A stretch of DNA of 64,000 bases from a bacterium (GTDB lineage: Bacteria; Verrucomicrobiota; Verrucomicrobiia; Limisphaerales; UBA11358). Below the pieces are notes generated by a model. The model worked only from the letters and a program-made list of their open reading frames with translations. It made no database searches and had not been told where the DNA came from. The stretch is taken from contig JAKAFL010000012.1 in NCBI GenBank assembly GCA_021817945.1, positions 1 through 64,000 of the forward strand, in the 5' to 3' direction. Position numbers and translations under genes: made by a program. How positions within the stretch are numbered: position 1 is the first letter of the stretch; every line of letters starts with the position of its first letter. Of this stretch, positions 1 to 64,000 are shown piece after piece.

Positions 1-72
1 ATCCAGCACGGTGGCGGTAAGCGAGGCTTTATGCAGATCGACTCCGATGGTTTTCGTGGTGGCGGTATTCAT
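1..72 (-). mobile_element. 5' end of an IS110-family (DEDD) transposase, cut by the window edge
   Basis: Reverse complement of 1..72 reads MNTATTKTIGVDLHKASLTATVLD, matching the IS110-type N-terminus (VGVDLHK.S). Only 24 codons are visible. Confidence 0.6.
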
Positions 73-275
73 AGTCGTTCCAGCAAACGGGGAATTCGTC
101 CCCGGTGCAAGAGCAACATAGCCTTCAGGTTGGTTGAGCCGACGGTGTGCCGCGCTGCCCCAGGCCCATGGCGGCGCCTGCGGGGGCCGGAGCCTGCCTG
201 GTTCCTTGCACCGGCTCGGATTTGCAGCTTTGGCCGTGCTTGTCAGGCTCCAGGCTACCCAGTAATTTCACTGTG

Positions 276-1784
276 ATGTTTCGCCCTTGTTCCATCCTTC
301 TGGCCCTATGGCTTGCCATCGGACGGTTGCAGGCGCAGCCCCAGAATGTTCCAGTCGAAAAATTGCCTTGGTTCGAAACGCAGACCGCCCACTTCAACAT
401 CTATAGCTGCGGCGGCATCCAGGATACATACAGGCTTGCCGGGTGTTTGGAGCAATTTTGCCGAGCCTATTCCATCCTTGCCGGCAAGGATGCCATCGCC
501 TCGCCGCCAACTGTTGTCATCGCCTTTCCCGACCATGACACGCTGAAACCTTTCCTTCCATTGTACAATGGCCAGCCCGGGAACATCGCCGGGTTCTTCA
601 CCCGCGGCAGCGACGAGAATCTCATCGTGCTCTCCCTCCCCAACGCGGATGACCCGGGAATGGACGTGATTTTCCATGAGTACGCTCATCTCCTTTTTCG
701 CCACAACGACCAGGCATGGCCCATTTGGTTGAAGGAAGGCATGGCGGAGATTTACTCCACCTTCCAAACCCAGGTGGGTTATGTGGTGATCGCCCGGCCC
801 ATCGAACGACACCTGGAGACGCTGGCCAGCGAACCAATGATGCCGCTTCACGACCTCTTTGCCGTCACTTACGATTCTCCCCAGTACAATGAAGCCAGCC
901 GCCAGGGCGTCTTTTACGCCGAATCCTGGCTGCTCACTCATTACCTGATGGCCGGGGATAATCCCATAATACGCGCCCGTTTCGCCCAATACATGGGGTT
1001 ACTGCGCCAGGGCCAGTGGCCCGAACAGGCTTTTACCAATGCCCTGGGTGTTTCCTTGCAGGTTATGCAGAATGCTCTGGAGCGCTATGCCAAAGCTGGA
1101 ATATTTGAGCCGATCACCCTGAAACTCTCCGCAGACTTGTCCACCGCCGTGCCCGTAAAAACCTGGCCGGTGACCCCGGTGGAAATCCTGTTCCGCCTTG
1201 GTGATGAACAATTGCGCATTGGCCGCGAGGACACTGCGCTGGCTTGGTTCAACCATGCCCGGCAATTGGCGCCCGCCAGCCCGCTGCCCTACGAAGGTCT
1301 GGGTTTGCTTGCCTCCCAATGCACCAATTCAACCCAGGCCGTTGCCGAATTGCAGCAGGCTCTGCTGCGAGGCTCCACCAGTTTCCTGGTGCATTATATT
1401 TATGCCCGGGAGCAGTACCATCTCACCTCCCGCGACGGAGATGTTTATACGCCCCTCCAGGATGATCTTGCAGGGGAGATTTCAGATGAGTTAAACAAAT
1501 CAATCGAGCTTATGCCCAGCTTTGCCCCCGCTCATGAGTTGCTTGGTTTTTTTGAAATGGTTCAAGGCCGGAACCTCGGGCTGGCGGAAGACCAATTAAA
1601 CGCTGCCATCGCGCTTGAGCCGGAAAATGCAGCCTACATTTACACTCTGGCGCAGGTGCAGGTCCGCAACCACGAACCAGACGCCGCACGCCGTACCTTG
1701 CAGCCTCTTCTCCTGCCAAATGCTGACGCCAGGGTGCGCGCCGATGCGCAGGAACTGGAGAGCAAATTAAGTTCTGCCAATTAG
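276..1784 (+). CDS. Secreted HExxH metallopeptidase-like protein with C-terminal TPR-like repeats
   Basis: ORF 147..1784. Start placed at ATG 276 (MFRPCSILLALWLAIGRLQAQ signal peptide). Motif FHEYAHLLFRH; TPR-like helices in the C-terminal half. Confidence 0.75.
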   Translation: MFRPCSILLALWLAIGRLQAQPQNVPVEKLPWFETQTAHFNIYSCGGIQDTYRLAGCLEQFCRAYSILAGKDAIASPPTVVIAFPDHDTLKPFLPLYNGQPGNIAGFFTRGSDENLIVLSLPNADDPGMDVIFHEYAHLLFRHNDQAWPIWLKEGMAEIYSTFQTQVGYVVIARPIERHLETLASEPMMPLHDLFAVTYDSPQYNEASRQGVFYAESWLLTHYLMAGDNPIIRARFAQYMGLLRQGQWPEQAFTNALGVSLQVMQNALERYAKAGIFEPITLKLSADLSTAVPVKTWPVTPVEILFRLGDEQLRIGREDTALAWFNHARQLAPASPLPYEGLGLLASQCTNSTQAVAELQQALLRGSTSFLVHYIYAREQYHLTSRDGDVYTPLQDDLAGEISDELNKSIELMPSFAPAHELLGFFEMVQGRNLGLAEDQLNAAIALEPENAAYIYTLAQVQVRNHEPDAARRTLQPLLLPNADARVRADAQELESKLSSAN

Positions 1785-1852
1785 TAGAGTAGGCGGAGCG
1801 AACGGATTGAGAGGCGCAGGGCCAATGACCGTTTCGCTCCGCCCACTCTACT
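1783..1852. terminator. Bidirectional hairpin terminator between convergent genes
   Basis: Left arm AGTAGAGTAGGCGGAGCGAACGG (1783-1805) and right arm CCGTTTCGCTCCGCCCACTCTACT (1829-1852) are near-perfect inverted repeats. Confidence 0.75.
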
Positions 1853-3825
1853 CAAACCTGAATGGGCAGGATCAGCATTGCACGGCCGATCTGGTAGAGC
1901 CTGCGTTGCAGTTCAAATACCGTGTGGTTGTGCAGCCAGCGGGTCACAAGGCTCTCGTCCTTGAAAACCAACTGGCCCGCAAAAAACTGTGCCTGGGGAA
2001 ATTTCTCCACAATCACGCCGCATTTCACCGCCGCTTCATCCACGATGTCCGTGCCCAGGGCCACGCAGCCTTCGGCGTAAAACCCCCGGCGCATCATGAA
2101 TTGCACGTATTGATTCACGGCGTTTTGGGAGTGTTTCCGCAAATTATCCACCTCCGCCACGCCCTTGAAATTGCCCGCGTCCAGCACTCCCACCTGCACG
2201 AAAACAAAATTGGAGTAAACCTTTGGAAACATCCGCACCACTGCCAGCAAGGTGTGCAGGCCGAGTCCGTTGAATCCGTTCACCAGGAACACCGCCGTCC
2301 GTGCATTGGGATCACACTCCGGGGGTTTGTTGCTGTCCACGCCGGCCACCGCTTCATCCGCCAGCGCCGCCGCCACCAGTTCGTTGAGGCGATGAAGTCT
2401 TTTCTGTGTGGTTTTGTAGTGTCGGCGTACCCAGAAGGACACACCCACCAGCAGACCCGTCACCAGCAGCGTGGCCCAGCCACCCTCAAAAAATTTCACC
2501 ACACACAATGAAACCAAAATGCCCCCGGTGAGGATCAGTCCCAATCCATTCACCAGTATTTTCTTTTTCCAACGCGGCGTTCTCAGCCGGATCTGCCACC
2601 AGTGCCGCACCATGCCCAGTTGCGACAGGCTGAACGTGATGAATACATTGATGCTGTACAAAACCACGAGAACATCCACGGCAGCGCGGGTGAGCAAGAT
2701 CACCCCCAACGCAGCCAATCCCATCAATAAAACCCCGTTCTGGGTCACCAAACGATCGCTCAGCGTGGCAAAGCGCGTCGGCATCCATCGGTCCACTGCC
2801 ATGTTTGACAGCACCCGGGGACCGCCAAAAAAACCCGTCTGGGCGGCAATAAAAAGCAGGGCTCCGGAGGAGGCCATGGCTACAATCACAAAGGTGCGCG
2901 AAAGCGCGTGCGGCCAGCCTTCGCTTATTTTTTGGAACAGGACCGCATTCAAGGTCAGTCCCGGCACCGGCTGAACGTCGTAGAGGAGGTAGGCCAGCAA
3001 TAGTCCTCCCACCACAAATCCCAGTGAAACACCCATGTAAACCATGGTCCTTTTGCCGGTTTGCACCCTTGGTTCCCGCAAGGCGTTCAACCCATTGCTC
3101 ACCGCCTCAATGCCCGTGTATGTGCCTGCCCCGAGGCTGTAAGCCCGCAACAGCAGCGCCACCAACCCCAGCCACCCCAGTGACCCGGCCCCACCCTGCA
3201 CATCGCTCGCCAACCCCTTTCCCATGCCCGGCAAATCCCCGCAATGCGCCACCAAGGCGTAGGAAATGCCAAAAACATAACTGGCCACAAATGCAAAAAA
3301 CACCGGCAGCCATAACACCACCGATTCCTTCACGCCGCGCAGATTCAAAACCGTCAGGAACACCACCACCCCTATCGAAGCATCCAGTTTCCAGGGCTGC
3401 CATGAGTCCGGCAACAAGCTGAATGTGGCATCCGCCCCGCTCGCAATGCTGATGGCTATCGTCAATATGTAATCCCCGATCAAGGCGCAGCCCGAAATGA
3501 CCCCCACCGTGGGCGACAGGAGTTTGCTCGCCACCAGGTACCCACCCCCGCCACTTGGAAATTCCTCGATGATTTGGGAATAACTCACGCATATCACCGT
3601 GATCGTCAAAATGGAGGCCAACGCCACAAAAAGGCTCAAATGCGTATGACCCAGCAATTCCCGGTAGGCTGCCTCCGGGCCATAGCAGGACGATGAAAGC
3701 CCATCGGCCCCCAGCCCAACCCAGGCCAGCAGCGCCACCAATGACATGTTATGAAATATGCGCCGGTCAGACAAATTCCGCGCGCGGCCTATGACCACTT
3801 CTTTGAATATCCGAATGGTATCCAT
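1852..3825 (-). CDS. APC-superfamily amino-acid permease-like membrane protein
   Basis: 657-aa ORF with many TM segments; GLGADGLSSSCYGPEAAYRELLG and FPSGGGGYLVASKLL are typical of APC permeases. Confidence 0.75.
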   Translation of the reverse strand: MDTIRIFKEVVIGRARNLSDRRIFHNMSLVALLAWVGLGADGLSSSCYGPEAAYRELLGHTHLSLFVALASILTITVICVSYSQIIEEFPSGGGGYLVASKLLSPTVGVISGCALIGDYILTIAISIASGADATFSLLPDSWQPWKLDASIGVVVFLTVLNLRGVKESVVLWLPVFFAFVASYVFGISYALVAHCGDLPGMGKGLASDVQGGAGSLGWLGLVALLLRAYSLGAGTYTGIEAVSNGLNALREPRVQTGKRTMVYMGVSLGFVVGGLLLAYLLYDVQPVPGLTLNAVLFQKISEGWPHALSRTFVIVAMASSGALLFIAAQTGFFGGPRVLSNMAVDRWMPTRFATLSDRLVTQNGVLLMGLAALGVILLTRAAVDVLVVLYSINVFITFSLSQLGMVRHWWQIRLRTPRWKKKILVNGLGLILTGGILVSLCVVKFFEGGWATLLVTGLLVGVSFWVRRHYKTTQKRLHRLNELVAAALADEAVAGVDSNKPPECDPNARTAVFLVNGFNGLGLHTLLAVVRMFPKVYSNFVFVQVGVLDAGNFKGVAEVDNLRKHSQNAVNQYVQFMMRRGFYAEGCVALGTDIVDEAAVKCGVIVEKFPQAQFFAGQLVFKDESLVTRWLHNHTVFELQRRLYQIGRAMLILPIQV

Positions 3826-4112
3826 AAAAACAAATGCTTCTACCTTCGGGAAAACATGAAGCGATTAGGCTTCAGAGGATCGCCCTTTCCACGCCGACGA
3901 GATTAGCTGTCGGGCTGGGCCTGAAAAGTGGCCTGGATCCGTGTTGCCACGCATCCTTCGCCCCATCCCCACCCGGGGATTTTTGGGTCTCCCGCATCCG
4001 GCTGCCCGCCAGATTTAGGCTGCTTGGTGGAGAATAAACCAGCTTTTGGCGCAATTGTCAAATAAATGACCCTTTGTAAATAGATAAAGGGTTATGTGCC
4101 AATGTATTATAT

Positions 4113-4193
4113 CCAGAAAAGCGAAATGGAAAGGGTCAGGATGCCCCCAGTAGATTGGGGCAGATTGGCCTGTTTAATTTCGTTTTTCGGGAT
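4113..4193. repeat. Family-1 palindromic repeat, copy A (short form)
   Basis: CCAGAAAAGCGAAATGGAAAGGGTCAGGATGCCCCCAGTAGATTGGGGCAGATTGGCCTGTTTAATTTCGTTTTTCGGGA; shares termini and core with copies B-E. Confidence 0.8.
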
Positions 4194-4411
4194 ATTCCAT
4201 CCATCCAGCCCGCTCGCCTCGAAAATAAACTCGTTCCACAACTGGTTTTTTCTGAGAAAAAAACATGAAGGAGCGGGCCAAATACCGGGTCCCCCGGTTT
4301 ACCAGCCTCCGCTTCGTGTTATATTCCTGCGTGAGCCAAAACAAGCATCCAACCCCGCAGTCCATGGGGCATGTCAAAGGATTCAGGTCTGAAATGCAAT
4401 AAACCAAGCCC

Positions 4412-5077
4412 ATGCCCCCTCCGCATCTGCCTCCAATGGATTCGTCATTGTTTGAAACAAATCCCGAACGCAATCTTTTGCCATTCGATGGCGAGGTTCA
4501 CTACCACGGCCCTATATTGAATCCAAGCGAGGCCCAGCAAGCTTTTGACCGTCTGGTTGAAACCGTGCCATGGAAGCACGAGCAGGTCGTCATCTTCGGC
4601 AAAATCATTCAAACTGCCCGGAAGGTGGCCTGGTTTGGGGACGCTGCATTCACTTATATTTACTCCGGCGCCGCCAAAACCGCCCTCCCGTGGACCACAG
4701 AATTGCGGCATCTCAAAGCTTTGGTGGAGTTCAGGTCTGGATGTTCCTACAACTCCTGCCTCTGCAATCTTTACCATCACGGCGCCGAGGGCATGGGCTG
4801 GCATAGTGACGATGAAGCCATGCTGGGTCAGAATTCCGCCATAGCCTCGCTCAGTCTTGGCGCGGAGAGGAAATTCTGTTTTCGCCATGTCACCAAGCCT
4901 CTTCCTGCCCCCTTGTCAATCTGGCTCGAAAATGGAAGTTTGCTGGTCATGAAAGGATCCACCCAGCAATTCTGGCAGCATAGCCTGCCTAAATCGCAAA
5001 AAATCAAGGCACCCAGGATTAACCTCACCTTCAGGACAGTCATCACCCCTGCGATAAACGAACAGGGCGGGATTTGA
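4412..5077 (+). CDS. alkB: Alpha-ketoglutarate-dependent dioxygenase, AlkB family
   Basis: CNLYHHGAEGMGWHSDDE iron-binding motif and R.. LTFR C-terminal motif. Confidence 0.88.
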   Translation: MPPPHLPPMDSSLFETNPERNLLPFDGEVHYHGPILNPSEAQQAFDRLVETVPWKHEQVVIFGKIIQTARKVAWFGDAAFTYIYSGAAKTALPWTTELRHLKALVEFRSGCSYNSCLCNLYHHGAEGMGWHSDDEAMLGQNSAIASLSLGAERKFCFRHVTKPLPAPLSIWLENGSLLVMKGSTQQFWQHSLPKSQKIKAPRINLTFRTVITPAINEQGGI

Positions 5078-5078
5078 T

Positions 5079-6170
5079 TTATCGGTTTAAAAAGGGATAG
5101 TCGGTATATCCCTTGGCCCCCGGCGCATAAAACGTGGCCGGGTCCGGTGAATTGAGCTGGGCGTTCAGTCTGAAACGTTCCGGCAGGTCTGGGTTGGCAA
5201 TGAACGGCACCCCATAAGCCACGGCATCCGCTTCCCCGGCGGCCAGCGTCTGGCTGCCCGTGGCGAGGGTGAATTTTTCATTGGCAATGTATGTCCCGCC
5301 AAATAGCGCCTTCAACTTGGGGCCAATCCGGTTTTCCCCCAATGATTCACGGGCACAAATGAATGCAATCCTCCGGCGCTTCAACTCCTGGGCCACGTGG
5401 CCAAATACGGCCAGCGGATCAGAATCTCCCATGTCATGGGCATCACCGCGCGGTGCCAGGTGCATGCCCACACGGTCCGAACCCCAAACCGACACCACCG
5501 CATCGGTCACTTCCAGCATCAGGCGCGCACGGTTTTCAATCGAGCCTCCGTATTCATCCGTTCGATGGTTCGTCTTGTCCTGGAGGAATTGGTCCAGCAG
5601 GTAACCATTGGCGCCATGAATCTCCACCCCGTCAAAACCAGCCAATTGCGCGTTTTCGGCGCCTTTGCGGTAGGCCTCCACCACCCCCGGAATTTCCCGG
5701 GTTTCCAAGGCCCGTGGTGTCACAAACGGTTTGAGCGGTCGAACCAGGCTCACATGACCCGCCGCCGCAATCGCGCTGGGCGCCACCGGCAATGCCCCGT
5801 TTAAAAACATCGGATCGGAAATGCGGCCAACGTGCCACAATTGCAGGAGCATGCGCCCGCCCGCCCGGTGTACGGCTTCCGTCACTCCCCGCCACCCGGC
5901 CACCTGTTCCGCAGACCAAATGCCGGGTGTCCCTGCGTAGCCCACACCCATGGGGGTGACCGATGTGGCTTCTGAAATTATCAAGCCAGCCGATGCCCTC
6001 TGCACATAATACTCCGCCATCAACGCATTCGGCACCCGGCTCTCACCCGCCCGCGAACGGGTCAGCGGAGCCATGAGGATGCGGTTGGGCAGATGCCAGG
6101 CCCCAATTTGAATGGGGGAATGCAGGGTGGGAATTTTCGTTGCGCTTTGCGGTTCAGTTTCTCTCAACAT
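5079..6170 (-). CDS. nemA: Old-yellow-enzyme family alkene reductase / N-ethylmaleimide reductase
   Basis: NRILMAPLTRSRA ... HGANGYLLDQFLQDKTNHRTDEYGGSIENRARL ... YGVPFIANPDLPERFRLNAQLN. Confidence 0.9.
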   Translation of the reverse strand: MLRETEPQSATKIPTLHSPIQIGAWHLPNRILMAPLTRSRAGESRVPNALMAEYYVQRASAGLIISEATSVTPMGVGYAGTPGIWSAEQVAGWRGVTEAVHRAGGRMLLQLWHVGRISDPMFLNGALPVAPSAIAAAGHVSLVRPLKPFVTPRALETREIPGVVEAYRKGAENAQLAGFDGVEIHGANGYLLDQFLQDKTNHRTDEYGGSIENRARLMLEVTDAVVSVWGSDRVGMHLAPRGDAHDMGDSDPLAVFGHVAQELKRRRIAFICARESLGENRIGPKLKALFGGTYIANEKFTLATGSQTLAAGEADAVAYGVPFIANPDLPERFRLNAQLNSPDPATFYAPGAKGYTDYPFLNR

Positions 6171-6328
6171 CCCGCCAGCCTAGCCCAAACCCAATTGAGA
6201 ATCAAACATGGTTGAAACTCAGCGATTCAAAAACAAGCTCGCGTCAAGCAGGGCAAGTTCATCACGGAATAAATCCTTGAGCCTGCCCCCGTGTTGACTT
6301 TTGACCTTTTGGACGGGACATTTCCCGG

Positions 6329-6868
6329 GTGAAATTGCCTTACAAAGCAGCCACCTTGCTTTATGTGTTCAATGCCGCCGATCAGGTTCTCCTTTTGGAG
6401 CGGGCGCGGCATCCCAATCAGGGTCTCTGGAGTCCGCCGGGAGGCAAACTTAAAATGGAAATTGGCGAATCCCCTTACGCCTGCGCCTGCCGTGAGGCCG
6501 GCGAGGAAATGGGCTTGAATTTATCCCCTGCGGATGTCCATCTTTCGGGAATTGTCAGTGAAGCCGGGTACCAGGGAGAGACCCACTGGCTGATGTTCCT
6601 TTTTGAAATCCGGCGGAAATTAACCCATGCGCCCCCTGTGCACGCGGAAGGGCGGTTCGCCTTTTTCAACCGGAAAGACTTGGAATCCCTCAGGATTCCC
6701 GATACGGACCGGGATAAAATCTGGCCTTGGTTCTGGCATTATCGTGGCGGATTTTTTGCCGCCCATTGCCAGTGTCGGGCCGATGGCGGCCATCTTTGGT
6801 CGCTGCACGAGGCGCGTGGTGCGGATGGGGTGGCTTCCCGGTCATGCGTGGGGGTGGCTCATGAATGA
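6329..6868 (+). CDS. Nudix hydrolase
   Basis: Nudix box GGKLKMEIGESPYACACREAGEEMGL. Confidence 0.85.
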   Translation: MKLPYKAATLLYVFNAADQVLLLERARHPNQGLWSPPGGKLKMEIGESPYACACREAGEEMGLNLSPADVHLSGIVSEAGYQGETHWLMFLFEIRRKLTHAPPVHAEGRFAFFNRKDLESLRIPDTDRDKIWPWFWHYRGGFFAAHCQCRADGGHLWSLHEARGADGVASRSCVGVAHE

Positions 6869-7361
6869 GGGGTTGATGGGTTTGCGCAGTGACGAGGATT
6901 TCATGAGGGAAGCGTTGCGGCAGGCGGCCAAGGCTTACGCGGCAGGCGAGGTGCCGGTGGGGGCGATTGTGGTGCGCGACGGCAGGATGATTGGCCGGGC
7001 TTTCAACCAGGTGGAGAGCCTGAAGGATGCCACGGCTCATGCTGAGATGCTGGCTCTCACCCAGGCCCAGCAGGCAGCGGGGGATTGGCGCCTTACGGAT
7101 TGCACGCTTTACGTCACCAAGGAACCCTGCCCCATGTGCGCCGGTGCCATTGTCCATACCCGCCTTCTGCGTGTGGTGTTTGGCGTGGAGGATCCCAAGG
7201 CTGGCGCCGCAGGCGGAGCCATGAACCTGTTGCAGTTTCCCACCCTCAACCATTCCTGCCAATTCACAGGCGGGGTGTGCCGGGAGGAATGCCGGTCCAT
7301 TCTGCGGGAATTTTTTGGCGAACAACGAAAGTTGAAACAAGGCAGATTACCTCCCGCCTGA
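6861..7361 (+). CDS. tadA: tRNA-specific adenosine deaminase TadA
   Basis: HAEM ... PCPMCAGAI zinc motifs. ATG 6861 overlaps the upstream Nudix stop. Confidence 0.9.
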   Translation: MNEGLMGLRSDEDFMREALRQAAKAYAAGEVPVGAIVVRDGRMIGRAFNQVESLKDATAHAEMLALTQAQQAAGDWRLTDCTLYVTKEPCPMCAGAIVHTRLLRVVFGVEDPKAGAAGGAMNLLQFPTLNHSCQFTGGVCREECRSILREFFGEQRKLKQGRLPPA

Positions 7362-7724
7362 AGCAGGACCGGCCTGTCTGCGGGCGATGCGCGCCTGCCA
7401 GATGGCTGTGGCCATGAAAACCAGGCCGCAGCCCGCGCAGAACCATACCAGGAAAGGCACCGGCAGATAAAACCACGCCCCCGCCGCCCCCGCCAGGGAT
7501 AGCAAACTGCAAAGGCCCGAGAAAACGGCGCTGGCCTGCGCGGTTTGCTGGGTTTGACGGGTCAGCAAGGCAAAGGCTTGATCGTGCTGGTCCAATACCC
7601 GCGCGCATGCCTCGCCACAGGCCCGGCGTCCCACCCCCGCCGCACCTCCGCACGCCGGACACAAGGCCCTGCCGCAACGCATGCAAACGCCGGTCGCTGT
7701 CTGGTGATGTTCAGGGCATTCCAT
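7347..7724 (-). CDS. Small protein with N-terminal B-box-type zinc finger and two predicted TM helices
   Basis: MECPEHHQTATGVCMRCGRALCPACGG followed by hydrophobic segments. Confidence 0.6.
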   Translation of the reverse strand: MECPEHHQTATGVCMRCGRALCPACGGAAGVGRRACGEACARVLDQHDQAFALLTRQTQQTAQASAVFSGLCSLLSLAGAAGAWFYLPVPFLVWFCAGCGLVFMATAIWQARIARRQAGPASGGR

Positions 7725-7782
7725 GGGATTCAATGGGTCGAGCCTGTCAAACCTTGCTGCAGGGACGCGTTCAAGGCAAGCC

Positions 7783-7873
7783 AAACCACCTCCTCAAACC
7801 ACCTCCTCAAACCACCTCCTCAAACCACCTCCTCAAACCACCTCCTCAAACCACCTCCTCAAACCACCTCCTC
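7783..7873. repeat. Tandem repeat: 7 perfect copies of AAACCACCTCCTC (13 bp)
   Basis: Direct reading of 7783..7873; every copy is identical. Confidence 0.97.
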
Positions 7874-7884
7874 AAAACCCAACC

Positions 7885-8239
7885 GGGCGCATCTCGGCTT
7901 TTGGGTTGGCGAAGATGGCGTGGAGAAAAAGTGAAGCGGTTGGTTTGAAACCATTTCGAGCCTCGAAGGAATGGACCATTCCAAGCGCATCCACCAACCC
8001 AGCGCCTCTGGCTTCCTGGCCCCGCCAGCGAAGCGCGAGGAGAGGATTATGGAGAGGGGAACTCGCAAACAGGCATCGCGATCAACGAACCGTCTCACAT
8101 CCCGAAAGCTCGGTGCCACCCCTCCCCGGCCCTCCCATCAATCAGGATTGATGGAGAGGGAGAAAAAAACACTGGGTTTGCGGAGGTTTTTGAAATTTGA
8201 AACGCCAGGGGAGACTTGCTCAAAAACCGAGATGCGCCC
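7885..8239. repeat. Family-2 MITE-like element (long form) with terminal inverted repeats
   Basis: Left end GGGCGCATCTCGGCTTTTG and right end CAAAAACCGAGATGCGCCC are inverted. The inner part GATGGAGAGGGAGA...GGGTTTGCGGAGGTTTTTG is shared with 15615-15650. Confidence 0.65.
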
Positions 8240-8254
8240 ATTCCAACCGCGTTC

Positions 8255-8421
8255 AACCCGAAAAGAGAAATGGAAAGGGTCAAGATGCGGCAAGATGCTG
8301 GCGCGGAAACTCCTTGGAAAAATCGAAACCCTACCCGAAGCGGCCTGGCGAGATTTTTCCAATGAGTTTGCGCCCGGTGGATCGGGGCAGATTGGCCTTT
8401 TGGATTTCATTTTTTGGGTTC
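8255..8421. repeat. Family-1 palindromic repeat, copy B (long form)
   Basis: AACCCGAAAAGAGAAATGGAAAGGGTCAAGATGCGGCAAGATGCTGG...GGGGCAGATTGGCCTTTTGGATTTCATTTTTTGGGTT. Confidence 0.85.
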
Positions 8422-8460
8422 AATCCATTCCAAAAAACCGGTCAACTTCAGGATGGAACC

Positions 8461-9519
8461 TCAGAAGTTGCGCACGCGGTCAATTTGAATTTGTGCCGGG
8501 TCGCAAACTCCCAACTGGAGCAGCGCTGCATTGGTATAAATTTCAGACCCGGCCGGGCTGGTGCTCCCCCCAAACATTTTTGCCTCCCGGGCGAGTTCGC
8601 GCATGGCCAGCACGTCCAGCGCCACAGGGTCATGGCTGAACCATATTTGGTCCAGCTCAGTGGCATATTGCAGAAAGCCGGAGGGACCTCCCTGATACTG
8701 GCCCAGCAGGGCATCCGTTACATTCAGCACCACATGATCCCCGATCTCCGGCAGGGCTATGATCTCCGGCAGGGCCACCGAGAGCTGGTCTGAACTTTGC
8801 TCAAACCGGCGCGTGTTGTCCACGCTGCCCAAGGCCAGGCTGTAGAAATGCCCGCAGATTCCCGCATCGGCTTCATTGATCAATGGAGCCACGGAAATAA
8901 TCCGGGTTTGGGGGTGGGTGAGCAGCCGGGTGACAAAAGATCGGCGCCCGGCGTCCCGGCTGGTGCTGCCAAACTCGAGGTCGCCCCAAACCAACATGCC
9001 TACGACCGGGTCATCGGGAAGATAAAAATGGGTGGGACTATAGCCCGCCTCGATTGCGCCGCATACCTGGATTCCCAAACGCCGTCCCAAGGCGGAAAAG
9101 CCCGATGCCCGCAGGTCCTCGCTGTCTTTGTCCCAGAGTATGATCTGAGCAGGTGGCACCCCTGCGGTGATCAGTCCGTGAACCATCGCGGCCACCACTG
9201 CCGGACGCGTTCCGCAGTAAGGTCCGGGTTTGGAAAAGACCTTGATTGCCACGATATCGTTGGTGTTTAGTAACATGCGCCATGCAGACACCACGTTGCT
9301 GGCATGCGTAAAGCGCTCCAGGCCCATGTTGAACAACGATTCAACCCGCTTATCATCAGGCAGATAAGCTTCAAGCAAGCCGTTGCCCTGCGCTACCACC
9401 ACCTGGCTCTTCGGATTGGCGCTGCTGGGCACAAAGTAATCCGCCCCCTCAGCGCCAGCGCCAGCCCACAGGCTGGTGAGGACGAGAGACCATAAAATAT
9501 ACCGTGCGTTTCTTGACAC
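8461..9519 (-). CDS. Secreted DUF362-like protein
   Basis: Signal peptide MSRNARYILWSLVLTSLWAGAGA; NDIVAIKVF.KPG....TRPAVVAAMVHGLITAGVPPAQIILWDKDSEDLRASGF resembles DUF362. Confidence 0.7.
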   Translation of the reverse strand: MSRNARYILWSLVLTSLWAGAGAEGADYFVPSSANPKSQVVVAQGNGLLEAYLPDDKRVESLFNMGLERFTHASNVVSAWRMLLNTNDIVAIKVFSKPGPYCGTRPAVVAAMVHGLITAGVPPAQIILWDKDSEDLRASGFSALGRRLGIQVCGAIEAGYSPTHFYLPDDPVVGMLVWGDLEFGSTSRDAGRRSFVTRLLTHPQTRIISVAPLINEADAGICGHFYSLALGSVDNTRRFEQSSDQLSVALPEIIALPEIGDHVVLNVTDALLGQYQGGPSGFLQYATELDQIWFSHDPVALDVLAMRELAREAKMFGGSTSPAGSEIYTNAALLQLGVCDPAQIQIDRVRNF

Positions 9520-9549
9520 TTATGAGAGCGGATGTTACCACCAGCCAGG

Positions 9550-11322
9550 ATGCAGTTCAAAAAAATTTCGATTGCCTGCGGGTTGGCCATGCTGGCATGG
9601 GTGTTGGCTGGCTGTTCCCCAGCCGGGCCACGCGCGTTTTTCCGGGGACAGGAAGCCTTGCAGCATGGCGATTCCGCAGAGGCCGTGGCCCGCTTCAAGC
9701 AGGCCTCCAGCCTCATGCCCACCAACGCCGTGGTGTGGGATTATTATGGAATGGCCTTGGAGGCAGATCAACAGCCCCAGGCCGCCGCCAGCGCCTATCA
9801 ACGTGCCTTGGACTTGGACCGCGACCTCATGGAGGCCCACTTCAATCTTGGCAACCTCTGGCTGGAACAAAACCAGCCGGACGCCGCGCGCGCCGAGTTC
9901 ACCGCCTACACTCTCCGGCGCGATAACGATCCCGATGGCTGGCTGAAACTGGGCTCAGCCGATCTGCGGGTGGGTGAAACTCTTTCTGCCGAGAAATGTT
10001 TCAGCAAAGCGCTTTACCTGAGGCCTTCCGACCCTGCCGCCTACAATGGACTGGGCCTGGCGCGGATTCAGCGGGACATGCCTCATGATGCCGTGCGTTT
10101 TTTTGATGCAGCCATTCACTCAAACCCGGGTTACGCCCCAGCCATCCTGAACCTGGCCACGGTCAACCAGAAATATTTGCACGACAACGCCGCCGCCTTG
10201 GAACAATACCGCGCTTATCTGGCTCTCAATCCTCAACCTCCACAGTGGGAGCAGGTCAATGCCTTGGTGAACCAATTGGAACACCAGCCTGAGTCCGCGC
10301 CACGTCCGGCGCCAGCGGAAACCTCGAATGAAATTCCACCCCGCCCCGCCGAGCGTCCAACGGTCGGCGCCGTGGTTCATCCACCTCGTCATGAAGCTCA
10401 AGTGGTTTCCAGTCCAACCGAGTCGGCGCCTGTTGCGCCCAGGGAGGCTTCAGATTCCTTCAGACCGGTTGCCCCAGCGGCGGGGTCAGCGCCTGTTTCC
10501 ACTTGGGTTCCCGCGCAGGTGGTGCAGGTGGCGGCGCCCCCGGAAATTGTGGCTTCCCCACGCGCGGCCGCCAATCTGCCCAGGACCCAGGTTCCAGTGG
10601 GCGATGACACCGGTAATGGGTCTCCGGAACCCTCCGTCCCGGTCTCCAGTCATTCCTCAGGGTTTTGGCAGCATTTGTTCCATGACAACAATTCCTCCTC
10701 CAAGTCTGCCTACTTGGAAAACGGCGTCACACCCCTGCCTGGCGCAGGCCAGGACAGCTCTGGCGTGACAAGGCAGGAACAGGTGCCGCTTTCCAATTTT
10801 CCGCGTTATGCCTTCCAGCATCCCTCCCGACCGGCTCCGGGCCAGCACCAGAATGGCACCCCCGCCGCCGCCGCTTTCCTGCACGCCCGCCTTTACGAGC
10901 AGGATGCCAATTGGACACAGGCGCTCCTTTACTATTCCCAAGCCGCCGCCGCAGACCCTTCCTGGTTTCTCGCACAGTATGAAACTGCCTTCATGGCCCA
11001 GCGGTTAAGGATTTATTCCCAGGCGCTCGCAGCCTATGAAAACGCCCTCGTCATCGAACCAGGCTCGGTGGATGCCCGGTATAATTTTGCCCTGGCCCTC
11101 CGCTCGGCAGGCTATATCCCGGATGCCATTCATGAATTCGAAAAAATCCTGGCTGCGCACCCTGACCATGTCGGCGCCCATCTGGCCCTGGGCAATATCC
11201 AGGCGCAAAACCTGCATGATCCCCAGGCAGCCCGCCCCCATTACCTCAAGGTTTTGGAACTGGATCCCAACAACCCCCAGGCTTCCAATATCCGATTCTG
11301 GCTGGCGGCCAATCCCCAATAA
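9550..11322 (+). CDS. TPR-repeat lipoprotein
   Basis: Lipobox AWVLAGC near the N-terminus; multiple TPR motifs; proline-rich linker in the middle. Confidence 0.8.
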   Translation: MQFKKISIACGLAMLAWVLAGCSPAGPRAFFRGQEALQHGDSAEAVARFKQASSLMPTNAVVWDYYGMALEADQQPQAAASAYQRALDLDRDLMEAHFNLGNLWLEQNQPDAARAEFTAYTLRRDNDPDGWLKLGSADLRVGETLSAEKCFSKALYLRPSDPAAYNGLGLARIQRDMPHDAVRFFDAAIHSNPGYAPAILNLATVNQKYLHDNAAALEQYRAYLALNPQPPQWEQVNALVNQLEHQPESAPRPAPAETSNEIPPRPAERPTVGAVVHPPRHEAQVVSSPTESAPVAPREASDSFRPVAPAAGSAPVSTWVPAQVVQVAAPPEIVASPRAAANLPRTQVPVGDDTGNGSPEPSVPVSSHSSGFWQHLFHDNNSSSKSAYLENGVTPLPGAGQDSSGVTRQEQVPLSNFPRYAFQHPSRPAPGQHQNGTPAAAAFLHARLYEQDANWTQALLYYSQAAAADPSWFLAQYETAFMAQRLRIYSQALAAYENALVIEPGSVDARYNFALALRSAGYIPDAIHEFEKILAAHPDHVGAHLALGNIQAQNLHDPQAARPHYLKVLELDPNNPQASNIRFWLAANPQ

Positions 11323-11376
11323 ACATCGTTTTTTGAAACTTTTAGGTCGCAACGGAGATTAACAAGGAATCATAAT

Positions 11377-12645
11377 ATGCCGCAGTTTTCTTACAAGGCA
11401 CGCAAACGGACCGGGGAGATGGTGGAAGGAGTGCTGGATGCCGCGGACCGCAGCGCCGCCCTGGTCCAGATTCAAAGGTTTGGCCTTTTTCCGATGGCGG
11501 TGGATGTGCCCCGGGCAGGGGCGGCGGTGGAAACCAAATCCACCAGCCAAAGCATCAATCTCAAGGCTTTTCTTCCCCCCTCCATCCAGGCCCAACTCTC
11601 CCAACAACGCCGCCCCAAACTCCAGGAATTGGCCACTTTCACCACCCAGCTTGCCAATCTCCTCAATTCCGGCATGGCCCTCACCGTGGCTCTCACCAGC
11701 ATGAGCCACCTTCAGACCAAAGGCATCCCCGCCTCTGTCAGCCAGTCCCTCAAGCAGGAAGTCACCGAGGGCCGCTCCCTCTCGGATGCCATGGCCCGCC
11801 AGCCTCGCATCTTTTCAGATCTGTACATCAACATGGTCAGGGCCGGCGAATCTTCCGGCTCGCTCGTCCAGGTTCTCCGGCGCATGGCCACCCATTTCCA
11901 GCAATTCGCCGATATCCAGGCCAAATTCAAATCCGCCATGATCTATCCCGTCATGGTCATTTGCGTCGGCATCCTGCTGGTGATCTTTTTCATGACGTTC
12001 ATGATGCCCAAGTTCATCGAGATTTTTAACGGCTTCAACGTCGAGCTGCCCCTCCCCACGCGCATCCTCATTGGCACCAGCAATGTTTTCACCCATTGGT
12101 GGTGGCTCGCGGTGCCGGTGATCCTGTCCATCGTGGTCCTGTTCAAGCGGTTCCAGTCCAGCAAGGCAGGAGGGCGCAAGCTGGATGAATGGCGCATGTC
12201 CGCCCCTGTTTTCGGCAATGTCATCAAAATCAATCTGTTCGGCCAGTTCGCCCGTACTCTCGGCACCCTCCTCCAAAATGGCGTGCCGGTCCTGACCGCG
12301 CTCAAAATCACCGAGCAGGTCATCCCCAATGTCCTCATCAAGGAAGCCATCTCCAACACCCGCGACGCCGTCACGGATGGAAAAACCCTCGCCCAACCCC
12401 TGGCCCGCAGCAAATTGTTTCCCCAACTCATGGTGGACCTGGTTCGAATAGGCGAGGACACGGGCGACGTGCCCGGTGCGCTCAACAACCTCGCCGACAC
12501 CTACGAAAACGAACTCCAGATTGCCCTGCGCGTGATGAGCGATCTCATCGGGCCCGTGCTGATTATTGTCATGGCCATCGTGGTGGGTTTCCTCCTGTTG
12601 AGCATCTTCCTGCCCCTGTTCAAGTTGATTTCCTCCATCCATTAA
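11377..12645 (+). CDS. gspF: Type II secretion system F family protein
   Basis: MPQFSYKARKRTGEMVEGVLDA...; LASLLNSG-like and MVRAGESSG / MVRIGEDTG duplicated GspF motifs; C-terminal TM. Confidence 0.92.
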   Translation: MPQFSYKARKRTGEMVEGVLDAADRSAALVQIQRFGLFPMAVDVPRAGAAVETKSTSQSINLKAFLPPSIQAQLSQQRRPKLQELATFTTQLANLLNSGMALTVALTSMSHLQTKGIPASVSQSLKQEVTEGRSLSDAMARQPRIFSDLYINMVRAGESSGSLVQVLRRMATHFQQFADIQAKFKSAMIYPVMVICVGILLVIFFMTFMMPKFIEIFNGFNVELPLPTRILIGTSNVFTHWWWLAVPVILSIVVLFKRFQSSKAGGRKLDEWRMSAPVFGNVIKINLFGQFARTLGTLLQNGVPVLTALKITEQVIPNVLIKEAISNTRDAVTDGKTLAQPLARSKLFPQLMVDLVRIGEDTGDVPGALNNLADTYENELQIALRVMSDLIGPVLIIVMAIVVGFLLLSIFLPLFKLISSIH

Positions 12646-12651
12646 AGCTGC

Positions 12652-13164
12652 ATGATGCGAAAACTTCTTTCGCGATCCGGCGGCATTCACGCCGCCCGGA
12701 AGGCTGGCTATACCTTGATTGAACTCATGGTGGTGGTGGCCATCATTGGCATGATCGCCGCCATGGGCTTGCCCGCCCTTGACCGCATGCTGGTCAAGCG
12801 GGGCATGCGCAAGGCAGTGAGTGATTTCTCGGAGGCCTGCCAGAGCGCCCGCGCGCGCGCCATTTTTTCCGGCCACACCGTCGCCGTCGTCCTCCGCCCG
12901 GCCGATGGCGCGTTTGCCGTGGATGGAGGTGGATCCTCCTTTGGCTCCCCCTACGTGTCTTCCGGCCACTTCACCGATGGCGTGACGGTGGATGCTTTCG
13001 GCATTAATTCACTCGATTTCACCGAGTCCGATTTCGGCCGCGTTTATTTTTACGCCGATGGCACCAGTGATGAAATGGTCCTGGTGCTGCGCGGGGATGG
13101 CCAGGAGGAAAAAATCACCTTGGAATATGCCACCGGGTTTCCCGTGGTGACCGACCTGAAGTGA
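12652..13164 (+). CDS. gspH: Prepilin-type GspH-like pseudopilin
   Basis: GYTLIELMVVVAIIGMIAAMGLPAL prepilin N-terminal signal. Confidence 0.8.
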   Translation: MMRKLLSRSGGIHAARKAGYTLIELMVVVAIIGMIAAMGLPALDRMLVKRGMRKAVSDFSEACQSARARAIFSGHTVAVVLRPADGAFAVDGGGSSFGSPYVSSGHFTDGVTVDAFGINSLDFTESDFGRVYFYADGTSDEMVLVLRGDGQEEKITLEYATGFPVVTDLK

Positions 13165-13174
13165 GCCATCCCAA

Positions 13175-13600
13175 ATGAAATCCTGCCAACCCAAAGCGGC
13201 CCGCCGTGGTTTTTCCCTACTCGAGGTCATGGTGGCTGTCGCCGTTTTTTTTGTGGGTTCCTTTGCCATTCTCTCTCTTGTCTCCCAGTCCCTCTCCAAT
13301 GCCCAGCGGATGAAGCGCCCCCTTGTGGATGCCAGCGCCATTCTTTCCCAAATCTCCCTCACCAACCAGGTTATCGAGGGGGATTACTCGGGAAACCTTG
13401 GAGATGTCATGGGCAAGGATTACGACCAGTTCAACTGGCAGGGCGCCATCACCGAGATTCGCTCCAACCACCTCTACAGCGCCGACTTCTTTATCTTTGA
13501 CCGCAGAAACCCGCGCCAGCCTGTGGCCCAGACTTCCACACTGTTTTTCCGGCCCCAATCGCCGCCCGGCAGTATGGATGGGGGCAATTTCACCCGATGA
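13175..13600 (+). CDS. gspI: Prepilin-type GspI-like pseudopilin
   Basis: GFSLLEVMVAVAVFFVGSFAIL prepilin signal; position between H and J. Confidence 0.75.
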   Translation: MKSCQPKAARRGFSLLEVMVAVAVFFVGSFAILSLVSQSLSNAQRMKRPLVDASAILSQISLTNQVIEGDYSGNLGDVMGKDYDQFNWQGAITEIRSNHLYSADFFIFDRRNPRQPVAQTSTLFFRPQSPPGSMDGGNFTR

Positions 13601-14400
13601 ATGCCACGCTCAAGCCATCCTGGAATCATTCATCCTTGCCGGGTAAACCAGGGTTTCGCGCGCGGCGTTCCTCGCGCGGTTTCACCCTGCTTGAGGTCAT
13701 GGTTTCCATCTTTGTCTTCAGCATTGTGGTGGCAGCCATTTGCGCCACGCTCACCCTTGTCCTGCGCGCCACCGCGGTGGGCCGCACCGCAGCCGCCCGC
13801 GCCCAGCGCCAAAGAATCACCCTCAGCGCCATCGAGAATTCCCTCATGTGCATCCAATCCTTTCAAGCTTCCTCCCAATATTACAATTTCATCGTCCAAA
13901 ACGGGGATCAGGCGGAACTCAGCTTCGCCGCCCGGCTGCCTTCGGTCTTCCCCAGAAACGGAAAGTTTTTTAACCCTGAAATGGGGCGTGATTTTAAACT
14001 CCGCCGCGTCACCTTTTCACTCGAGCCCGGCCAGGACCACCAAAACAACCTGGTTTTACGCCAAAAACCCATCCTCATGGACATGGACGCGGATGAACAG
14101 AATAACCCGCTGGTCCTGGCGCAGAATGTCAAATCATTCACCATATCCTGCTGGGACACCAATCAATCCGCCTGGGTGGACGGCTGGAACGACACCAATT
14201 CCCTTCCCCCCATGGTCATGGTGGGCCTGGAATTGGGCGACAACTCTGCCAATGACAGCCCGGATGCGCAGGCGCAGCGGACCATTGTCCGGGTCTTTTC
14301 CCTCCCCTCCACCACCATGCCCACTTTTGTGCAACTGGGCGCCGGCGGTCTGGGCGGCAATGGCCAGCCCGGTTTCCAACTGTCCATTCCACCCCGCTAA
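13597..14400 (+). CDS. gspJ: Prepilin-type GspJ-like pseudopilin
   Basis: GFTLLEVMVSIFVFSIVVAAICATL; start overlaps the gspI stop (ATGA). Confidence 0.75.
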   Translation: MNATLKPSWNHSSLPGKPGFRARRSSRGFTLLEVMVSIFVFSIVVAAICATLTLVLRATAVGRTAAARAQRQRITLSAIENSLMCIQSFQASSQYYNFIVQNGDQAELSFAARLPSVFPRNGKFFNPEMGRDFKLRRVTFSLEPGQDHQNNLVLRQKPILMDMDADEQNNPLVLAQNVKSFTISCWDTNQSAWVDGWNDTNSLPPMVMVGLELGDNSANDSPDAQAQRTIVRVFSLPSTTMPTFVQLGAGGLGGNGQPGFQLSIPPR

Positions 14401-14407
14401 TGCAACC

Positions 14408-15550
14408 GTGAACCACCCTTTCAAGCGCCCCTCAATCACGCCGCAGGCAAACGACGTTTGCATCAGGCTGGCAAACCCTCCCCGGCGCCAATCAGGGTTT
14501 GCCGTGGTGGCCGCCCTGGTTGCGGTGGTGGTGCTCACCGTCCTGGCGGGGGGCTTCGCCTATTCCATGAAGGTGGAAACGCGCCTCGAGGCAAACGCCA
14601 ACAACGAGGAACAAATGCTCTGGCTCGGACGCGCCGGCGTGGAACTGGCGCGCTACGTCCTCACCATCGAGGGCCAGCAGCCTTACGATTCACTTGCGCA
14701 AATATGGGCTGGCGGCCCCGGGATCGGACCTGAAACCAACAGTCCCCTGATGGGGTTGTCGCTGGATAACTATCCTGTCGGCCTGCCTAATCCAATCGGG
14801 ACAGTCTCCCTGAAAATCATTGACCTTGAGCGCAAAATCAACATCAACACGGCGCAATCCCCGTTGCTGCAGCAGGTGTTCAATACTATGGGCGTGGATG
14901 CCAATGATATTTCCGTGCTATCCGATTCCATCCAGGACTGGATTGATCCGGATGACGCCACCCGTCCCGCCGGGGCGGAGAGTGATTATTATCAGGGATT
15001 GAACCCGCCCTACTATGCCAAAAACGGCCCCATGGATGATTTGTCCGAGTTGCTTCTGGTGAAGGGCGTGACGCCTGCCATGTATTTTGGAACGCCAGGT
15101 GGCGGCCAGGGAGCCAGCCCCTTCCCTCATCACCAGCTTGGTTTCAATAACTCCGCCTCCAGCCAGAATCCAGATTACGCCTTTGGATTCACCAATGTGT
15201 TCACCCCATTCTCCTCCGGCAAAATCAATATCAACACCGCGGACCTGACTGTCTTACAACTCATACCCGGCATGGATACCACCAGCGCCCAGAACCTGCT
15301 CAAGTTCCGGGCCGGGCCTGATGGCGTGGACGGCACGGATGATGATACGCCCTTTGTGAGCGTGGGGCAGCTTGCCGCGGCGGGTGTGGCGCCGCAAGCC
15401 GCCGCGCAGGTGGCCCAGTATTGCACCACCAAAAGCACCACCTTTGAAGTCCACGTCGCCGCCCGCATCGGCAATCAGGAACGGGACTTCGTGGCCATCA
15501 TCTTCCGAAACGGCCCCACCACCCAGGTGGTGCGATTTTACTGGGAATGA
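14408..15550 (+). CDS. gspK: GspK-like minor pseudopilin
   Basis: GFAVVAALVAVVVLTVLAGG N-terminus; ERKININTAQ and KININTADL motifs. GTG start inferred; the ORF-track start at 13601 is a spurious extension through gspJ. Confidence 0.82.
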   Translation: MNHPFKRPSITPQANDVCIRLANPPRRQSGFAVVAALVAVVVLTVLAGGFAYSMKVETRLEANANNEEQMLWLGRAGVELARYVLTIEGQQPYDSLAQIWAGGPGIGPETNSPLMGLSLDNYPVGLPNPIGTVSLKIIDLERKININTAQSPLLQQVFNTMGVDANDISVLSDSIQDWIDPDDATRPAGAESDYYQGLNPPYYAKNGPMDDLSELLLVKGVTPAMYFGTPGGGQGASPFPHHQLGFNNSASSQNPDYAFGFTNVFTPFSSGKININTADLTVLQLIPGMDTTSAQNLLKFRAGPDGVDGTDDDTPFVSVGQLAAAGVAPQAAAQVAQYCTTKSTTFEVHVAARIGNQERDFVAIIFRNGPTTQVVRFYWE

Positions 15551-15573
15551 AGGGGCGGAGTTTGCACAAAAAT

Positions 15574-15855
15574 GGCGCATCTCAGTTTTTAGCCCGGTAA
15601 AGTTGACGGAGAGGGAGAGAAGCGGTGATGGGTTTGCGAGGGTTTTTATGATTTTAACCCGAAAAGCGAAATTCAAAGGGCCAGTCTGCGCCAATCTACT
15701 GGGCGCAAATACTTATCTCACCAGACCGCTTCGGATATGGTTTGGATTTTTCCAAAGATTTTCCGCTCCAACATCTTGCGGCATCTTGACCTTTTGAATT
15801 TCGTTTTTCGGGTTTATACGCCGGGGGCGACCTGCTCAAAAACTGAGATGCGCCC
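15574..15855. repeat. Family-2 element (short form) interrupted by a family-1 element
   Basis: Left TIR GGCGCATCTCAGTTTTTAG and right TIR CTCAAAAACTGAGATGCGCC match the family-2 ends at 7885 and 8239. Confidence 0.65.
15655..15815. repeat. Family-1 palindromic repeat, copy C (long form, core inverted relative to B/D)
   Basis: TAACCCGAAAAGCGAAATTCAAAGG ... CCTTTTGAATTTCGTTTTTCGGGTT; the internal core is the reverse complement of copies B and D. Confidence 0.85.
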
Positions 15856-15893
15856 TGCGTGCTGAGGCAGTCTGTGCGTTCTGCCGTCCGGCT

Positions 15894-17009
15894 TTACGGG
15901 CTGTCCGGGCCGGAATCGGCACCCTCATGGCTTGGATTCTGGAGTATCTGGAGTGTGGCGGCGAGCCGGTTTTCGACTCCCAGTTTGACATAAATGTGTT
16001 CGAGGTGTTTTTCCACCGTCCGGGCTTTCATTCCAAGGATAATGGCAATTTCCGGATTGGATTTGCCCCGCGCAAGCCAGGCTGCCACTTCGGCTTCCCG
16101 CGTCGTGAGTCCCAAAGATTGAAGCTGACCAGCCGAATGTTCCATTTGTTCATCCAAGTGCAGCAGATGTTCATCCGGGTGGCGTCCGGGCAAAAGACTG
16201 ACTGATAACTTGCCGCCTTGATGGTGTATTTCAAATGGAGGCAAGGCTGCGCAATCCTTTGCATTGGAATGACTCATTCGTGGCCCGGAGAATTGAAGGC
16301 TGACCCACTGCCGCAATTCCTCGGGCAGGAGCTTGCGGCTGCCTTGCTTTGGAAAGTATTTGCGAAGCAGCCCCTTCGCCCGGGGGGTCGCCAGGGTTGC
16401 ATGGCCATTTTCAACTGCCACCAACGCCGCATTCGACCGATCCAAGGCGTGCCGACAGGCTTTTAGAATCTCCCGCTGGCGCGTCAATGCCTTGGAATTT
16501 TGATATGCGCGCAAGACGTGCGGTCGCAAAGCCTCAAGCAGCCGGCACTCTTCATCCGAGAAATCCTTTTCCCCGCGGCTTACACCTACGCCAATGACAC
16601 ACTGTGGCCGGGCTCTCAAGGAAAGCCCCATTTGATAAGGTCGCCCCAAAGGCCGGAAAAATTCGTTATAAATTCCCGTGTGATGGAATTCAGCCGTTGT
16701 TGTCACATCGCAAAACCTGAGCACGCGGGTGTCGCCGGGATTCTTCTGGTAATGCTTGATCAAAGGGTGGTCATTCACATTTGCCTCAAAGATGGGTCCC
16801 CATCGTTCCATGTCGAAGTCCACAGAGGAAACCACCCCCGTGGTCCGGCCCCGCAGGAAATCAATCTCATTGAAGCCGACATTCCAGCAAGGAACCAGCC
16901 TTGCAATCAAGCTCACCAGCCGATGCGAAAATTCCTTCGAGTCTGCCGGCGTGTATAGCTCTGGCAATAACTCAAGCAATATGTTGACTCTGGCTATGGA
17001 GGTTGACAT
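15894..17009 (-). CDS. LuxR-type helix-turn-helix transcriptional regulator
   Basis: C-terminal LGLTTREAEVAAWLARGKSNPEIAIILGMKARTVEKHLEHIYVKLGVENRLAA. Start at MSTSIARV chosen; the upstream in-frame ATG at 17129 is possible. Confidence 0.88.
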   Translation of the reverse strand: MSTSIARVNILLELLPELYTPADSKEFSHRLVSLIARLVPCWNVGFNEIDFLRGRTTGVVSSVDFDMERWGPIFEANVNDHPLIKHYQKNPGDTRVLRFCDVTTTAEFHHTGIYNEFFRPLGRPYQMGLSLRARPQCVIGVGVSRGEKDFSDEECRLLEALRPHVLRAYQNSKALTRQREILKACRHALDRSNAALVAVENGHATLATPRAKGLLRKYFPKQGSRKLLPEELRQWVSLQFSGPRMSHSNAKDCAALPPFEIHHQGGKLSVSLLPGRHPDEHLLHLDEQMEHSAGQLQSLGLTTREAEVAAWLARGKSNPEIAIILGMKARTVEKHLEHIYVKLGVENRLAATLQILQNPSHEGADSGPDSP

Positions 17010-17210
17010 GGCCAAACAACTCAAAACCAAACTGTCGAAGGACAGTCGTGCCCTTCGCGCGCGACCACCCGGTGCTTCAACGTATCCCAATTCTGGGGCT
17101 ACGTGGATACACGTATTTCGTTTGAACATGATAAGCTAGTACACTCTTGAAGGTCAAATCATTTTATGGCCTTTCACGCAAAAACGCGTGGGTTTTCAGA
17201 AGGAAGACTT

Positions 17211-20200
17211 ATGATCGGAAAATTCACATGCATTCAAGGGGTGTTTCTCTCCATCGCCCTGTCTCTCATCAAACTGCATGCCAGCGAGATGCCATCTCTT
17301 GCCCGGGCTGCATTGCCGCTTGCCTTTGAATTGAACCGTGGCCAGGCGGGACCTGCCGCTGAGTTCCTTGCTCGCGGTGAAGGTTACTCGTTGTGCTTAT
17401 CAGCAGGCGGCGGGGCGATGCTGCATCTCTCATCCAAAAACCATGATTCCCGCCATGACGCAGAACTTGGATTAAGCCTTGAGTCTGCCCGGGTTGACTC
17501 TGTTGGTATGGGAGAAAAAGAATTGGAGGGCAGGGTCAGTTATCTCGTTGGCGCAGATCCGGCAAAATGGCGGCAGGGAATGCCAACGTTTGGGCGGGTG
17601 GAATTTAAATCCGTGTATCCAGGGGTGGACCTGACCTATTATGGGAATCAAGGCCGGTTGGAATACGATTTCCGGCTGGCACCCGGGGTCAAGCCCGGGC
17701 AAATCACCCTGAAATTCGACGGCCCGGAGGGAGTGGCTCTTGCAGATAATGGCGACCTGAATATCCAACTGGCTGGCGGCCTGGTACGGTGGCAACATCC
17801 GGTAGCATGGCAGGAGATTGACGGTCAAAAGGTTAGGGTTCCATGCCAATATGTCTTGGAGGAGCGGTTTGGAGGAAACAATGGCCACGAGATTGTGCGT
17901 TTCAGTCTGGGGAATTACAATTGTTCCGAGCCTCTGGTGATTGACCCGGTGCTGCTTTATTCAACCTATTTGGGCGGATCCAGTTCAGGCGGCGACAGTG
18001 CCAACGCCGTCACCACCGATGCGGCAGGCAATGTGTATTTCACCGGCACAGATTCCAGCGGCACGTTCGCTTTCCCAGCAGTGCGGGGATTTTTAGATGC
18101 CGGTGGCAATGCTGCTTTTGTCACCAAACTGGATTCGACAGGCACAAACGCATTGTTCACGACCTTCATTGGCGGCAGTGGCAACGATTCCGGCCAGGCA
18201 ATTGCGCTGGATAGCACGGGCCACATCTTCTTAGCCGGGAATGCCTCGCCTGGATTTCCGATTACAAACGGATTTCAAACTGCCAGCGCCAACGGATTTC
18301 TCGCTGAACTGGACACAAGCGGAACGAACATCCTCTACTCGACTTACATTGGTGATTCTGTCAATAGCTTGGGTGTGGATGGCAGTGGCCACGCCATCGT
18401 CGCAGGCGTGACCAGTCTTGCGAGTTTTCCGGTAACCCCGGGAGTGTTGCGCACCAACGCGCCGAACGGGGGGTCGCCGTGTGGCTTTGTCGTGAAAGTC
18501 AACCCAACGTTGAGCGGCACGAATTCTTTAGTGTACTCGACGTTGTTCGGCGGGTCGGGTTACGACGGAATTCAAGCCTTGGCGGTGGATGCGTCCGGGA
18601 ATGCATATTTCACGGGCACAGCCACTTCGACCAATTTTCCCGTCACCCCTGGCGCTTTTCAGACGAACCGGCTTGGTTATTCTGACGCTTATGTTGCCGA
18701 GTTGAATCCCACCGGCACAGCGCTGGTGTTTTCCACCCTGCTGGGCGGCAGTGGCAATGACGGTTACAATACCGCCGGTATTGCGTTGGATGCTGATGGC
18801 AACGTGTATGTGACCGGGCAGACCGATTCCAAGGATTTTCCGACCACGCCTGGCGCCGCGCAGCCGACGTTTGGCGGCGGCGGACCGTATTCCAACAGCG
18901 GCGACGCCTTTGTGGCCAAATTCAATCCCACCGGCAGCACATTGCTCTGGTCAACGTATCTGGGCGGCAGCCTGGACGACAATGCCACGGGCATCACCGT
19001 GGATTCCAACCGCAACGTGTATGTGACCGGCGACACCAGTTCGCTGAATTTTCCGACGCGTCAGGCGGCGCAAACGCCGAATCTGTTTGACGCCTATAAA
19101 TTCGCGGCCGGCGCGACAAACTGGACCGGACTGGCCGTAGGTCCACAAACCATCAACGTATTTGCCGTGGATCCCGTGAACAGCTCGAATGTTTATGCCG
19201 GTGCGACGCGCGGTGGCAGCGAGCCGGTGTTCTATAAAAGTGCCGATGGCGGGCTGACTTGGACTGGCAGTGACACGGGAATGCCGGCGAATTTCTCCGT
19301 CTATAACGGCTTCAGCTACGACACGATTCAGGCCAGCGTCAAATCCCTGACGGTGGATCCGTCAAATCCAAACGTACTCTATGCCGGATTTAGTTCCGGC
19401 GCGGGCATTTTAAAAAGCACCAACAGTGGCGGGAGTTGGTTCGCCGTCACCAATGGCCTGCCTCAGCTTTTTTTTGCGGGCGGAGGAGGTGCCGGAGGAA
19501 GGGTGATCGGTGCGCTGGCGGTTGATCCGCATGATTCACAGGTAGTCTTTGCCGCGTTGGGGGCCATGAATAACAGTGCGGGCGGGATTTTCCGCAGTGC
19601 CGATGGCGGACAGACTTGGAGCAATGTGCTGGCGGGCGCCACCGGTTCAGTTGGATTTGTTGCGGTGGATATTGACTCGTCGGATTCATCGAAAATCTAC
19701 GCAGCCAGCAGCAGTCAAGTCGGCTTTTTCAAAAGTACCGATGGCGGGAACACCTGGACTAATTTGAACACCGGCCTGCCCTCGTCAGATTCAGTGCAAA
19801 CCATCGCCATTAACCCGGCCAATTCGGACAACATTTATGTGGGAACCTTTGCCAGCGGCATTTATGAAAGCCTGAACGGTGGCACAAACTGGCTGGTCAC
19901 CGGGCAAAACTTCTATGGCGTTCCCAGTCTTGCATTCAATCCATCGGACCCCAATACGCTCTACGGACTCGAGGTGTATGGAGGCTACGACTATCAAGGC
20001 GTGATCGTTTCCACCAACGCCGGCACGAACTGGACCAGCATGGATACCGGAATCCCTTCCCAAAACAACCAGTATCGGATCAGTTCACTGACGGCAGATC
20101 CGTTGCAGGCCGGAACGCTTTTTGCCGCCTCCAGCGAATATCTCCAGGAAGGCTTTGTCGCCAAGTTGGATGCCAGCGGGTCGTTGCTCAATTACGCCAC

Positions 20201-23200
20201 CTACCTGGGCGGCGTCACGGGTACTTACAATCAACGCGCCAATAACAACGCCGACGGCATTGCCGTGGATGGCACCGGTAATGTCTGGGTGGTGGGCAAC
20301 ACCGCCGCAGCGGATTTCCCGGTGACAACGAACGCCTATCAGCAAATGTATTACGGCAACCAAAGTGCGTTCATTGCCAAACTCGGCAGTTCCTCCGACG
20401 CTGACCTGGCTGTCTTCCTGTCCGAAAGAACCAACACCATACAGGTGAACCAAGCCTTCAGTTATACGGTTGTTGTCACAAACATGGGACCGGGCGACGC
20501 GTCCGCCGTCACGCTGGAGGATGTTTTGCCCTCATCGCTTGCCTTTCAGTCTGCATCCATGCCCCAAGGCTCTTACCAGGTGGCCGGCCAAACAGTGACC
20601 TTCAATTTGGGCGCGGTGTCCAATCAAACCTCAGCCACGGTGGTTCTCACCGCGGTTCCGGTGGCCGTCGGAACGGCTCAAAATGTGGTCAGTGTCACCG
20701 CAAATGAAAATGATCCGGTACTTTCCAATAACATTGCCTCCATCTCAACCACGGTTTTGCAAAATGCCGCACTGCATACCGATCTGGCCTTGGGCACCAT
20801 AATCTCGCCCAATCCGGGGATTCTGGGTTACAATTTGAGTTACTCGGTGAGTGTCACCAACCTTGGACCGGACTCTGCAAGTGGTGTGACCTTGACCGAT
20901 GCGATTCCTTCAACCGTGACGTTGATTTCCGCCGTTGTCAGTCAGGGGTCTTTGATGCAGTTGGGAAAAAATCTGACGGCGGCTTTTGGGAATCTTGCCT
21001 CCGGTGCAATCGCTTCTCTCACTATCACCGCTACTCCGCGATCACGCGGCATGATTACCAATTTTGCAGGTGTCACCGGCAATGAAAATGATCCGAACCC
21101 GGCCAATAATTTCGCCGCCTCCGCCACGCAAATCATTGCGGCAGATTTGCAGGTCATCCGCTCGGGTCCGGTGCCGGAGCAGTCAGACCAAAGTTTCACC
21201 ATGCTTGTCACTAATGTCGGTCCCGACACCGTCGCCAACACTGTGCTGACCATTGCGTCGCCTGACGGGACCAATACGGTCGTGGAATCGGCCGCTGCCA
21301 GCCAGGGTTCGGCGGTTATTTCCAATAATTTTGTCGTTGCATCGCTTGGCGCCATTCCTCCAGGGGGCGGCGCTGCGGTCCGCGTTTCCGCATCAGGCCC
21401 GGCAAACGTCACTGCCTATACCTTTGTTTCTCCAGTCAGCTCTTCCGGGGTGGTTTTGTTCACGCAAACCAACAGCACAGCGGCTGATCTGATGGTCATG
21501 GGTGGCTCTGTAAGTCCAAATCCTATCGTGGCAGGCCAGGTGGTCACCATTTCTGGTTTGGTCACCAATGCCGGGCCTGATGTGGCTAAAAATGTCTCCA
21601 TCTTTTTTGGATTGGATTCTGGCGCATTCAACTTGATTTCAATGAGCGGGTCTGGTTCCACGAATGACTTTTACAACGGATCAGTGCTTTACGCGCAGGA
21701 CGTGTTCCCGGAGATTAGTCCGGGAGGCACCGCTCAATTTACGGTGCAAGCCCAGCCATTCAATGCAGTGAATGAGTCCGTCATCTTCGCCGCAGACTCA
21801 GACCAGCCCGATCCCACGCCTTGGGACAACAGTATTTACAATTTTTACGAGTACACCAATTGGCTGCACATCACGGTGACGAATGGACCGGGGGTCTTGT
21901 CGTTTGCCCAGGCCGGCTTCACCGCTGCAGAAAACTCCGGCGGCGCATCCATACAAGTCAGCCGCAAAGGAGGCAGCGCTGGCACCGTGAGTGTCAATTA
22001 CGCCACGACCGGCGGAAGCGCCAAATCTGGGGTGAACTATACCCCTGTCAGCGGCACGCTCACCTTCGGGCCGGGCCAGAATGTCGCGAGTTTTTCCGTG
22101 CCGCTGCTGGATGATGGCGTGCTTTCGCCCAACATGTCTGTGAACTTGTTGTTGAGCGGCGTAACCGGCGGGTACATGGGCGTGCCTGGGGCTGCGACTC
22201 TGACAATTGATGAATCGGATTTTTCCACGAATCTCCCAGGCGGCCTGGACCTCATTAGTGCGGCAATCACCAACAGCCCGCTGATTTATGGCAATAATCC
22301 CGACCAGGGGGGGACACCTGGAGTTGTTGCGCTCACGCCGGATGGCCGCCATGTCTTGTTCAATTCCATTGCCAATAACCTTGTCAACGGCATCAATAAC
22401 TCCTACTACACCGGCTACCAGTACGTGCAGCAGCGCAACGTGTTTGTGCGTGACATGAACACCAATTTTGTGACCTTGGTAAATGTGACGACGACTGGCA
22501 GTTCCTGCAATTCGGGTGCCTACGGCGATTCCATCACGCCGGACGGTCGCTACGTGGTTTTTGAAAGCTCGGCCACCGACCTGACCGAAGGCAACCTTGG
22601 CGGCTTTAATCAAATCTTCCTACGCGATTTGGTTTCCGGGCAAACCAGGTTGATCAGTGTGGATTCCAGTGGCGCCGTCGGCGCAGCCGGTTATTCCTAT
22701 GGCGGGCAAATCTCGCAAGACGGCCGCTATGTGTTTTTCACCAGCTACGCCACGAATTTGGCTGGGCAAATTGAGACTGGCCACGGCGACGTTTTCATGC
22801 GTGACACATGGAGCAACCTCACCACACTGGTGAGCATCAGCACAAACGGCTTGACCGGCAACGGTTCGGGATCTTATTTGGATGCCATCACGCCGGATGG
22901 CCGCTTCGTGGTGTTTGACAGTTACTCCAGCGACCTGTCGCCTGTGCCAGCCACAAACGGCGTGGATAACCTCTTTTTGCGCGATACACTTTCCAATAGG
23001 ACCTGGTTGTTGACGGTGAATCCCTCCGGCACGCAATCAGCCAGCGATTATTCCTACTCGCCCGTCATCACCCCCGATGGTGGTTTTGTGGCTTTCATCA
23101 GCTATGCCACCAACCTGACATCAGATGTCATCACCAATGGAGCCCGGAATATTTTCCTGCGCAATGTGAATGCTGGCAGCACCATTCTGGTGAGCGTGGG

Positions 23201-25760
23201 AACAAATGGACTGGCCGGCGATAAAAATTCCTCCTCACCAACCATCAGTTCCAATGCGCAGTTTGTGGCTTTTGTGAGCGGGGCAGGGAATCTTTCTCCG
23301 CTTGCCTCCGGAATTGCCAACCAGCAGGTTTTCATACGTGACATGGTGAGCCAGACAAACAGGTTGGTGAGCGTGGATGTTGCCGGCACAAATGCCGCGA
23401 ATGGTTATGCCCATAATCCAAATTTGACGCCGGATGGCCGGTTCGTGGTTTTTGACAGCGTCGCAACCGACATTGTGACCAATTCTGATTTCGGCTACGA
23501 CAATGTCTTTGAGTTGGATTTGTTTTCCAACGCCATGATCATGGTCAGCACAAATTCCAGTGGCAAAGCCAGCTTGGGCGCAAACCAGCAGACGGTCACT
23601 CCGGATGGAAAGGACGTGGTCTTTGTAAGCTCCGATTACAGTTTGGCGCCCGGCGCGCCCTACAATACCGGAGAAATTTACCGGGCGAATCCTTTTGCGG
23701 GCGGCATTGGCGGCATGATGCCGGTGAGCGCCGTATTCTCGCGCACGGCCAACAACAATTCGCCAGCCACTGCCTACTCAATGAGCGCCAATGGGCGCTG
23801 GGTTGTCTTCGATAGCTATGCGCTTAACCTTGTGCAGAACCAGACCAATGGCAATGGAAGCATCTTCCTGGCCGATACCCTCAGCAACACCCTGACCCTT
23901 CTGAACCTGAGCACAAACGGCGGATTACCCATGTATTATTCCGCTTACGGGCCCCAGATCAGCGCAAATGGCAACGTGGTGGCTTTCAACAGCTCTGCTT
24001 CCGATCTGGTTACCAACCCGGTCAACGATGCCTACAACAACAACGTGTTCGCCTGCAACCTGACCAACCACACCATGAATCTTGTCAGTGTCAACCTTGC
24101 TGGCGGGAGCGACAACGGTAGTTCTTCTTTGGTCGGTCTTTCTCCTGACGGACGTTACATTTTGTTCACCAGCTATGCCACGAATTTGACGGTGGCGGCT
24201 CTCACCAATAGTTATTGGCAGCATTTGTACGTTCGTGACCTGCTGCAAGGCACGACCACGATGGTGGATGTCACCACCAATGGCTTTCCGGGTGACAGCG
24301 ATGCCGGCACCGGGTCCATCACTCCGGACGGACGCTTTGTGGCTTTCACCAGCGCCTCGGATTGGCTCGTTACCGGCGTGTCCAATGTGACCGGCAGTTT
24401 CCAGGATTATCAAATGTTCCGGCATGATATGTGGTCCGGCAGCAACGTGCTCGTCAGCGCCACCCCGTCCGGCGGCCCAACAACCAACGAGTTCGGCATT
24501 TATTACGCGCAACCCCTCATCAGTTCGGATGGCCGTTATGTCGCATTTGAATCATCATCCTCCGATTTGATCTACGGCAGCACCAATTTGTTCAGCCAGG
24601 TTTATGAACGGGACATTCTTTCAGGTGAAACCCATCTGGTCAGTGTCAATCTCGCCGGCACAAGCGGCGGAAATAATTACGCCAGCGGCACGCCAGCCAT
24701 GACCCCGGACGGGCGTTTCATCGTGTTTGCCAGTTACGCCAGCGATTTGACCGCCAATACAGGCGAGAATGGGATTGAAAATGTGTTCGTGCGCGACATG
24801 GTGAATAACACGACCACCCTCGTCAGTATCAACGACCTCGGGGTTGGCGGTGCCAATGCGGCGTCCGACTCCTTTGCCATCAGCAGTGATGGCCGCTACG
24901 TCGCGTTCCGAAGCTTTGCCACCGATTTGGTGCCTGGCGCATTTGCCTCCGGCGTTGGGAATATTTACCGGCGGGACTTGTCGAATGACGTGACGCTCCT
25001 GATCAGCGGCAACCTCGCCGGCACCGGCTCAGGTTCGGCAACTTCCGAGAGCCCCGCCATGAGTGTTGATGGCTCGCTAATCGCGTTTGATAGCTCTGCC
25101 TACGATCTCACTCCCCAGGATTTTAACCAGGCCAACGACCTGTTCGTATATGGCTTCAAACCCGTTGCCAATACCGCTGATTTGGCTCTTGGCGCCGCCG
25201 CGCCTGTTTCCGCCAGCGTTGGTAATTCATTCAACCTGGTTTTGAGCGTGACAAATCTCGGCCCAACCAATGCCACCGGTGTGGTGGTGCTGGATAAACT
25301 GCCTCCCGGAGTGGTTTTTGTTTCGGCGCATTCTAGTCAGGGGACGCCGGTTTTCGCTGGAGGCCAGGTCGCATGGTCTCCGGGCGGCTTGGCTGCAGGC
25401 GGTGAAGCCACAGCCACCCTCACTCTGACCCCCACCCTGGCGGGAATCATTTACAACGACGCGACCGTGTCTGGCAATCAACCCGACTTGAATCCTTACA
25501 ATAACGGCGTGCAAACCTCGGTCTCGGTCAGTGCGGGTGGCCCTCCTTCTCTGGCCATCGCCGGTTTGTCCGGTAACAGGTTCCAAATCTCCTGGCCATC
25601 GTCGGCGAATTTGGAATTGCAGACCACCACCAATCTGGCCCCGCCCATCATCTGGCTGCCAGTCACTAATGGAATTGCCACGGGCGGCGGGGTCAGCTCC
25701 GCAGTTTACACCAATCTTCCGCACGGTGGAAATCGCTTCTACCGTCTGCACGCCCCGTGA
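17211..25760 (+). CDS. Giant secreted multidomain protein: DUF7948/SBBP propeller, BNR-like repeats, DUF11 repeats, Calx-beta, PD40/TolB-like propeller repeats
   Basis: [11 protein letters not shown] ... [19 protein letters not shown] ... [10 protein letters not shown] repeats; [10 protein letters not shown] (BNR); [43 protein letters not shown] (DUF11); [23 protein letters not shown] (Calx-beta); many [16 protein letters not shown] repeats. Confidence 0.9.
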
Positions 25761-25878
25761 CCAGCCACTCGCTCTGCTTTCGTCGCCCAGATTCAGGTTT
25801 GGCGCAGCGGAGGGATGCGCAAGGGGCAAACGACAAATTGGCATTGCTGTCCCTGGTAAATTGAGGCATAAGCCTGCC

Positions 25879-27405
25879 ATGCTTTCAAAGGTTTGCTCGG
25901 CTGCGCTCAATGGCATTGATGCCTATGCCGTTGAGGTGGAGGTGAATTGCGGTTATGGCGAGACTTTCGTGGCCCTCGTGGGCCTGCCCGATGCCGCTGT
26001 CAAGGAATCCAAGGACCGCGTTTCCACCGCCCTCTCCAACTCCGGCTACACCTTTCCCATGGGCAAAACCACCATCAACCTGGCTCCTGCAGACATGAAA
26101 AAAGAGGGGCCAAGCTTCGACCTGCCCATCGCCCTGGGCTTGCTGGCCGCCAGCGAACAAATGGTCACTGACCAACTCGACCAGTTTGTGATCGTGGGGG
26201 AATTGGCCCTCACCGGCAGCGTGCGCCCGGTCAAGGGTGTCCTTTCCATTGCACTCAGGGCCAGGGCCGATGGCCGCGCCGGTGTGCTTGTGCCGGTGGA
26301 AAATGCCGCCGAAGCCGCCGTGGTCCGCGGACTCAATGTCATCCCCGTCCAAAATTTGCGCGAGGCGGCATCCTTCCTGGAAGGCGAGGCCCGCATCACC
26401 CCCGCCAAAGTGGATCTTCAGGCGCTGTTCGCCCCTGTCCCCGCTGAAGACCATGATTTCAGCGAGGTCAAGGGCCAGGAAAACGTGAAGCGTGCCCTGG
26501 AGATTGCCGCCGCAGGCGGCCACAATGCCCTGCTCATTGGTCCCCCGGGTACCGGTAAATCCATGCTCGCCCGCCGCCTGGCCACCATTTTGCCCCCGCT
26601 CACCCTGGACGAAGCCCTGGAAACCACCAAGGTCCACAGTATCGTGGGACTCCTGCAACCCGGCCAGGCCCTTGTCACCCAGCGACCTTTTCGTTCGCCC
26701 CACCACACCGCCAGCGATGCCGGCCTCCTCGGCGGCAATGTCAACCCCACCCCGGGCGAAATTTCCCTGGCCCACAACGGTGTCCTTTTCCTCGATGAAT
26801 TGCCCGAATTCAAACGCAGCGTGCTCGAAACCATGCGCCAGCCCCTGGAAGAAGGCCGCGTCACCATCTCCCGCGCCGCTGGCACCATGACTTTCCCCTC
26901 CCAGTTCATGCTCCTCGCCGCCATGAACCCCACGCCCGATGGCAAAATGCCCGCAGAGTCGCGCAGTTCACCCCGGGAAATTCAAAATTACCTGGGGCGC
27001 ATCTCCGGTCCGCTCCTCGACCGCATAGACCTCCACATCGAAGTGCCCGCCGTCAAATTCCGTGAAATGGCCGCCGCGCCCCCGGGCGAAACCTCAGCAC
27101 AAATCCGCGAGCGCGTCATCGCCGCCCGGTCCCTCCAGCACGCCCGGTTCGCCGCCAAACCCAAAATCACCTGCAACGCCCGCATGGGATCCCGCGAACT
27201 CAAGGCTCACTGCGCCATGGATGATGCCACCGCCTCACTGCTCAAGCACGCCATGACCGAGTACAATTTGAGCGCCCGCGCCTACGATCGCATCCTGAAA
27301 GTCGCCCGCACCATTGCCGACCTCGCCGGCGTCGAGAACATCAACCCCGACCACATCAGCGAAGCCATCCAATACCGCTCCCTCGACCGCCAGTTGTGGG
27401 GGTGA
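25879..27405 (+). CDS. comM: YifB/ComM family Mg-chelatase-like AAA+ ATPase
   Basis: [22 protein letters not shown]...[14 protein letters not shown]; Walker [27 protein letters not shown]. Confidence 0.92.
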
Positions 27406-27501
27406 TGCGGAATAAAACAATCTGCTTTCCCTTGATGCTGTCTCCCGATACTTCTTGGAAAACCGTTGGCGTCCTCTTAATCTCGTGGGACAGTAGTTTA
27501 G

Positions 27502-28641
27502 ATGAAAAAACCGGCCTTCATAGACCTATTTTGCGGCTGCGGAGGATTCAGCCTTGGCATGGAGCGCGCCGGCTTCCGTTGCTTGGCGGCGGTTGATTTC
27601 AACCCCGAAGCCGTCACCGTTTTCAGAAAAAACTTCCCTGAAATTTGCCAGGCCCTCGAAAAGGATTTAATTCAATTCACGCCTGACAAAATGGCGGAGC
27701 TCATCGGCGACGAAACGGTGGATGTCATTGTCGGCGGTCCGCCGTGTCAGGGATATTCAACCGTGCGGCAGCGAGATGGCGCGAACAGCGGGCCGCGCAT
27801 GGTTGAAGACAAGCGCCGGCATCTTTACCAGGAATTTTTGCGTTACGTCGGTTATTTCCAGCCGAAATTGTTCGTGATGGAAAATGTTTTGGGCATCAAA
27901 TCGGCGGCGGGTGGAAAATACTTCACGCGCGTCCAGAAGGAGGCGCGGGCATTGGGATATCGTGTCCATCCGCAGGTTGAAAAGGCATTTGACTTGGGCG
28001 TGCCGCAGAAACGCCAGCGCCAACTCATCATCGGCACACGCCTTGACTTGCCGGATTACTTTCCAGGGGACTTGAAACCCGCACCCCGCGCCGTGGAATG
28101 GCCGACGCTCGGCGAAGCCATTGGCGACCTTCCCACCGTCTGGGCCGGTGGCGGCGAAGAAGAGGCTGATTACGACATGGAGAAACGCAAAAGCCACGTT
28201 GCCAAATACAGCCGGGGTTATCTCTATGGAACGCTCGAAGTGCAGCTTGCACAAAAACTGACGGCGCACCGTGCCCGTCCCCACAGCGAACGCGACTTGC
28301 GCGATTTTGCCAAATTGCGCGAGGGCGAGCATTGTGCGGCGGCAATCAAGCGCGGCGAGGAATTCGAGTTTCCCTACGACCGCGAATCTTTCAAAGACCG
28401 TTACACCCGGCAGCATCGCAACGAACCCTGCTCAACCATCGTGGCTCATTTGAGCAAAGACGGTCTGATGTTTATTCATCCGACGCAAAACCGCTCGCTT
28501 ACGCCGCGCGAGGCGGCTCGTGTGCAGAGTTTTCCCGATTGGTTTCAATTTCCGGTGGCTCGCACACATCGGTTCCGCGTCATCGGGAATGCCGTTCCTC
28601 CGCTTGTTCTTGAAGCCATCAGAAATCTCGCGTTCAACTGA
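27502..28641 (+). CDS. DNA (cytosine-5-)-methyltransferase
   Basis: Motifs FIDLFCGCGGFSLGM (I), GGPPCQGYS (IV), FVMENV (VI), QKRQRQLIIGTR (VIII), REAARVQSFPDWF (IX), IGNAVPP (X). Confidence 0.95.
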   Translation: MKKPAFIDLFCGCGGFSLGMERAGFRCLAAVDFNPEAVTVFRKNFPEICQALEKDLIQFTPDKMAELIGDETVDVIVGGPPCQGYSTVRQRDGANSGPRMVEDKRRHLYQEFLRYVGYFQPKLFVMENVLGIKSAAGGKYFTRVQKEARALGYRVHPQVEKAFDLGVPQKRQRQLIIGTRLDLPDYFPGDLKPAPRAVEWPTLGEAIGDLPTVWAGGGEEEADYDMEKRKSHVAKYSRGYLYGTLEVQLAQKLTAHRARPHSERDLRDFAKLREGEHCAAAIKRGEEFEFPYDRESFKDRYTRQHRNEPCSTIVAHLSKDGLMFIHPTQNRSLTPREAARVQSFPDWFQFPVARTHRFRVIGNAVPPLVLEAIRNLAFN

Positions 28642-28650
28642 AATAAATCC

Positions 28651-28908
28651 ATGTGGACAATCACAAATGATTTAGTTGATGGCGGCAAAAAAGTTGGCGC
28701 GTCGAGTTGCACCTTCGATGCAACACAAGCTGTCTCGCTGAAGCACCGATTCCGTTTGCTGGACGATGATGGTAATATTTATTACGAGGGGATTTCCGAC
28801 GTTCACGATTCGCAAAAAGCCTTTTCCCCGCTTGATGATTTTGGACGGGGTTACGCCGGTTGCACGCAAATCGAATACTTCACCAATGGTGCTTGGCGTT
28901 CGCTGTAA
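28651..28908 (+). CDS. 85-aa protein of unknown function
   Basis: ATG 10 nt after the MTase stop; coherent sequence HRFRLLDDDGNIYYEGISDVHDSQKAFSPLDDFGRGYAGCTQIEYFTNGAWRSL. Confidence 0.6.
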   Translation: MWTITNDLVDGGKKVGASSCTFDATQAVSLKHRFRLLDDDGNIYYEGISDVHDSQKAFSPLDDFGRGYAGCTQIEYFTNGAWRSL

Positions 28909-28911
28909 AAT

Positions 28912-29760
28912 TTAGCGCGGCAGCGCCGAAAATTGCATTGGGTCGAGGGTGCAGGTATTGCGAAGTGAGCCGGGCAGAATAAAAAGTTGTGGCTGCTGGG
29001 AAAATTTGTAAAGCCGGTAAAGTTGATATTCATTTTGCCGCTCTTCAGAAATCTGAACTTCATTTTTTGATGCAAAAAACGGAGTCATCGCGCCGAAGCG
29101 CGTGGTCTTAACTTCAATCAGCCGGACGCGACCATCTATCTCGAACGATGAAATATCAAAGCCAAGATGGTCGCCGGTTGTGTCAGAGACGTGTTGGATT
29201 CGGTTGGCTAAATCTTTCTTCCCAGCTTGCCAAAGTCGCTTGTATTCAAATTCCAAAACCAATCTTTCTCCAGCCAATCCTAAAGTTTGATTTCGTGCTT
29301 CAAGCTCTAGATAATTTCTCCGCACCGGCTTGCGAATTCGCTGAGCTTCGTCGTGAAGTTTTGTTTTTTTCGTTTCACTGCGCGGCGGCGCGACCAAAAT
29401 CGCCAACACATCGCTGACTTCCGGCGGGTGCTGGACGGTCTGCCCAACCGCAGTTGCCGCCGCTTGATGCAAACTACCAGCACCGAGAAGCCGTTCCTCA
29501 ACCACGTCGTAAAGAAGTCCCTGATAATTCAAGCGCGGCTTGTAGCCGTCAATGTAGGGATAGCCCAGGTCAGTCAGAACCGCGCTGATATTTTGATGCT
29601 TTAATTCAATCGCTGCTCTCGTTCGGCTTTTAAGAAAAATTTGCAGATTGCGATTGTGTTCTGCTTTGTTAAACGATTCGCCACGAAGTTCCATAGCCAG
29701 CATCCCGAAATAATCCAAGACGGTGGCTTCAACTTCTTCGCGTGACCAATAGTCTGACAT
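28912..29760 (-). CDS. DUF3883-like protein with a PD-(D/E)XK-like nuclease signature
   Basis: Start at MSDYWSREEVEATV. C-terminal DHLGFDISSFEIDGRVRLIEVKTTRFG...FFASKNEVQISEERQNEYQLYRLYKF (D...ExK pattern). Confidence 0.75.
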   Translation of the reverse strand: MSDYWSREEVEATVLDYFGMLAMELRGESFNKAEHNRNLQIFLKSRTRAAIELKHQNISAVLTDLGYPYIDGYKPRLNYQGLLYDVVEERLLGAGSLHQAAATAVGQTVQHPPEVSDVLAILVAPPRSETKKTKLHDEAQRIRKPVRRNYLELEARNQTLGLAGERLVLEFEYKRLWQAGKKDLANRIQHVSDTTGDHLGFDISSFEIDGRVRLIEVKTTRFGAMTPFFASKNEVQISEERQNEYQLYRLYKFSQQPQLFILPGSLRNTCTLDPMQFSALPR

Positions 29761-29914
29761 ATTTGATTTGTGCGACCCGCATCCAGGTTGTGCGAAAAAT
29801 TTGGACTCTGCACTAAAAAACTCGCTGAACGGCTTCCGTGCCAACGCGTCGCCGATGGCCGCGTTGCAAGGGACTTGAGCCGTTTGCCGCCTCAATCGGC
29901 GGCAGCACCCACTT

Positions 29915-30187
29915 TGGCGTGCCTTAAAAGAAGTGCGTTTCGCCGACGTGTTCACGGTACTCGCGCAATATTCGGATCGCGGTTATACCGTTCGCGTAAT
30001 CGGGTTTTTCAGGGTAGGCAAAAAATTTCCAAGCCTTGTTGAAGCCGATATGCTGCCGGGCGTTGGCGACGCCAACTATGCCTTGAGCGTGGCCGCGTAC
30101 GAGCTGTTCAGAATTCAGCCCAAAGAGGTTGAAACCACTGTCGCCGCCAGCTCGAAGCCCAATTTCAAAAGGAAAAACCGTTCCTGA
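29915..30187 (+). pseudogene. C-terminal remnant of a DUF4420 (PD-(D/E)XK motif) protein
   Basis: ALKEVRFADVFTVLAQYSDRGYTVRVIGFFRVGKKFPSLVEADMLPGVGDANYALSVAAYELFRI resembles the C-terminus recalled for DUF4420 proteins. No upstream body; the adjacent DNA is the divergent DUF3883 gene. Confidence 0.5.
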
Positions 30188-30188
30188 A

Positions 30189-30428
30189 TTGGATCAATTC
30201 GCCCAAGGCCTTCACCAAGAAGTGCAGGTGAAATGCGCAGACGACGCTTCGCTGCAAATGCGGGAGGACGCCTTTACCGAATGCGTCTTGGAACGGCTCG
30301 CCGAGCATAACGAGGCCGACAACGCAGAAATGATTTGTCCCAGCCTTCGTTGGGAATCGCGTGGACGCTTCCCCGCCGCGAAGATTAACGCATGGGCGTT
30401 GTCTGGTGACGGCGCGGTCAACCTGTAT
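30189..30428 (+). pseudogene. N-terminal remnant of an AIPR-family protein
   Basis: LDQFAQGLHQEVQVKCADDASLQMREDAFTECVLERLAEHNEADNAEMICPSLRWESRGRFPAAKINAWALSGDGAVNLY, then homology-like sequence stops. Confidence 0.6.
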
Positions 30429-30715
30429 TCGGAAAACCAGATTTCATTTTCCGCTCGGCAAGACTGGCGGTTTTTGTTGACGGCTGTTTCTGGCATGGTT
30501 GTCCCAAGCATTGCAAAATCCCAGTCGGCAATCGTGCATTCTGGAAGACGAAATTCGCTGCGAACAAGACCCGCGACCGCCGCGTTAACCGCGAGTTGCG
30601 AAAGCTCGGCTGGCGAGTCATTCGGATTTGGGAACACGACCTCGCCAAGCGCTGCGGGGCATGTGTTCGGAAGATTCAAGGCGCTACAAACTTATCGCCT
30701 TCGGGGTCCAGATAA
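30422..30715 (+). pseudogene. vsr: C-terminal remnant of a Vsr (very short patch repair) endonuclease
   Basis: In a different frame from the AIPR piece: PVFGKPDFIFRSARLAVFVDGCFWHGCPKHCKIPVGNRAFWKTKFAANKTRDRRVNRELRKLGWRVIRIWEHDLAKRCGACVRKIQ, stop TAA 30713. The Vsr N-terminus is missing. Confidence 0.8.
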
Positions 30716-30895
30716 CCGGCGGCGGCGAAACGTTTCACAATTTGCCGGAACCTGGGATCGGTGCTGTTCATAAAATTCTGAAAAGCGAACCGGTCGTCCT
30801 GTTTGGTCGTCACCACGGCCTTGGGGTTAAAATCATACAGTGCCGCCGGGAATTGAAAGAATCCGCAAACCGTCTTGCACTTCTGCGCGTACGCG

Positions 30896-31024
30896 ACCAA
30901 GCGTTACCTGCACCTGACAATTGCCGACTTGAAAGAGGCCCGTCGCCAGTTCCATCCGCGTGAACGGGACGAACAAGGCGAAGCGCTGACTAATCATGAA
31001 AAACCATCGCACTTGCCAAAATGA
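30896..31024 (+). pseudogene. Possible C-terminal tail of a tyrosine recombinase/integrase
   Basis: TKRYLHLTIADLKEARRQFHPRERDEQGEALTNHEKPSHLPK* resembles the (T)xRYxHxxxxxLxxxxxxxHPR tail of XerC/D-like integrases. Confidence 0.4.
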
Positions 31025-31049
31025 GCCAACTGGCCGATATTTTTGGTGC

Positions 31050-31295
31050 ATGAGCATTGCCGCCCAGACTGTGGCCGAAATGATGGCCTTGCCGGAACAA
31101 GACCGGGCATTCCTTGCCCGTCAACTCATTGCCAGCCTCGATGACACCGTGGACGCGGATGGTGAGGCGCAATGGAACGAAGTCATTGACCGCCGTTCCC
31201 GCGAGATTGAGGAAGGCAAAGTCAGTTGTCGCCCGGTGGAACAGGTTATTGGGGACATCCGGCAAAAACTCCATGCACGTCGTCAGCCATCCTGA
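31050..31295 (+). CDS. Addiction-module antitoxin
   Basis: MSIAAQTVAEMMALPEQDRAFLARQLIASLDD....AQWNEVIDRRSREIEEGKVSCRPVEQVIGDIRQKL. Confidence 0.85.
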   Translation: MSIAAQTVAEMMALPEQDRAFLARQLIASLDDTVDADGEAQWNEVIDRRSREIEEGKVSCRPVEQVIGDIRQKLHARRQPS

Positions 31296-31563
31296 AGCCG
31301 ACGAGGAACTGGAAGCGGCGGTGCTCTGGTATGAAGAAAGGCAGCCCGGCCTGGGCGGCGACTTCCTTGAACAATTTGAACTCACGCTGCGCCGCATCGT
31401 GGCCGAGCCGGAACGCTGGCGCAAAATCCGGGGCGAGAACCGCAAGCTCAACTTCCACCGCTTTCCCTACGCCATCGTTTACAGTGTGCAGGCCGACGCG
31501 CTTTTCGTCAAAGCCGTGATGCACCTGCACCGCCGGCCGCTCTACTGGAAAGGCCGCGTGTGA
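31273..31563 (+). CDS. RelE/ParE-family toxin
   Basis: MHVVSHPEADEELEAAVLWYEERQPGLGGDFLEQFELTLRRIVAEPERWRKIRG...FPYAIVYSVQADALFVKAVMHLHRRPLYWKGR; overlaps the antitoxin 3' end. Confidence 0.9.
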   Translation: MHVVSHPEADEELEAAVLWYEERQPGLGGDFLEQFELTLRRIVAEPERWRKIRGENRKLNFHRFPYAIVYSVQADALFVKAVMHLHRRPLYWKGRV

Positions 31564-31744
31564 GCCGCCGCATTTGGGCATTTCCAGAACCACCACCATT
31601 CAAGGAACATATTTGTCATATTGATTCAAGCGTGGGTTTGGCGGAAAACGGCCACCAATTTTTACAGCTTTTGAAGAAAGCCCACATCGCTTGGTACAAA
31701 TGGTCTTTGCGCTCCCGCCCCCACGCGACCTCCCGCACGAAGGC

Positions 31745-31773
31745 TTGGCAAAAAACAACCCTCCCTATATGCT
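31745..31773 (+). promoter_or_regulatory. Putative sigma70-type promoter for tRNA-Arg
   Basis: TTGGCA (31745-31750), 17-bp spacer, TATGCT (31768-31773), just upstream of the tRNA. Confidence 0.4.
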
Positions 31774-31785
31774 GGCGGGGTCGAG

Positions 31786-31861
31786 GCTCCCGTAGCTCAA
31801 ATGGATAGAGCAGCAGTTTCCTAAACTGCCTATCACGGTTCAATTCCGTGCGGGGGCACCA
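31786..31861 (+). tRNA. tRNA-Arg (anticodon CCT), CCA encoded
   Basis: GCTCCCG/CGGGGGC acceptor, D-arm GCTC...GAGC, anticodon arm GCAGT TTCCTAA ACTGC, T-arm CACGG TTCAATT CCGTG, ACCA 3' end. Confidence 0.95.
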
Positions 31862-31998
31862 TTTTTCACCAGGCCATCCCGCAGCCCGCCGCCTTCACTA
31901 CCGCATTCTCCGTCTCCTCGCTCCCTGCGCGCGGCCCATGCCGGTCCCGGGGGAATGGCGGGCGGTGTTTTTTCTTTTTTGAGGTGCCTGCCAGTGGC

Positions 31999-32649
31999 AT
32001 GATTCGGGCCATGGGCATTTCCCCCCGTCAGTTTGAGCAGATGAAGGATCGCGTCTCAGGCCGCGGTCCGCGCGGGGGCATGGACCTTTTGGGGGTGCAG
32101 GGCAACCTGGCTGCCAGCCTGGTGCCTGGAATCGTCCTGGGTGTGGACCCATCCCTGCGGGGAACCGGGTACGGCATCATTCGATTTGGCAAATCCGCGC
32201 AGTCCCTGGGCCAGGGCGCGCAAGGGGAAGTCCTGGCGCAAGGCACCATCCGCTGTCCACGGGATTGGGAAAGGTCGCGCTGCCTGGCCATGATCTCCAC
32301 CACCCTCCGGGAAATCGTCCGGTTGCACCGGCCCGAGGTGTGCGCGGTGGAAGGTTTGTTTTTTGCCCAGAACCTTCGCACCGCCCTGATCATGGGCGAG
32401 GCGAGGGGCGCGGCGATGGCCGTGGCCGCCGAGGCGGGCCTGCCCATCCATGAAATCGCCACCCGCAAGGTGAAGCAGGCGGTGGTGGGGTATGGCGCTG
32501 CACAAAAGGCGGCGGTGGCCAAAATGGTGCAGCGCATGCTGGCCCTGGCTGAGGTGCCGGAGCCTGACGCAGCGGATGCCCTGGCCCTGGCCCTGACGCA
32601 TTTCCGGGATTATTCCCGCCATCGCCTAGGCTCTCTCAAACGAATTTAA
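31999..32649 (+). CDS. ruvC: Holliday junction endodeoxyribonuclease RuvC
   Basis: VLGVDPSLRGTGYG; CAVEGLFFAQNLRTALIMGEARGAA; start codon uncertain. Confidence 0.92.
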   Translation: MIRAMGISPRQFEQMKDRVSGRGPRGGMDLLGVQGNLAASLVPGIVLGVDPSLRGTGYGIIRFGKSAQSLGQGAQGEVLAQGTIRCPRDWERSRCLAMISTTLREIVRLHRPEVCAVEGLFFAQNLRTALIMGEARGAAMAVAAEAGLPIHEIATRKVKQAVVGYGAAQKAAVAKMVQRMLALAEVPEPDAADALALALTHFRDYSRHRLGSLKRI

Positions 32650-32716
32650 GCATGCACCATTTAAAATTCCAACCGCATCCCGCCCCCGTTGTGGCCGTCC
32701 AAGCCAGGAGGGGGCC

Positions 32717-33319
32717 ATGATATCCTTCCTCCAAGGCAGGCTGGTGGAGTCCCTGCCCACGCAGGTGGTGGTGGACGTGGGTGGCGTGGGTTATGAGGCG
32801 CTTATCCCGCTTTCATCCTACGACAAACTGCCGGAACAGGGTCAGCCGGTGAAACTGCTCACCCAGCTTGTGGTGCGGGAGGATGCGCATGTCCTGTACG
32901 GATTCATGAGCGCGGCGGAACGGGATTTGTTCCGCGCCCTGGTTCAAAACGTGAGTGGAATAGGTCCCAAGACCGCCTTGAACATTCTCAGCGGAATGCC
33001 GGTGGCGGAATTTCGCGCGGCGGTGTCCCAGGGCAACGTGCAGGCGCTGGCCGGCATCACCGGGGTGGGCCGCAAGACGGCCGAGCGCATCGTGGTGGAG
33101 TTGCGGGATAAAATGTCCCTGGCGGAGGGCGCTGCGGCGGGCGCGGGCCGCGCGGGTGGGGCGGCAGGGGACCAAAGGGTGCAGGATGCGGCGCTGGCCC
33201 TGATGGCCCTGGGGTTCAAGCCGGCTGCGGCGCAGGAAACGGTCCGTGCCGCCGAAGCCATGCTGGGCAAGGACGCCTCGGTGGAGGAATTGGTGCGGGC
33301 CAGTCTCAAAAAAGGCTGA
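32717..33319 (+). CDS. ruvA: Holliday junction DNA helicase subunit RuvA
   Basis: MISFLQGRLVESLPTQVVVDVGGVGYEALIP; GIGPKTALNILSGMP; GVGRKTAERIVVELRDK. Confidence 0.95.
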   Translation: MISFLQGRLVESLPTQVVVDVGGVGYEALIPLSSYDKLPEQGQPVKLLTQLVVREDAHVLYGFMSAAERDLFRALVQNVSGIGPKTALNILSGMPVAEFRAAVSQGNVQALAGITGVGRKTAERIVVELRDKMSLAEGAAAGAGRAGGAAGDQRVQDAALALMALGFKPAAAQETVRAAEAMLGKDASVEELVRASLKKG

Positions 33320-33322
33320 GTC

Positions 33323-34036
33323 ATGGGGGCAAAGCCATCCATGCCGCCGCGCAGAACGGGACCCGGCGCGGTTCAGCCCAATGCCCCGCGCTGGCATCAG
33401 CGTCTGCTGGCGCTTCTCCTCTGGCTGCTCGTGGGCGCCCTGTCCAAGACACTGCGCTATCGCATTCAGGATCCCCATGGTTTTCTGGCCGGCAAGAATG
33501 ATGAACCGATGATTTTTTGTTTCTGGCACAATCGCCTGGCGTTGTGCGTGGAGTTGTTCCACCGGTTCCGCAAGCGGCAACGGACCGGTCCGGGCGTGGC
33601 CGGGCTGGTGAGCGCAAGCAGGGATGGGGCCTTGTTATCAGCCATCTTCGAGCGGTTTGGCGTGGTGCCGGTGCGCGGCTCCAGCAGCCGCCGCGGCGCC
33701 CAGGCCCTGCTGGAACTCACCACATGGTCCGAGCGCGGTTTTGACCTGGCCATCACGCCGGATGGCCCTCGCGGACCGCGCTATGCCATGGCGGAGGGAG
33801 TGGCCGCCCTGGCCAGCCTCACCGGCCGCGCCATCCTGCCCGTGTCCTACGGGTTGAAACGGAAAATAACCCTGAATAGCTGGGACGGCTTCCAAATCCC
33901 GATCCCATTCACACGCTGTGATGTGGTCCTGGGCAGGGTTTTTCAGGCCCCCGCCTCCAGCCTGGCCGATGACGCTGAACGGGAAAAGTTCAGGCAATCC
34001 TTGGAGGCGGAATTGCGATCCATCACCCGGGATTAA
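33323..34036 (+). CDS. DUF374 lysophospholipid acyltransferase-like protein
   Basis: FCFWHNRLALCVELF...LVSASRDGALLSAIFERFGVVPVRGSSSRRGAQALLEL...AITPDGPRGPRY. Confidence 0.88.
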   Translation: MGAKPSMPPRRTGPGAVQPNAPRWHQRLLALLLWLLVGALSKTLRYRIQDPHGFLAGKNDEPMIFCFWHNRLALCVELFHRFRKRQRTGPGVAGLVSASRDGALLSAIFERFGVVPVRGSSSRRGAQALLELTTWSERGFDLAITPDGPRGPRYAMAEGVAALASLTGRAILPVSYGLKRKITLNSWDGFQIPIPFTRCDVVLGRVFQAPASSLADDAEREKFRQSLEAELRSITRD

Positions 34037-34129
34037 TCCATCGAAACCGACCTTCATGAATCCATTTCCCAGTTACACAGGGTCGTGCGGCGGCCTGTGC
34101 CGCAGGCCGGAACGGCTGCCTTGCGCCTT

Positions 34130-36439
34130 ATGATTGCCCGGGTGAGTCTTGAGCTGGCGTTGAACAAGGAGTTTGACTACGTGGTGCCTGCGGACCTGGC
34201 CGGACGCGTGGAGGTGGGCAGCCGTGTGCAAGTGCCGTTTGGCGCCCGGGTCCTGCCGGGCGTGGTCACCGCCGTGGCCGAGGAATCGGCTCATGCCCGC
34301 CTTAAATCCATCATCAAGGTGATTGGAAACCAGGCCCTGGTCACGGAAAAGGTCATGCGTCTGGCGCGGTGGATGGGGGAGTATTACTGTTGTGCGCCCG
34401 AGACCGCGCTCAAGGCGGTTTTGCCGGAGGCGGTGCGCCGCGAGGATGCCTCCTGGAAAGAGCGCCTCGTGGCCCGGCTCAATCCATCCGGCGCAGGCGT
34501 GGCCTTGACCAAAAGGCAGAAGGAAATTGTCGGAATTTTGCAGGAAAGGGGCGCCATGCCGCTGGCTGCGCTGGTGGCCCAGGCCGGCTCCACCACGGCA
34601 ACCATCCGCAAGCTGGAGGACCTGGGTGCCCTGGAATTGGCCAGTGAAATTGCCGAGCGCGATCCCCATGCGCACGAGCAGACCGTGCCTTCGCAGCCCC
34701 TGGCCTTGAACCCCGCCCAAGCCGCCGCCCTGGCACGTGTGGTGCGGGCCATGGAGAATAAATCGGGCGGCGCCTTTCTGCTGCACGGTGTCACCGGGTC
34801 GGGAAAAACAGAGGTGTACCTGCAAGCCATCACCCGCGCGCTCGAACTGGGCGGCGGGGCGATCGTGCTGGTGCCGGAGATCGCCCTCACGCCGCAGACG
34901 GTGGAGCGGTTCAAGGCCCGGTTCAGCCACGGGACCATGCAGACCCGCGTGGCGGTGCTGCACTCCCACCTCAGCCAGGGAGAGCGCCACGATGAATGGC
35001 ACAAAATCCGCCAGGGCCGCGCGCGCATTGTGATCGGTGCCCGGTCCGCCATTTTTGCCCCCGTGGAACCGCTTGGCCTGGTGATCGTGGATGAGGAGCA
35101 CGAGCACACCTACAAGCAGGAGGAGATGCCCCGGTACCATGCGCGCGATGTGGCCATCATGCGCGGGCGCATGGAGCAGTCCGTGGTCCTGCTCGGCTCC
35201 GCCACGCCCTCGATGGAAAGTTATGCCAACGCCCGGCAGGGCCGTTACGAGCTGCTTGAGATGCCCGACCGCGTGGATGACCGCCGACTGCCCCGCGTGC
35301 GCGTGGTGGACATGCGCCAAACCGCGCGGCAGGACAAGGCTCCGCCCACTTTCTCACCCCAACTCAAGGAGGCCATCCTCCAGCGCCTGGAACGCAGGGA
35401 GCAAACCATCCTCTTTCTCAACCGCCGCGGTTATTCCAGCTCGCTTCAGTGCCCAAAGTGCGGCTTTGTGGCCCAGTGCCCCCATTGCAGCATCAGCCTG
35501 ACCTATCATCGCACCGAGCAAAAGCTGGCCTGCCACGTGTGCGGCCATGCGGAAAAGGCCCCGCATGTCTGTCCGCAGCCCAAGTGCGCCCATCCGGGAA
35601 TCCGATTTGCCGGAACCGGCACCCAACGAGTGGAGGAAATCCTCGCGCGCCTGTTTCCCCACGCCCGCGTCCGCCGCATGGATGCCGATACCATGCGGCG
35701 AAAGGATGATTACCGGACCGTGCTGGGGGAATTCCGCAGTGGCAAGACAGACATCCTGCTGGGCACACAGATGATTGCCAAGGGCCTGCATTTCCCCAAC
35801 GTCACCCTTGTGGGCATCATTTATGCCGACCTGGCCTTGTACCAGCCGGATTTCCGGGCCGGGGAGCGCACCTTCCAATTGCTGACCCAGGTGGCGGGCC
35901 GGGCCGGGCGCGGCGATGTGGAGGGCGAGGTGTTTGTGCAGGCCTTTGCGCCATTTCATCCAGCCATCCAATATGCCCGTCGCCACGATTTCCAGGGCTT
36001 TTATGAACAGGAAATGGAAATGCGCGCGCAACTGCGCTATCCGCCGCATGGTCGTCTGGCCCTGATCACCCTCAAAAGCCGGAGCGATGAAAAGGTCAAG
36101 GCTGCGGCGGCCAATTTGCGCCAGCAAATGGACAAGCCCCTTGCCGCACAAGGCGGAAAAACCGGGGGAACCACGGCGGATTTATTTGAAGCCGAACCGG
36201 CGGTCAAACCAGGCGGGTCGAACAAGCCCGGGTGCGACCGTCCGCCTGCGGACCTTCTCATCTCCGGCCCGGCTCCGGCGCCCTTGTTGAAGGCTGAGGG
36301 TTTTTACCGCCATCAAATCCTCCTGCGCACCCGGGCCATGACCGCCCTGAGCCGGTACCTTGCCTGCCTGATGACCCAATGGCCCGTGCCGCCGGAGGTG
36401 TCCGTGGGGGTGGATATTGATCCCGTGGACATGAGTTGA
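34130..36439 (+). CDS. priA: Primosomal protein N' (replication restart helicase PriA)
   Basis: GVTGSGKTEVYL, DEEHEHTYKQEEMPRYHARDVA, zinc-finger CPKCGFVAQCPHCSISLTYH, GTQMIAKGLHFPNVTLVG. Confidence 0.95.
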   Translation: MIARVSLELALNKEFDYVVPADLAGRVEVGSRVQVPFGARVLPGVVTAVAEESAHARLKSIIKVIGNQALVTEKVMRLARWMGEYYCCAPETALKAVLPEAVRREDASWKERLVARLNPSGAGVALTKRQKEIVGILQERGAMPLAALVAQAGSTTATIRKLEDLGALELASEIAERDPHAHEQTVPSQPLALNPAQAAALARVVRAMENKSGGAFLLHGVTGSGKTEVYLQAITRALELGGGAIVLVPEIALTPQTVERFKARFSHGTMQTRVAVLHSHLSQGERHDEWHKIRQGRARIVIGARSAIFAPVEPLGLVIVDEEHEHTYKQEEMPRYHARDVAIMRGRMEQSVVLLGSATPSMESYANARQGRYELLEMPDRVDDRRLPRVRVVDMRQTARQDKAPPTFSPQLKEAILQRLERREQTILFLNRRGYSSSLQCPKCGFVAQCPHCSISLTYHRTEQKLACHVCGHAEKAPHVCPQPKCAHPGIRFAGTGTQRVEEILARLFPHARVRRMDADTMRRKDDYRTVLGEFRSGKTDILLGTQMIAKGLHFPNVTLVGIIYADLALYQPDFRAGERTFQLLTQVAGRAGRGDVEGEVFVQAFAPFHPAIQYARRHDFQGFYEQEMEMRAQLRYPPHGRLALITLKSRSDEKVKAAAANLRQQMDKPLAAQGGKTGGTTADLFEAEPAVKPGGSNKPGCDRPPADLLISGPAPAPLLKAEGFYRHQILLRTRAMTALSRYLACLMTQWPVPPEVSVGVDIDPVDMS

Positions 36440-36603
36440 ACCCGAAAAACGAAATTGAAAGGGGCAAGATGTGGCAAGATGCTGGAGCGGAAACTCTTTG
36501 GAAAAATCGGAACCATACCCGAAGCGGTCTGTTGAGATATTTTCAAAGAGTTTACACCCAAAAGATTGGCGCAGATTGGCCTTTTGAATTTCGTTTTTCG
36601 GGA
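36439..36603. repeat. Family-1 palindromic repeat, copy D (long form)
   Basis: Begins at the last base of the priA stop: ACCCGAAAAACGAAATTGAAAGG ... CCTTTTGAATTTCGTTTTTCGGGAT. Confidence 0.88.
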
Positions 36604-36632
36604 TGAAATGGGCACCGAGGTTCATCCTCCGT

Positions 36633-38504
36633 TCAGCCTCTGGCGGTGGCCCGGGTAAACTCGTCATGCAGCCGTGCGTACAGTCCTTGTTTTTGCAATA
36701 GCGAGTCATGCGTGCCGCGCTCTGCGATCCTGCCCCGGTCCAGGACCAGCACCAGGTCGGCTTTTCGAATGGTGCTCAGGCGGTGGGCCACGATGAAGGC
36801 GGTGCGCCCGCGCAGGAGCCGCTCCAAGGCCCGTTGCAGCCGCGCCTCAGTCACCGAATCAATCGCGCTGGTGGCCTCGTCCAAAACCACGATCCTGGGA
36901 TTGGCCAGCATGGCGCGCGCAAAACAAATCCATTGCCTCTGCCCGAGGGAAAGGGAGGCCCCGCGCTCCGCCACGCGGGTGTGCAAGCCCTCGGGCAGGT
37001 CTTTCACCAAATCCAGGCAATCCAGCTCCGCCAGCACCCCCAGGACATCCTCCACGCTTGCATCCGGGCGCGCCAGACGCAGGTTCTCCAGCACCGTGCC
37101 GGTGAATAAATAATTGTTTTGCGGCACCGACCCCATCTGGCGCCTCAGGGATTGGGTGGAGACCGCCGTCAGGTCCACCCCATCCACCCGGATGATGCCG
37201 TCCGTGGGGAGATAAAACTTTTGCAGCAGGGCGGCCAGCGTGGTTTTGCCGCTCCCTGTGTGGCCCACCAGGGCCACAGACTGTCCCGGCAGGGCTGTGA
37301 AGGTGATGTCAGCCAGGACCGGTCGGCCGGGTTGGTAGTGGAAATGGACATTCTCAAAATCCACCCTTCCCTCAATGCGGCCCAGGGGTTTGGCCTCTGG
37401 CGCATCCTGCCAGTCCGGCGGCTCATCCATGAGCCGGAAAAGCCGCTCCGCCCCGGCCATGGCCGTGAGCGCCTGGTTCAGTTGGTTGCCAATCACCTGC
37501 ACGGGATCAAAAAACAGGCTGGCCAGGAAGAAAAACATCACCACGTCTCCTTCATCCATGTGCATCCAGCCATGCCAGCGCAAGGCGCCGTAGCCCCCCA
37601 GCAGGACCATGGCGCCCAAAAATAACTGGCTCTTTAATTGCAGCAGCGGCACAAATACCGCCGATGCCTGGGCCACCCCCACGTTGTTCTCCCCGTGGCG
37701 GTTCACAAGGCGCCCAAAAAAATCCGAATTCAAATCCTGCCGCACAAAAGCCTGCGTCACCCGCACGCCCCCCACCGACTCTGCCAGCGTGGAGGAAACA
37801 CGGCTCCAGGATTCCTGCACCCGGCGGGTGCGCCGGGCCATTTCAACCTGGTAATTGCGGTTCACCACCCAGATGGCCGGCGCCAGCGCCAGCATCAGCA
37901 CAAACAATTTCCAGTCATACCACGCCATCAATGCGGCGGACACCGCCATCTGCAAAACCTGCACCACCAGCACGAACGCCACGTCCTGCACCCCCGCCCG
38001 CACGCTGTCAATATCCGAGGTCATCCGGCTGATCAACCGTCCGAATTTGGTCCGGTTATAGAAGCCCATGGGCATGGACAGCACGCGCGCAAACAAGTCC
38101 CGGCGCAGGTCATGCACCACCGCCTCGCCCAATTCCAGCGCATACCGCTGCCGGAAATGAAAACCCCCCACCGTGGCCAGCGCCAGCGCCAGGTACCCGG
38201 CGGCATAGAGCGTTATGCCATGCCAGTCCCGGTGCGCAATCGGCCCGTTGAGAGTGCACCCGATCAACCAGGCCAGCGCCGGCAATTGGCAGCCCCGAAC
38301 CAGCGTGAGCGCGAACAATGCGTTGCGCCGGCGCGCATGGGGAATGGTGTAATGATGCAGCCGCCGAATCAGCCCCAGGGAAAGCGGCGCCTTGTCCGGC
38401 TCCCGCTCCGCGGCGTCATTGTAATGCGTGATCGCCTCGCGGTTCGAGAAATGCCCCGCGTCCTCCCGGCTCTCACGCCCATTGTCCTTTTCCCTGCTCT
38501 TCAT
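36633..38504 (-). CDS. ABC transporter, fused permease/ATP-binding protein (exporter type)
   Basis: TM domain plus [18 protein letters not shown] (Walker A), [25 protein letters not shown]. Confidence 0.92.
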
Positions 38505-40348
38505 GCGTCCATGAGTTGCAGCAGGGCCGTTTCGCGATACGGCCCGGGCCGCCGCACCAATTCATCGTGGCTGCCTTGGGCCGCAATCCGGCCCCCTTCC
38601 AGGACCAGGATCGTGTCCGCCCGGCGCAATAAATTCAGCCGGCTGGAAACCATGAAAGTGGTCCGGCCAGCCATGGCCCCCTGCAAGGCCGCCACAATTT
38701 CATTCTCCGTGCGTGAATCCACCGAGGCGGTGGGGTCATCCAGAATCAATAGCGGGGGTTGCAGGAGAAGCGCCCGCGCCAGCGCCAGCCGCTGCCGCTG
38801 GCCGCCGGATAAATCCACCCCGGATTCGCCCAGCACCGTTTCATAGCCATGCGGCAGGTCCCGTATGAAATCATGCGCCGATGCCAGCCGCGCCGCCTCC
38901 TCTATTTCCTCCATGCTGGCGCGCGGGTTGCCAAAGGCGATGTTCGCCGCCACGGTGTTTGAAAATAAAAAACTTTCCTGGTAAACCAGCCCCACCTGCC
39001 GGCGGTATGCATCCAGGTCCAAATCCCGCAAATCCCGGCCATCCACAAGCACACGGCCTCCTTTGGGATCGTAAAAACGCGGAATCAGGCTCAACAGCGT
39101 GCTTTTGCCCGAGCCGGTCAAACCAAAAATACCCACCTTCCACCCCGGCTGCACTTGGAAGGAAATTTCGCGCAAAACGGGCTCCCCGGCAAGATGCTCA
39201 AACGTGACTTGCTCAAAAGTCACCGCCCCGCGCAATCGTCCCGGTTGCACCGCCCCCGGACGGCTGGCCACATCCAGCGGCGTGTCCAGCACCTCGAAAA
39301 CCCGGCGCGCAGAGGCGAGACTCTGCTGGACCGAGTTGGCAATGGTGGAAACATTCGCCACCTGGCCCGTGAACTGTTGCAGAAGTCCCGCAAAAACCAC
39401 CAGCCCGCTCCCCAGGGCAATCCGCCCATGCAAATATAGCCAGCCGCCATAAAGAAAAAGAATCACCAGGCTCAACTGGGATAAAAGCTGTGTCCCCGGA
39501 GTGAAAATGGACAGATTCAAAAAAATCCGGCGCTGCTGCGAGCTGACCCGGTCATTGGCCTCCTCAAACCGTTTTCGCTGCAAATCCTCGGCCGCAAAAC
39601 CTTTCACCGTCTGCATCCCCCGCACCGTCTCGCTGAAAAGAAGGATCATGTCATCCGTCAGCTCGCGGTTGCGAAGGTATTCCGGACGCAGCCGGGCCGA
39701 ATAAAACCGCGCCACCCCCCAGAGCGGAATCGTCACGGATAGACAGGCCAGGGTCAGCCCCGGTTGAATCCGCCACATGAAAAACCCATACGTCAACAGG
39801 GTGATGGCCATGTTGATGCCCTGCAGCAGAACTCCATCCACAAACAACCGCGTGTTCTGGACGTCGCCTGTCACCCGGTTGAAAATGGAGTTCGAACCAT
39901 GCACGTCAAAGAAACGGAAACTGAGCCGCTGCAAACGGGCGTACAATTGCGTGCGCAGGGCGGGCACCATCTCGCCCTGGGAAAGCCGGGCGGTGGTCAT
40001 GTTGTACTCGTAGGTCAGCCACGCCCGCAGCACCGCCTGCGCCGCAATCCCCGCCGTCAGGGCCGCCACGATTTCCAGTGGTGTCCAGTTCCCCGGCGGA
40101 TGCCAGCCCAGGGGATAGACCGGCGGGGGCAGCGTGGCATCCAGCGCGTGGCGGATGACGTCAATGGCCGATCCCAGCAACTGCAGCCCGGTGATGCCCA
40201 GCAACAGCAAACCCGCCGCCTGCAGCACGGATACAATGCAATCCATGCGGAATTGCCAGGCTATTCCCAGAAGCCGCCAAGCCAGTTTTCCAGGGGAATA
40301 CGGGTTGGAATCTTCGCCTTTTCGACCATCTTTTTGCTTTAAATCCGG
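38501..40348 (-). CDS. ABC transporter, fused permease/ATP-binding protein (exporter type)
   Basis: GLTGSGKSTLLSLIPRFYDP, LSGGQRQRLALARALL, DDPTASVDSRTE; 4-nt overlap with the downstream partner. Confidence 0.92.
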   Translation of the reverse strand, partial: PDLKQKDGRKGEDSNPYSPGKLAWRLLGIAWQFRMDCIVSVLQAAGLLLLGITGLQLLGSAIDVIRHALDATLPPPVYPLGWHPPGNWTPLEIVAALTAGIAAQAVLRAWLTYEYNMTTARLSQGEMVPALRTQLYARLQRLSFRFFDVHGSNSIFNRVTGDVQNTRLFVDGVLLQGINMAITLLTYGFFMWRIQPGLTLACLSVTIPLWGVARFYSARLRPEYLRNRELTDDMILLFSETVRGMQTVKGFAAEDLQRKRFEEANDRVSSQQRRIFLNLSIFTPGTQLLSQLSLVILFLYGGWLYLHGRIALGSGLVVFAGLLQQFTGQVANVSTIANSVQQSLASARRVFEVLDTPLDVASRPGAVQPGRLRGAVTFEQVTFEHLAGEPVLREISFQVQPGWKVGIFGLTGSGKSTLLSLIPRFYDPKGGRVLVDGRDLRDLDLDAYRRQVGLVYQESFLFSNTVAANIAFGNPRASMEEIEEAARLASAHDFIRDLPHGYETVLGESGVDLSGGQRQRLALARALLLQPPLLILDDPTASVDSRTENEIVAALQGAMAGRTTFMVSSRLNLLRRADTILVLEGGRIAAQGSHDELVRRPGPYRETALLQLMDA

Positions 40349-40456
40349 CATGAGCGCGAACCTCCAGCATGCTTTAATCCGGACTGTGAATCGAATCAAA
40401 AAATTGCCGTCCACGCATCGCGCGGAGCAGGGCGGGGGAGGGGTGCGTTTCCGCTG

Positions 40457-41425
40457 TCAGGCATTTAGAAAAAACTGGCGCTGGCGCTTGCTGATGGGCA
40501 TTTCCAGTTTTTCCATGACCTGGAGGAAATCCTCCCAGACGGCGCGTTTGATGGAAAGTGACTGGTTTCGCAGCAGGTAGGCCGGATGGAAGGTTGGCAT
40601 GAGGGGAATGCCCCGGTAGGTTAGCCATTTGCCGCGAAGATTGGAGATGACATCGCCCGGCCCCATCAAGCCTTCCACAGCCACCGTGCCCAGCGCCACC
40701 AGCACTCCGGGCTTGATGATGTCTATCTGGGAATGCAGGTAGGGCAGGCAGGTTTCCATTTCTTCCGGCCGGGGTTTGCGATTGCCGCTGTCCTGGCCGG
40801 GGGTGTCCGGGCGGCATTTCAAAATATTCGTAATGTAGATGTCGCCGCGATCCAGGCCGGTGGCCTGGATGATTTTGGTGAGAAGCTGGCCGGCGCGCCC
40901 CACGAATGGTTCGCCTTGTTCATCTTCATCCGCCCCGGGCGCTTCCCCCACCAGCATCAGCCGCGCATCCGGGTTGCCCACGCCAAAAACCACCTGGGTG
41001 CGGGAGGCCGCCAGATGCGCGCATCGTGTGCAGGCCAGCGCCTTTTGTTGCAGAGCCAGGATGGCTGCTGCCTTGGTCTTTTGGGCTTTGGAGGATGGCA
41101 TGGGTTGGGTGTCTGGGATGTCTGTAATGGGATTGGCCGGTTTCTCCACCGCTGCCGGCGCGGCTTGAAACCGGGCCGGGGGTGCGGTTGGAGTCGGGGA
41201 TGCCGTTTGGTTCGCGGGTGCTGGCTCGCGTTCGGGCCGGATCGTTATCCGGGGGTGTGCCGCCTCCGGTTTGGCCGGTGGAAGATTCCCTCCCACACGC
41301 GATGCAGGCAGCCTGAGGGCTTTCAAGGTTTCTGCCGAGACATTCACATGCCCCACCCCGCGCTCGCGCAAGGTTTCCAAGTGCCGGATGGTGGCATCCA
41401 GCAGGGGGTCAAATGTCCCGTTCAT
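40457..41425 (-). CDS. Family 4 (Fe-S) uracil-DNA glycosylase
   Basis: [59 protein letters not shown]-like; [11 protein letters not shown]. Confidence 0.92.
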
Positions 41426-41625
41426 GCCGTCATATTAACCGCATCCACCCGCAAAGCCATCAGGAATTGACCCCCTCCCAGTCATCGCCTGTTTTTTCAA
41501 TCCTCGCGCAAATGGCGCGTACCATTTTGCGCAAATCAATCTTGACCTTCCAGTTGAATAAACAACAATGCCCGCGTCACTGATCGTTACCCAAAACATC
41601 ACCCAATCCCATACCCAATCCAAAC

Positions 41626-43125
41626 ATGGCCTTCAGTCCCGCTCCCATTTCAAACCCGGATGATTCAAAAGCCTCGCCAGCCGGGGGCGGGTTGTTTCGG
41701 CTACCCGATGGCAGGAGTCTTGCCCTGACTTTTTCCCTGGTCACATCCCTGTTCTTCCTCTGGGGATTTTGCAATGGCATGATTGATATCCTGAACAAAC
41801 ATTTTCAGGACACGCTCCACATCAGCAAGGAACAATCCGGCCTGGTCCAATTCGCAAATTACCTGGGCTACTTTTTAATGGCCATCCCCGCCGGTCTGCT
41901 GGCGCGTTGGTTTGGCTACAAGGGCGGCATTCTGACGGGCCTGGTTTTGATCGGCTCCGGCGCCTGCTGGCTGGTTCATGCAGCGGGTTTGGGCACTTAT
42001 TCGTCCTTTTTGCTCGGGCTTTTCGTGATTGCGGCCGGAATGACCTGCCTGGAAACCATCGCCAATCCCTACACCACCGTGTTGGGGGCTCCTCGCGGAG
42101 CGGCCACGCGCATCAACATGGCCCAGACTTTTAATGGCGTGGGCTGGATTTTGGGACCCGTCATCGGCGGTCACTTCGTCTTTTCTGCCACCTCCGGCAC
42201 CGCCGCCGCAGGTCAGCTGGGCATTCCCTACCTGTGCATCGCTGCCTTCGTTTTCCTTCTCCTGGTGGTTTTTGTTTTGGCTCCTGTGCCGGATTTGCAT
42301 GCCGCCGATGACCGCCCCCAAAATGCGGACGGCCCTGCCACCAAGGCAGCCTCCGTCGTCCCCGGCCTGCCCGTCCTGGTTCTTGTGGCCGCCGCCCTGG
42401 CCTTGGTCTGGGGTTTGTTGTATTTCTTCATAGCCCCCATCCTGGCCCTTGTCTGGACCCTCCTGCAATGGCCGCCGGGAACCTTGGTTCCCATCAAGTG
42501 GACGCTGGTGGTCGCAGCCTACGTGGGCTCGCTGATTGTGGTGTCACGCCATTGGGACATGTTTCGGCGCAGCCATTTCACCCTGGGCGTGGCGGCTCAG
42601 TTTCTTTATGTCGCCGCGCAAACGGGCATCTTCAGCTTTTGCGTCAATTATGTGATTGAAAACGATCCCTCCACCACTCCGGCCCATGCCTCAGCCTTGC
42701 TGGGCGTGGTGGGTTTTGGCCTTTTCACCCTGGGCCGCGCCTGTGGCAGTTTTGTCATCAGCCAGGCCAGCCCGCCCCGGGTTCTGGCCGCCTACGCCGC
42801 CATCAATGTGCTCCTCACCGCCGTGGCCATGGCTGGCGGCATGCCGGGTCTCGTGGCCATGTTTGCCACCTTCTTTTTCATGTCCGTCATGTACCCCACC
42901 ATTTTTGCCCTCGGCATCCATGGCCTCGGCGACCATACCAAGCTTGGTTCCTCCCTCATCGTCATGTCCATCGTGGGTGGCGCCATCGCTCCCCCTTTCA
43001 TGGGCCGCATTGCCGATGCCCATTCCATGCATGCCGGGTTTTGTGTGCCGCTGGTTTGCTTTGCCTTGATCGCCGCGTACGGCACCGCATGGCATCGGCT
43101 CGAAAAGGCTTCCAAAGCCGGCTGA
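41626..43125 (+). CDS. MFS sugar transporter, FucP/GluP-like
   Basis: SLFFLWGFCNGMIDILNKHFQDTLHISKEQSGLVQFANYLGYFLMAIPAGLLARWFGYKGGI; NPYTTVLG.P..AATRINMAQTFNGVG. Confidence 0.9.
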   Translation: MAFSPAPISNPDDSKASPAGGGLFRLPDGRSLALTFSLVTSLFFLWGFCNGMIDILNKHFQDTLHISKEQSGLVQFANYLGYFLMAIPAGLLARWFGYKGGILTGLVLIGSGACWLVHAAGLGTYSSFLLGLFVIAAGMTCLETIANPYTTVLGAPRGAATRINMAQTFNGVGWILGPVIGGHFVFSATSGTAAAGQLGIPYLCIAAFVFLLLVVFVLAPVPDLHAADDRPQNADGPATKAASVVPGLPVLVLVAAALALVWGLLYFFIAPILALVWTLLQWPPGTLVPIKWTLVVAAYVGSLIVVSRHWDMFRRSHFTLGVAAQFLYVAAQTGIFSFCVNYVIENDPSTTPAHASALLGVVGFGLFTLGRACGSFVISQASPPRVLAAYAAINVLLTAVAMAGGMPGLVAMFATFFFMSVMYPTIFALGIHGLGDHTKLGSSLIVMSIVGGAIAPPFMGRIADAHSMHAGFCVPLVCFALIAAYGTAWHRLEKASKAG

Positions 43126-43207
43126 GCCCGAAAAGCGAAATTGAAAAGGCCAAGATGCGCTCAGTAGATTGGGGCAGATTGGCCTTTTTAATTTTGCTTT
43201 TCGGGCT
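43125..43207. repeat. Family-1 palindromic repeat, copy E (short form)
   Basis: GCCCGAAAAGCGAAATTGAAAAGGCCAAGATGCGCTCAGTAGATTGGGGCAGATTGGCCTTTTTAATTTTGCTTTTCGGGC; starts directly at the MFS stop codon. Confidence 0.9.
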
Positions 43208-43222
43208 GAGTCGGGCGCTGCG

Positions 43223-45115
43223 TCAGCTCCTGTCCCCGGACGCCCGGATGGCCTCCAATTCCTCCCAGCGCGCATACAGCCGCACCGCCTCCGCCCGGGC
43301 GGCTTCCATCTGGCGGTTCAACTCCGGCGCTTCCGCTGCCCGCTGCCTGAAAAAATCCGGCTCTGCAAACAGCGCCTCGATCCGCGCCGCTTCCGCCTCC
43401 TGAGCGCCAATCAGCGATTCCATCTCCTCAAGCTCCCGCGATTCTTTGAAGGAAAGTTTGCGCGCCCGCCCGGATGGAGCCGTCGTCGCGGGCCGGTATT
43501 CCTCCTCCCGCTGCGGCACGTTGCGCCGCCGGGCCGCCTCGGTCCTTTGTTTCGTGATCTCCACATAGTCATCATAATTTCCAACATTGTGGCGAATCAC
43601 TCCCTGGCCCTCAAAAGCCAGGATATCCGTGCAAACCCGGTTCAGGAAATAACGATCATGGCTCACCACGCACACCACCCCCGGAAACCCGGTCAGCGCC
43701 TCTTCCAATACCCGCAAGGTGGGCAGGTCCAGGTCGTTGGTCGGCTCGTCCAAAATCAGGAAATTGCCCCCGTTCTTCAGGATTCGGGCCAAAAGCAGCC
43801 GGCTTCGTTCCCCTCCCGAAAGCTTGCCCACCTGGGTCACCAGCCGGTCGTCCGAAAACAAAAATCGTTTTAGATAAGCCCGCAGCGAGATGCGGTCCGT
43901 GCCCCATTGCACAAATTCAGTGCCATCCGCCACCTCCTCCAGCACCGTCCGGTCATCATGCAATTGCAGCCGGCCCTGGTCCACATAGTTGAATTGCGTC
44001 AAGGGACCACGCTTGACCACGCCCTGGGTGGGCTGCATCTCACCGGTTAAAATCTTCAGCAACGTGGTTTTGCCCAGGCCATTCCTCCCGCATATCCCCA
44101 CCCTGCGCCCGTTCTCAAATGTGTAATCAAACCCGGCAAAAAGCGGTCGGCCTGCCAGGGTCATGCCCAAACCCTTCACCTCCACCGTCCGGTTGCCCAA
44201 CTGCGGCGGCGGCGGTATGACCAGTTCCACCTCGGATTCCTTTTCCGCCACCTCCATTGCGGCATGCTCATAATACCGTTCCGTCCGGTTTTTTTGCTTG
44301 CTCCGCTGGGCACGCGGACCCTGTCGCACCCAGGCCAGTTCCTTTTTGAGAAACATCTGGTGCTTGTGCTCCAGCACGGCATCCGCCTCCAGCCGCTCCG
44401 CCTTCGCCAGCAGGTAATCCGTGTAGTTGCCCGCATGCGAAAACAATCGCCCATTATAAAGTTCCAATATCCGGGTGGACACCCGGTCCAGAAAATACCG
44501 GTCATGCGTCACCACCAAATAAGTGCCGGTGAAGGATTCCAAAAATTCCGCCACCCACTCGATGGATTCCGGGTCCAAATGATTGGTGGGTTCATCCAGC
44601 AGAAGAAAATCCGGCCTGGAAACCAGCGCCCGGGCCATGGCCACCCGCCGCTTTTCACCCCCGGAAAGCGTGGCCATGAGGCGTTCCGCCGCAGGACAAC
44701 CGAGTTGTTGCAGGGCCGTCCTGATTCGCTGGTCCACATTCCAGCCGTCCAGGGCCTGGATTCGGTGCTCCAGCACCTCGTGCCGGGTTGAATCCGCAGG
44801 CAGGGCCTCAAATTCCCGGATCAAATCCAAAACCGGGCGCGCCCCTTCCCGCACGCAATCATGCACCGTTCCCATCCCGTCGGGCACGAAATCCTGGGCC
44901 AGGTAACTTACCACCGTCTCCCGTGGCCGTGAAACCTCCCCGCTATCCGGCGCAAGGCTCCCTGCCAGGATTTTCAAAAAAGTGGTCTTGCCGCTCCCAT
45001 TGCGCCCCACCAGGCCAATACGTTCGCCGGTTTGAATCCCCAGCGTCAGATCACGCAGCACAGGCCGCCCTGCATGGCTCACCGACACCGCCGAAGCAGA
45101 TAAAATCGTGCCCAT
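43223..45115 (-). CDS. uup: ABC-F family ATPase (Uup-like)
   Basis: Two ABC domains (GRNGSGKTTFLKIL, LSGGEKRRVAMARAL; GRNGLGKTTLLKIL, LSGGERSRLLLARIL) and a C-terminal coiled coil. Confidence 0.88.
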   Translation of the reverse strand: MGTILSASAVSVSHAGRPVLRDLTLGIQTGERIGLVGRNGSGKTTFLKILAGSLAPDSGEVSRPRETVVSYLAQDFVPDGMGTVHDCVREGARPVLDLIREFEALPADSTRHEVLEHRIQALDGWNVDQRIRTALQQLGCPAAERLMATLSGGEKRRVAMARALVSRPDFLLLDEPTNHLDPESIEWVAEFLESFTGTYLVVTHDRYFLDRVSTRILELYNGRLFSHAGNYTDYLLAKAERLEADAVLEHKHQMFLKKELAWVRQGPRAQRSKQKNRTERYYEHAAMEVAEKESEVELVIPPPPQLGNRTVEVKGLGMTLAGRPLFAGFDYTFENGRRVGICGRNGLGKTTLLKILTGEMQPTQGVVKRGPLTQFNYVDQGRLQLHDDRTVLEEVADGTEFVQWGTDRISLRAYLKRFLFSDDRLVTQVGKLSGGERSRLLLARILKNGGNFLILDEPTNDLDLPTLRVLEEALTGFPGVVCVVSHDRYFLNRVCTDILAFEGQGVIRHNVGNYDDYVEITKQRTEAARRRNVPQREEEYRPATTAPSGRARKLSFKESRELEEMESLIGAQEAEAARIEALFAEPDFFRQRAAEAPELNRQMEAARAEAVRLYARWEELEAIRASGDRS

Positions 45116-45772
45116 CTGGGGTAAAACTATTCAACCCCCCGGTGAATCAATGCCTGCCCCCGCTGGGCCAGGACGCAGTCCGCAATGCTGTCGCTCATAC
45201 GCGGATCATAGGGCAACTACCAATAACTTGCCAGAAATTGCTGAAGGCCGCCCTGTGGGCTTCCAACAGTCCTGCTGACCAGGCCGGAAAGTACCCATGC
45301 ACATGGTATTGGCATATCCTACCCCCTATTTTTGAAACTGCTCGCACCAAAATCCCCAGGCATTCTGGCGGTCTATTTCAGCCAAACTGTCACGCCAAAC
45401 CGCCTTCCAAAACAGATAAAGTTGGGCTGCCGTTTTTTATTGAATTATTGAAAGACAGGCACTCAATTTTTTTGTTTTGGCTGGGAAAAAAACCGAGCCT
45501 GAATTGGCTGCAATAATGACCTCCAGAATACTCCAGCGCCCGCGAAAAGATAAGGAGCCAAAAAGGTGGCGCCGCTTGGTTGGAAGAGTCATAATGGCGC
45601 AGTTTTTAGACTTTGTTTTGGCTGGAGCTGGATTCAAGCAGGACCGGGATCAAGGCGGTGGGTTTGGTCAAAACCGGGTGTTGGGGCGCAGTTGGATTTC
45701 TCTCAGCCAAAAAATAATTTCAAAAAAACAATTGACGGTTAGACAACGGCATGAGACAAAAGGCTATCCGGG

Positions 45773-48700
45773 ATGAGTTCCACTTCAAGGCCAACCAGGA
45801 ATCGTTTTGAGCTCGAGGCCCTCGAGCCGCGCGTTCTGCTATCGGCTGATGGGATTCTTCCGCTGGCTGCGGTGGCCCAATCCATGGTTCACAAGCCTGC
45901 GGAAACCGTCCAGCACACAGCAGTCCCGGCCCAGCTTTTTGCCTCTGAACAGATTCATTATGCTTCGGGTCAGGAAACAGAAAACATCTTTGAGGGAGTA
46001 TCCGCTCATCCGGTTTCATCGGCTCCCCCCGCCTCTGCGCACTCGGGCAATTCCGAGTCCGTGACGGTGGCAGCGGAGGTGGCTCCTCAGGTGAGCCAGA
46101 CTGGAAGCACGGTTCAAAAAACAGCGCAAACGGGAGTCGCTCATTATTCCGTGCTGGCCAATAATTCGACCACCACCTCAAGCCATTCCAAGGTTTCATT
46201 GAGTTCCAATACATCGGTTGCCACAAATGGGACCGCACAGCAATTAACGAACTCTCTGACCGCTGCAAACGGTCCGCCCGCATCTTCACCTGTTTCGCAA
46301 CCTGTTCCAATACAAACACTTCAAAATTATCAAACCCAGTCTAAAAACACTGGTACGTCCTCCTCTTCTCCATCGGTTTCTCCTGCTGCAAACGGTTCAA
46401 CTGACCTTTTAAGTGAGATTAACACTCTCATTGGAACCATCACGAGCTCCTCCACGGGCACCTCGGTTACGTTTGCTTACTCCAGCTATTCGGCATTGGC
46501 GAGCATCAGCTTGGGGGGAGTTTTGAAACTGACCAATGTTTCAGTGACCGTGGGGTTCCAGGTTTCGAGTGGTACGGTTTCCATCACCTCCATAGGTTTT
46601 AGCGCTCAAACGGCCTCCTTCAACTTGGGGTCCACATTCCAATCCTCGATCACCGGAATTTCTGCGACGGTCACCAAGAACACCCAAAGCAACCTGAGCG
46701 ATGCCAGTGTGAAGCTCACCTTGGGGAATGGCACGGAGGGATCGGTGATGTTCTCCGTCTCCAGCTTTCTGGAAGTCGGGGCTGCCGGTGCCACCCTCTA
46801 CTATACCGGACCAGGCACAGCCAACGGCCAATCCGTTAATTTGATTAATGGTCAGGGGGCCGCTTCCTCAGACAACGTCACTTTGATGTCATTGGGATTG
46901 CAAGGAGCTTACGCCTTTGTGGGGATCAATGGACCCTCGGGTGGGGTGACCAGCACGGCTCCATCTTCGCCTTCTGAGGGGATTTATCTGAGTAGTGTCA
47001 ATCTGGCACTGGTGGTGATGAATTCCACCTCCTCTTCGGGAGCTGTTTATTACGGATTATCGGCATCGGGAAGCGCCACCTCGGTTGGGTTGCCTGGCAG
47101 CATTGCCATGAGTGTGTCAAACGTCTCGGTGCAGATCAACGGCGGCAACGCGGCGGCCAACGGAAATGTGGTGGATTTCAACACAACGAACAGTTCCGGG
47201 TTCACCCATGGCTCTGGCTATTCGGTCTCACTCAGCTCGACTGCCTCCATATCCTTGGATTTCAGCCAGCCTCTGGTGCAGGCCAGCGGGACCATTGATC
47301 TCTCCTTTGGCGGTTTTGTATATGTGATGGGTAGTGTGTATTTCCAGGAGGGCACCCAATCAACGGTCAATACCACGAATGGAACCGTTTCGAATGGGTC
47401 TGTAGTGGACAATGGCACGGCCACCGTGTCCATGTTGGAGGTCATTGCCAGCGGGGTGACTGTTTTTGCAGGGGTAAATGGACCAACCGCCTCCAACCCG
47501 GGGGTGATTCCGTCAAATGCGGTGGGTGTGGAAATCCAAAACGCGAGTTTCACCCTTATCCTGATGGATTCCACCACTTCTGGTGGGCCCAACTATTATT
47601 ACATTCAAGCGGGAGCCGGTTCGGTGCAAAACTTGATTCCTGGATCCAACCAGACTCCCCAGTCCCTGCCGGTTTACGATAGCAACACCGGGGATTACAC
47701 CTTGACTGGATTAACGGTGGGGGACTATTACCAATGGACGCCCTACCAGCCGGCCACGGCAACCACCCCATCGGACGATGTTTCCCTGATTAACGGTACC
47801 ACCACCATCACCAGCCCGGGGGTATTTCAGGCGACTAGCACATCAGTGACTTTGACCGGCCAGAAGGGGACCTCGGTGACAGCGGCAGTCACACTTTATG
47901 AAGGTGTGCGCGGGTTGGGCCTGCCCAAGGGATTCAGCATTGGCTTGGGGGATATCAGCGTGTTGATCAACGGCGGGACCAATGGCGATGCCGTGGATTT
48001 TGCCAGTTCCTTTACCACCAATCCCCCCACTGGAAACGCCTATGGAGGATTGACCATCCAAACCGCCTCTGTGGCTGCGTTTGTGAACACAGCCTCCCCA
48101 GTGGTGTCGGTGTCAGGCAGCCTGACCTTGAATCTGGATGGGTTTATTTATGTCAGTGGCAATATATCCTTTCTGGAGCAGAGCGGTTCGGGGACTCTCA
48201 ACCTGGCATCGAGCACCGGGACCAGTTCGACCACCTACAATTCCATATTGGAAATAGGCGCGAGCAATGTGAGCATTTTTGCCGGTGAAGGCGGTCCGGC
48301 CACCCAGGCAGGGGCTGCCGGGCTGCAGTTGACATCCGCCAGTTTTGCCTTGGCCCTGGTTTATGGTGCCAATGGGAATACTTACTATGGGTTGATGGCT
48401 TCAGCCCAATCCATTGGCTCGGTGGGATTGCCCTCAGGGTTCAATGTCACTGGTTCCAATCTCTTTGTGGCCATCAATGGCGGCGCTGATTCCAATGGTT
48501 ATGTGGCCGACTTTGGCAGCTCGTTTGGAAATGGCAGCGGCTTGGTTGTCTCAACCGGAGGTGGCAACTCACAAACCATCGCCTTCACCCAGCCATTGGT
48601 GCAGGTCTATGGCCAGATTGCGCTTCAATTTGGCTCCTTTATTTCAATTCAAGGCGGGTTCAACTATTCGGACCAGGCCGGAGTGCAAACCATTCTTCTC

Positions 48701-51700
48701 GGTCAAAGCGCTTTTACCGGTGCTCCAGATTTGTCTCTCACCATTACAGCAGGAGGCAATACACTGTTCACGGCCTCTGGCAGTCTGGACATGGTGATCA
48801 CTCCCACGGTGGGGAACACGCACGGCACCACCGAAATCACCAGCGCCAGCCTCACGTTCCCAGAGATTAAAATAGCCAGTGTGCTGGATGTGATAACCCC
48901 GACCGTGACCATCACCAATCTGGCCATAGACAATGTCACCGGCGCCTTCACGGCCCAATCAGGTTCAACCCTGACCATCACGGCGGACAGCATCAACCTT
49001 TTCCCCGGCAGCAGCATTTTGAGCGGCAGTGTCACCTCCAGCACGCCGGGCACCCCTGCGATGAGCGCCGTTTTTGATCTCAACACAGGTGCCTTCTCGG
49101 CCACGTTGCAGCAATTGAGTTTGAGTGTCAGCCACGTGTTGTCTGCCAGTGCTTCGCAGGTGAACATCACCTATTCGCCTGCGGCAGGAAGCAGCCAGAA
49201 GATTGTTTCATTCGCCACCATCACTGCCACCTTCAACGGGTTCGGAGGCGGCAATATCACGGGCCAATTCACCAATCTTGTCATTTATGGGGATGGGGTT
49301 TCCTTTGATAGCGGCACGCTGGGCTACACGGGCACAATATCCATTGGCTCCGTTTTGTCCGTCACCAACCCGTCCATCACCCTGAGCAGTTTCTCCGCCA
49401 CTTTTGACGGCACAAACACTTCCATTTCAGCCTCAGCCCTGACAGTCGCTGTGGGTTCGGCTTCGTTGAACTTGGGCGGTGTGGTGACCGCTTCCGCGAC
49501 TGGCTTGTCCATAACGGTGAGTCTTCAGGATGGGTCTCTCGCAATCAGTGCAACCGAGTTGGACTTTTCCTTCTCCCAATACCTGACCGTGACGGTGGAC
49601 AATGTGGCAATCAACACAAATCCTGGAGTGGGGGGTGACTACCTGACGGTGGGCAGTGCGACGGCGACTTTAAGTACGGGCGGTTCGAATCCCTCCTTCT
49701 CTGTCACCGGAACGGCCACGGACTTTTCGATCGTGGATGTGGCCGGTTCTCCGCAGTTTCAGGAGGGGGCAAATTTCGGGGTTAGTTTTTCCAGTCCGTC
49801 AGCGGGTTCGCTGTTCTTGCCAAGTTGGCTTGGCTTCTCCATCACCCAATTCTCCATCAACTGGACTAATTTTAACGCCAACCCGGGTGATTTCACCGTG
49901 GTGCTCTCGGCAAGCATCAATTCCATTCAGGGATTGCCGGGCGGGGTGACGGTCAGCGGCGAGATCACCGATGCGGTGATCAATATGGGATTGTTGGAAC
50001 AGGGAAAGTTTCCAATCACCAGTCTCGGCAGCATTGGGGGAAGTGTCCAGGGAACATTATTCGGATTACAGGTCAATGCCAGCTTTGTGATGGGCATCAT
50101 TAACCTCAATGGCAATGGCCAGATCATTAACGCAAACAACACGGTGACGGATCCAAAGACTGGAAACCTGGTTTCGGGTGGCAGCACGCAGGTGGCATCC
50201 ACCACGGTGTATGTGGGGGTGGCCGGGGGTGCCATGATTCCGGGTGTGGGTGGTGTTGAAATTTATATCGGGTTTTCACAGCTTGGGCCACTCACGGTTT
50301 ATTTAAGCGCGCAATTCCCCCTGATTTTGGACCCGGTAAGCGGCATCGCCATCGGTGGATTCAGTGGCGGGGTGGTGTTTGATTACTCATTGCCCACGCC
50401 CAGCCAGCCCACCGATCTGCGCGGAATCAGCCTCTCACCCGAAAACCTGACCATTTCACAATGGCAACAACAGTTGGAGATGCAAACCATCACCCAAGTC
50501 AAGGCCACCAGCTCCGGTTTGTCTGCTTATTCCCAACCGTTTGTCATCGAAGCCGGGGTGACCCTTTACGATGCCTATCTCTCTCAGGATGCCTTCAATA
50601 TCAAGGGGAACATGGCTATCCAGATCAATCCTTCCTCCCCGGACACCGTTGAAATTTTTGTGAATGGCACGGTCACCCTTGGCAGCTCGCTGAGTTTCAA
50701 TGGCTACCTGTATGCGAACTTGCAGGTTCAAGGAGCACTCACCACGGCCAGCTTCATGTTCCTAGTGGATGTGCCCGGCGGGAATGTGCCACCGGTGGAG
50801 TCTTTTGGCGGCGCCCTGAAATTTGGCTTCACGGATTCCAGTGGCAATCCGCTCGTGCCCCAGGCCCCTGTGGCCACCACCACGCAGCAGACTTTCACCC
50901 TCAGTGATGGCACAACGGAAACCTACTCCGCCACCACCTTCACTACGCCCTCCCAGACGATTGGAGGATTTTACATCAGCCTGTCGGGTTTCCTTGAATA
51001 TTCCGCCCTGGGCTATGCCAATGTGACCATTTCCGGCGGGGTGACCCTTACCGTGACCGGGACCGAGGCCAAGCTGGACTTATTGGGTGAATTAAACGTT
51101 AGTTTCCTCGGGGATATTGCCACTGCCCAGGGTGAGTTTGTGGTGAACTACGCCAACGGGTTGCAATTCTACGGGGCGTTGGAGGTTTCCACCGGCGCGG
51201 CGTTGGCCAAACTCCAGCAATATGGCCTGAGTGTGAATGGTGCGGTGTTGTTCCAGATCAACACCACCGGTGTGGACCAAACCGTGAACCTGCCCAATGC
51301 TCCGCCAACCGACCAGTCCTCCTCAACCATTGTCAGCGCTCCGGCTTTGAACGGATCCAATTCCACATCATTCACCATCCAGGGATCAGTGGTGTTTGAC
51401 GTGACCATCACAGGAACTTCCTCCCCCTACGCCACCATCGGTTACGAGGTCAATAATAACACCCTTTTCCAGATGCAGGGATTTTTTGACCTGCGCATCA
51501 CCAACGATCCAACCAATGGATTGGGCCTTGAAATTTTTGCGGATGTCAATTCACTGACCCTTGGGTCTGGCAACAACACGTTCTTGTCATTTTCCGGGTT
51601 TGGGCTGTTGATGGTGAATAGTTCCGGGTTGGCAGCCGAGATCAATCTTTCCCTTAATTCAGGCAACGCCATCAGCGGGGTTTCCTTTTCCGCCAACTTC

Positions 51701-54700
51701 CAGTTGGTGATCAACACCACCTCGCAGGCGGTGACTTACAATATTCCGCCAGTCACGGTTCCCACTTCCACATCCGCCTCAACAGGCACAGCGGGAATCA
51801 CGATTTATAATCAGGATGGGAGCGTGGCAGGCACCGTAAGCAGTCTGGTGATACCGGCCGGCCCGCCGCAGGGTCAAATGCAGATCACCAACGTCTCCGG
51901 CACCAACACCGGAAACTATGCGACATCGGGAGCGGCGGGACCTTATGTGGTGATTTCCGGGGTGGGGAGTCTGTCTCTGGAGGGATTGTCCCTGAGCGGC
52001 AATTTCTATTTCCAGGTCAGCGACAGTTCCACGGGCGGATTTGTCTTGGAGTTGGTGCTGAACGTGTCCGGCAATATTCCTTCTGTGGGGACGGCCAATG
52101 TGACTGGAGCACTCGAAATTTCCAGCCAGGGCGAAGTGGCTTTGCTGGCCATAGGGGCGAGCGGGGGAAACACCACCAGCTACGGGTCAGGAATCAGTTT
52201 GCAGGTGAGCGCGGAGTTGGCCGTCAACACCACGGATGCCAGCGTGAGTCAGATCGGCGGTGTGCCTCTTACTTACAACGGTTCCAACATCACCCTTGCC
52301 GCCAATACGGTCCAGGTGGTGGCCAGCGGCACGCTCAGCCTGAATATTGGTGCAGGAACCGGGTTTGTCATCAGCGGCAATTTCTCCACCACAGTGACCA
52401 GCGCCGGGGGGGTCACTGCCACAACCATCACCTTGAGCGGCACTTTGACCGCCACCGTGGGCGGCACAACCCTATTGACCATGAACGCCTCGGGGGCTTT
52501 GGTTATTACCTCGGGTGGATCCAATCCAGGGGTGGCCGGGGAATTGAATCTCACCTTGGCAGGGTCGGATCCTTTGGATGGAAATGGTTTCTCCTTCACC
52601 GGCAGCTTTGATTTGGAGGTGAACACCACCGGAGTCCAGCAAATTGTCAATGTGGGACAGGGCACCACCACCATTGCCGCCGGACCTGGCGGTTCTACCA
52701 ATGGGGGAAGCTATCTGGAGGTTCACGCCAGGGGAACCTTGATTTTTGGATCTGCCACAAATGGCTTCCAATTGCAAAACGGGGATTTCTATCTGCAAGT
52801 GGGATCCACCGGGCTTGTGGTCAGCGCCAGCGCCAGCATGGTGATCGAAGTGAATGGGACACAGTTCTTTTACGTGGCCGCCAGCGGCGGTTTGCTGGTC
52901 ACCTCATCAGGCATTGCGGCAAGCATAACGGTGAATACCACCCTGACCGATCCCAACGGCGGAAATTATGAATTCAGCGGAAATTTCACCCTTCAGGCCA
53001 ATACCACCGGGCAGTCCGTTAATTTGGGGACAAGCCAGAATCCGATCACGGTCAATGCCGGCCCAGGAGCAGCCGGTTCGCCAGCCGGACCCTACTTCCA
53101 GCTTTTCATCAACGGCACACTCATGCTGGGGGCAGCCAATTCTTCCGCTCCTGGCAGCGGTTTGTTCATCAACGGATCGTTTTACCTCTCGGTGGGATTA
53201 AACGGCCTGACCATCGCTGCCAATGGCACTTTGACCGCCACGCTGGGTCAGACCACCCTGCTCTCGATGACGGCCAGCGGGGTGCTGATCATCACCACCA
53301 GTGGCGGCAATGCAGGGTTGGCCGGTGAATTGTCCCTGAGTTTTTCTGCCAACAACAACCCGCTGGCAGGGAGTGGATTCAGTTTCAGCGGCACTTTCAA
53401 TTTGCAGGTGAACACCACCGGAATTCAGCAAACGGTCAGCTTTGGTGCGGGTCAGGGAACCACAACGATTTCCGCCGGTCCTGATGGTTCGTCCACTCCC
53501 GGGGCCTATTTTGAGGTTTATGGGGCGGGAATGCTCTCCTTCGGAACCGCCAGCGATGGGTTCAACCTTTCAGGAAGTTTTTATCTGTCCATGAGCACCA
53601 CCACTGGATTGATCGTGGCGGTGAATGCGGCATTCAGCGCGGATGCGGGTGGAACCAGCCTGCTGACGATGAATGCCAGTGGCGTCCTGGTGATTAATGG
53701 ATCAGGATTGGCTGGTGAACTTGTTTTGACACTGGCCGGGGCGGATCCACTGAGCGGTGTGGGTTTCACTTTCAACGGCACTTTCGGCCTGGTGGTCAAC
53801 ACCACCCTGACCTCGCAGACGGTTTCAGTGGGCAGTGGCGCCAATGCCACAACGGCCACCATTTCCGCGGGAGCCAATGGGTCCTCCACCGGTGCGGTTT
53901 ATTTTGAGGTTTATGCCTCCGGCAGCCTCATTTTTGGAACGTCAGATCAAAATGGCAATCTTACCAATGGATTTGGCCTGACAGGGGCAAGTTTGTATAT
54001 GTCCATCAGCACCGGCTCCGGTCTGGCCATCAGCGCTTCGGCCTCTTTGGAGATCGCGATCAATGGCACGCAGGTGGTGAGTGCGTCCGCCTCCGGGGCG
54101 ATGTTCATTTCCTCCGCAGGCATCGCTGCCACTCTCACGGCCAAGGCTTCCCTGAACAGCCCGGGAAATTCCAATCTCTACACCTTCGGCGGAATGTTTT
54201 CATTGCAACTGAACACAACCGGAGTGCAGCAAAACATTGCCACTCCCACCGGCACGGTCACCATTCAGGCCGGACCGGGATCCTCAGGATCACCTGCGGG
54301 TCCTTATTTCCAGGTCTTTGTAAGTGGGACTTTGGCCTTGGGCACGGGTAGTGTGACCAGTTCCACAGGAATCTTTGTGGCGGGCAGCTTCTATCTCTCG
54401 GTCAGCTCTCAGAGCCTGATCATTGCCGCCAGTGGCACTCTTAGTGTGAATGTGACAGGAGCCACATTGTTCCAGATGACGGCAGTCGGCGGATTGATTC
54501 TTAATTACGGCGGATCTCAACCAGGGTTGGCAGGAGCACTGATTTTGACGGTGGGCAGCACGAATCCGCTTAGTGGCAGTGGATTTGCCTTTAGCGGCAG
54601 TTTTACTTTGGAATTGAACACCACCCTGGTTTCCCAACAAATCCAGACCCCGACACAGAATATAACGATCTCGGCAGGGGCGGATGGCTCCAGCACGCCG

Positions 54701-57700
54701 GGGGCCTATTTCCAAATCACTGCCCAGGGGTCCATCCTGTTTGGCACCAATTCCACCGGCTTCGCGTTGACGGGATCCTTTTTCCTGTCCATCCAGACGG
54801 ATTCAAACAATCTCCCAGTTCTCTTCGTGAGTGCCAATGTGGCGTTCACAACAAATCTGTTTGGCCAGACCATTTTGAGCCTGACTGCAAGTGGTGCCAT
54901 GGAGATCAGTTCGGCAGGTTTGGCGGCAAGTTTCACTCTCACGGCCAGTTCAGGCTCTCCAAGTCTCTCGCAGAGCGGGGCGTTTACCTTTAATGGTTCT
55001 TTCTTCTTTGCCATCAATACCACCAGCAAGGCAGTGAACGATCAGGTGGGAGCGGTGAGCTTGAACGTTGCTGCGGGGCCATATTTTGAAATCCAAATCA
55101 ACGGGGGCAACCCCAGCACGCCAGCCACGTTATCCTTGGGCGGCGGTCCGGGTCTTACCTTGAGCGGGGAATTTACCCTGATTGTCAGTTCGCAAGGGCT
55201 TCAAGTGGCGCTCTACAATGCCACGCTGAGTCTGGCAGGGTTGATCACTTTCAATGCCGAGGGTGCTTTGCTGATCAATTCAAGCGGCATTGCCGCCAAA
55301 GTTTCCCTTTCCCTTGGTACAGGCAACAGCCTGCTGGGTAGTTCATTCAGCCTTAGCGCCAGTTTCCTCCTCGAAATCAACAGCACCCATAGCGCTGTCA
55401 ATAACATTGCAGGCGACGCCGTGAACCTGCCGGGTGGCCCGTATTTCCAGGTGGTGGCCAATGGATCCTTGGAACTTGGGGGGGCGAGCATCCTCAGCAT
55501 CATGGGATCCTTCACCTTCACGGTGTCCACCGTAAATAACCAGGTCCAGGTTGAAATCATGCTGAATGCATCTCTGAATCTTTTTGGCGCGTATTTCAGC
55601 GTTGTGGGAATGGCTGGCTTCTACAGCGATGGGATCGCCTTGTCCATCAGCCTGAGTTTGGGCGGCAGTAACAGCCCGACATTGACGGTCATCCCCTATG
55701 TTCTGGCGCTTTCAGGCTCATTTCAGTTGCAAATCAACACCACCGGGTCCTCTCACTTCGGGATTTCCGCAGGAACGTTGTTCAATGTTTCAGTGTACGC
55801 CTCGGTCAATTTGTTCGGCTTCTCTATAGCCCAAACCCAGATTAACATTGGCTACAGTAACAATACCCTTACCGCAGCTGGCAGTTTTAACCTGAATTTC
55901 TTCGGTTTGGCCACGCTTCAAATTTATTTCTATTTTGATACCGCTGGCCACTATGCCTTCTACGGTTATGTGGGAGTTCAATTGGGCTCGGATAGTTTTA
56001 ATATCCATGGCAGCCTGACGCTCATTGCGGCCAATTATGCCTATAACTGGGGAGGGGGTGTCAGTGTTGGAAATAACATTTTATTCCAAATCACCATTTC
56101 AGGGGGCGTGACCGCGTTCGATTGGAATTTCGCCAGCATCAGCGCCACCTTGAGCATCAGCTCATCGTATGATGTTTCTGTTTCTGTTTATGTCTCGGTC
56201 AGCTTTTACTTCTTCTCAATTGGTGGAACCGTCTCAATTGATCTTGGAACCATCGGTGCTCCTCCTGCCCCGCCTCCTCCACCAGCCCTGGGTGTGGTGC
56301 TGGTCAACCCAACTGTGGATGGAATATCCTTTACCGGAAACATCCTGCTTCTGGATTTGGGGCAATACGCGGATACCAACCGCGGCGTGCCAGCCCTGCC
56401 CAACGAGAATTATACCATCACGGCAGGCAGCGGCGGTGTCAGCGTGACAGCGGCCGGGGTGTACAATGGCTCGGTCTTTTATGGCGGTGTCACGGAAATT
56501 GTCGCCCCCAATTCTGACGTGGGCAGCGCAGTGAGTAATGTCACCATAACCATTGATGGCAACATCACCCTCCAGGTCGTCATTTTCTCCGGCCACGGCA
56601 ATAATAATTACTACTTGGGAGGTGGTCCGACCACTGTGAATGGCGATGGCGGAACGGATGCGGTGGTGGGTGGTTCCGGCAATGTCACCTTTAATGTGGG
56701 CGGGGGAAATGCCTCTTTCACTGGCGGAGCCGCACAAAACATTATCATTAACGACCCGGGCAGCTTGACGGTCACGGAGTCTGGCTACAATAACTATGAC
56801 CTCAACGGGAATCTTTTGACCTACGGACCTGGCTACACCGACCAGATCACCGGTCCGGCCACCATCACACTGACATCAGCCTCTTCCGGAGTGGCCACTT
56901 TCACCTTGGAGAAATTCAATGGGGCGGACTTCAGCGTCACCTTGGTTGGAAATAGTAATTCCGGTGACAGTGTTAATTTCAATTATCCCGGCAACATCAC
57001 CCTCACCAGTACGGTGGTGTCCAGCCAGACCTATGGTGAAATTCAAGCGGATGGCGGCACGGTGGTGCTTGAAAACATCCCGAATGTCACTCTTGTGGGT
57101 TCCTCAGCCGGGGATTTGTTAACCGTCACGAATGGCGCTGACCTGCCCAGCATCACCCTTCAAGGGCCTGCTGGCAGCGACACTTTTGTGGTGAATTTGC
57201 TCGGTTCAAACACCTACAACGTCAATGTGGGCGGCAGCGGAACCGGCAACAGCCTGGTGGTGAATGGCGTCACGGGAAATCAGGTTTACTCCGTCAGTTC
57301 GCAGTTGATCAGTTTGAAGGGGGAAGCCATCAATTTCTTGGGTATCCAAACCACCACCTTGAACGCGGAGTATGGTTCAGACATCGTGAACATCCAATCC
57401 ATCGCCAATGAAACCATTGTCAACCTGGCCCCAACCTCAAATGTCATTAATGTCGGAAGCAGGGCACCTGTGGAAAACAGCGGGGTGGTGGGGCTTATTA
57501 ATGGTCTGTTGATCATTGCAGGGCAGGGCGGTGGTTCCAACACCTTGAATTTGGATGACTCGGGCGATACCAATCCGGGAAGCTTTATTCTCACCACCAG
57601 CACCATCTCCGGTAGTATTTTCTCTGGCTCCAGCTCTTTGGCTTATCAAAATGTGGGCCTCATCAACGTGTTTTTGAGCAACCAAAATAACACGGTGGAC

Positions 57701-60700
57701 GTGCGGGGCATGAGCGGCACGGTCAATATCATCCTGGGCAATGGAGTGAATTTCCTCAATATCGGCAGCAACGCCGGGCCGATCATCACCGATCCCAACA
57801 CAGGCAATTCCCAAAACACCGGCAGTGTTTTAGACCAGATCACCGGCACACTGAACTTTTACGGAACCGGCGCCAATATCTTTAACTTGGACGACAGCGG
57901 CAGTTTGACCGGGGTGGACGGGGCGCTGACACTGAATTCCAAAACCAACTTGCAGGTGGTGAACTTTGTGGATCCAGTAAGTCTGCACACCATTCTGACC
58001 ATCAATCTTCCCACGGTGGCCTCCATCAATATTGCATTAAGCCAGGGAGCTGATTTGTTTGCGGTGTCGGATACCTTCACCAGCAGCGCCGCCACGGTCA
58101 ACTCAGGGGGTTCAACGCCAACCACCCCGGTGGTCATAGATGGCAACGGCGGCAATGACAATTTTGTCATCCTTGATACCCACGCCATCGCGACGGTGAA
58201 TGGCGGCGATGGGAATGACAGTTTCTATAATTTCGGCAATTCCGCGGTGTTGAATCTGAACGGGAATGCTGGGGATGACACCTTCTACATTTACGCCTCC
58301 GCCTACGAAAACACCTCCAATGTGGACCCGGGCGGATCCGCCACCAGCGGCAACGCGGTTTATTCTTATCGCATCAACGCCCAGGTGAATATCAATGGGG
58401 GCAGCGGTTTCAACACGGTCTATATCTTTGGCACCCAATATAATGATGTGATCACGGTCAATGGAAACACCGTAACGGGCAGTGGCATTGACGTGAATCT
58501 GACCAGTGTTCAAAAACTGGTGATCGAGGGCTTGGGCGGCAATGATACCTTTTACATTGAATCCGTGACCATTCCCACGACGATATACGGGGACGGATCC
58601 ATCGTGCCGGCTCCGAGCTTGAATGTTTTGCAGGCTTTGGGAGTGTCGGTCCCAACCGCGTCCCAAGGAACTCCTGGAAGTGACACTTTCTACGTGGGAT
58701 GGCAGGGGGCCTCCTACATTCCCGGCAGTTTGGCCGGCTTCACGGCGCCGTTGACCATTTATGGTGATAACGGACCCAATCTTAATGGTTCCACCACCAA
58801 TGTGCCGGGCACCAATGACACCATTTACGTGAATGACACAGCCGACTTGGTGGACCAGCAGTTCACGCTGAATTCCAGCACACTCACGGGAACCGCCTTT
58901 GGCACTGGCGGAATGCTGACTTACGATCCTGCGGTGGAAAACCTGAATATTTACACGGGCGGCGGAAACAACACATTCACCATCAATGGCACCGGCACTG
59001 CCACCCAGACCAGCATTTATGCCGGGGCTGGAAACGACTCTTTCATTGTCAACGCCTCGAACACCGGTCCCTTGCAAACACCGTTGAATTTGTTTGGCGG
59101 GTTGAACACCACGGTGGGGGACAGCCTTCTGGTTAATGGCGCTCCGGCGGGAAACACTTTCACCATCACTGGCACCACCATCCAGGGATTGGGGGCGGTC
59201 TTGACCTACGAGCAAATGGAGCAACTCACCATCACGGGCGCAGGAAACACGACCTTCATTGTCAATGGAGACAGCGTCAATACAACCTTGAATGGCGGCT
59301 TTGGCTCCACTGTCTTCAACGTCAATAGCAACGTGGTGGCCTTGGCCTTGAATGGTGGAAACCAGGCCAATACGTTCAACATCAATGCGAACGCAGGCAT
59401 GCTGACCGCCGCCGGAGGCAGTGATGGCAACGTGTTTGCCTTTAATGCAAACTCAGGAACACTGATTTTCACCGGCGGCGTGGGCAATGACACCATTACC
59501 GTAAATGGCAATGGCGGGACTTTGACGGGCACCGGCAGCTCCAGCCCCAATGCCTTTGTCATCAACGCCAATTCAGGCAGCCTGACCCTTTCCGCAGGGG
59601 CCTCCGGCAGCTCCTTTTCCATCAATGGCAATAGCGGATCGCTCACGCTGAATGGCGGGTCGGGCAATGACACCTTCACTGTCAATTCCTTGAGCGCCGC
59701 CGCGGTCATCAATGGCGGCAAGGGTAGCGATCTCTTTTACGTGTCAGGTCCCCTCGGCGCCGCGCTCACGGTAAATGGCGGAGGTAATCAGGGCAGCCTC
59801 CTCACCGTGTACGGCACAGCCGGAAATGACTTCATCACCCTCACCAGCACTTCCATTATCGGACTGGGCGCCACCATTACTTACGGTGGGACAAACCTGA
59901 CCCTTGATGGTGTTTCAGGCAATGACACTTTCCTGATCCAAGGCACCTCCGCCTTCATCACCCGCGTCAATGGCGGAACATTTGGAAATGATGTCTTTGA
60001 TATTCAAGCCAACACCGGTGAATTGGATGTGACAGGCTCCTCGACCGGCAACAATACCTTCAACATCGGAAGCGCGGCTCCCTTGAGCGGCGGAGTGTTG
60101 ACGGGCTTGGTGGGCAAATTGGTTGTCACGGGTGGCAGCAACCTGATGCGCCTTATCAACTTGGCGCCTTCTGGAACCAACATCCTGAACATTGACGATT
60201 CAGGCAGCGTGATCAGTGGCTCCGTCGTCCTGACATCCTCCAGCCTCGTTGGCCTGGGTCTGGGTGCTGGCATCACTTATTCCTTCATCAACTCCTTGAA
60301 CATCACCCTCGGCCTGGGTCAGGTGGCCGTGTCCATCCAGAGCACCAACCTGGCCACGCGTACCACCGTGAACACCGGGCCTGCAGCCGATGTGGTGAAC
60401 ATTGGCAGCCAGAATCTTCCGGCCGCTGGATTGCTTTCCGGTATTCAAGGACCTCTTTCAATCTCGGGTGCCGGGTCCGACACCTTGGTTTTCAATGATG
60501 TTGCCGACACGGCCACCCTGAGTGGCGCCTTGACCGCAACCACCCTCGTGGGGCTTGGCATGGGATCAGCCGGCGTTTCGTATTCAGGAGTCTCCGCCCT
60601 GAACCTTTATCTGGGTTCTGGCGCGGTCACCATGAATGTCATCAGCACAGCCGCATCCACTGTCTCCATGATCAATACCGGCGCCGGGTCCGACATAATC

Positions 60701-63019
60701 AACGTGGGCAGCAATGCCCCCTTGGGCAACGGTGTGCTTACCGGCATTCAAGGCGGTTTGAAGTTGGTGGGCAATGGAAGTGATGTCCTGAACGTGGATG
60801 ACACGGGCGATACGGCAGGTCAGTCAACGGGGGTCCTGTCTTCCTCAACCATCCTGGGCCTGGGTATGGGCAGCGCAGGTATTTCTTACTCAGGTTTGTT
60901 GGGTTTGACTTCCTTGAATATCAATTTGGGTTCGGGAAACGATACCTTCACCATCACCGGAGTCATGCCAGCCGTCGTTACCACCGTGAATGGCGGGCCG
61001 GGCAACAACACCGCTGTCATCAATGTGTCAGGGAACCTCAATGCCCAAAACCTGACCTTGCTGAATTTTGCCACATCCACCATCGCCGTCAGCGGAAATT
61101 TCTCAGGCATCCTCAACGATGCCAATGCCATCAATTCCCTGGCCATCAATGGATCCGTTCTGGCCGGGGCCCAGCTTAATCTGGGTTCTGTGGTTTCTGC
61201 CACAATCGGCGGGGACCTGGCCGGGTTGCTCAATGTGACGGGTCTCCTGGCAACGCTCACCATCAATGGCGGTGCTCCGGGCCAGGTTATCGCGGGCAAT
61301 GTGAATGTGGTGAATGTCCTCGCCGGGTATGGCAACCAGGTGTTAAACCTGACCGTGGCCGGGGTGCAACGCTTGATCATGGCGGTGCCGGTGTCTGGTG
61401 GCACTTTGAACCCAGCCATTAAATTTGCCTTGGTCTATGACAATGTCAGCTCCTCCACGCCGCAGGTGGCCATTCGCATCACCAATCCCGGGGCTTTGCC
61501 GCGGGAATTCAATCTGGAACTTCTTGTGCCCGGCAGCGCCACGAATAAGTTTGACCTGGCTTTGGTGGATTCCACCGGCAATGCGGCCTCGGGCGTAAGC
61601 AACATCGCCGTCCAAGGTGACCTCCTCAACAAGCTCACCGCTCCGGAACTCGCCCTGTTCGCCAATCTCACTGCCGCCAGCCGGACGGGCGTGGTATTGC
61701 CAGCCGATGCCATCACCGGCTTGGAAGTGAGTGGACAGTTGCCCATTGGCGAGGTGGACGTGGCAGGAATCGAGGGGCTTGCCTTTGCCGTCCTTACCAC
61801 CGCCGCCGGCGCTCCCATCTCCGTGGGCACCCCGCTGGGACAGGGAAGCTCACTCTATACACTCCTGGGTGACACTCCGGTTTTGAATTCTGCAAATGAT
61901 GCGTTCCTCATTCCCTTTACCCAGGTCAGCGGGGTTCGTCTCTACGCCCATGACGATACGAATGCCGATTTCAACTGGGTCATGACCCTTTCCGTGGAGG
62001 GAAATACCAACCTGCCTGTCATGGCCACCGTTCAAATGGCGCCCAGCAAGGTGGCCGGTGTTAATCCCCTGGTTTCAAGCATTGTCTTGAATGGCGCGGA
62101 TGGCTCGGTGAATAGCTCGGTGTCGGTAGCCAGCCTGACTAGCTCCGGCAGCTTGGGCGATGTCACCATCTCGGCCTTGGGCGGAGCAACGGTGAATAAT
62201 GCCCCGGGATTGGGCAATGTGACCGCCCCGAACATTTTCGGAAGCATCAACGTGATCTATGCGGGTATTTACGGCGTGATTCAGACCACCTCGGGCGACT
62301 TGGGCCAGGTCATCGCCGGCTCAAATGGCTTGATCACCTCAGTGACCTCGATTCATGCGGGCGGATCCATTACTGGGCAGATTATCAGCCGCGGGAACTT
62401 GGTGAGCTCCATTTCCACCAATGGCGCCTTTTCAGGAGTCATTGCAGCCCAGGGAGATTTCGGTGCCATTCAACGGACTGGCGCCGGGGTTGCCGTCACC
62501 AGCGCCACCCACTCCCTCAGCCGCTTTGGCGGCCTGCAGGTGGCGGGCAATGACAGCGGTCAAATCATTGTCCTGGGCAATGTGTTTGGCGATGTCACCG
62601 TCAGCGGCATCATGACCGGCCGCCTGGCTGTTTCAGGCCAGTCTGTTTCCGGGTTGTCCGCATCGCGCATGGGCATTTTGGGCAATGTCAGCGTGGGTTC
62701 CTTTGGGTCCGCTGCCGCAATTATTTCTGAAGGTTTGGTTGGGGATGTCACCGGTGGCACCTCGGTTTATTTGGGTGCTCCTGCCGGCTTTGTGGCCGCC
62801 GGTGGCGCGGTGAACTTGCGCTCCACAACTTTGCCCGCCAAACTCCTTCTCGCCAGCGTGTCCGGCAATAATCTTCTGGCATTGCAGGCGGTTTTCACCA
62901 GCAACAATGCCGTGCTGCAGTTCGATACCGGGGGGCCGCTCGCCGGGTTGAATCTTATTGAACTGGACCTGGCCAATATCAAGGATAATGGTGGCGTCCT
63001 GGGTGGAACGGTGGTTTAA
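45773..63019 (+). CDS. Giant (5748 aa) LEPR-XLL domain repeat protein
   Basis: N-terminus RFELEALEPRVLLSADGI (LEPR-XLL). About 4 N-terminal modules, then ~130-aa INTTG repeats, then GGxGNDxF and GSNAPL..GVLTGIQG repeats. One uninterrupted ORF. Confidence 0.92.
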   Translation: MSSTSRPTRNRFELEALEPRVLLSADGILPLAAVAQSMVHKPAETVQHTAVPAQLFASEQIHYASGQETENIFEGVSAHPVSSAPPASAHSGNSESVTVAAEVAPQVSQTGSTVQKTAQTGVAHYSVLANNSTTTSSHSKVSLSSNTSVATNGTAQQLTNSLTAANGPPASSPVSQPVPIQTLQNYQTQSKNTGTSSSSPSVSPAANGSTDLLSEINTLIGTITSSSTGTSVTFAYSSYSALASISLGGVLKLTNVSVTVGFQVSSGTVSITSIGFSAQTASFNLGSTFQSSITGISATVTKNTQSNLSDASVKLTLGNGTEGSVMFSVSSFLEVGAAGATLYYTGPGTANGQSVNLINGQGAASSDNVTLMSLGLQGAYAFVGINGPSGGVTSTAPSSPSEGIYLSSVNLALVVMNSTSSSGAVYYGLSASGSATSVGLPGSIAMSVSNVSVQINGGNAAANGNVVDFNTTNSSGFTHGSGYSVSLSSTASISLDFSQPLVQASGTIDLSFGGFVYVMGSVYFQEGTQSTVNTTNGTVSNGSVVDNGTATVSMLEVIASGVTVFAGVNGPTASNPGVIPSNAVGVEIQNASFTLILMDSTTSGGPNYYYIQAGAGSVQNLIPGSNQTPQSLPVYDSNTGDYTLTGLTVGDYYQWTPYQPATATTPSDDVSLINGTTTITSPGVFQATSTSVTLTGQKGTSVTAAVTLYEGVRGLGLPKGFSIGLGDISVLINGGTNGDAVDFASSFTTNPPTGNAYGGLTIQTASVAAFVNTASPVVSVSGSLTLNLDGFIYVSGNISFLEQSGSGTLNLASSTGTSSTTYNSILEIGASNVSIFAGEGGPATQAGAAGLQLTSASFALALVYGANGNTYYGLMASAQSIGSVGLPSGFNVTGSNLFVAINGGADSNGYVADFGSSFGNGSGLVVSTGGGNSQTIAFTQPLVQVYGQIALQFGSFISIQGGFNYSDQAGVQTILLGQSAFTGAPDLSLTITAGGNTLFTASGSLDMVITPTVGNTHGTTEITSASLTFPEIKIASVLDVITPTVTITNLAIDNVTGAFTAQSGSTLTITADSINLFPGSSILSGSVTSSTPGTPAMSAVFDLNTGAFSATLQQLSLSVSHVLSASASQVNITYSPAAGSSQKIVSFATITATFNGFGGGNITGQFTNLVIYGDGVSFDSGTLGYTGTISIGSVLSVTNPSITLSSFSATFDGTNTSISASALTVAVGSASLNLGGVVTASATGLSITVSLQDGSLAISATELDFSFSQYLTVTVDNVAINTNPGVGGDYLTVGSATATLSTGGSNPSFSVTGTATDFSIVDVAGSPQFQEGANFGVSFSSPSAGSLFLPSWLGFSITQFSINWTNFNANPGDFTVVLSASINSIQGLPGGVTVSGEITDAVINMGLLEQGKFPITSLGSIGGSVQGTLFGLQVNASFVMGIINLNGNGQIINANNTVTDPKTGNLVSGGSTQVASTTVYVGVAGGAMIPGVGGVEIYIGFSQLGPLTVYLSAQFPLILDPVSGIAIGGFSGGVVFDYSLPTPSQPTDLRGISLSPENLTISQWQQQLEMQTITQVKATSSGLSAYSQPFVIEAGVTLYDAYLSQDAFNIKGNMAIQINPSSPDTVEIFVNGTVTLGSSLSFNGYLYANLQVQGALTTASFMFLVDVPGGNVPPVESFGGALKFGFTDSSGNPLVPQAPVATTTQQTFTLSDGTTETYSATTFTTPSQTIGGFYISLSGFLEYSALGYANVTISGGVTLTVTGTEAKLDLLGELNVSFLGDIATAQGEFVVNYANGLQFYGALEVSTGAALAKLQQYGLSVNGAVLFQINTTGVDQTVNLPNAPPTDQSSSTIVSAPALNGSNSTSFTIQGSVVFDVTITGTSSPYATIGYEVNNNTLFQMQGFFDLRITNDPTNGLGLEIFADVNSLTLGSGNNTFLSFSGFGLLMVNSSGLAAEINLSLNSGNAISGVSFSANFQLVINTTSQAVTYNIPPVTVPTSTSASTGTAGITIYNQDGSVAGTVSSLVIPAGPPQGQMQITNVSGTNTGNYATSGAAGPYVVISGVGSLSLEGLSLSGNFYFQVSDSSTGGFVLELVLNVSGNIPSVGTANVTGALEISSQGEVALLAIGASGGNTTSYGSGISLQVSAELAVNTTDASVSQIGGVPLTYNGSNITLAANTVQVVASGTLSLNIGAGTGFVISGNFSTTVTSAGGVTATTITLSGTLTATVGGTTLLTMNASGALVITSGGSNPGVAGELNLTLAGSDPLDGNGFSFTGSFDLEVNTTGVQQIVNVGQGTTTIAAGPGGSTNGGSYLEVHARGTLIFGSATNGFQLQNGDFYLQVGSTGLVVSASASMVIEVNGTQFFYVAASGGLLVTSSGIAASITVNTTLTDPNGGNYEFSGNFTLQANTTGQSVNLGTSQNPITVNAGPGAAGSPAGPYFQLFINGTLMLGAANSSAPGSGLFINGSFYLSVGLNGLTIAANGTLTATLGQTTLLSMTASGVLIITTSGGNAGLAGELSLSFSANNNPLAGSGFSFSGTFNLQVNTTGIQQTVSFGAGQGTTTISAGPDGSSTPGAYFEVYGAGMLSFGTASDGFNLSGSFYLSMSTTTGLIVAVNAAFSADAGGTSLLTMNASGVLVINGSGLAGELVLTLAGADPLSGVGFTFNGTFGLVVNTTLTSQTVSVGSGANATTATISAGANGSSTGAVYFEVYASGSLIFGTSDQNGNLTNGFGLTGASLYMSISTGSGLAISASASLEIAINGTQVVSASASGAMFISSAGIAATLTAKASLNSPGNSNLYTFGGMFSLQLNTTGVQQNIATPTGTVTIQAGPGSSGSPAGPYFQVFVSGTLALGTGSVTSSTGIFVAGSFYLSVSSQSLIIAASGTLSVNVTGATLFQMTAVGGLILNYGGSQPGLAGALILTVGSTNPLSGSGFAFSGSFTLELNTTLVSQQIQTPTQNITISAGADGSSTPGAYFQITAQGSILFGTNSTGFALTGSFFLSIQTDSNNLPVLFVSANVAFTTNLFGQTILSLTASGAMEISSAGLAASFTLTASSGSPSLSQSGAFTFNGSFFFAINTTSKAVNDQVGAVSLNVAAGPYFEIQINGGNPSTPATLSLGGGPGLTLSGEFTLIVSSQGLQVALYNATLSLAGLITFNAEGALLINSSGIAAKVSLSLGTGNSLLGSSFSLSASFLLEINSTHSAVNNIAGDAVNLPGGPYFQVVANGSLELGGASILSIMGSFTFTVSTVNNQVQVEIMLNASLNLFGAYFSVVGMAGFYSDGIALSISLSLGGSNSPTLTVIPYVLALSGSFQLQINTTGSSHFGISAGTLFNVSVYASVNLFGFSIAQTQINIGYSNNTLTAAGSFNLNFFGLATLQIYFYFDTAGHYAFYGYVGVQLGSDSFNIHGSLTLIAANYAYNWGGGVSVGNNILFQITISGGVTAFDWNFASISATLSISSSYDVSVSVYVSVSFYFFSIGGTVSIDLGTIGAPPAPPPPPALGVVLVNPTVDGISFTGNILLLDLGQYADTNRGVPALPNENYTITAGSGGVSVTAAGVYNGSVFYGGVTEIVAPNSDVGSAVSNVTITIDGNITLQVVIFSGHGNNNYYLGGGPTTVNGDGGTDAVVGGSGNVTFNVGGGNASFTGGAAQNIIINDPGSLTVTESGYNNYDLNGNLLTYGPGYTDQITGPATITLTSASSGVATFTLEKFNGADFSVTLVGNSNSGDSVNFNYPGNITLTSTVVSSQTYGEIQADGGTVVLENIPNVTLVGSSAGDLLTVTNGADLPSITLQGPAGSDTFVVNLLGSNTYNVNVGGSGTGNSLVVNGVTGNQVYSVSSQLISLKGEAINFLGIQTTTLNAEYGSDIVNIQSIANETIVNLAPTSNVINVGSRAPVENSGVVGLINGLLIIAGQGGGSNTLNLDDSGDTNPGSFILTTSTISGSIFSGSSSLAYQNVGLINVFLSNQNNTVDVRGMSGTVNIILGNGVNFLNIGSNAGPIITDPNTGNSQNTGSVLDQITGTLNFYGTGANIFNLDDSGSLTGVDGALTLNSKTNLQVVNFVDPVSLHTILTINLPTVASINIALSQGADLFAVSDTFTSSAATVNSGGSTPTTPVVIDGNGGNDNFVILDTHAIATVNGGDGNDSFYNFGNSAVLNLNGNAGDDTFYIYASAYENTSNVDPGGSATSGNAVYSYRINAQVNINGGSGFNTVYIFGTQYNDVITVNGNTVTGSGIDVNLTSVQKLVIEGLGGNDTFYIESVTIPTTIYGDGSIVPAPSLNVLQALGVSVPTASQGTPGSDTFYVGWQGASYIPGSLAGFTAPLTIYGDNGPNLNGSTTNVPGTNDTIYVNDTADLVDQQFTLNSSTLTGTAFGTGGMLTYDPAVENLNIYTGGGNNTFTINGTGTATQTSIYAGAGNDSFIVNASNTGPLQTPLNLFGGLNTTVGDSLLVNGAPAGNTFTITGTTIQGLGAVLTYEQMEQLTITGAGNTTFIVNGDSVNTTLNGGFGSTVFNVNSNVVALALNGGNQANTFNINANAGMLTAAGGSDGNVFAFNANSGTLIFTGGVGNDTITVNGNGGTLTGTGSSSPNAFVINANSGSLTLSAGASGSSFSINGNSGSLTLNGGSGNDTFTVNSLSAAAVINGGKGSDLFYVSGPLGAALTVNGGGNQGSLLTVYGTAGNDFITLTSTSIIGLGATITYGGTNLTLDGVSGNDTFLIQGTSAFITRVNGGTFGNDVFDIQANTGELDVTGSSTGNNTFNIGSAAPLSGGVLTGLVGKLVVTGGSNLMRLINLAPSGTNILNIDDSGSVISGSVVLTSSSLVGLGLGAGITYSFINSLNITLGLGQVAVSIQSTNLATRTTVNTGPAADVVNIGSQNLPAAGLLSGIQGPLSISGAGSDTLVFNDVADTATLSGALTATTLVGLGMGSAGVSYSGVSALNLYLGSGAVTMNVISTAASTVSMINTGAGSDIINVGSNAPLGNGVLTGIQGGLKLVGNGSDVLNVDDTGDTAGQSTGVLSSSTILGLGMGSAGISYSGLLGLTSLNINLGSGNDTFTITGVMPAVVTTVNGGPGNNTAVINVSGNLNAQNLTLLNFATSTIAVSGNFSGILNDANAINSLAINGSVLAGAQLNLGSVVSATIGGDLAGLLNVTGLLATLTINGGAPGQVIAGNVNVVNVLAGYGNQVLNLTVAGVQRLIMAVPVSGGTLNPAIKFALVYDNVSSSTPQVAIRITNPGALPREFNLELLVPGSATNKFDLALVDSTGNAASGVSNIAVQGDLLNKLTAPELALFANLTAASRTGVVLPADAITGLEVSGQLPIGEVDVAGIEGLAFAVLTTAAGAPISVGTPLGQGSSLYTLLGDTPVLNSANDAFLIPFTQVSGVRLYAHDDTNADFNWVMTLSVEGNTNLPVMATVQMAPSKVAGVNPLVSSIVLNGADGSVNSSVSVASLTSSGSLGDVTISALGGATVNNAPGLGNVTAPNIFGSINVIYAGIYGVIQTTSGDLGQVIAGSNGLITSVTSIHAGGSITGQIISRGNLVSSISTNGAFSGVIAAQGDFGAIQRTGAGVAVTSATHSLSRFGGLQVAGNDSGQIIVLGNVFGDVTVSGIMTGRLAVSGQSVSGLSASRMGILGNVSVGSFGSAAAIISEGLVGDVTGGTSVYLGAPAGFVAAGGAVNLRSTTLPAKLLLASVSGNNLLALQAVFTSNNAVLQFDTGGPLAGLNLIELDLANIKDNGGVLGGTVV

Positions 63020-63081
63020 TGGCCCCGGAAAATGAATCAGTTTCACGGCGTATTATACCCCGGTAATTCAATTTATTATTC

Positions 63082-63720
63082 ATGAAACTTTCACGCGCGC
63101 TTGCCGTGGCCGGCTTCCCGGCCTTGTTGGGCTTGTCCAGCCAGGCCCAATGCACCAATCAGTTGGACCGCTTCTATTTCGGCCTTGGCGCTGGCGGATC
63201 TCTGGAGCAGCCCCTGACCATCAATTCCAGCGCTTTTGGAAACAGTGGCAACGTGCAGATCAAGCCGGGCATTCGCGGGGATATCCACCTGGGCTGGAAT
63301 GTTTCGCGCAGCTTCTCCACAGAATTGCAAACCGGCATTCTGTGGAATTCCATTGATAACATCGCGGGGAACACCGTCTCAGCCGATATTTACCAGGTCC
63401 CCGTGCTGGCCAATGTCCTGTATCATCCTTTTCATGGAGCCTTTCAGCCCTTCGTGGGCGTGGGTTGTGGCGCTGCCATGACCACCTTTGACTCGGCCAA
63501 TATCCCCTTGTTGCCGGTGAGTTACACCGCCTCGGATTGGACCCTCGCCTACCAGGCTCAACTCGGTTTCAGCTACAAAGTGACAAGCTCCTTTTCTGTG
63601 GGGCTCACCTATGAATTCCTGGGGACCTCTGCCCATGACTGGGGTTCCGGCGGGGAACCTTTGAAGACGTCCGGTACTCTCAGTCACTCCATCGTGGCCG
63701 CTTTTGTCTGGGAATTCTGA
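63082..63720 (+). CDS. Outer-membrane beta-barrel protein
   Basis: Signal peptide ending SSQA; YFGLGAGGSLEQP, alternating beta pattern, terminal VWEF aromatic residue. Confidence 0.75.
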   Translation: MKLSRALAVAGFPALLGLSSQAQCTNQLDRFYFGLGAGGSLEQPLTINSSAFGNSGNVQIKPGIRGDIHLGWNVSRSFSTELQTGILWNSIDNIAGNTVSADIYQVPVLANVLYHPFHGAFQPFVGVGCGAAMTTFDSANIPLLPVSYTASDWTLAYQAQLGFSYKVTSSFSVGLTYEFLGTSAHDWGSGGEPLKTSGTLSHSIVAAFVWEF

Positions 63721-63761
63721 TTTTTTTCGCCCCCGGGACGGGCTTTCTGACCATCCATTTT

Positions 63762-64000
63762 ATGCGTACCAGGGCCGGACATGTTCTTGTTCGCCTCCGG
63801 TCTTGCTTTGCGCTCCTGTTGCTTTTGTCCCTGGCATGCAATTGCCTTTCCCAGATTTCCAACCGGGTATGGGTCGCTTCCTACGGTGGGTCCCCCACGC
63901 CCAGCAGTGACGTGGGGATTCTCAACCTTTTTTCGGATGGCAATGGCAGTGCGGTCAACTCATCTGTTCCTGTGGATTGGCTCACTCAGACCAATTTTAC
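63762..64000 (+). CDS. Secreted protein, N-terminal part (runs off window)
   Basis: MRTRAGHVLVRLRSCFALLLLLSLACNCLSQISNRVWVASYGGSPTPSSDVGILNLFSDGNGSAVNSS; open to the window edge. Confidence 0.55.
   Translation, partial: MRTRAGHVLVRLRSCFALLLLLSLACNCLSQISNRVWVASYGGSPTPSSDVGILNLFSDGNGSAVNSSVPVDWLTQTNF

Follow-up and report, generated by a model that had tools for sequence, protein, structure and literature searches.

Between a cytosine methyltransferase gene and a tRNA gene of a verrucomicrobial bacterium (Limisphaerales, UBA11358) lies a run of broken genes, which raises the question of whether a complete defence operon once stood here and what has become of its parts. The window analysed is a stretch of 64,000 nucleotides at the start of contig JAKAFL010000012.1 (assembly GCA_021817945.1). 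An earlier note, made from the sequence alone, had read three fragments within it as the tail of a DUF4420 gene, the head of an AIPR gene and the tail of a vsr gene, and all three are indeed present on the + strand, matched by PF14390, AIPR homologues and TIGR00632, respectively. We conclude with high confidence that the locus holds the degraded remains of an MZA-type defence operon, of the form cytosine methyltransferase, MORC/MzaB, Z1/MzaC, DUF4420/MzaD, AIPR/MzaE and Vsr. The features are listed below against the intact operon of a genome of the same genus, G430.

27502..28641, + strand: truncated C5 methyltransferase (379 aa); codons 1-373 homologous to the 537-aa methyltransferase of G430, last few codons from the insert
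28624..29829, no strand: insert in place of ~5069 bp of operon sequence; G+C 47.7% (window, 57%)
28651..28908, + strand: 85-aa ORF of unknown function in the insert; distant plasmid homologues, 40-56% identity
28912..29760, - strand: intact DUF3883/NOV_C protein, 282 aa; PADLOC PDC-S36, E 1e-103; PF13020, E 1e-20
29830..29972, + strand: internal piece of DUF4420, ~residues 56-105 of the G430 protein; 1-nt deletion near 29926
29973..30187, + strand: C-terminal piece of DUF4420; PF14390 264-305 of 306, E 4.8e-6; stop at 30185-30187
30189..30416, + strand: N-terminal piece of AIPR, first ~73-76 codons; TTG start at 30189
30407..30416, + strand: AIPR/Vsr junction of a 1932-bp deletion, from the G430 alignment; CGGCGCG at both ends
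30417..30690, + strand: C-terminal piece of Vsr, from codon ~41; TIGR00632 46-119, E 3e-26
30676..30899, - strand: 3' piece (residues 101-173) of a gene whose 174-aa product belongs to no known Pfam family; 5' part lost

The intact operon in related genomes

The operon of G430, at ~90% DNA identity to the window locus, runs C5 methyltransferase (537 aa), MORC-type HATPase, Z1, DUF4420, AIPR and Vsr, and the identical order is found intact in G402, of the same genus, and in G018, G141 and G010, of the same class. The earlier note had named a recurrent operon of these genes; the gene set stands, but its placement of Vsr after the methyltransferase does not, Vsr being the final gene of the intact operons, 3' of AIPR and not beside the methyltransferase. 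Since Vsr comes last in the relatives, the order of the remnants in the window is native and collinear, not rearranged, and one simple deletion explains the join of AIPR to Vsr. In G141, two more partial Vsr matches lie 3' of the intact gene (L011:3009-5530) and are apparently decayed duplicates.

The best profile matches of the G430 HATPase, Z1, DUF4420 and AIPR proteins are MzaB, MzaC, MzaD and MzaE, respectively (E 2e-134 for the HATPase against MzaB), with all scores below the NCBI equivalog cut-offs. The AIPR protein additionally matches PF10592 (E 1.6e-100) and PF22879, and the two remaining proteins match PF00145 and Vsr. Another degraded copy occurs in G295 (L012:9677-10291), where a DUF4420 tail and an AIPR head are all that is left and neither a methyltransferase nor Vsr lies nearby.

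Mapping the damage

Breaks were mapped by alignment of the window to G430 together with base-level views. Four blocks, all collinear and 77-95% identical, pair window positions 27256-28623, 29830-29980, 29973-30416 and 30407-30899 with positions 5888-7255, 12325-12476, 12973-13416 and 15339-15831 of G430. A degraded descendant should match an intact copy closely and in the same gene order, as the locus does here with its same-genus counterpart, and the alignment shows that an operon close to that of G430 was formerly present in the window. The decay proposed earlier, and the synteny with complete operons in related genomes by which it was to be checked, are thus both supported.

Homology to the methyltransferase stops at 28623 and homology to DUF4420 begins at ~29830. 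Where G430 has 5069 bp between these points, comprising the methyltransferase end, HATPase, Z1 and the first part of DUF4420, the window has 1206 bp, in agreement with the suggestion that the HATPase/Z1 section gave way to the DUF3883 gene. The DUF4420 tail was correctly placed with its stop at 30187, and its homology reaches further left, to ~29830. What survives of this gene carries a 1-nt deletion, and hence a frameshift, near 29926, and an in-frame deletion of 504 bp (168 codons) at 29973-29980, with TCGC common to both ends; the tail also matches MzaD weakly in profile searches. The AIPR head, likewise correctly assigned from ~30189, is by itself too short for a Pfam match, and its identity was therefore settled through relatives: its DNA is 95% identical to the G430 gene, and its product shares 45-47% identity with the N-terminal part of AIPR proteins of 686-690 aa in same-class genomes (E 1e-15). 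A plasmid search with this head gave no match. Of the proposed tandem fusion only one join is real. The border between DUF4420 and AIPR is the native gene border, and AIPR codon ~75 is joined to Vsr codon ~41 by a 1932-bp deletion removing the AIPR body and the Vsr head. This deletion had been anticipated, with the frame change put at ~30422-30430; the junction actually lies ~15 bp further left, at 30407-30416, where 7 bp (CGGCGCG) are common to both ends. The short sequences shared at the ends of the 504-bp and 1932-bp deletions suggest that both may be products of slippage or of microhomology-mediated end joining; the 4-bp match of TCGC is by itself weak evidence of mechanism.

The Vsr scrap retains the core KPDF and the zinc-ligand stretch GCFWHGCPKHC. 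It begins at profile position ~46, its N-terminal region gone, and has an in-frame TGA just upstream with no ATG, GTG or TTG ahead of the catalytic core. No other Vsr is found in the genome. Arrival of the scrap with the NOV_C insert was considered, as Vsr and NOV_C are divergent neighbours elsewhere, and was rejected because collinearity with the G430 operon extends over the scrap and on into the sequence downstream of it. The MzaB-like HATPase and MzaC-like Z1 genes are missing from the locus, DUF4420 is reduced to two fragments and AIPR to its first ~75 codons. Relocation of the lost genes within the genome was rejected for Z1, since no PF10593 match occurs anywhere in this 94.7%-complete assembly. 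Phage restriction by the system would have been lost.

Next to the Vsr scrap, the convergent remnant of the 174-aa gene has full-length homologues (loci L030, L190, L032 and L191) that are convergent to Vsr beside MZA-type operons in G430 and G420 and beside a DISARM-like operon in G422; in G408 the homologue lies near a weak methyltransferase match. At L032 (2397-14188), the same type of methyltransferase together with Vsr flanks a DISARM-like set (DrmE_C-like, NERD/helicase, helicase and MZB-domain proteins), so the methyltransferase-Vsr pair is common to different systems.

The surviving methyltransferase

The methyltransferase at 27502 was proposed as an intact survivor of the operon. It has survived, with 95.7% amino acid identity to the G430 enzyme over 373 residues, but it is not intact, the C-terminal ~160 aa being absent (379 aa against 537-572 aa). 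The catalytic domain is complete (PF00145 positions 3-319 of 324, E 4e-65; motifs I to X, with GNAVPP of motif X present) and dN/dS against G430 is 0.054.

Branch counts of synonymous to nonsynonymous changes, with G402 as outgroup, were 26:7 for the methyltransferase on the window branch and 35:9 on the G430 branch. The DUF4420 and AIPR scraps together gave 5:8 on the window branch, which differs from the methyltransferase (Fisher p 0.014) and from the ~6:0 of the same regions on the G430 branch (Fisher p 0.018), the sites being few, this grouping having been picked after the counts were seen, and changes from before and after decay being inseparable. The Vsr scrap is not relaxed (10:2), and all scraps pooled with Vsr included (15:10) do not differ from the methyltransferase (p 0.15). 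On these counts, constraint on the window branch seems to have eased for the DUF4420 and AIPR scraps. The complete catalytic domain and the constraint on its own branch make the methyltransferase probably an orphan survivor; one other C5 methyltransferase is present in the genome, on contig C88. The truncated enzyme would still methylate its cytosine motif, such that decay would have removed a costly, potentially self-harming nuclease/helicase arm and kept a harmless self-marking enzyme. Most of its substitutions may predate the decay, so that constraint is no proof of present activity, and the lost ~160-aa C-terminus could be essential.

The insert and its NOV_C gene

The 85-aa ORF of the insert has no homologue in 48 same-genus genomes. 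The NOV_C gene lies 270 bp from the methyltransferase in the opposite orientation, and its product has the D202...E216-x-K218 residues expected of a PD-(D/E)XK nuclease, invariant in 39 of 39 aligned homologues. The predicted model is confident (pLDDT 90.9); fold comparison gave no PDB match below E 0.001, and the NOV_C profile found nothing when run against PDB sequences. DUF3883 has been called a novel restriction endonuclease domain (PMC3710099) and a presumed type II restriction endonuclease (PMC10609329).

These properties give some room to a different account of the locus, in which NOV_C replaced the MORC-Z1-DUF4420-AIPR arm and the truncated methyltransferase and NOV_C form a restriction-modification pair, NOV_C cutting unmethylated DNA. 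Besides the intact ORF, its invariant residues and the published views of the domain, the neighbourhoods of NOV_C genes favour it. Across 84 NOV_C loci (788 kb), a C5 methyltransferase is nearby in 6 and Vsr in 10; 58 control loci have neither, save for the Vsr of G430 itself. In the phylum as a whole, 147 of 390 genomes have any Vsr, most often one or two copies each, so chance would place far fewer beside NOV_C. Locus L120 holds a tight methyltransferase-Vsr-NOV_C run, and in a Chloroflexi operon (L173:3604-10837) the order is C5 methyltransferase, NOV_C, Z1, DUF4420 and AIPR, with NOV_C in the usual MORC/HATPase slot. In several Verrucomicrobia the two genes are close divergent neighbours: Vsr is divergent from NOV_C within ~75 bp in L034 (7070-8428) and L103 (3545-4892) and close by in L112 (4655-5852). 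A NOV_C fragment also lies near Vsr in G023 (C9:295619-295864 and C9:296083-296439, respectively). Against this account, most NOV_C genes have no methyltransferase nearby, none is seen on the short contigs that carry the nearest homologues (L103-L105, at 67-77% identity), the gene is oriented opposite to the methyltransferase and the predicted fold lacks a significant PDB match. We therefore consider replacement of the arm by a cutting partner unlikely, though a working methyltransferase/NOV_C pair at this locus is possible. That the methyltransferase acquired a DUF3883 nuclease in exchange for its lost effector arm, with DUF3883 an interchangeable partner of such methyltransferases, is an equally unlikely reading, hinted at by the L173 operon. 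Decay of an MZA-type operon, leaving the methyltransferase behind, is the reading we prefer.

Flanks and possible transfer

The locus is flanked by comM and ruvC, which lie on separate contigs in those genomes of the genus that were examined, and the assembly is in 99 contigs; both would suit an artefact in which a draft metagenome-type assembly joined separate sequences. An artefact is nevertheless very improbable: the remnants follow the operon of one relative collinearly and with comparable identity, the DUF4420 deletion preserves the reading frame exactly, and at two of the junctions both ends share a short sequence, as is the case for genuine deletions. Least credible of all is a new functional chimeric gene joining the AIPR head to the Vsr core: the AIPR-frame ORF is open from 30129 to 30773, but past the junction it is out of the Vsr frame, which itself is closed by the TGA upstream and has no start codon ahead of the core, and the arrangement is found in no other genome.

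The operons of the window and G430 are ~90% identical, against ~70% for comM and ruvC, which points to transfer between lineages. G430 has its own comM, 72% identical to that of the window, and a stray comM 3' end adjoining its operon (L030:13870-14113) that is ~82% identical to the window comM, or 84% with the adjoining spacer included. This stray end, an apparent passenger of the transfer, lying in a genome with a comM of its own, suggests that the operon may have moved into the G430 lineage from a genome having it behind comM, the arrangement of the window. The G430 draft is 75% complete, and its operon contig could be a contaminant. On the left of comM the window contains a very long ORF (17166-25760, + strand; 2864 aa) with many repeated motifs, and between the broken operon and a tRNA-Arg gene (31786-31861) there is a toxin-antitoxin-like pair (30996-31563, + strand; PF09720 and ParE-like).

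Significance and relation to known systems

The locus provides a base-pair record of the decay of a multi-gene anti-phage system, covering the genes lost, the types of break and the gene retained, and it bears on the origin of orphan cytosine methyltransferases. In a 2026 study (PMC12907096) it is argued that solitary cytosine methyltransferases are stabilised by Vsr-like genes, and this genome is a test case: the methyltransferase is retained and an intact Vsr was not found in it. The locus is also suggestive about DUF3883, as the recurrence of NOV_C beside methyltransferase and Vsr genes offers a lead toward the function of this domain.

As a system, the locus is ordinary, a degraded member of an already known type and a well documented wreck. 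Its nearest named counterpart is MZA (mzaABCDE; NCBIfam NF041932-NF041935, PADLOC MzaB-E), on the strength of the best matches of the four central G430 proteins to MzaB-E. It differs in having a C5 methyltransferase and Vsr, the mzaA of MZA having been described as a sigma factor (PMC9523054), and in being broken in the window. The putative Z1 / PD-(D/E)XK / cytosine-methyltransferase system Type II of the same publication (PMC9523054) shares Z1, a PD-(D/E)XK DUF protein, a cytosine methyltransferase, AIPR and MORC; the operons of the relatives here additionally end in Vsr, and the window copy is without most genes. The PADLOC single-gene defence candidate PDC-S36, DUF3883 (NOV_C), is matched over its full length by the inserted gene, which, unlike that candidate, sits within a wrecked MZA-type operon adjoining a surviving methyltransferase. 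The MORC/paraMORC restriction-modification neighbourhoods of Iyer et al. 2008 (PMC2292703) likewise combine a GHKL ATPase, a distinct SFII helicase, a REase-fold protein, a cytosine methylase and Vsr-like genes; those operons were described as intact, whereas the present one is degraded and has a DUF3883 gene inserted into it.
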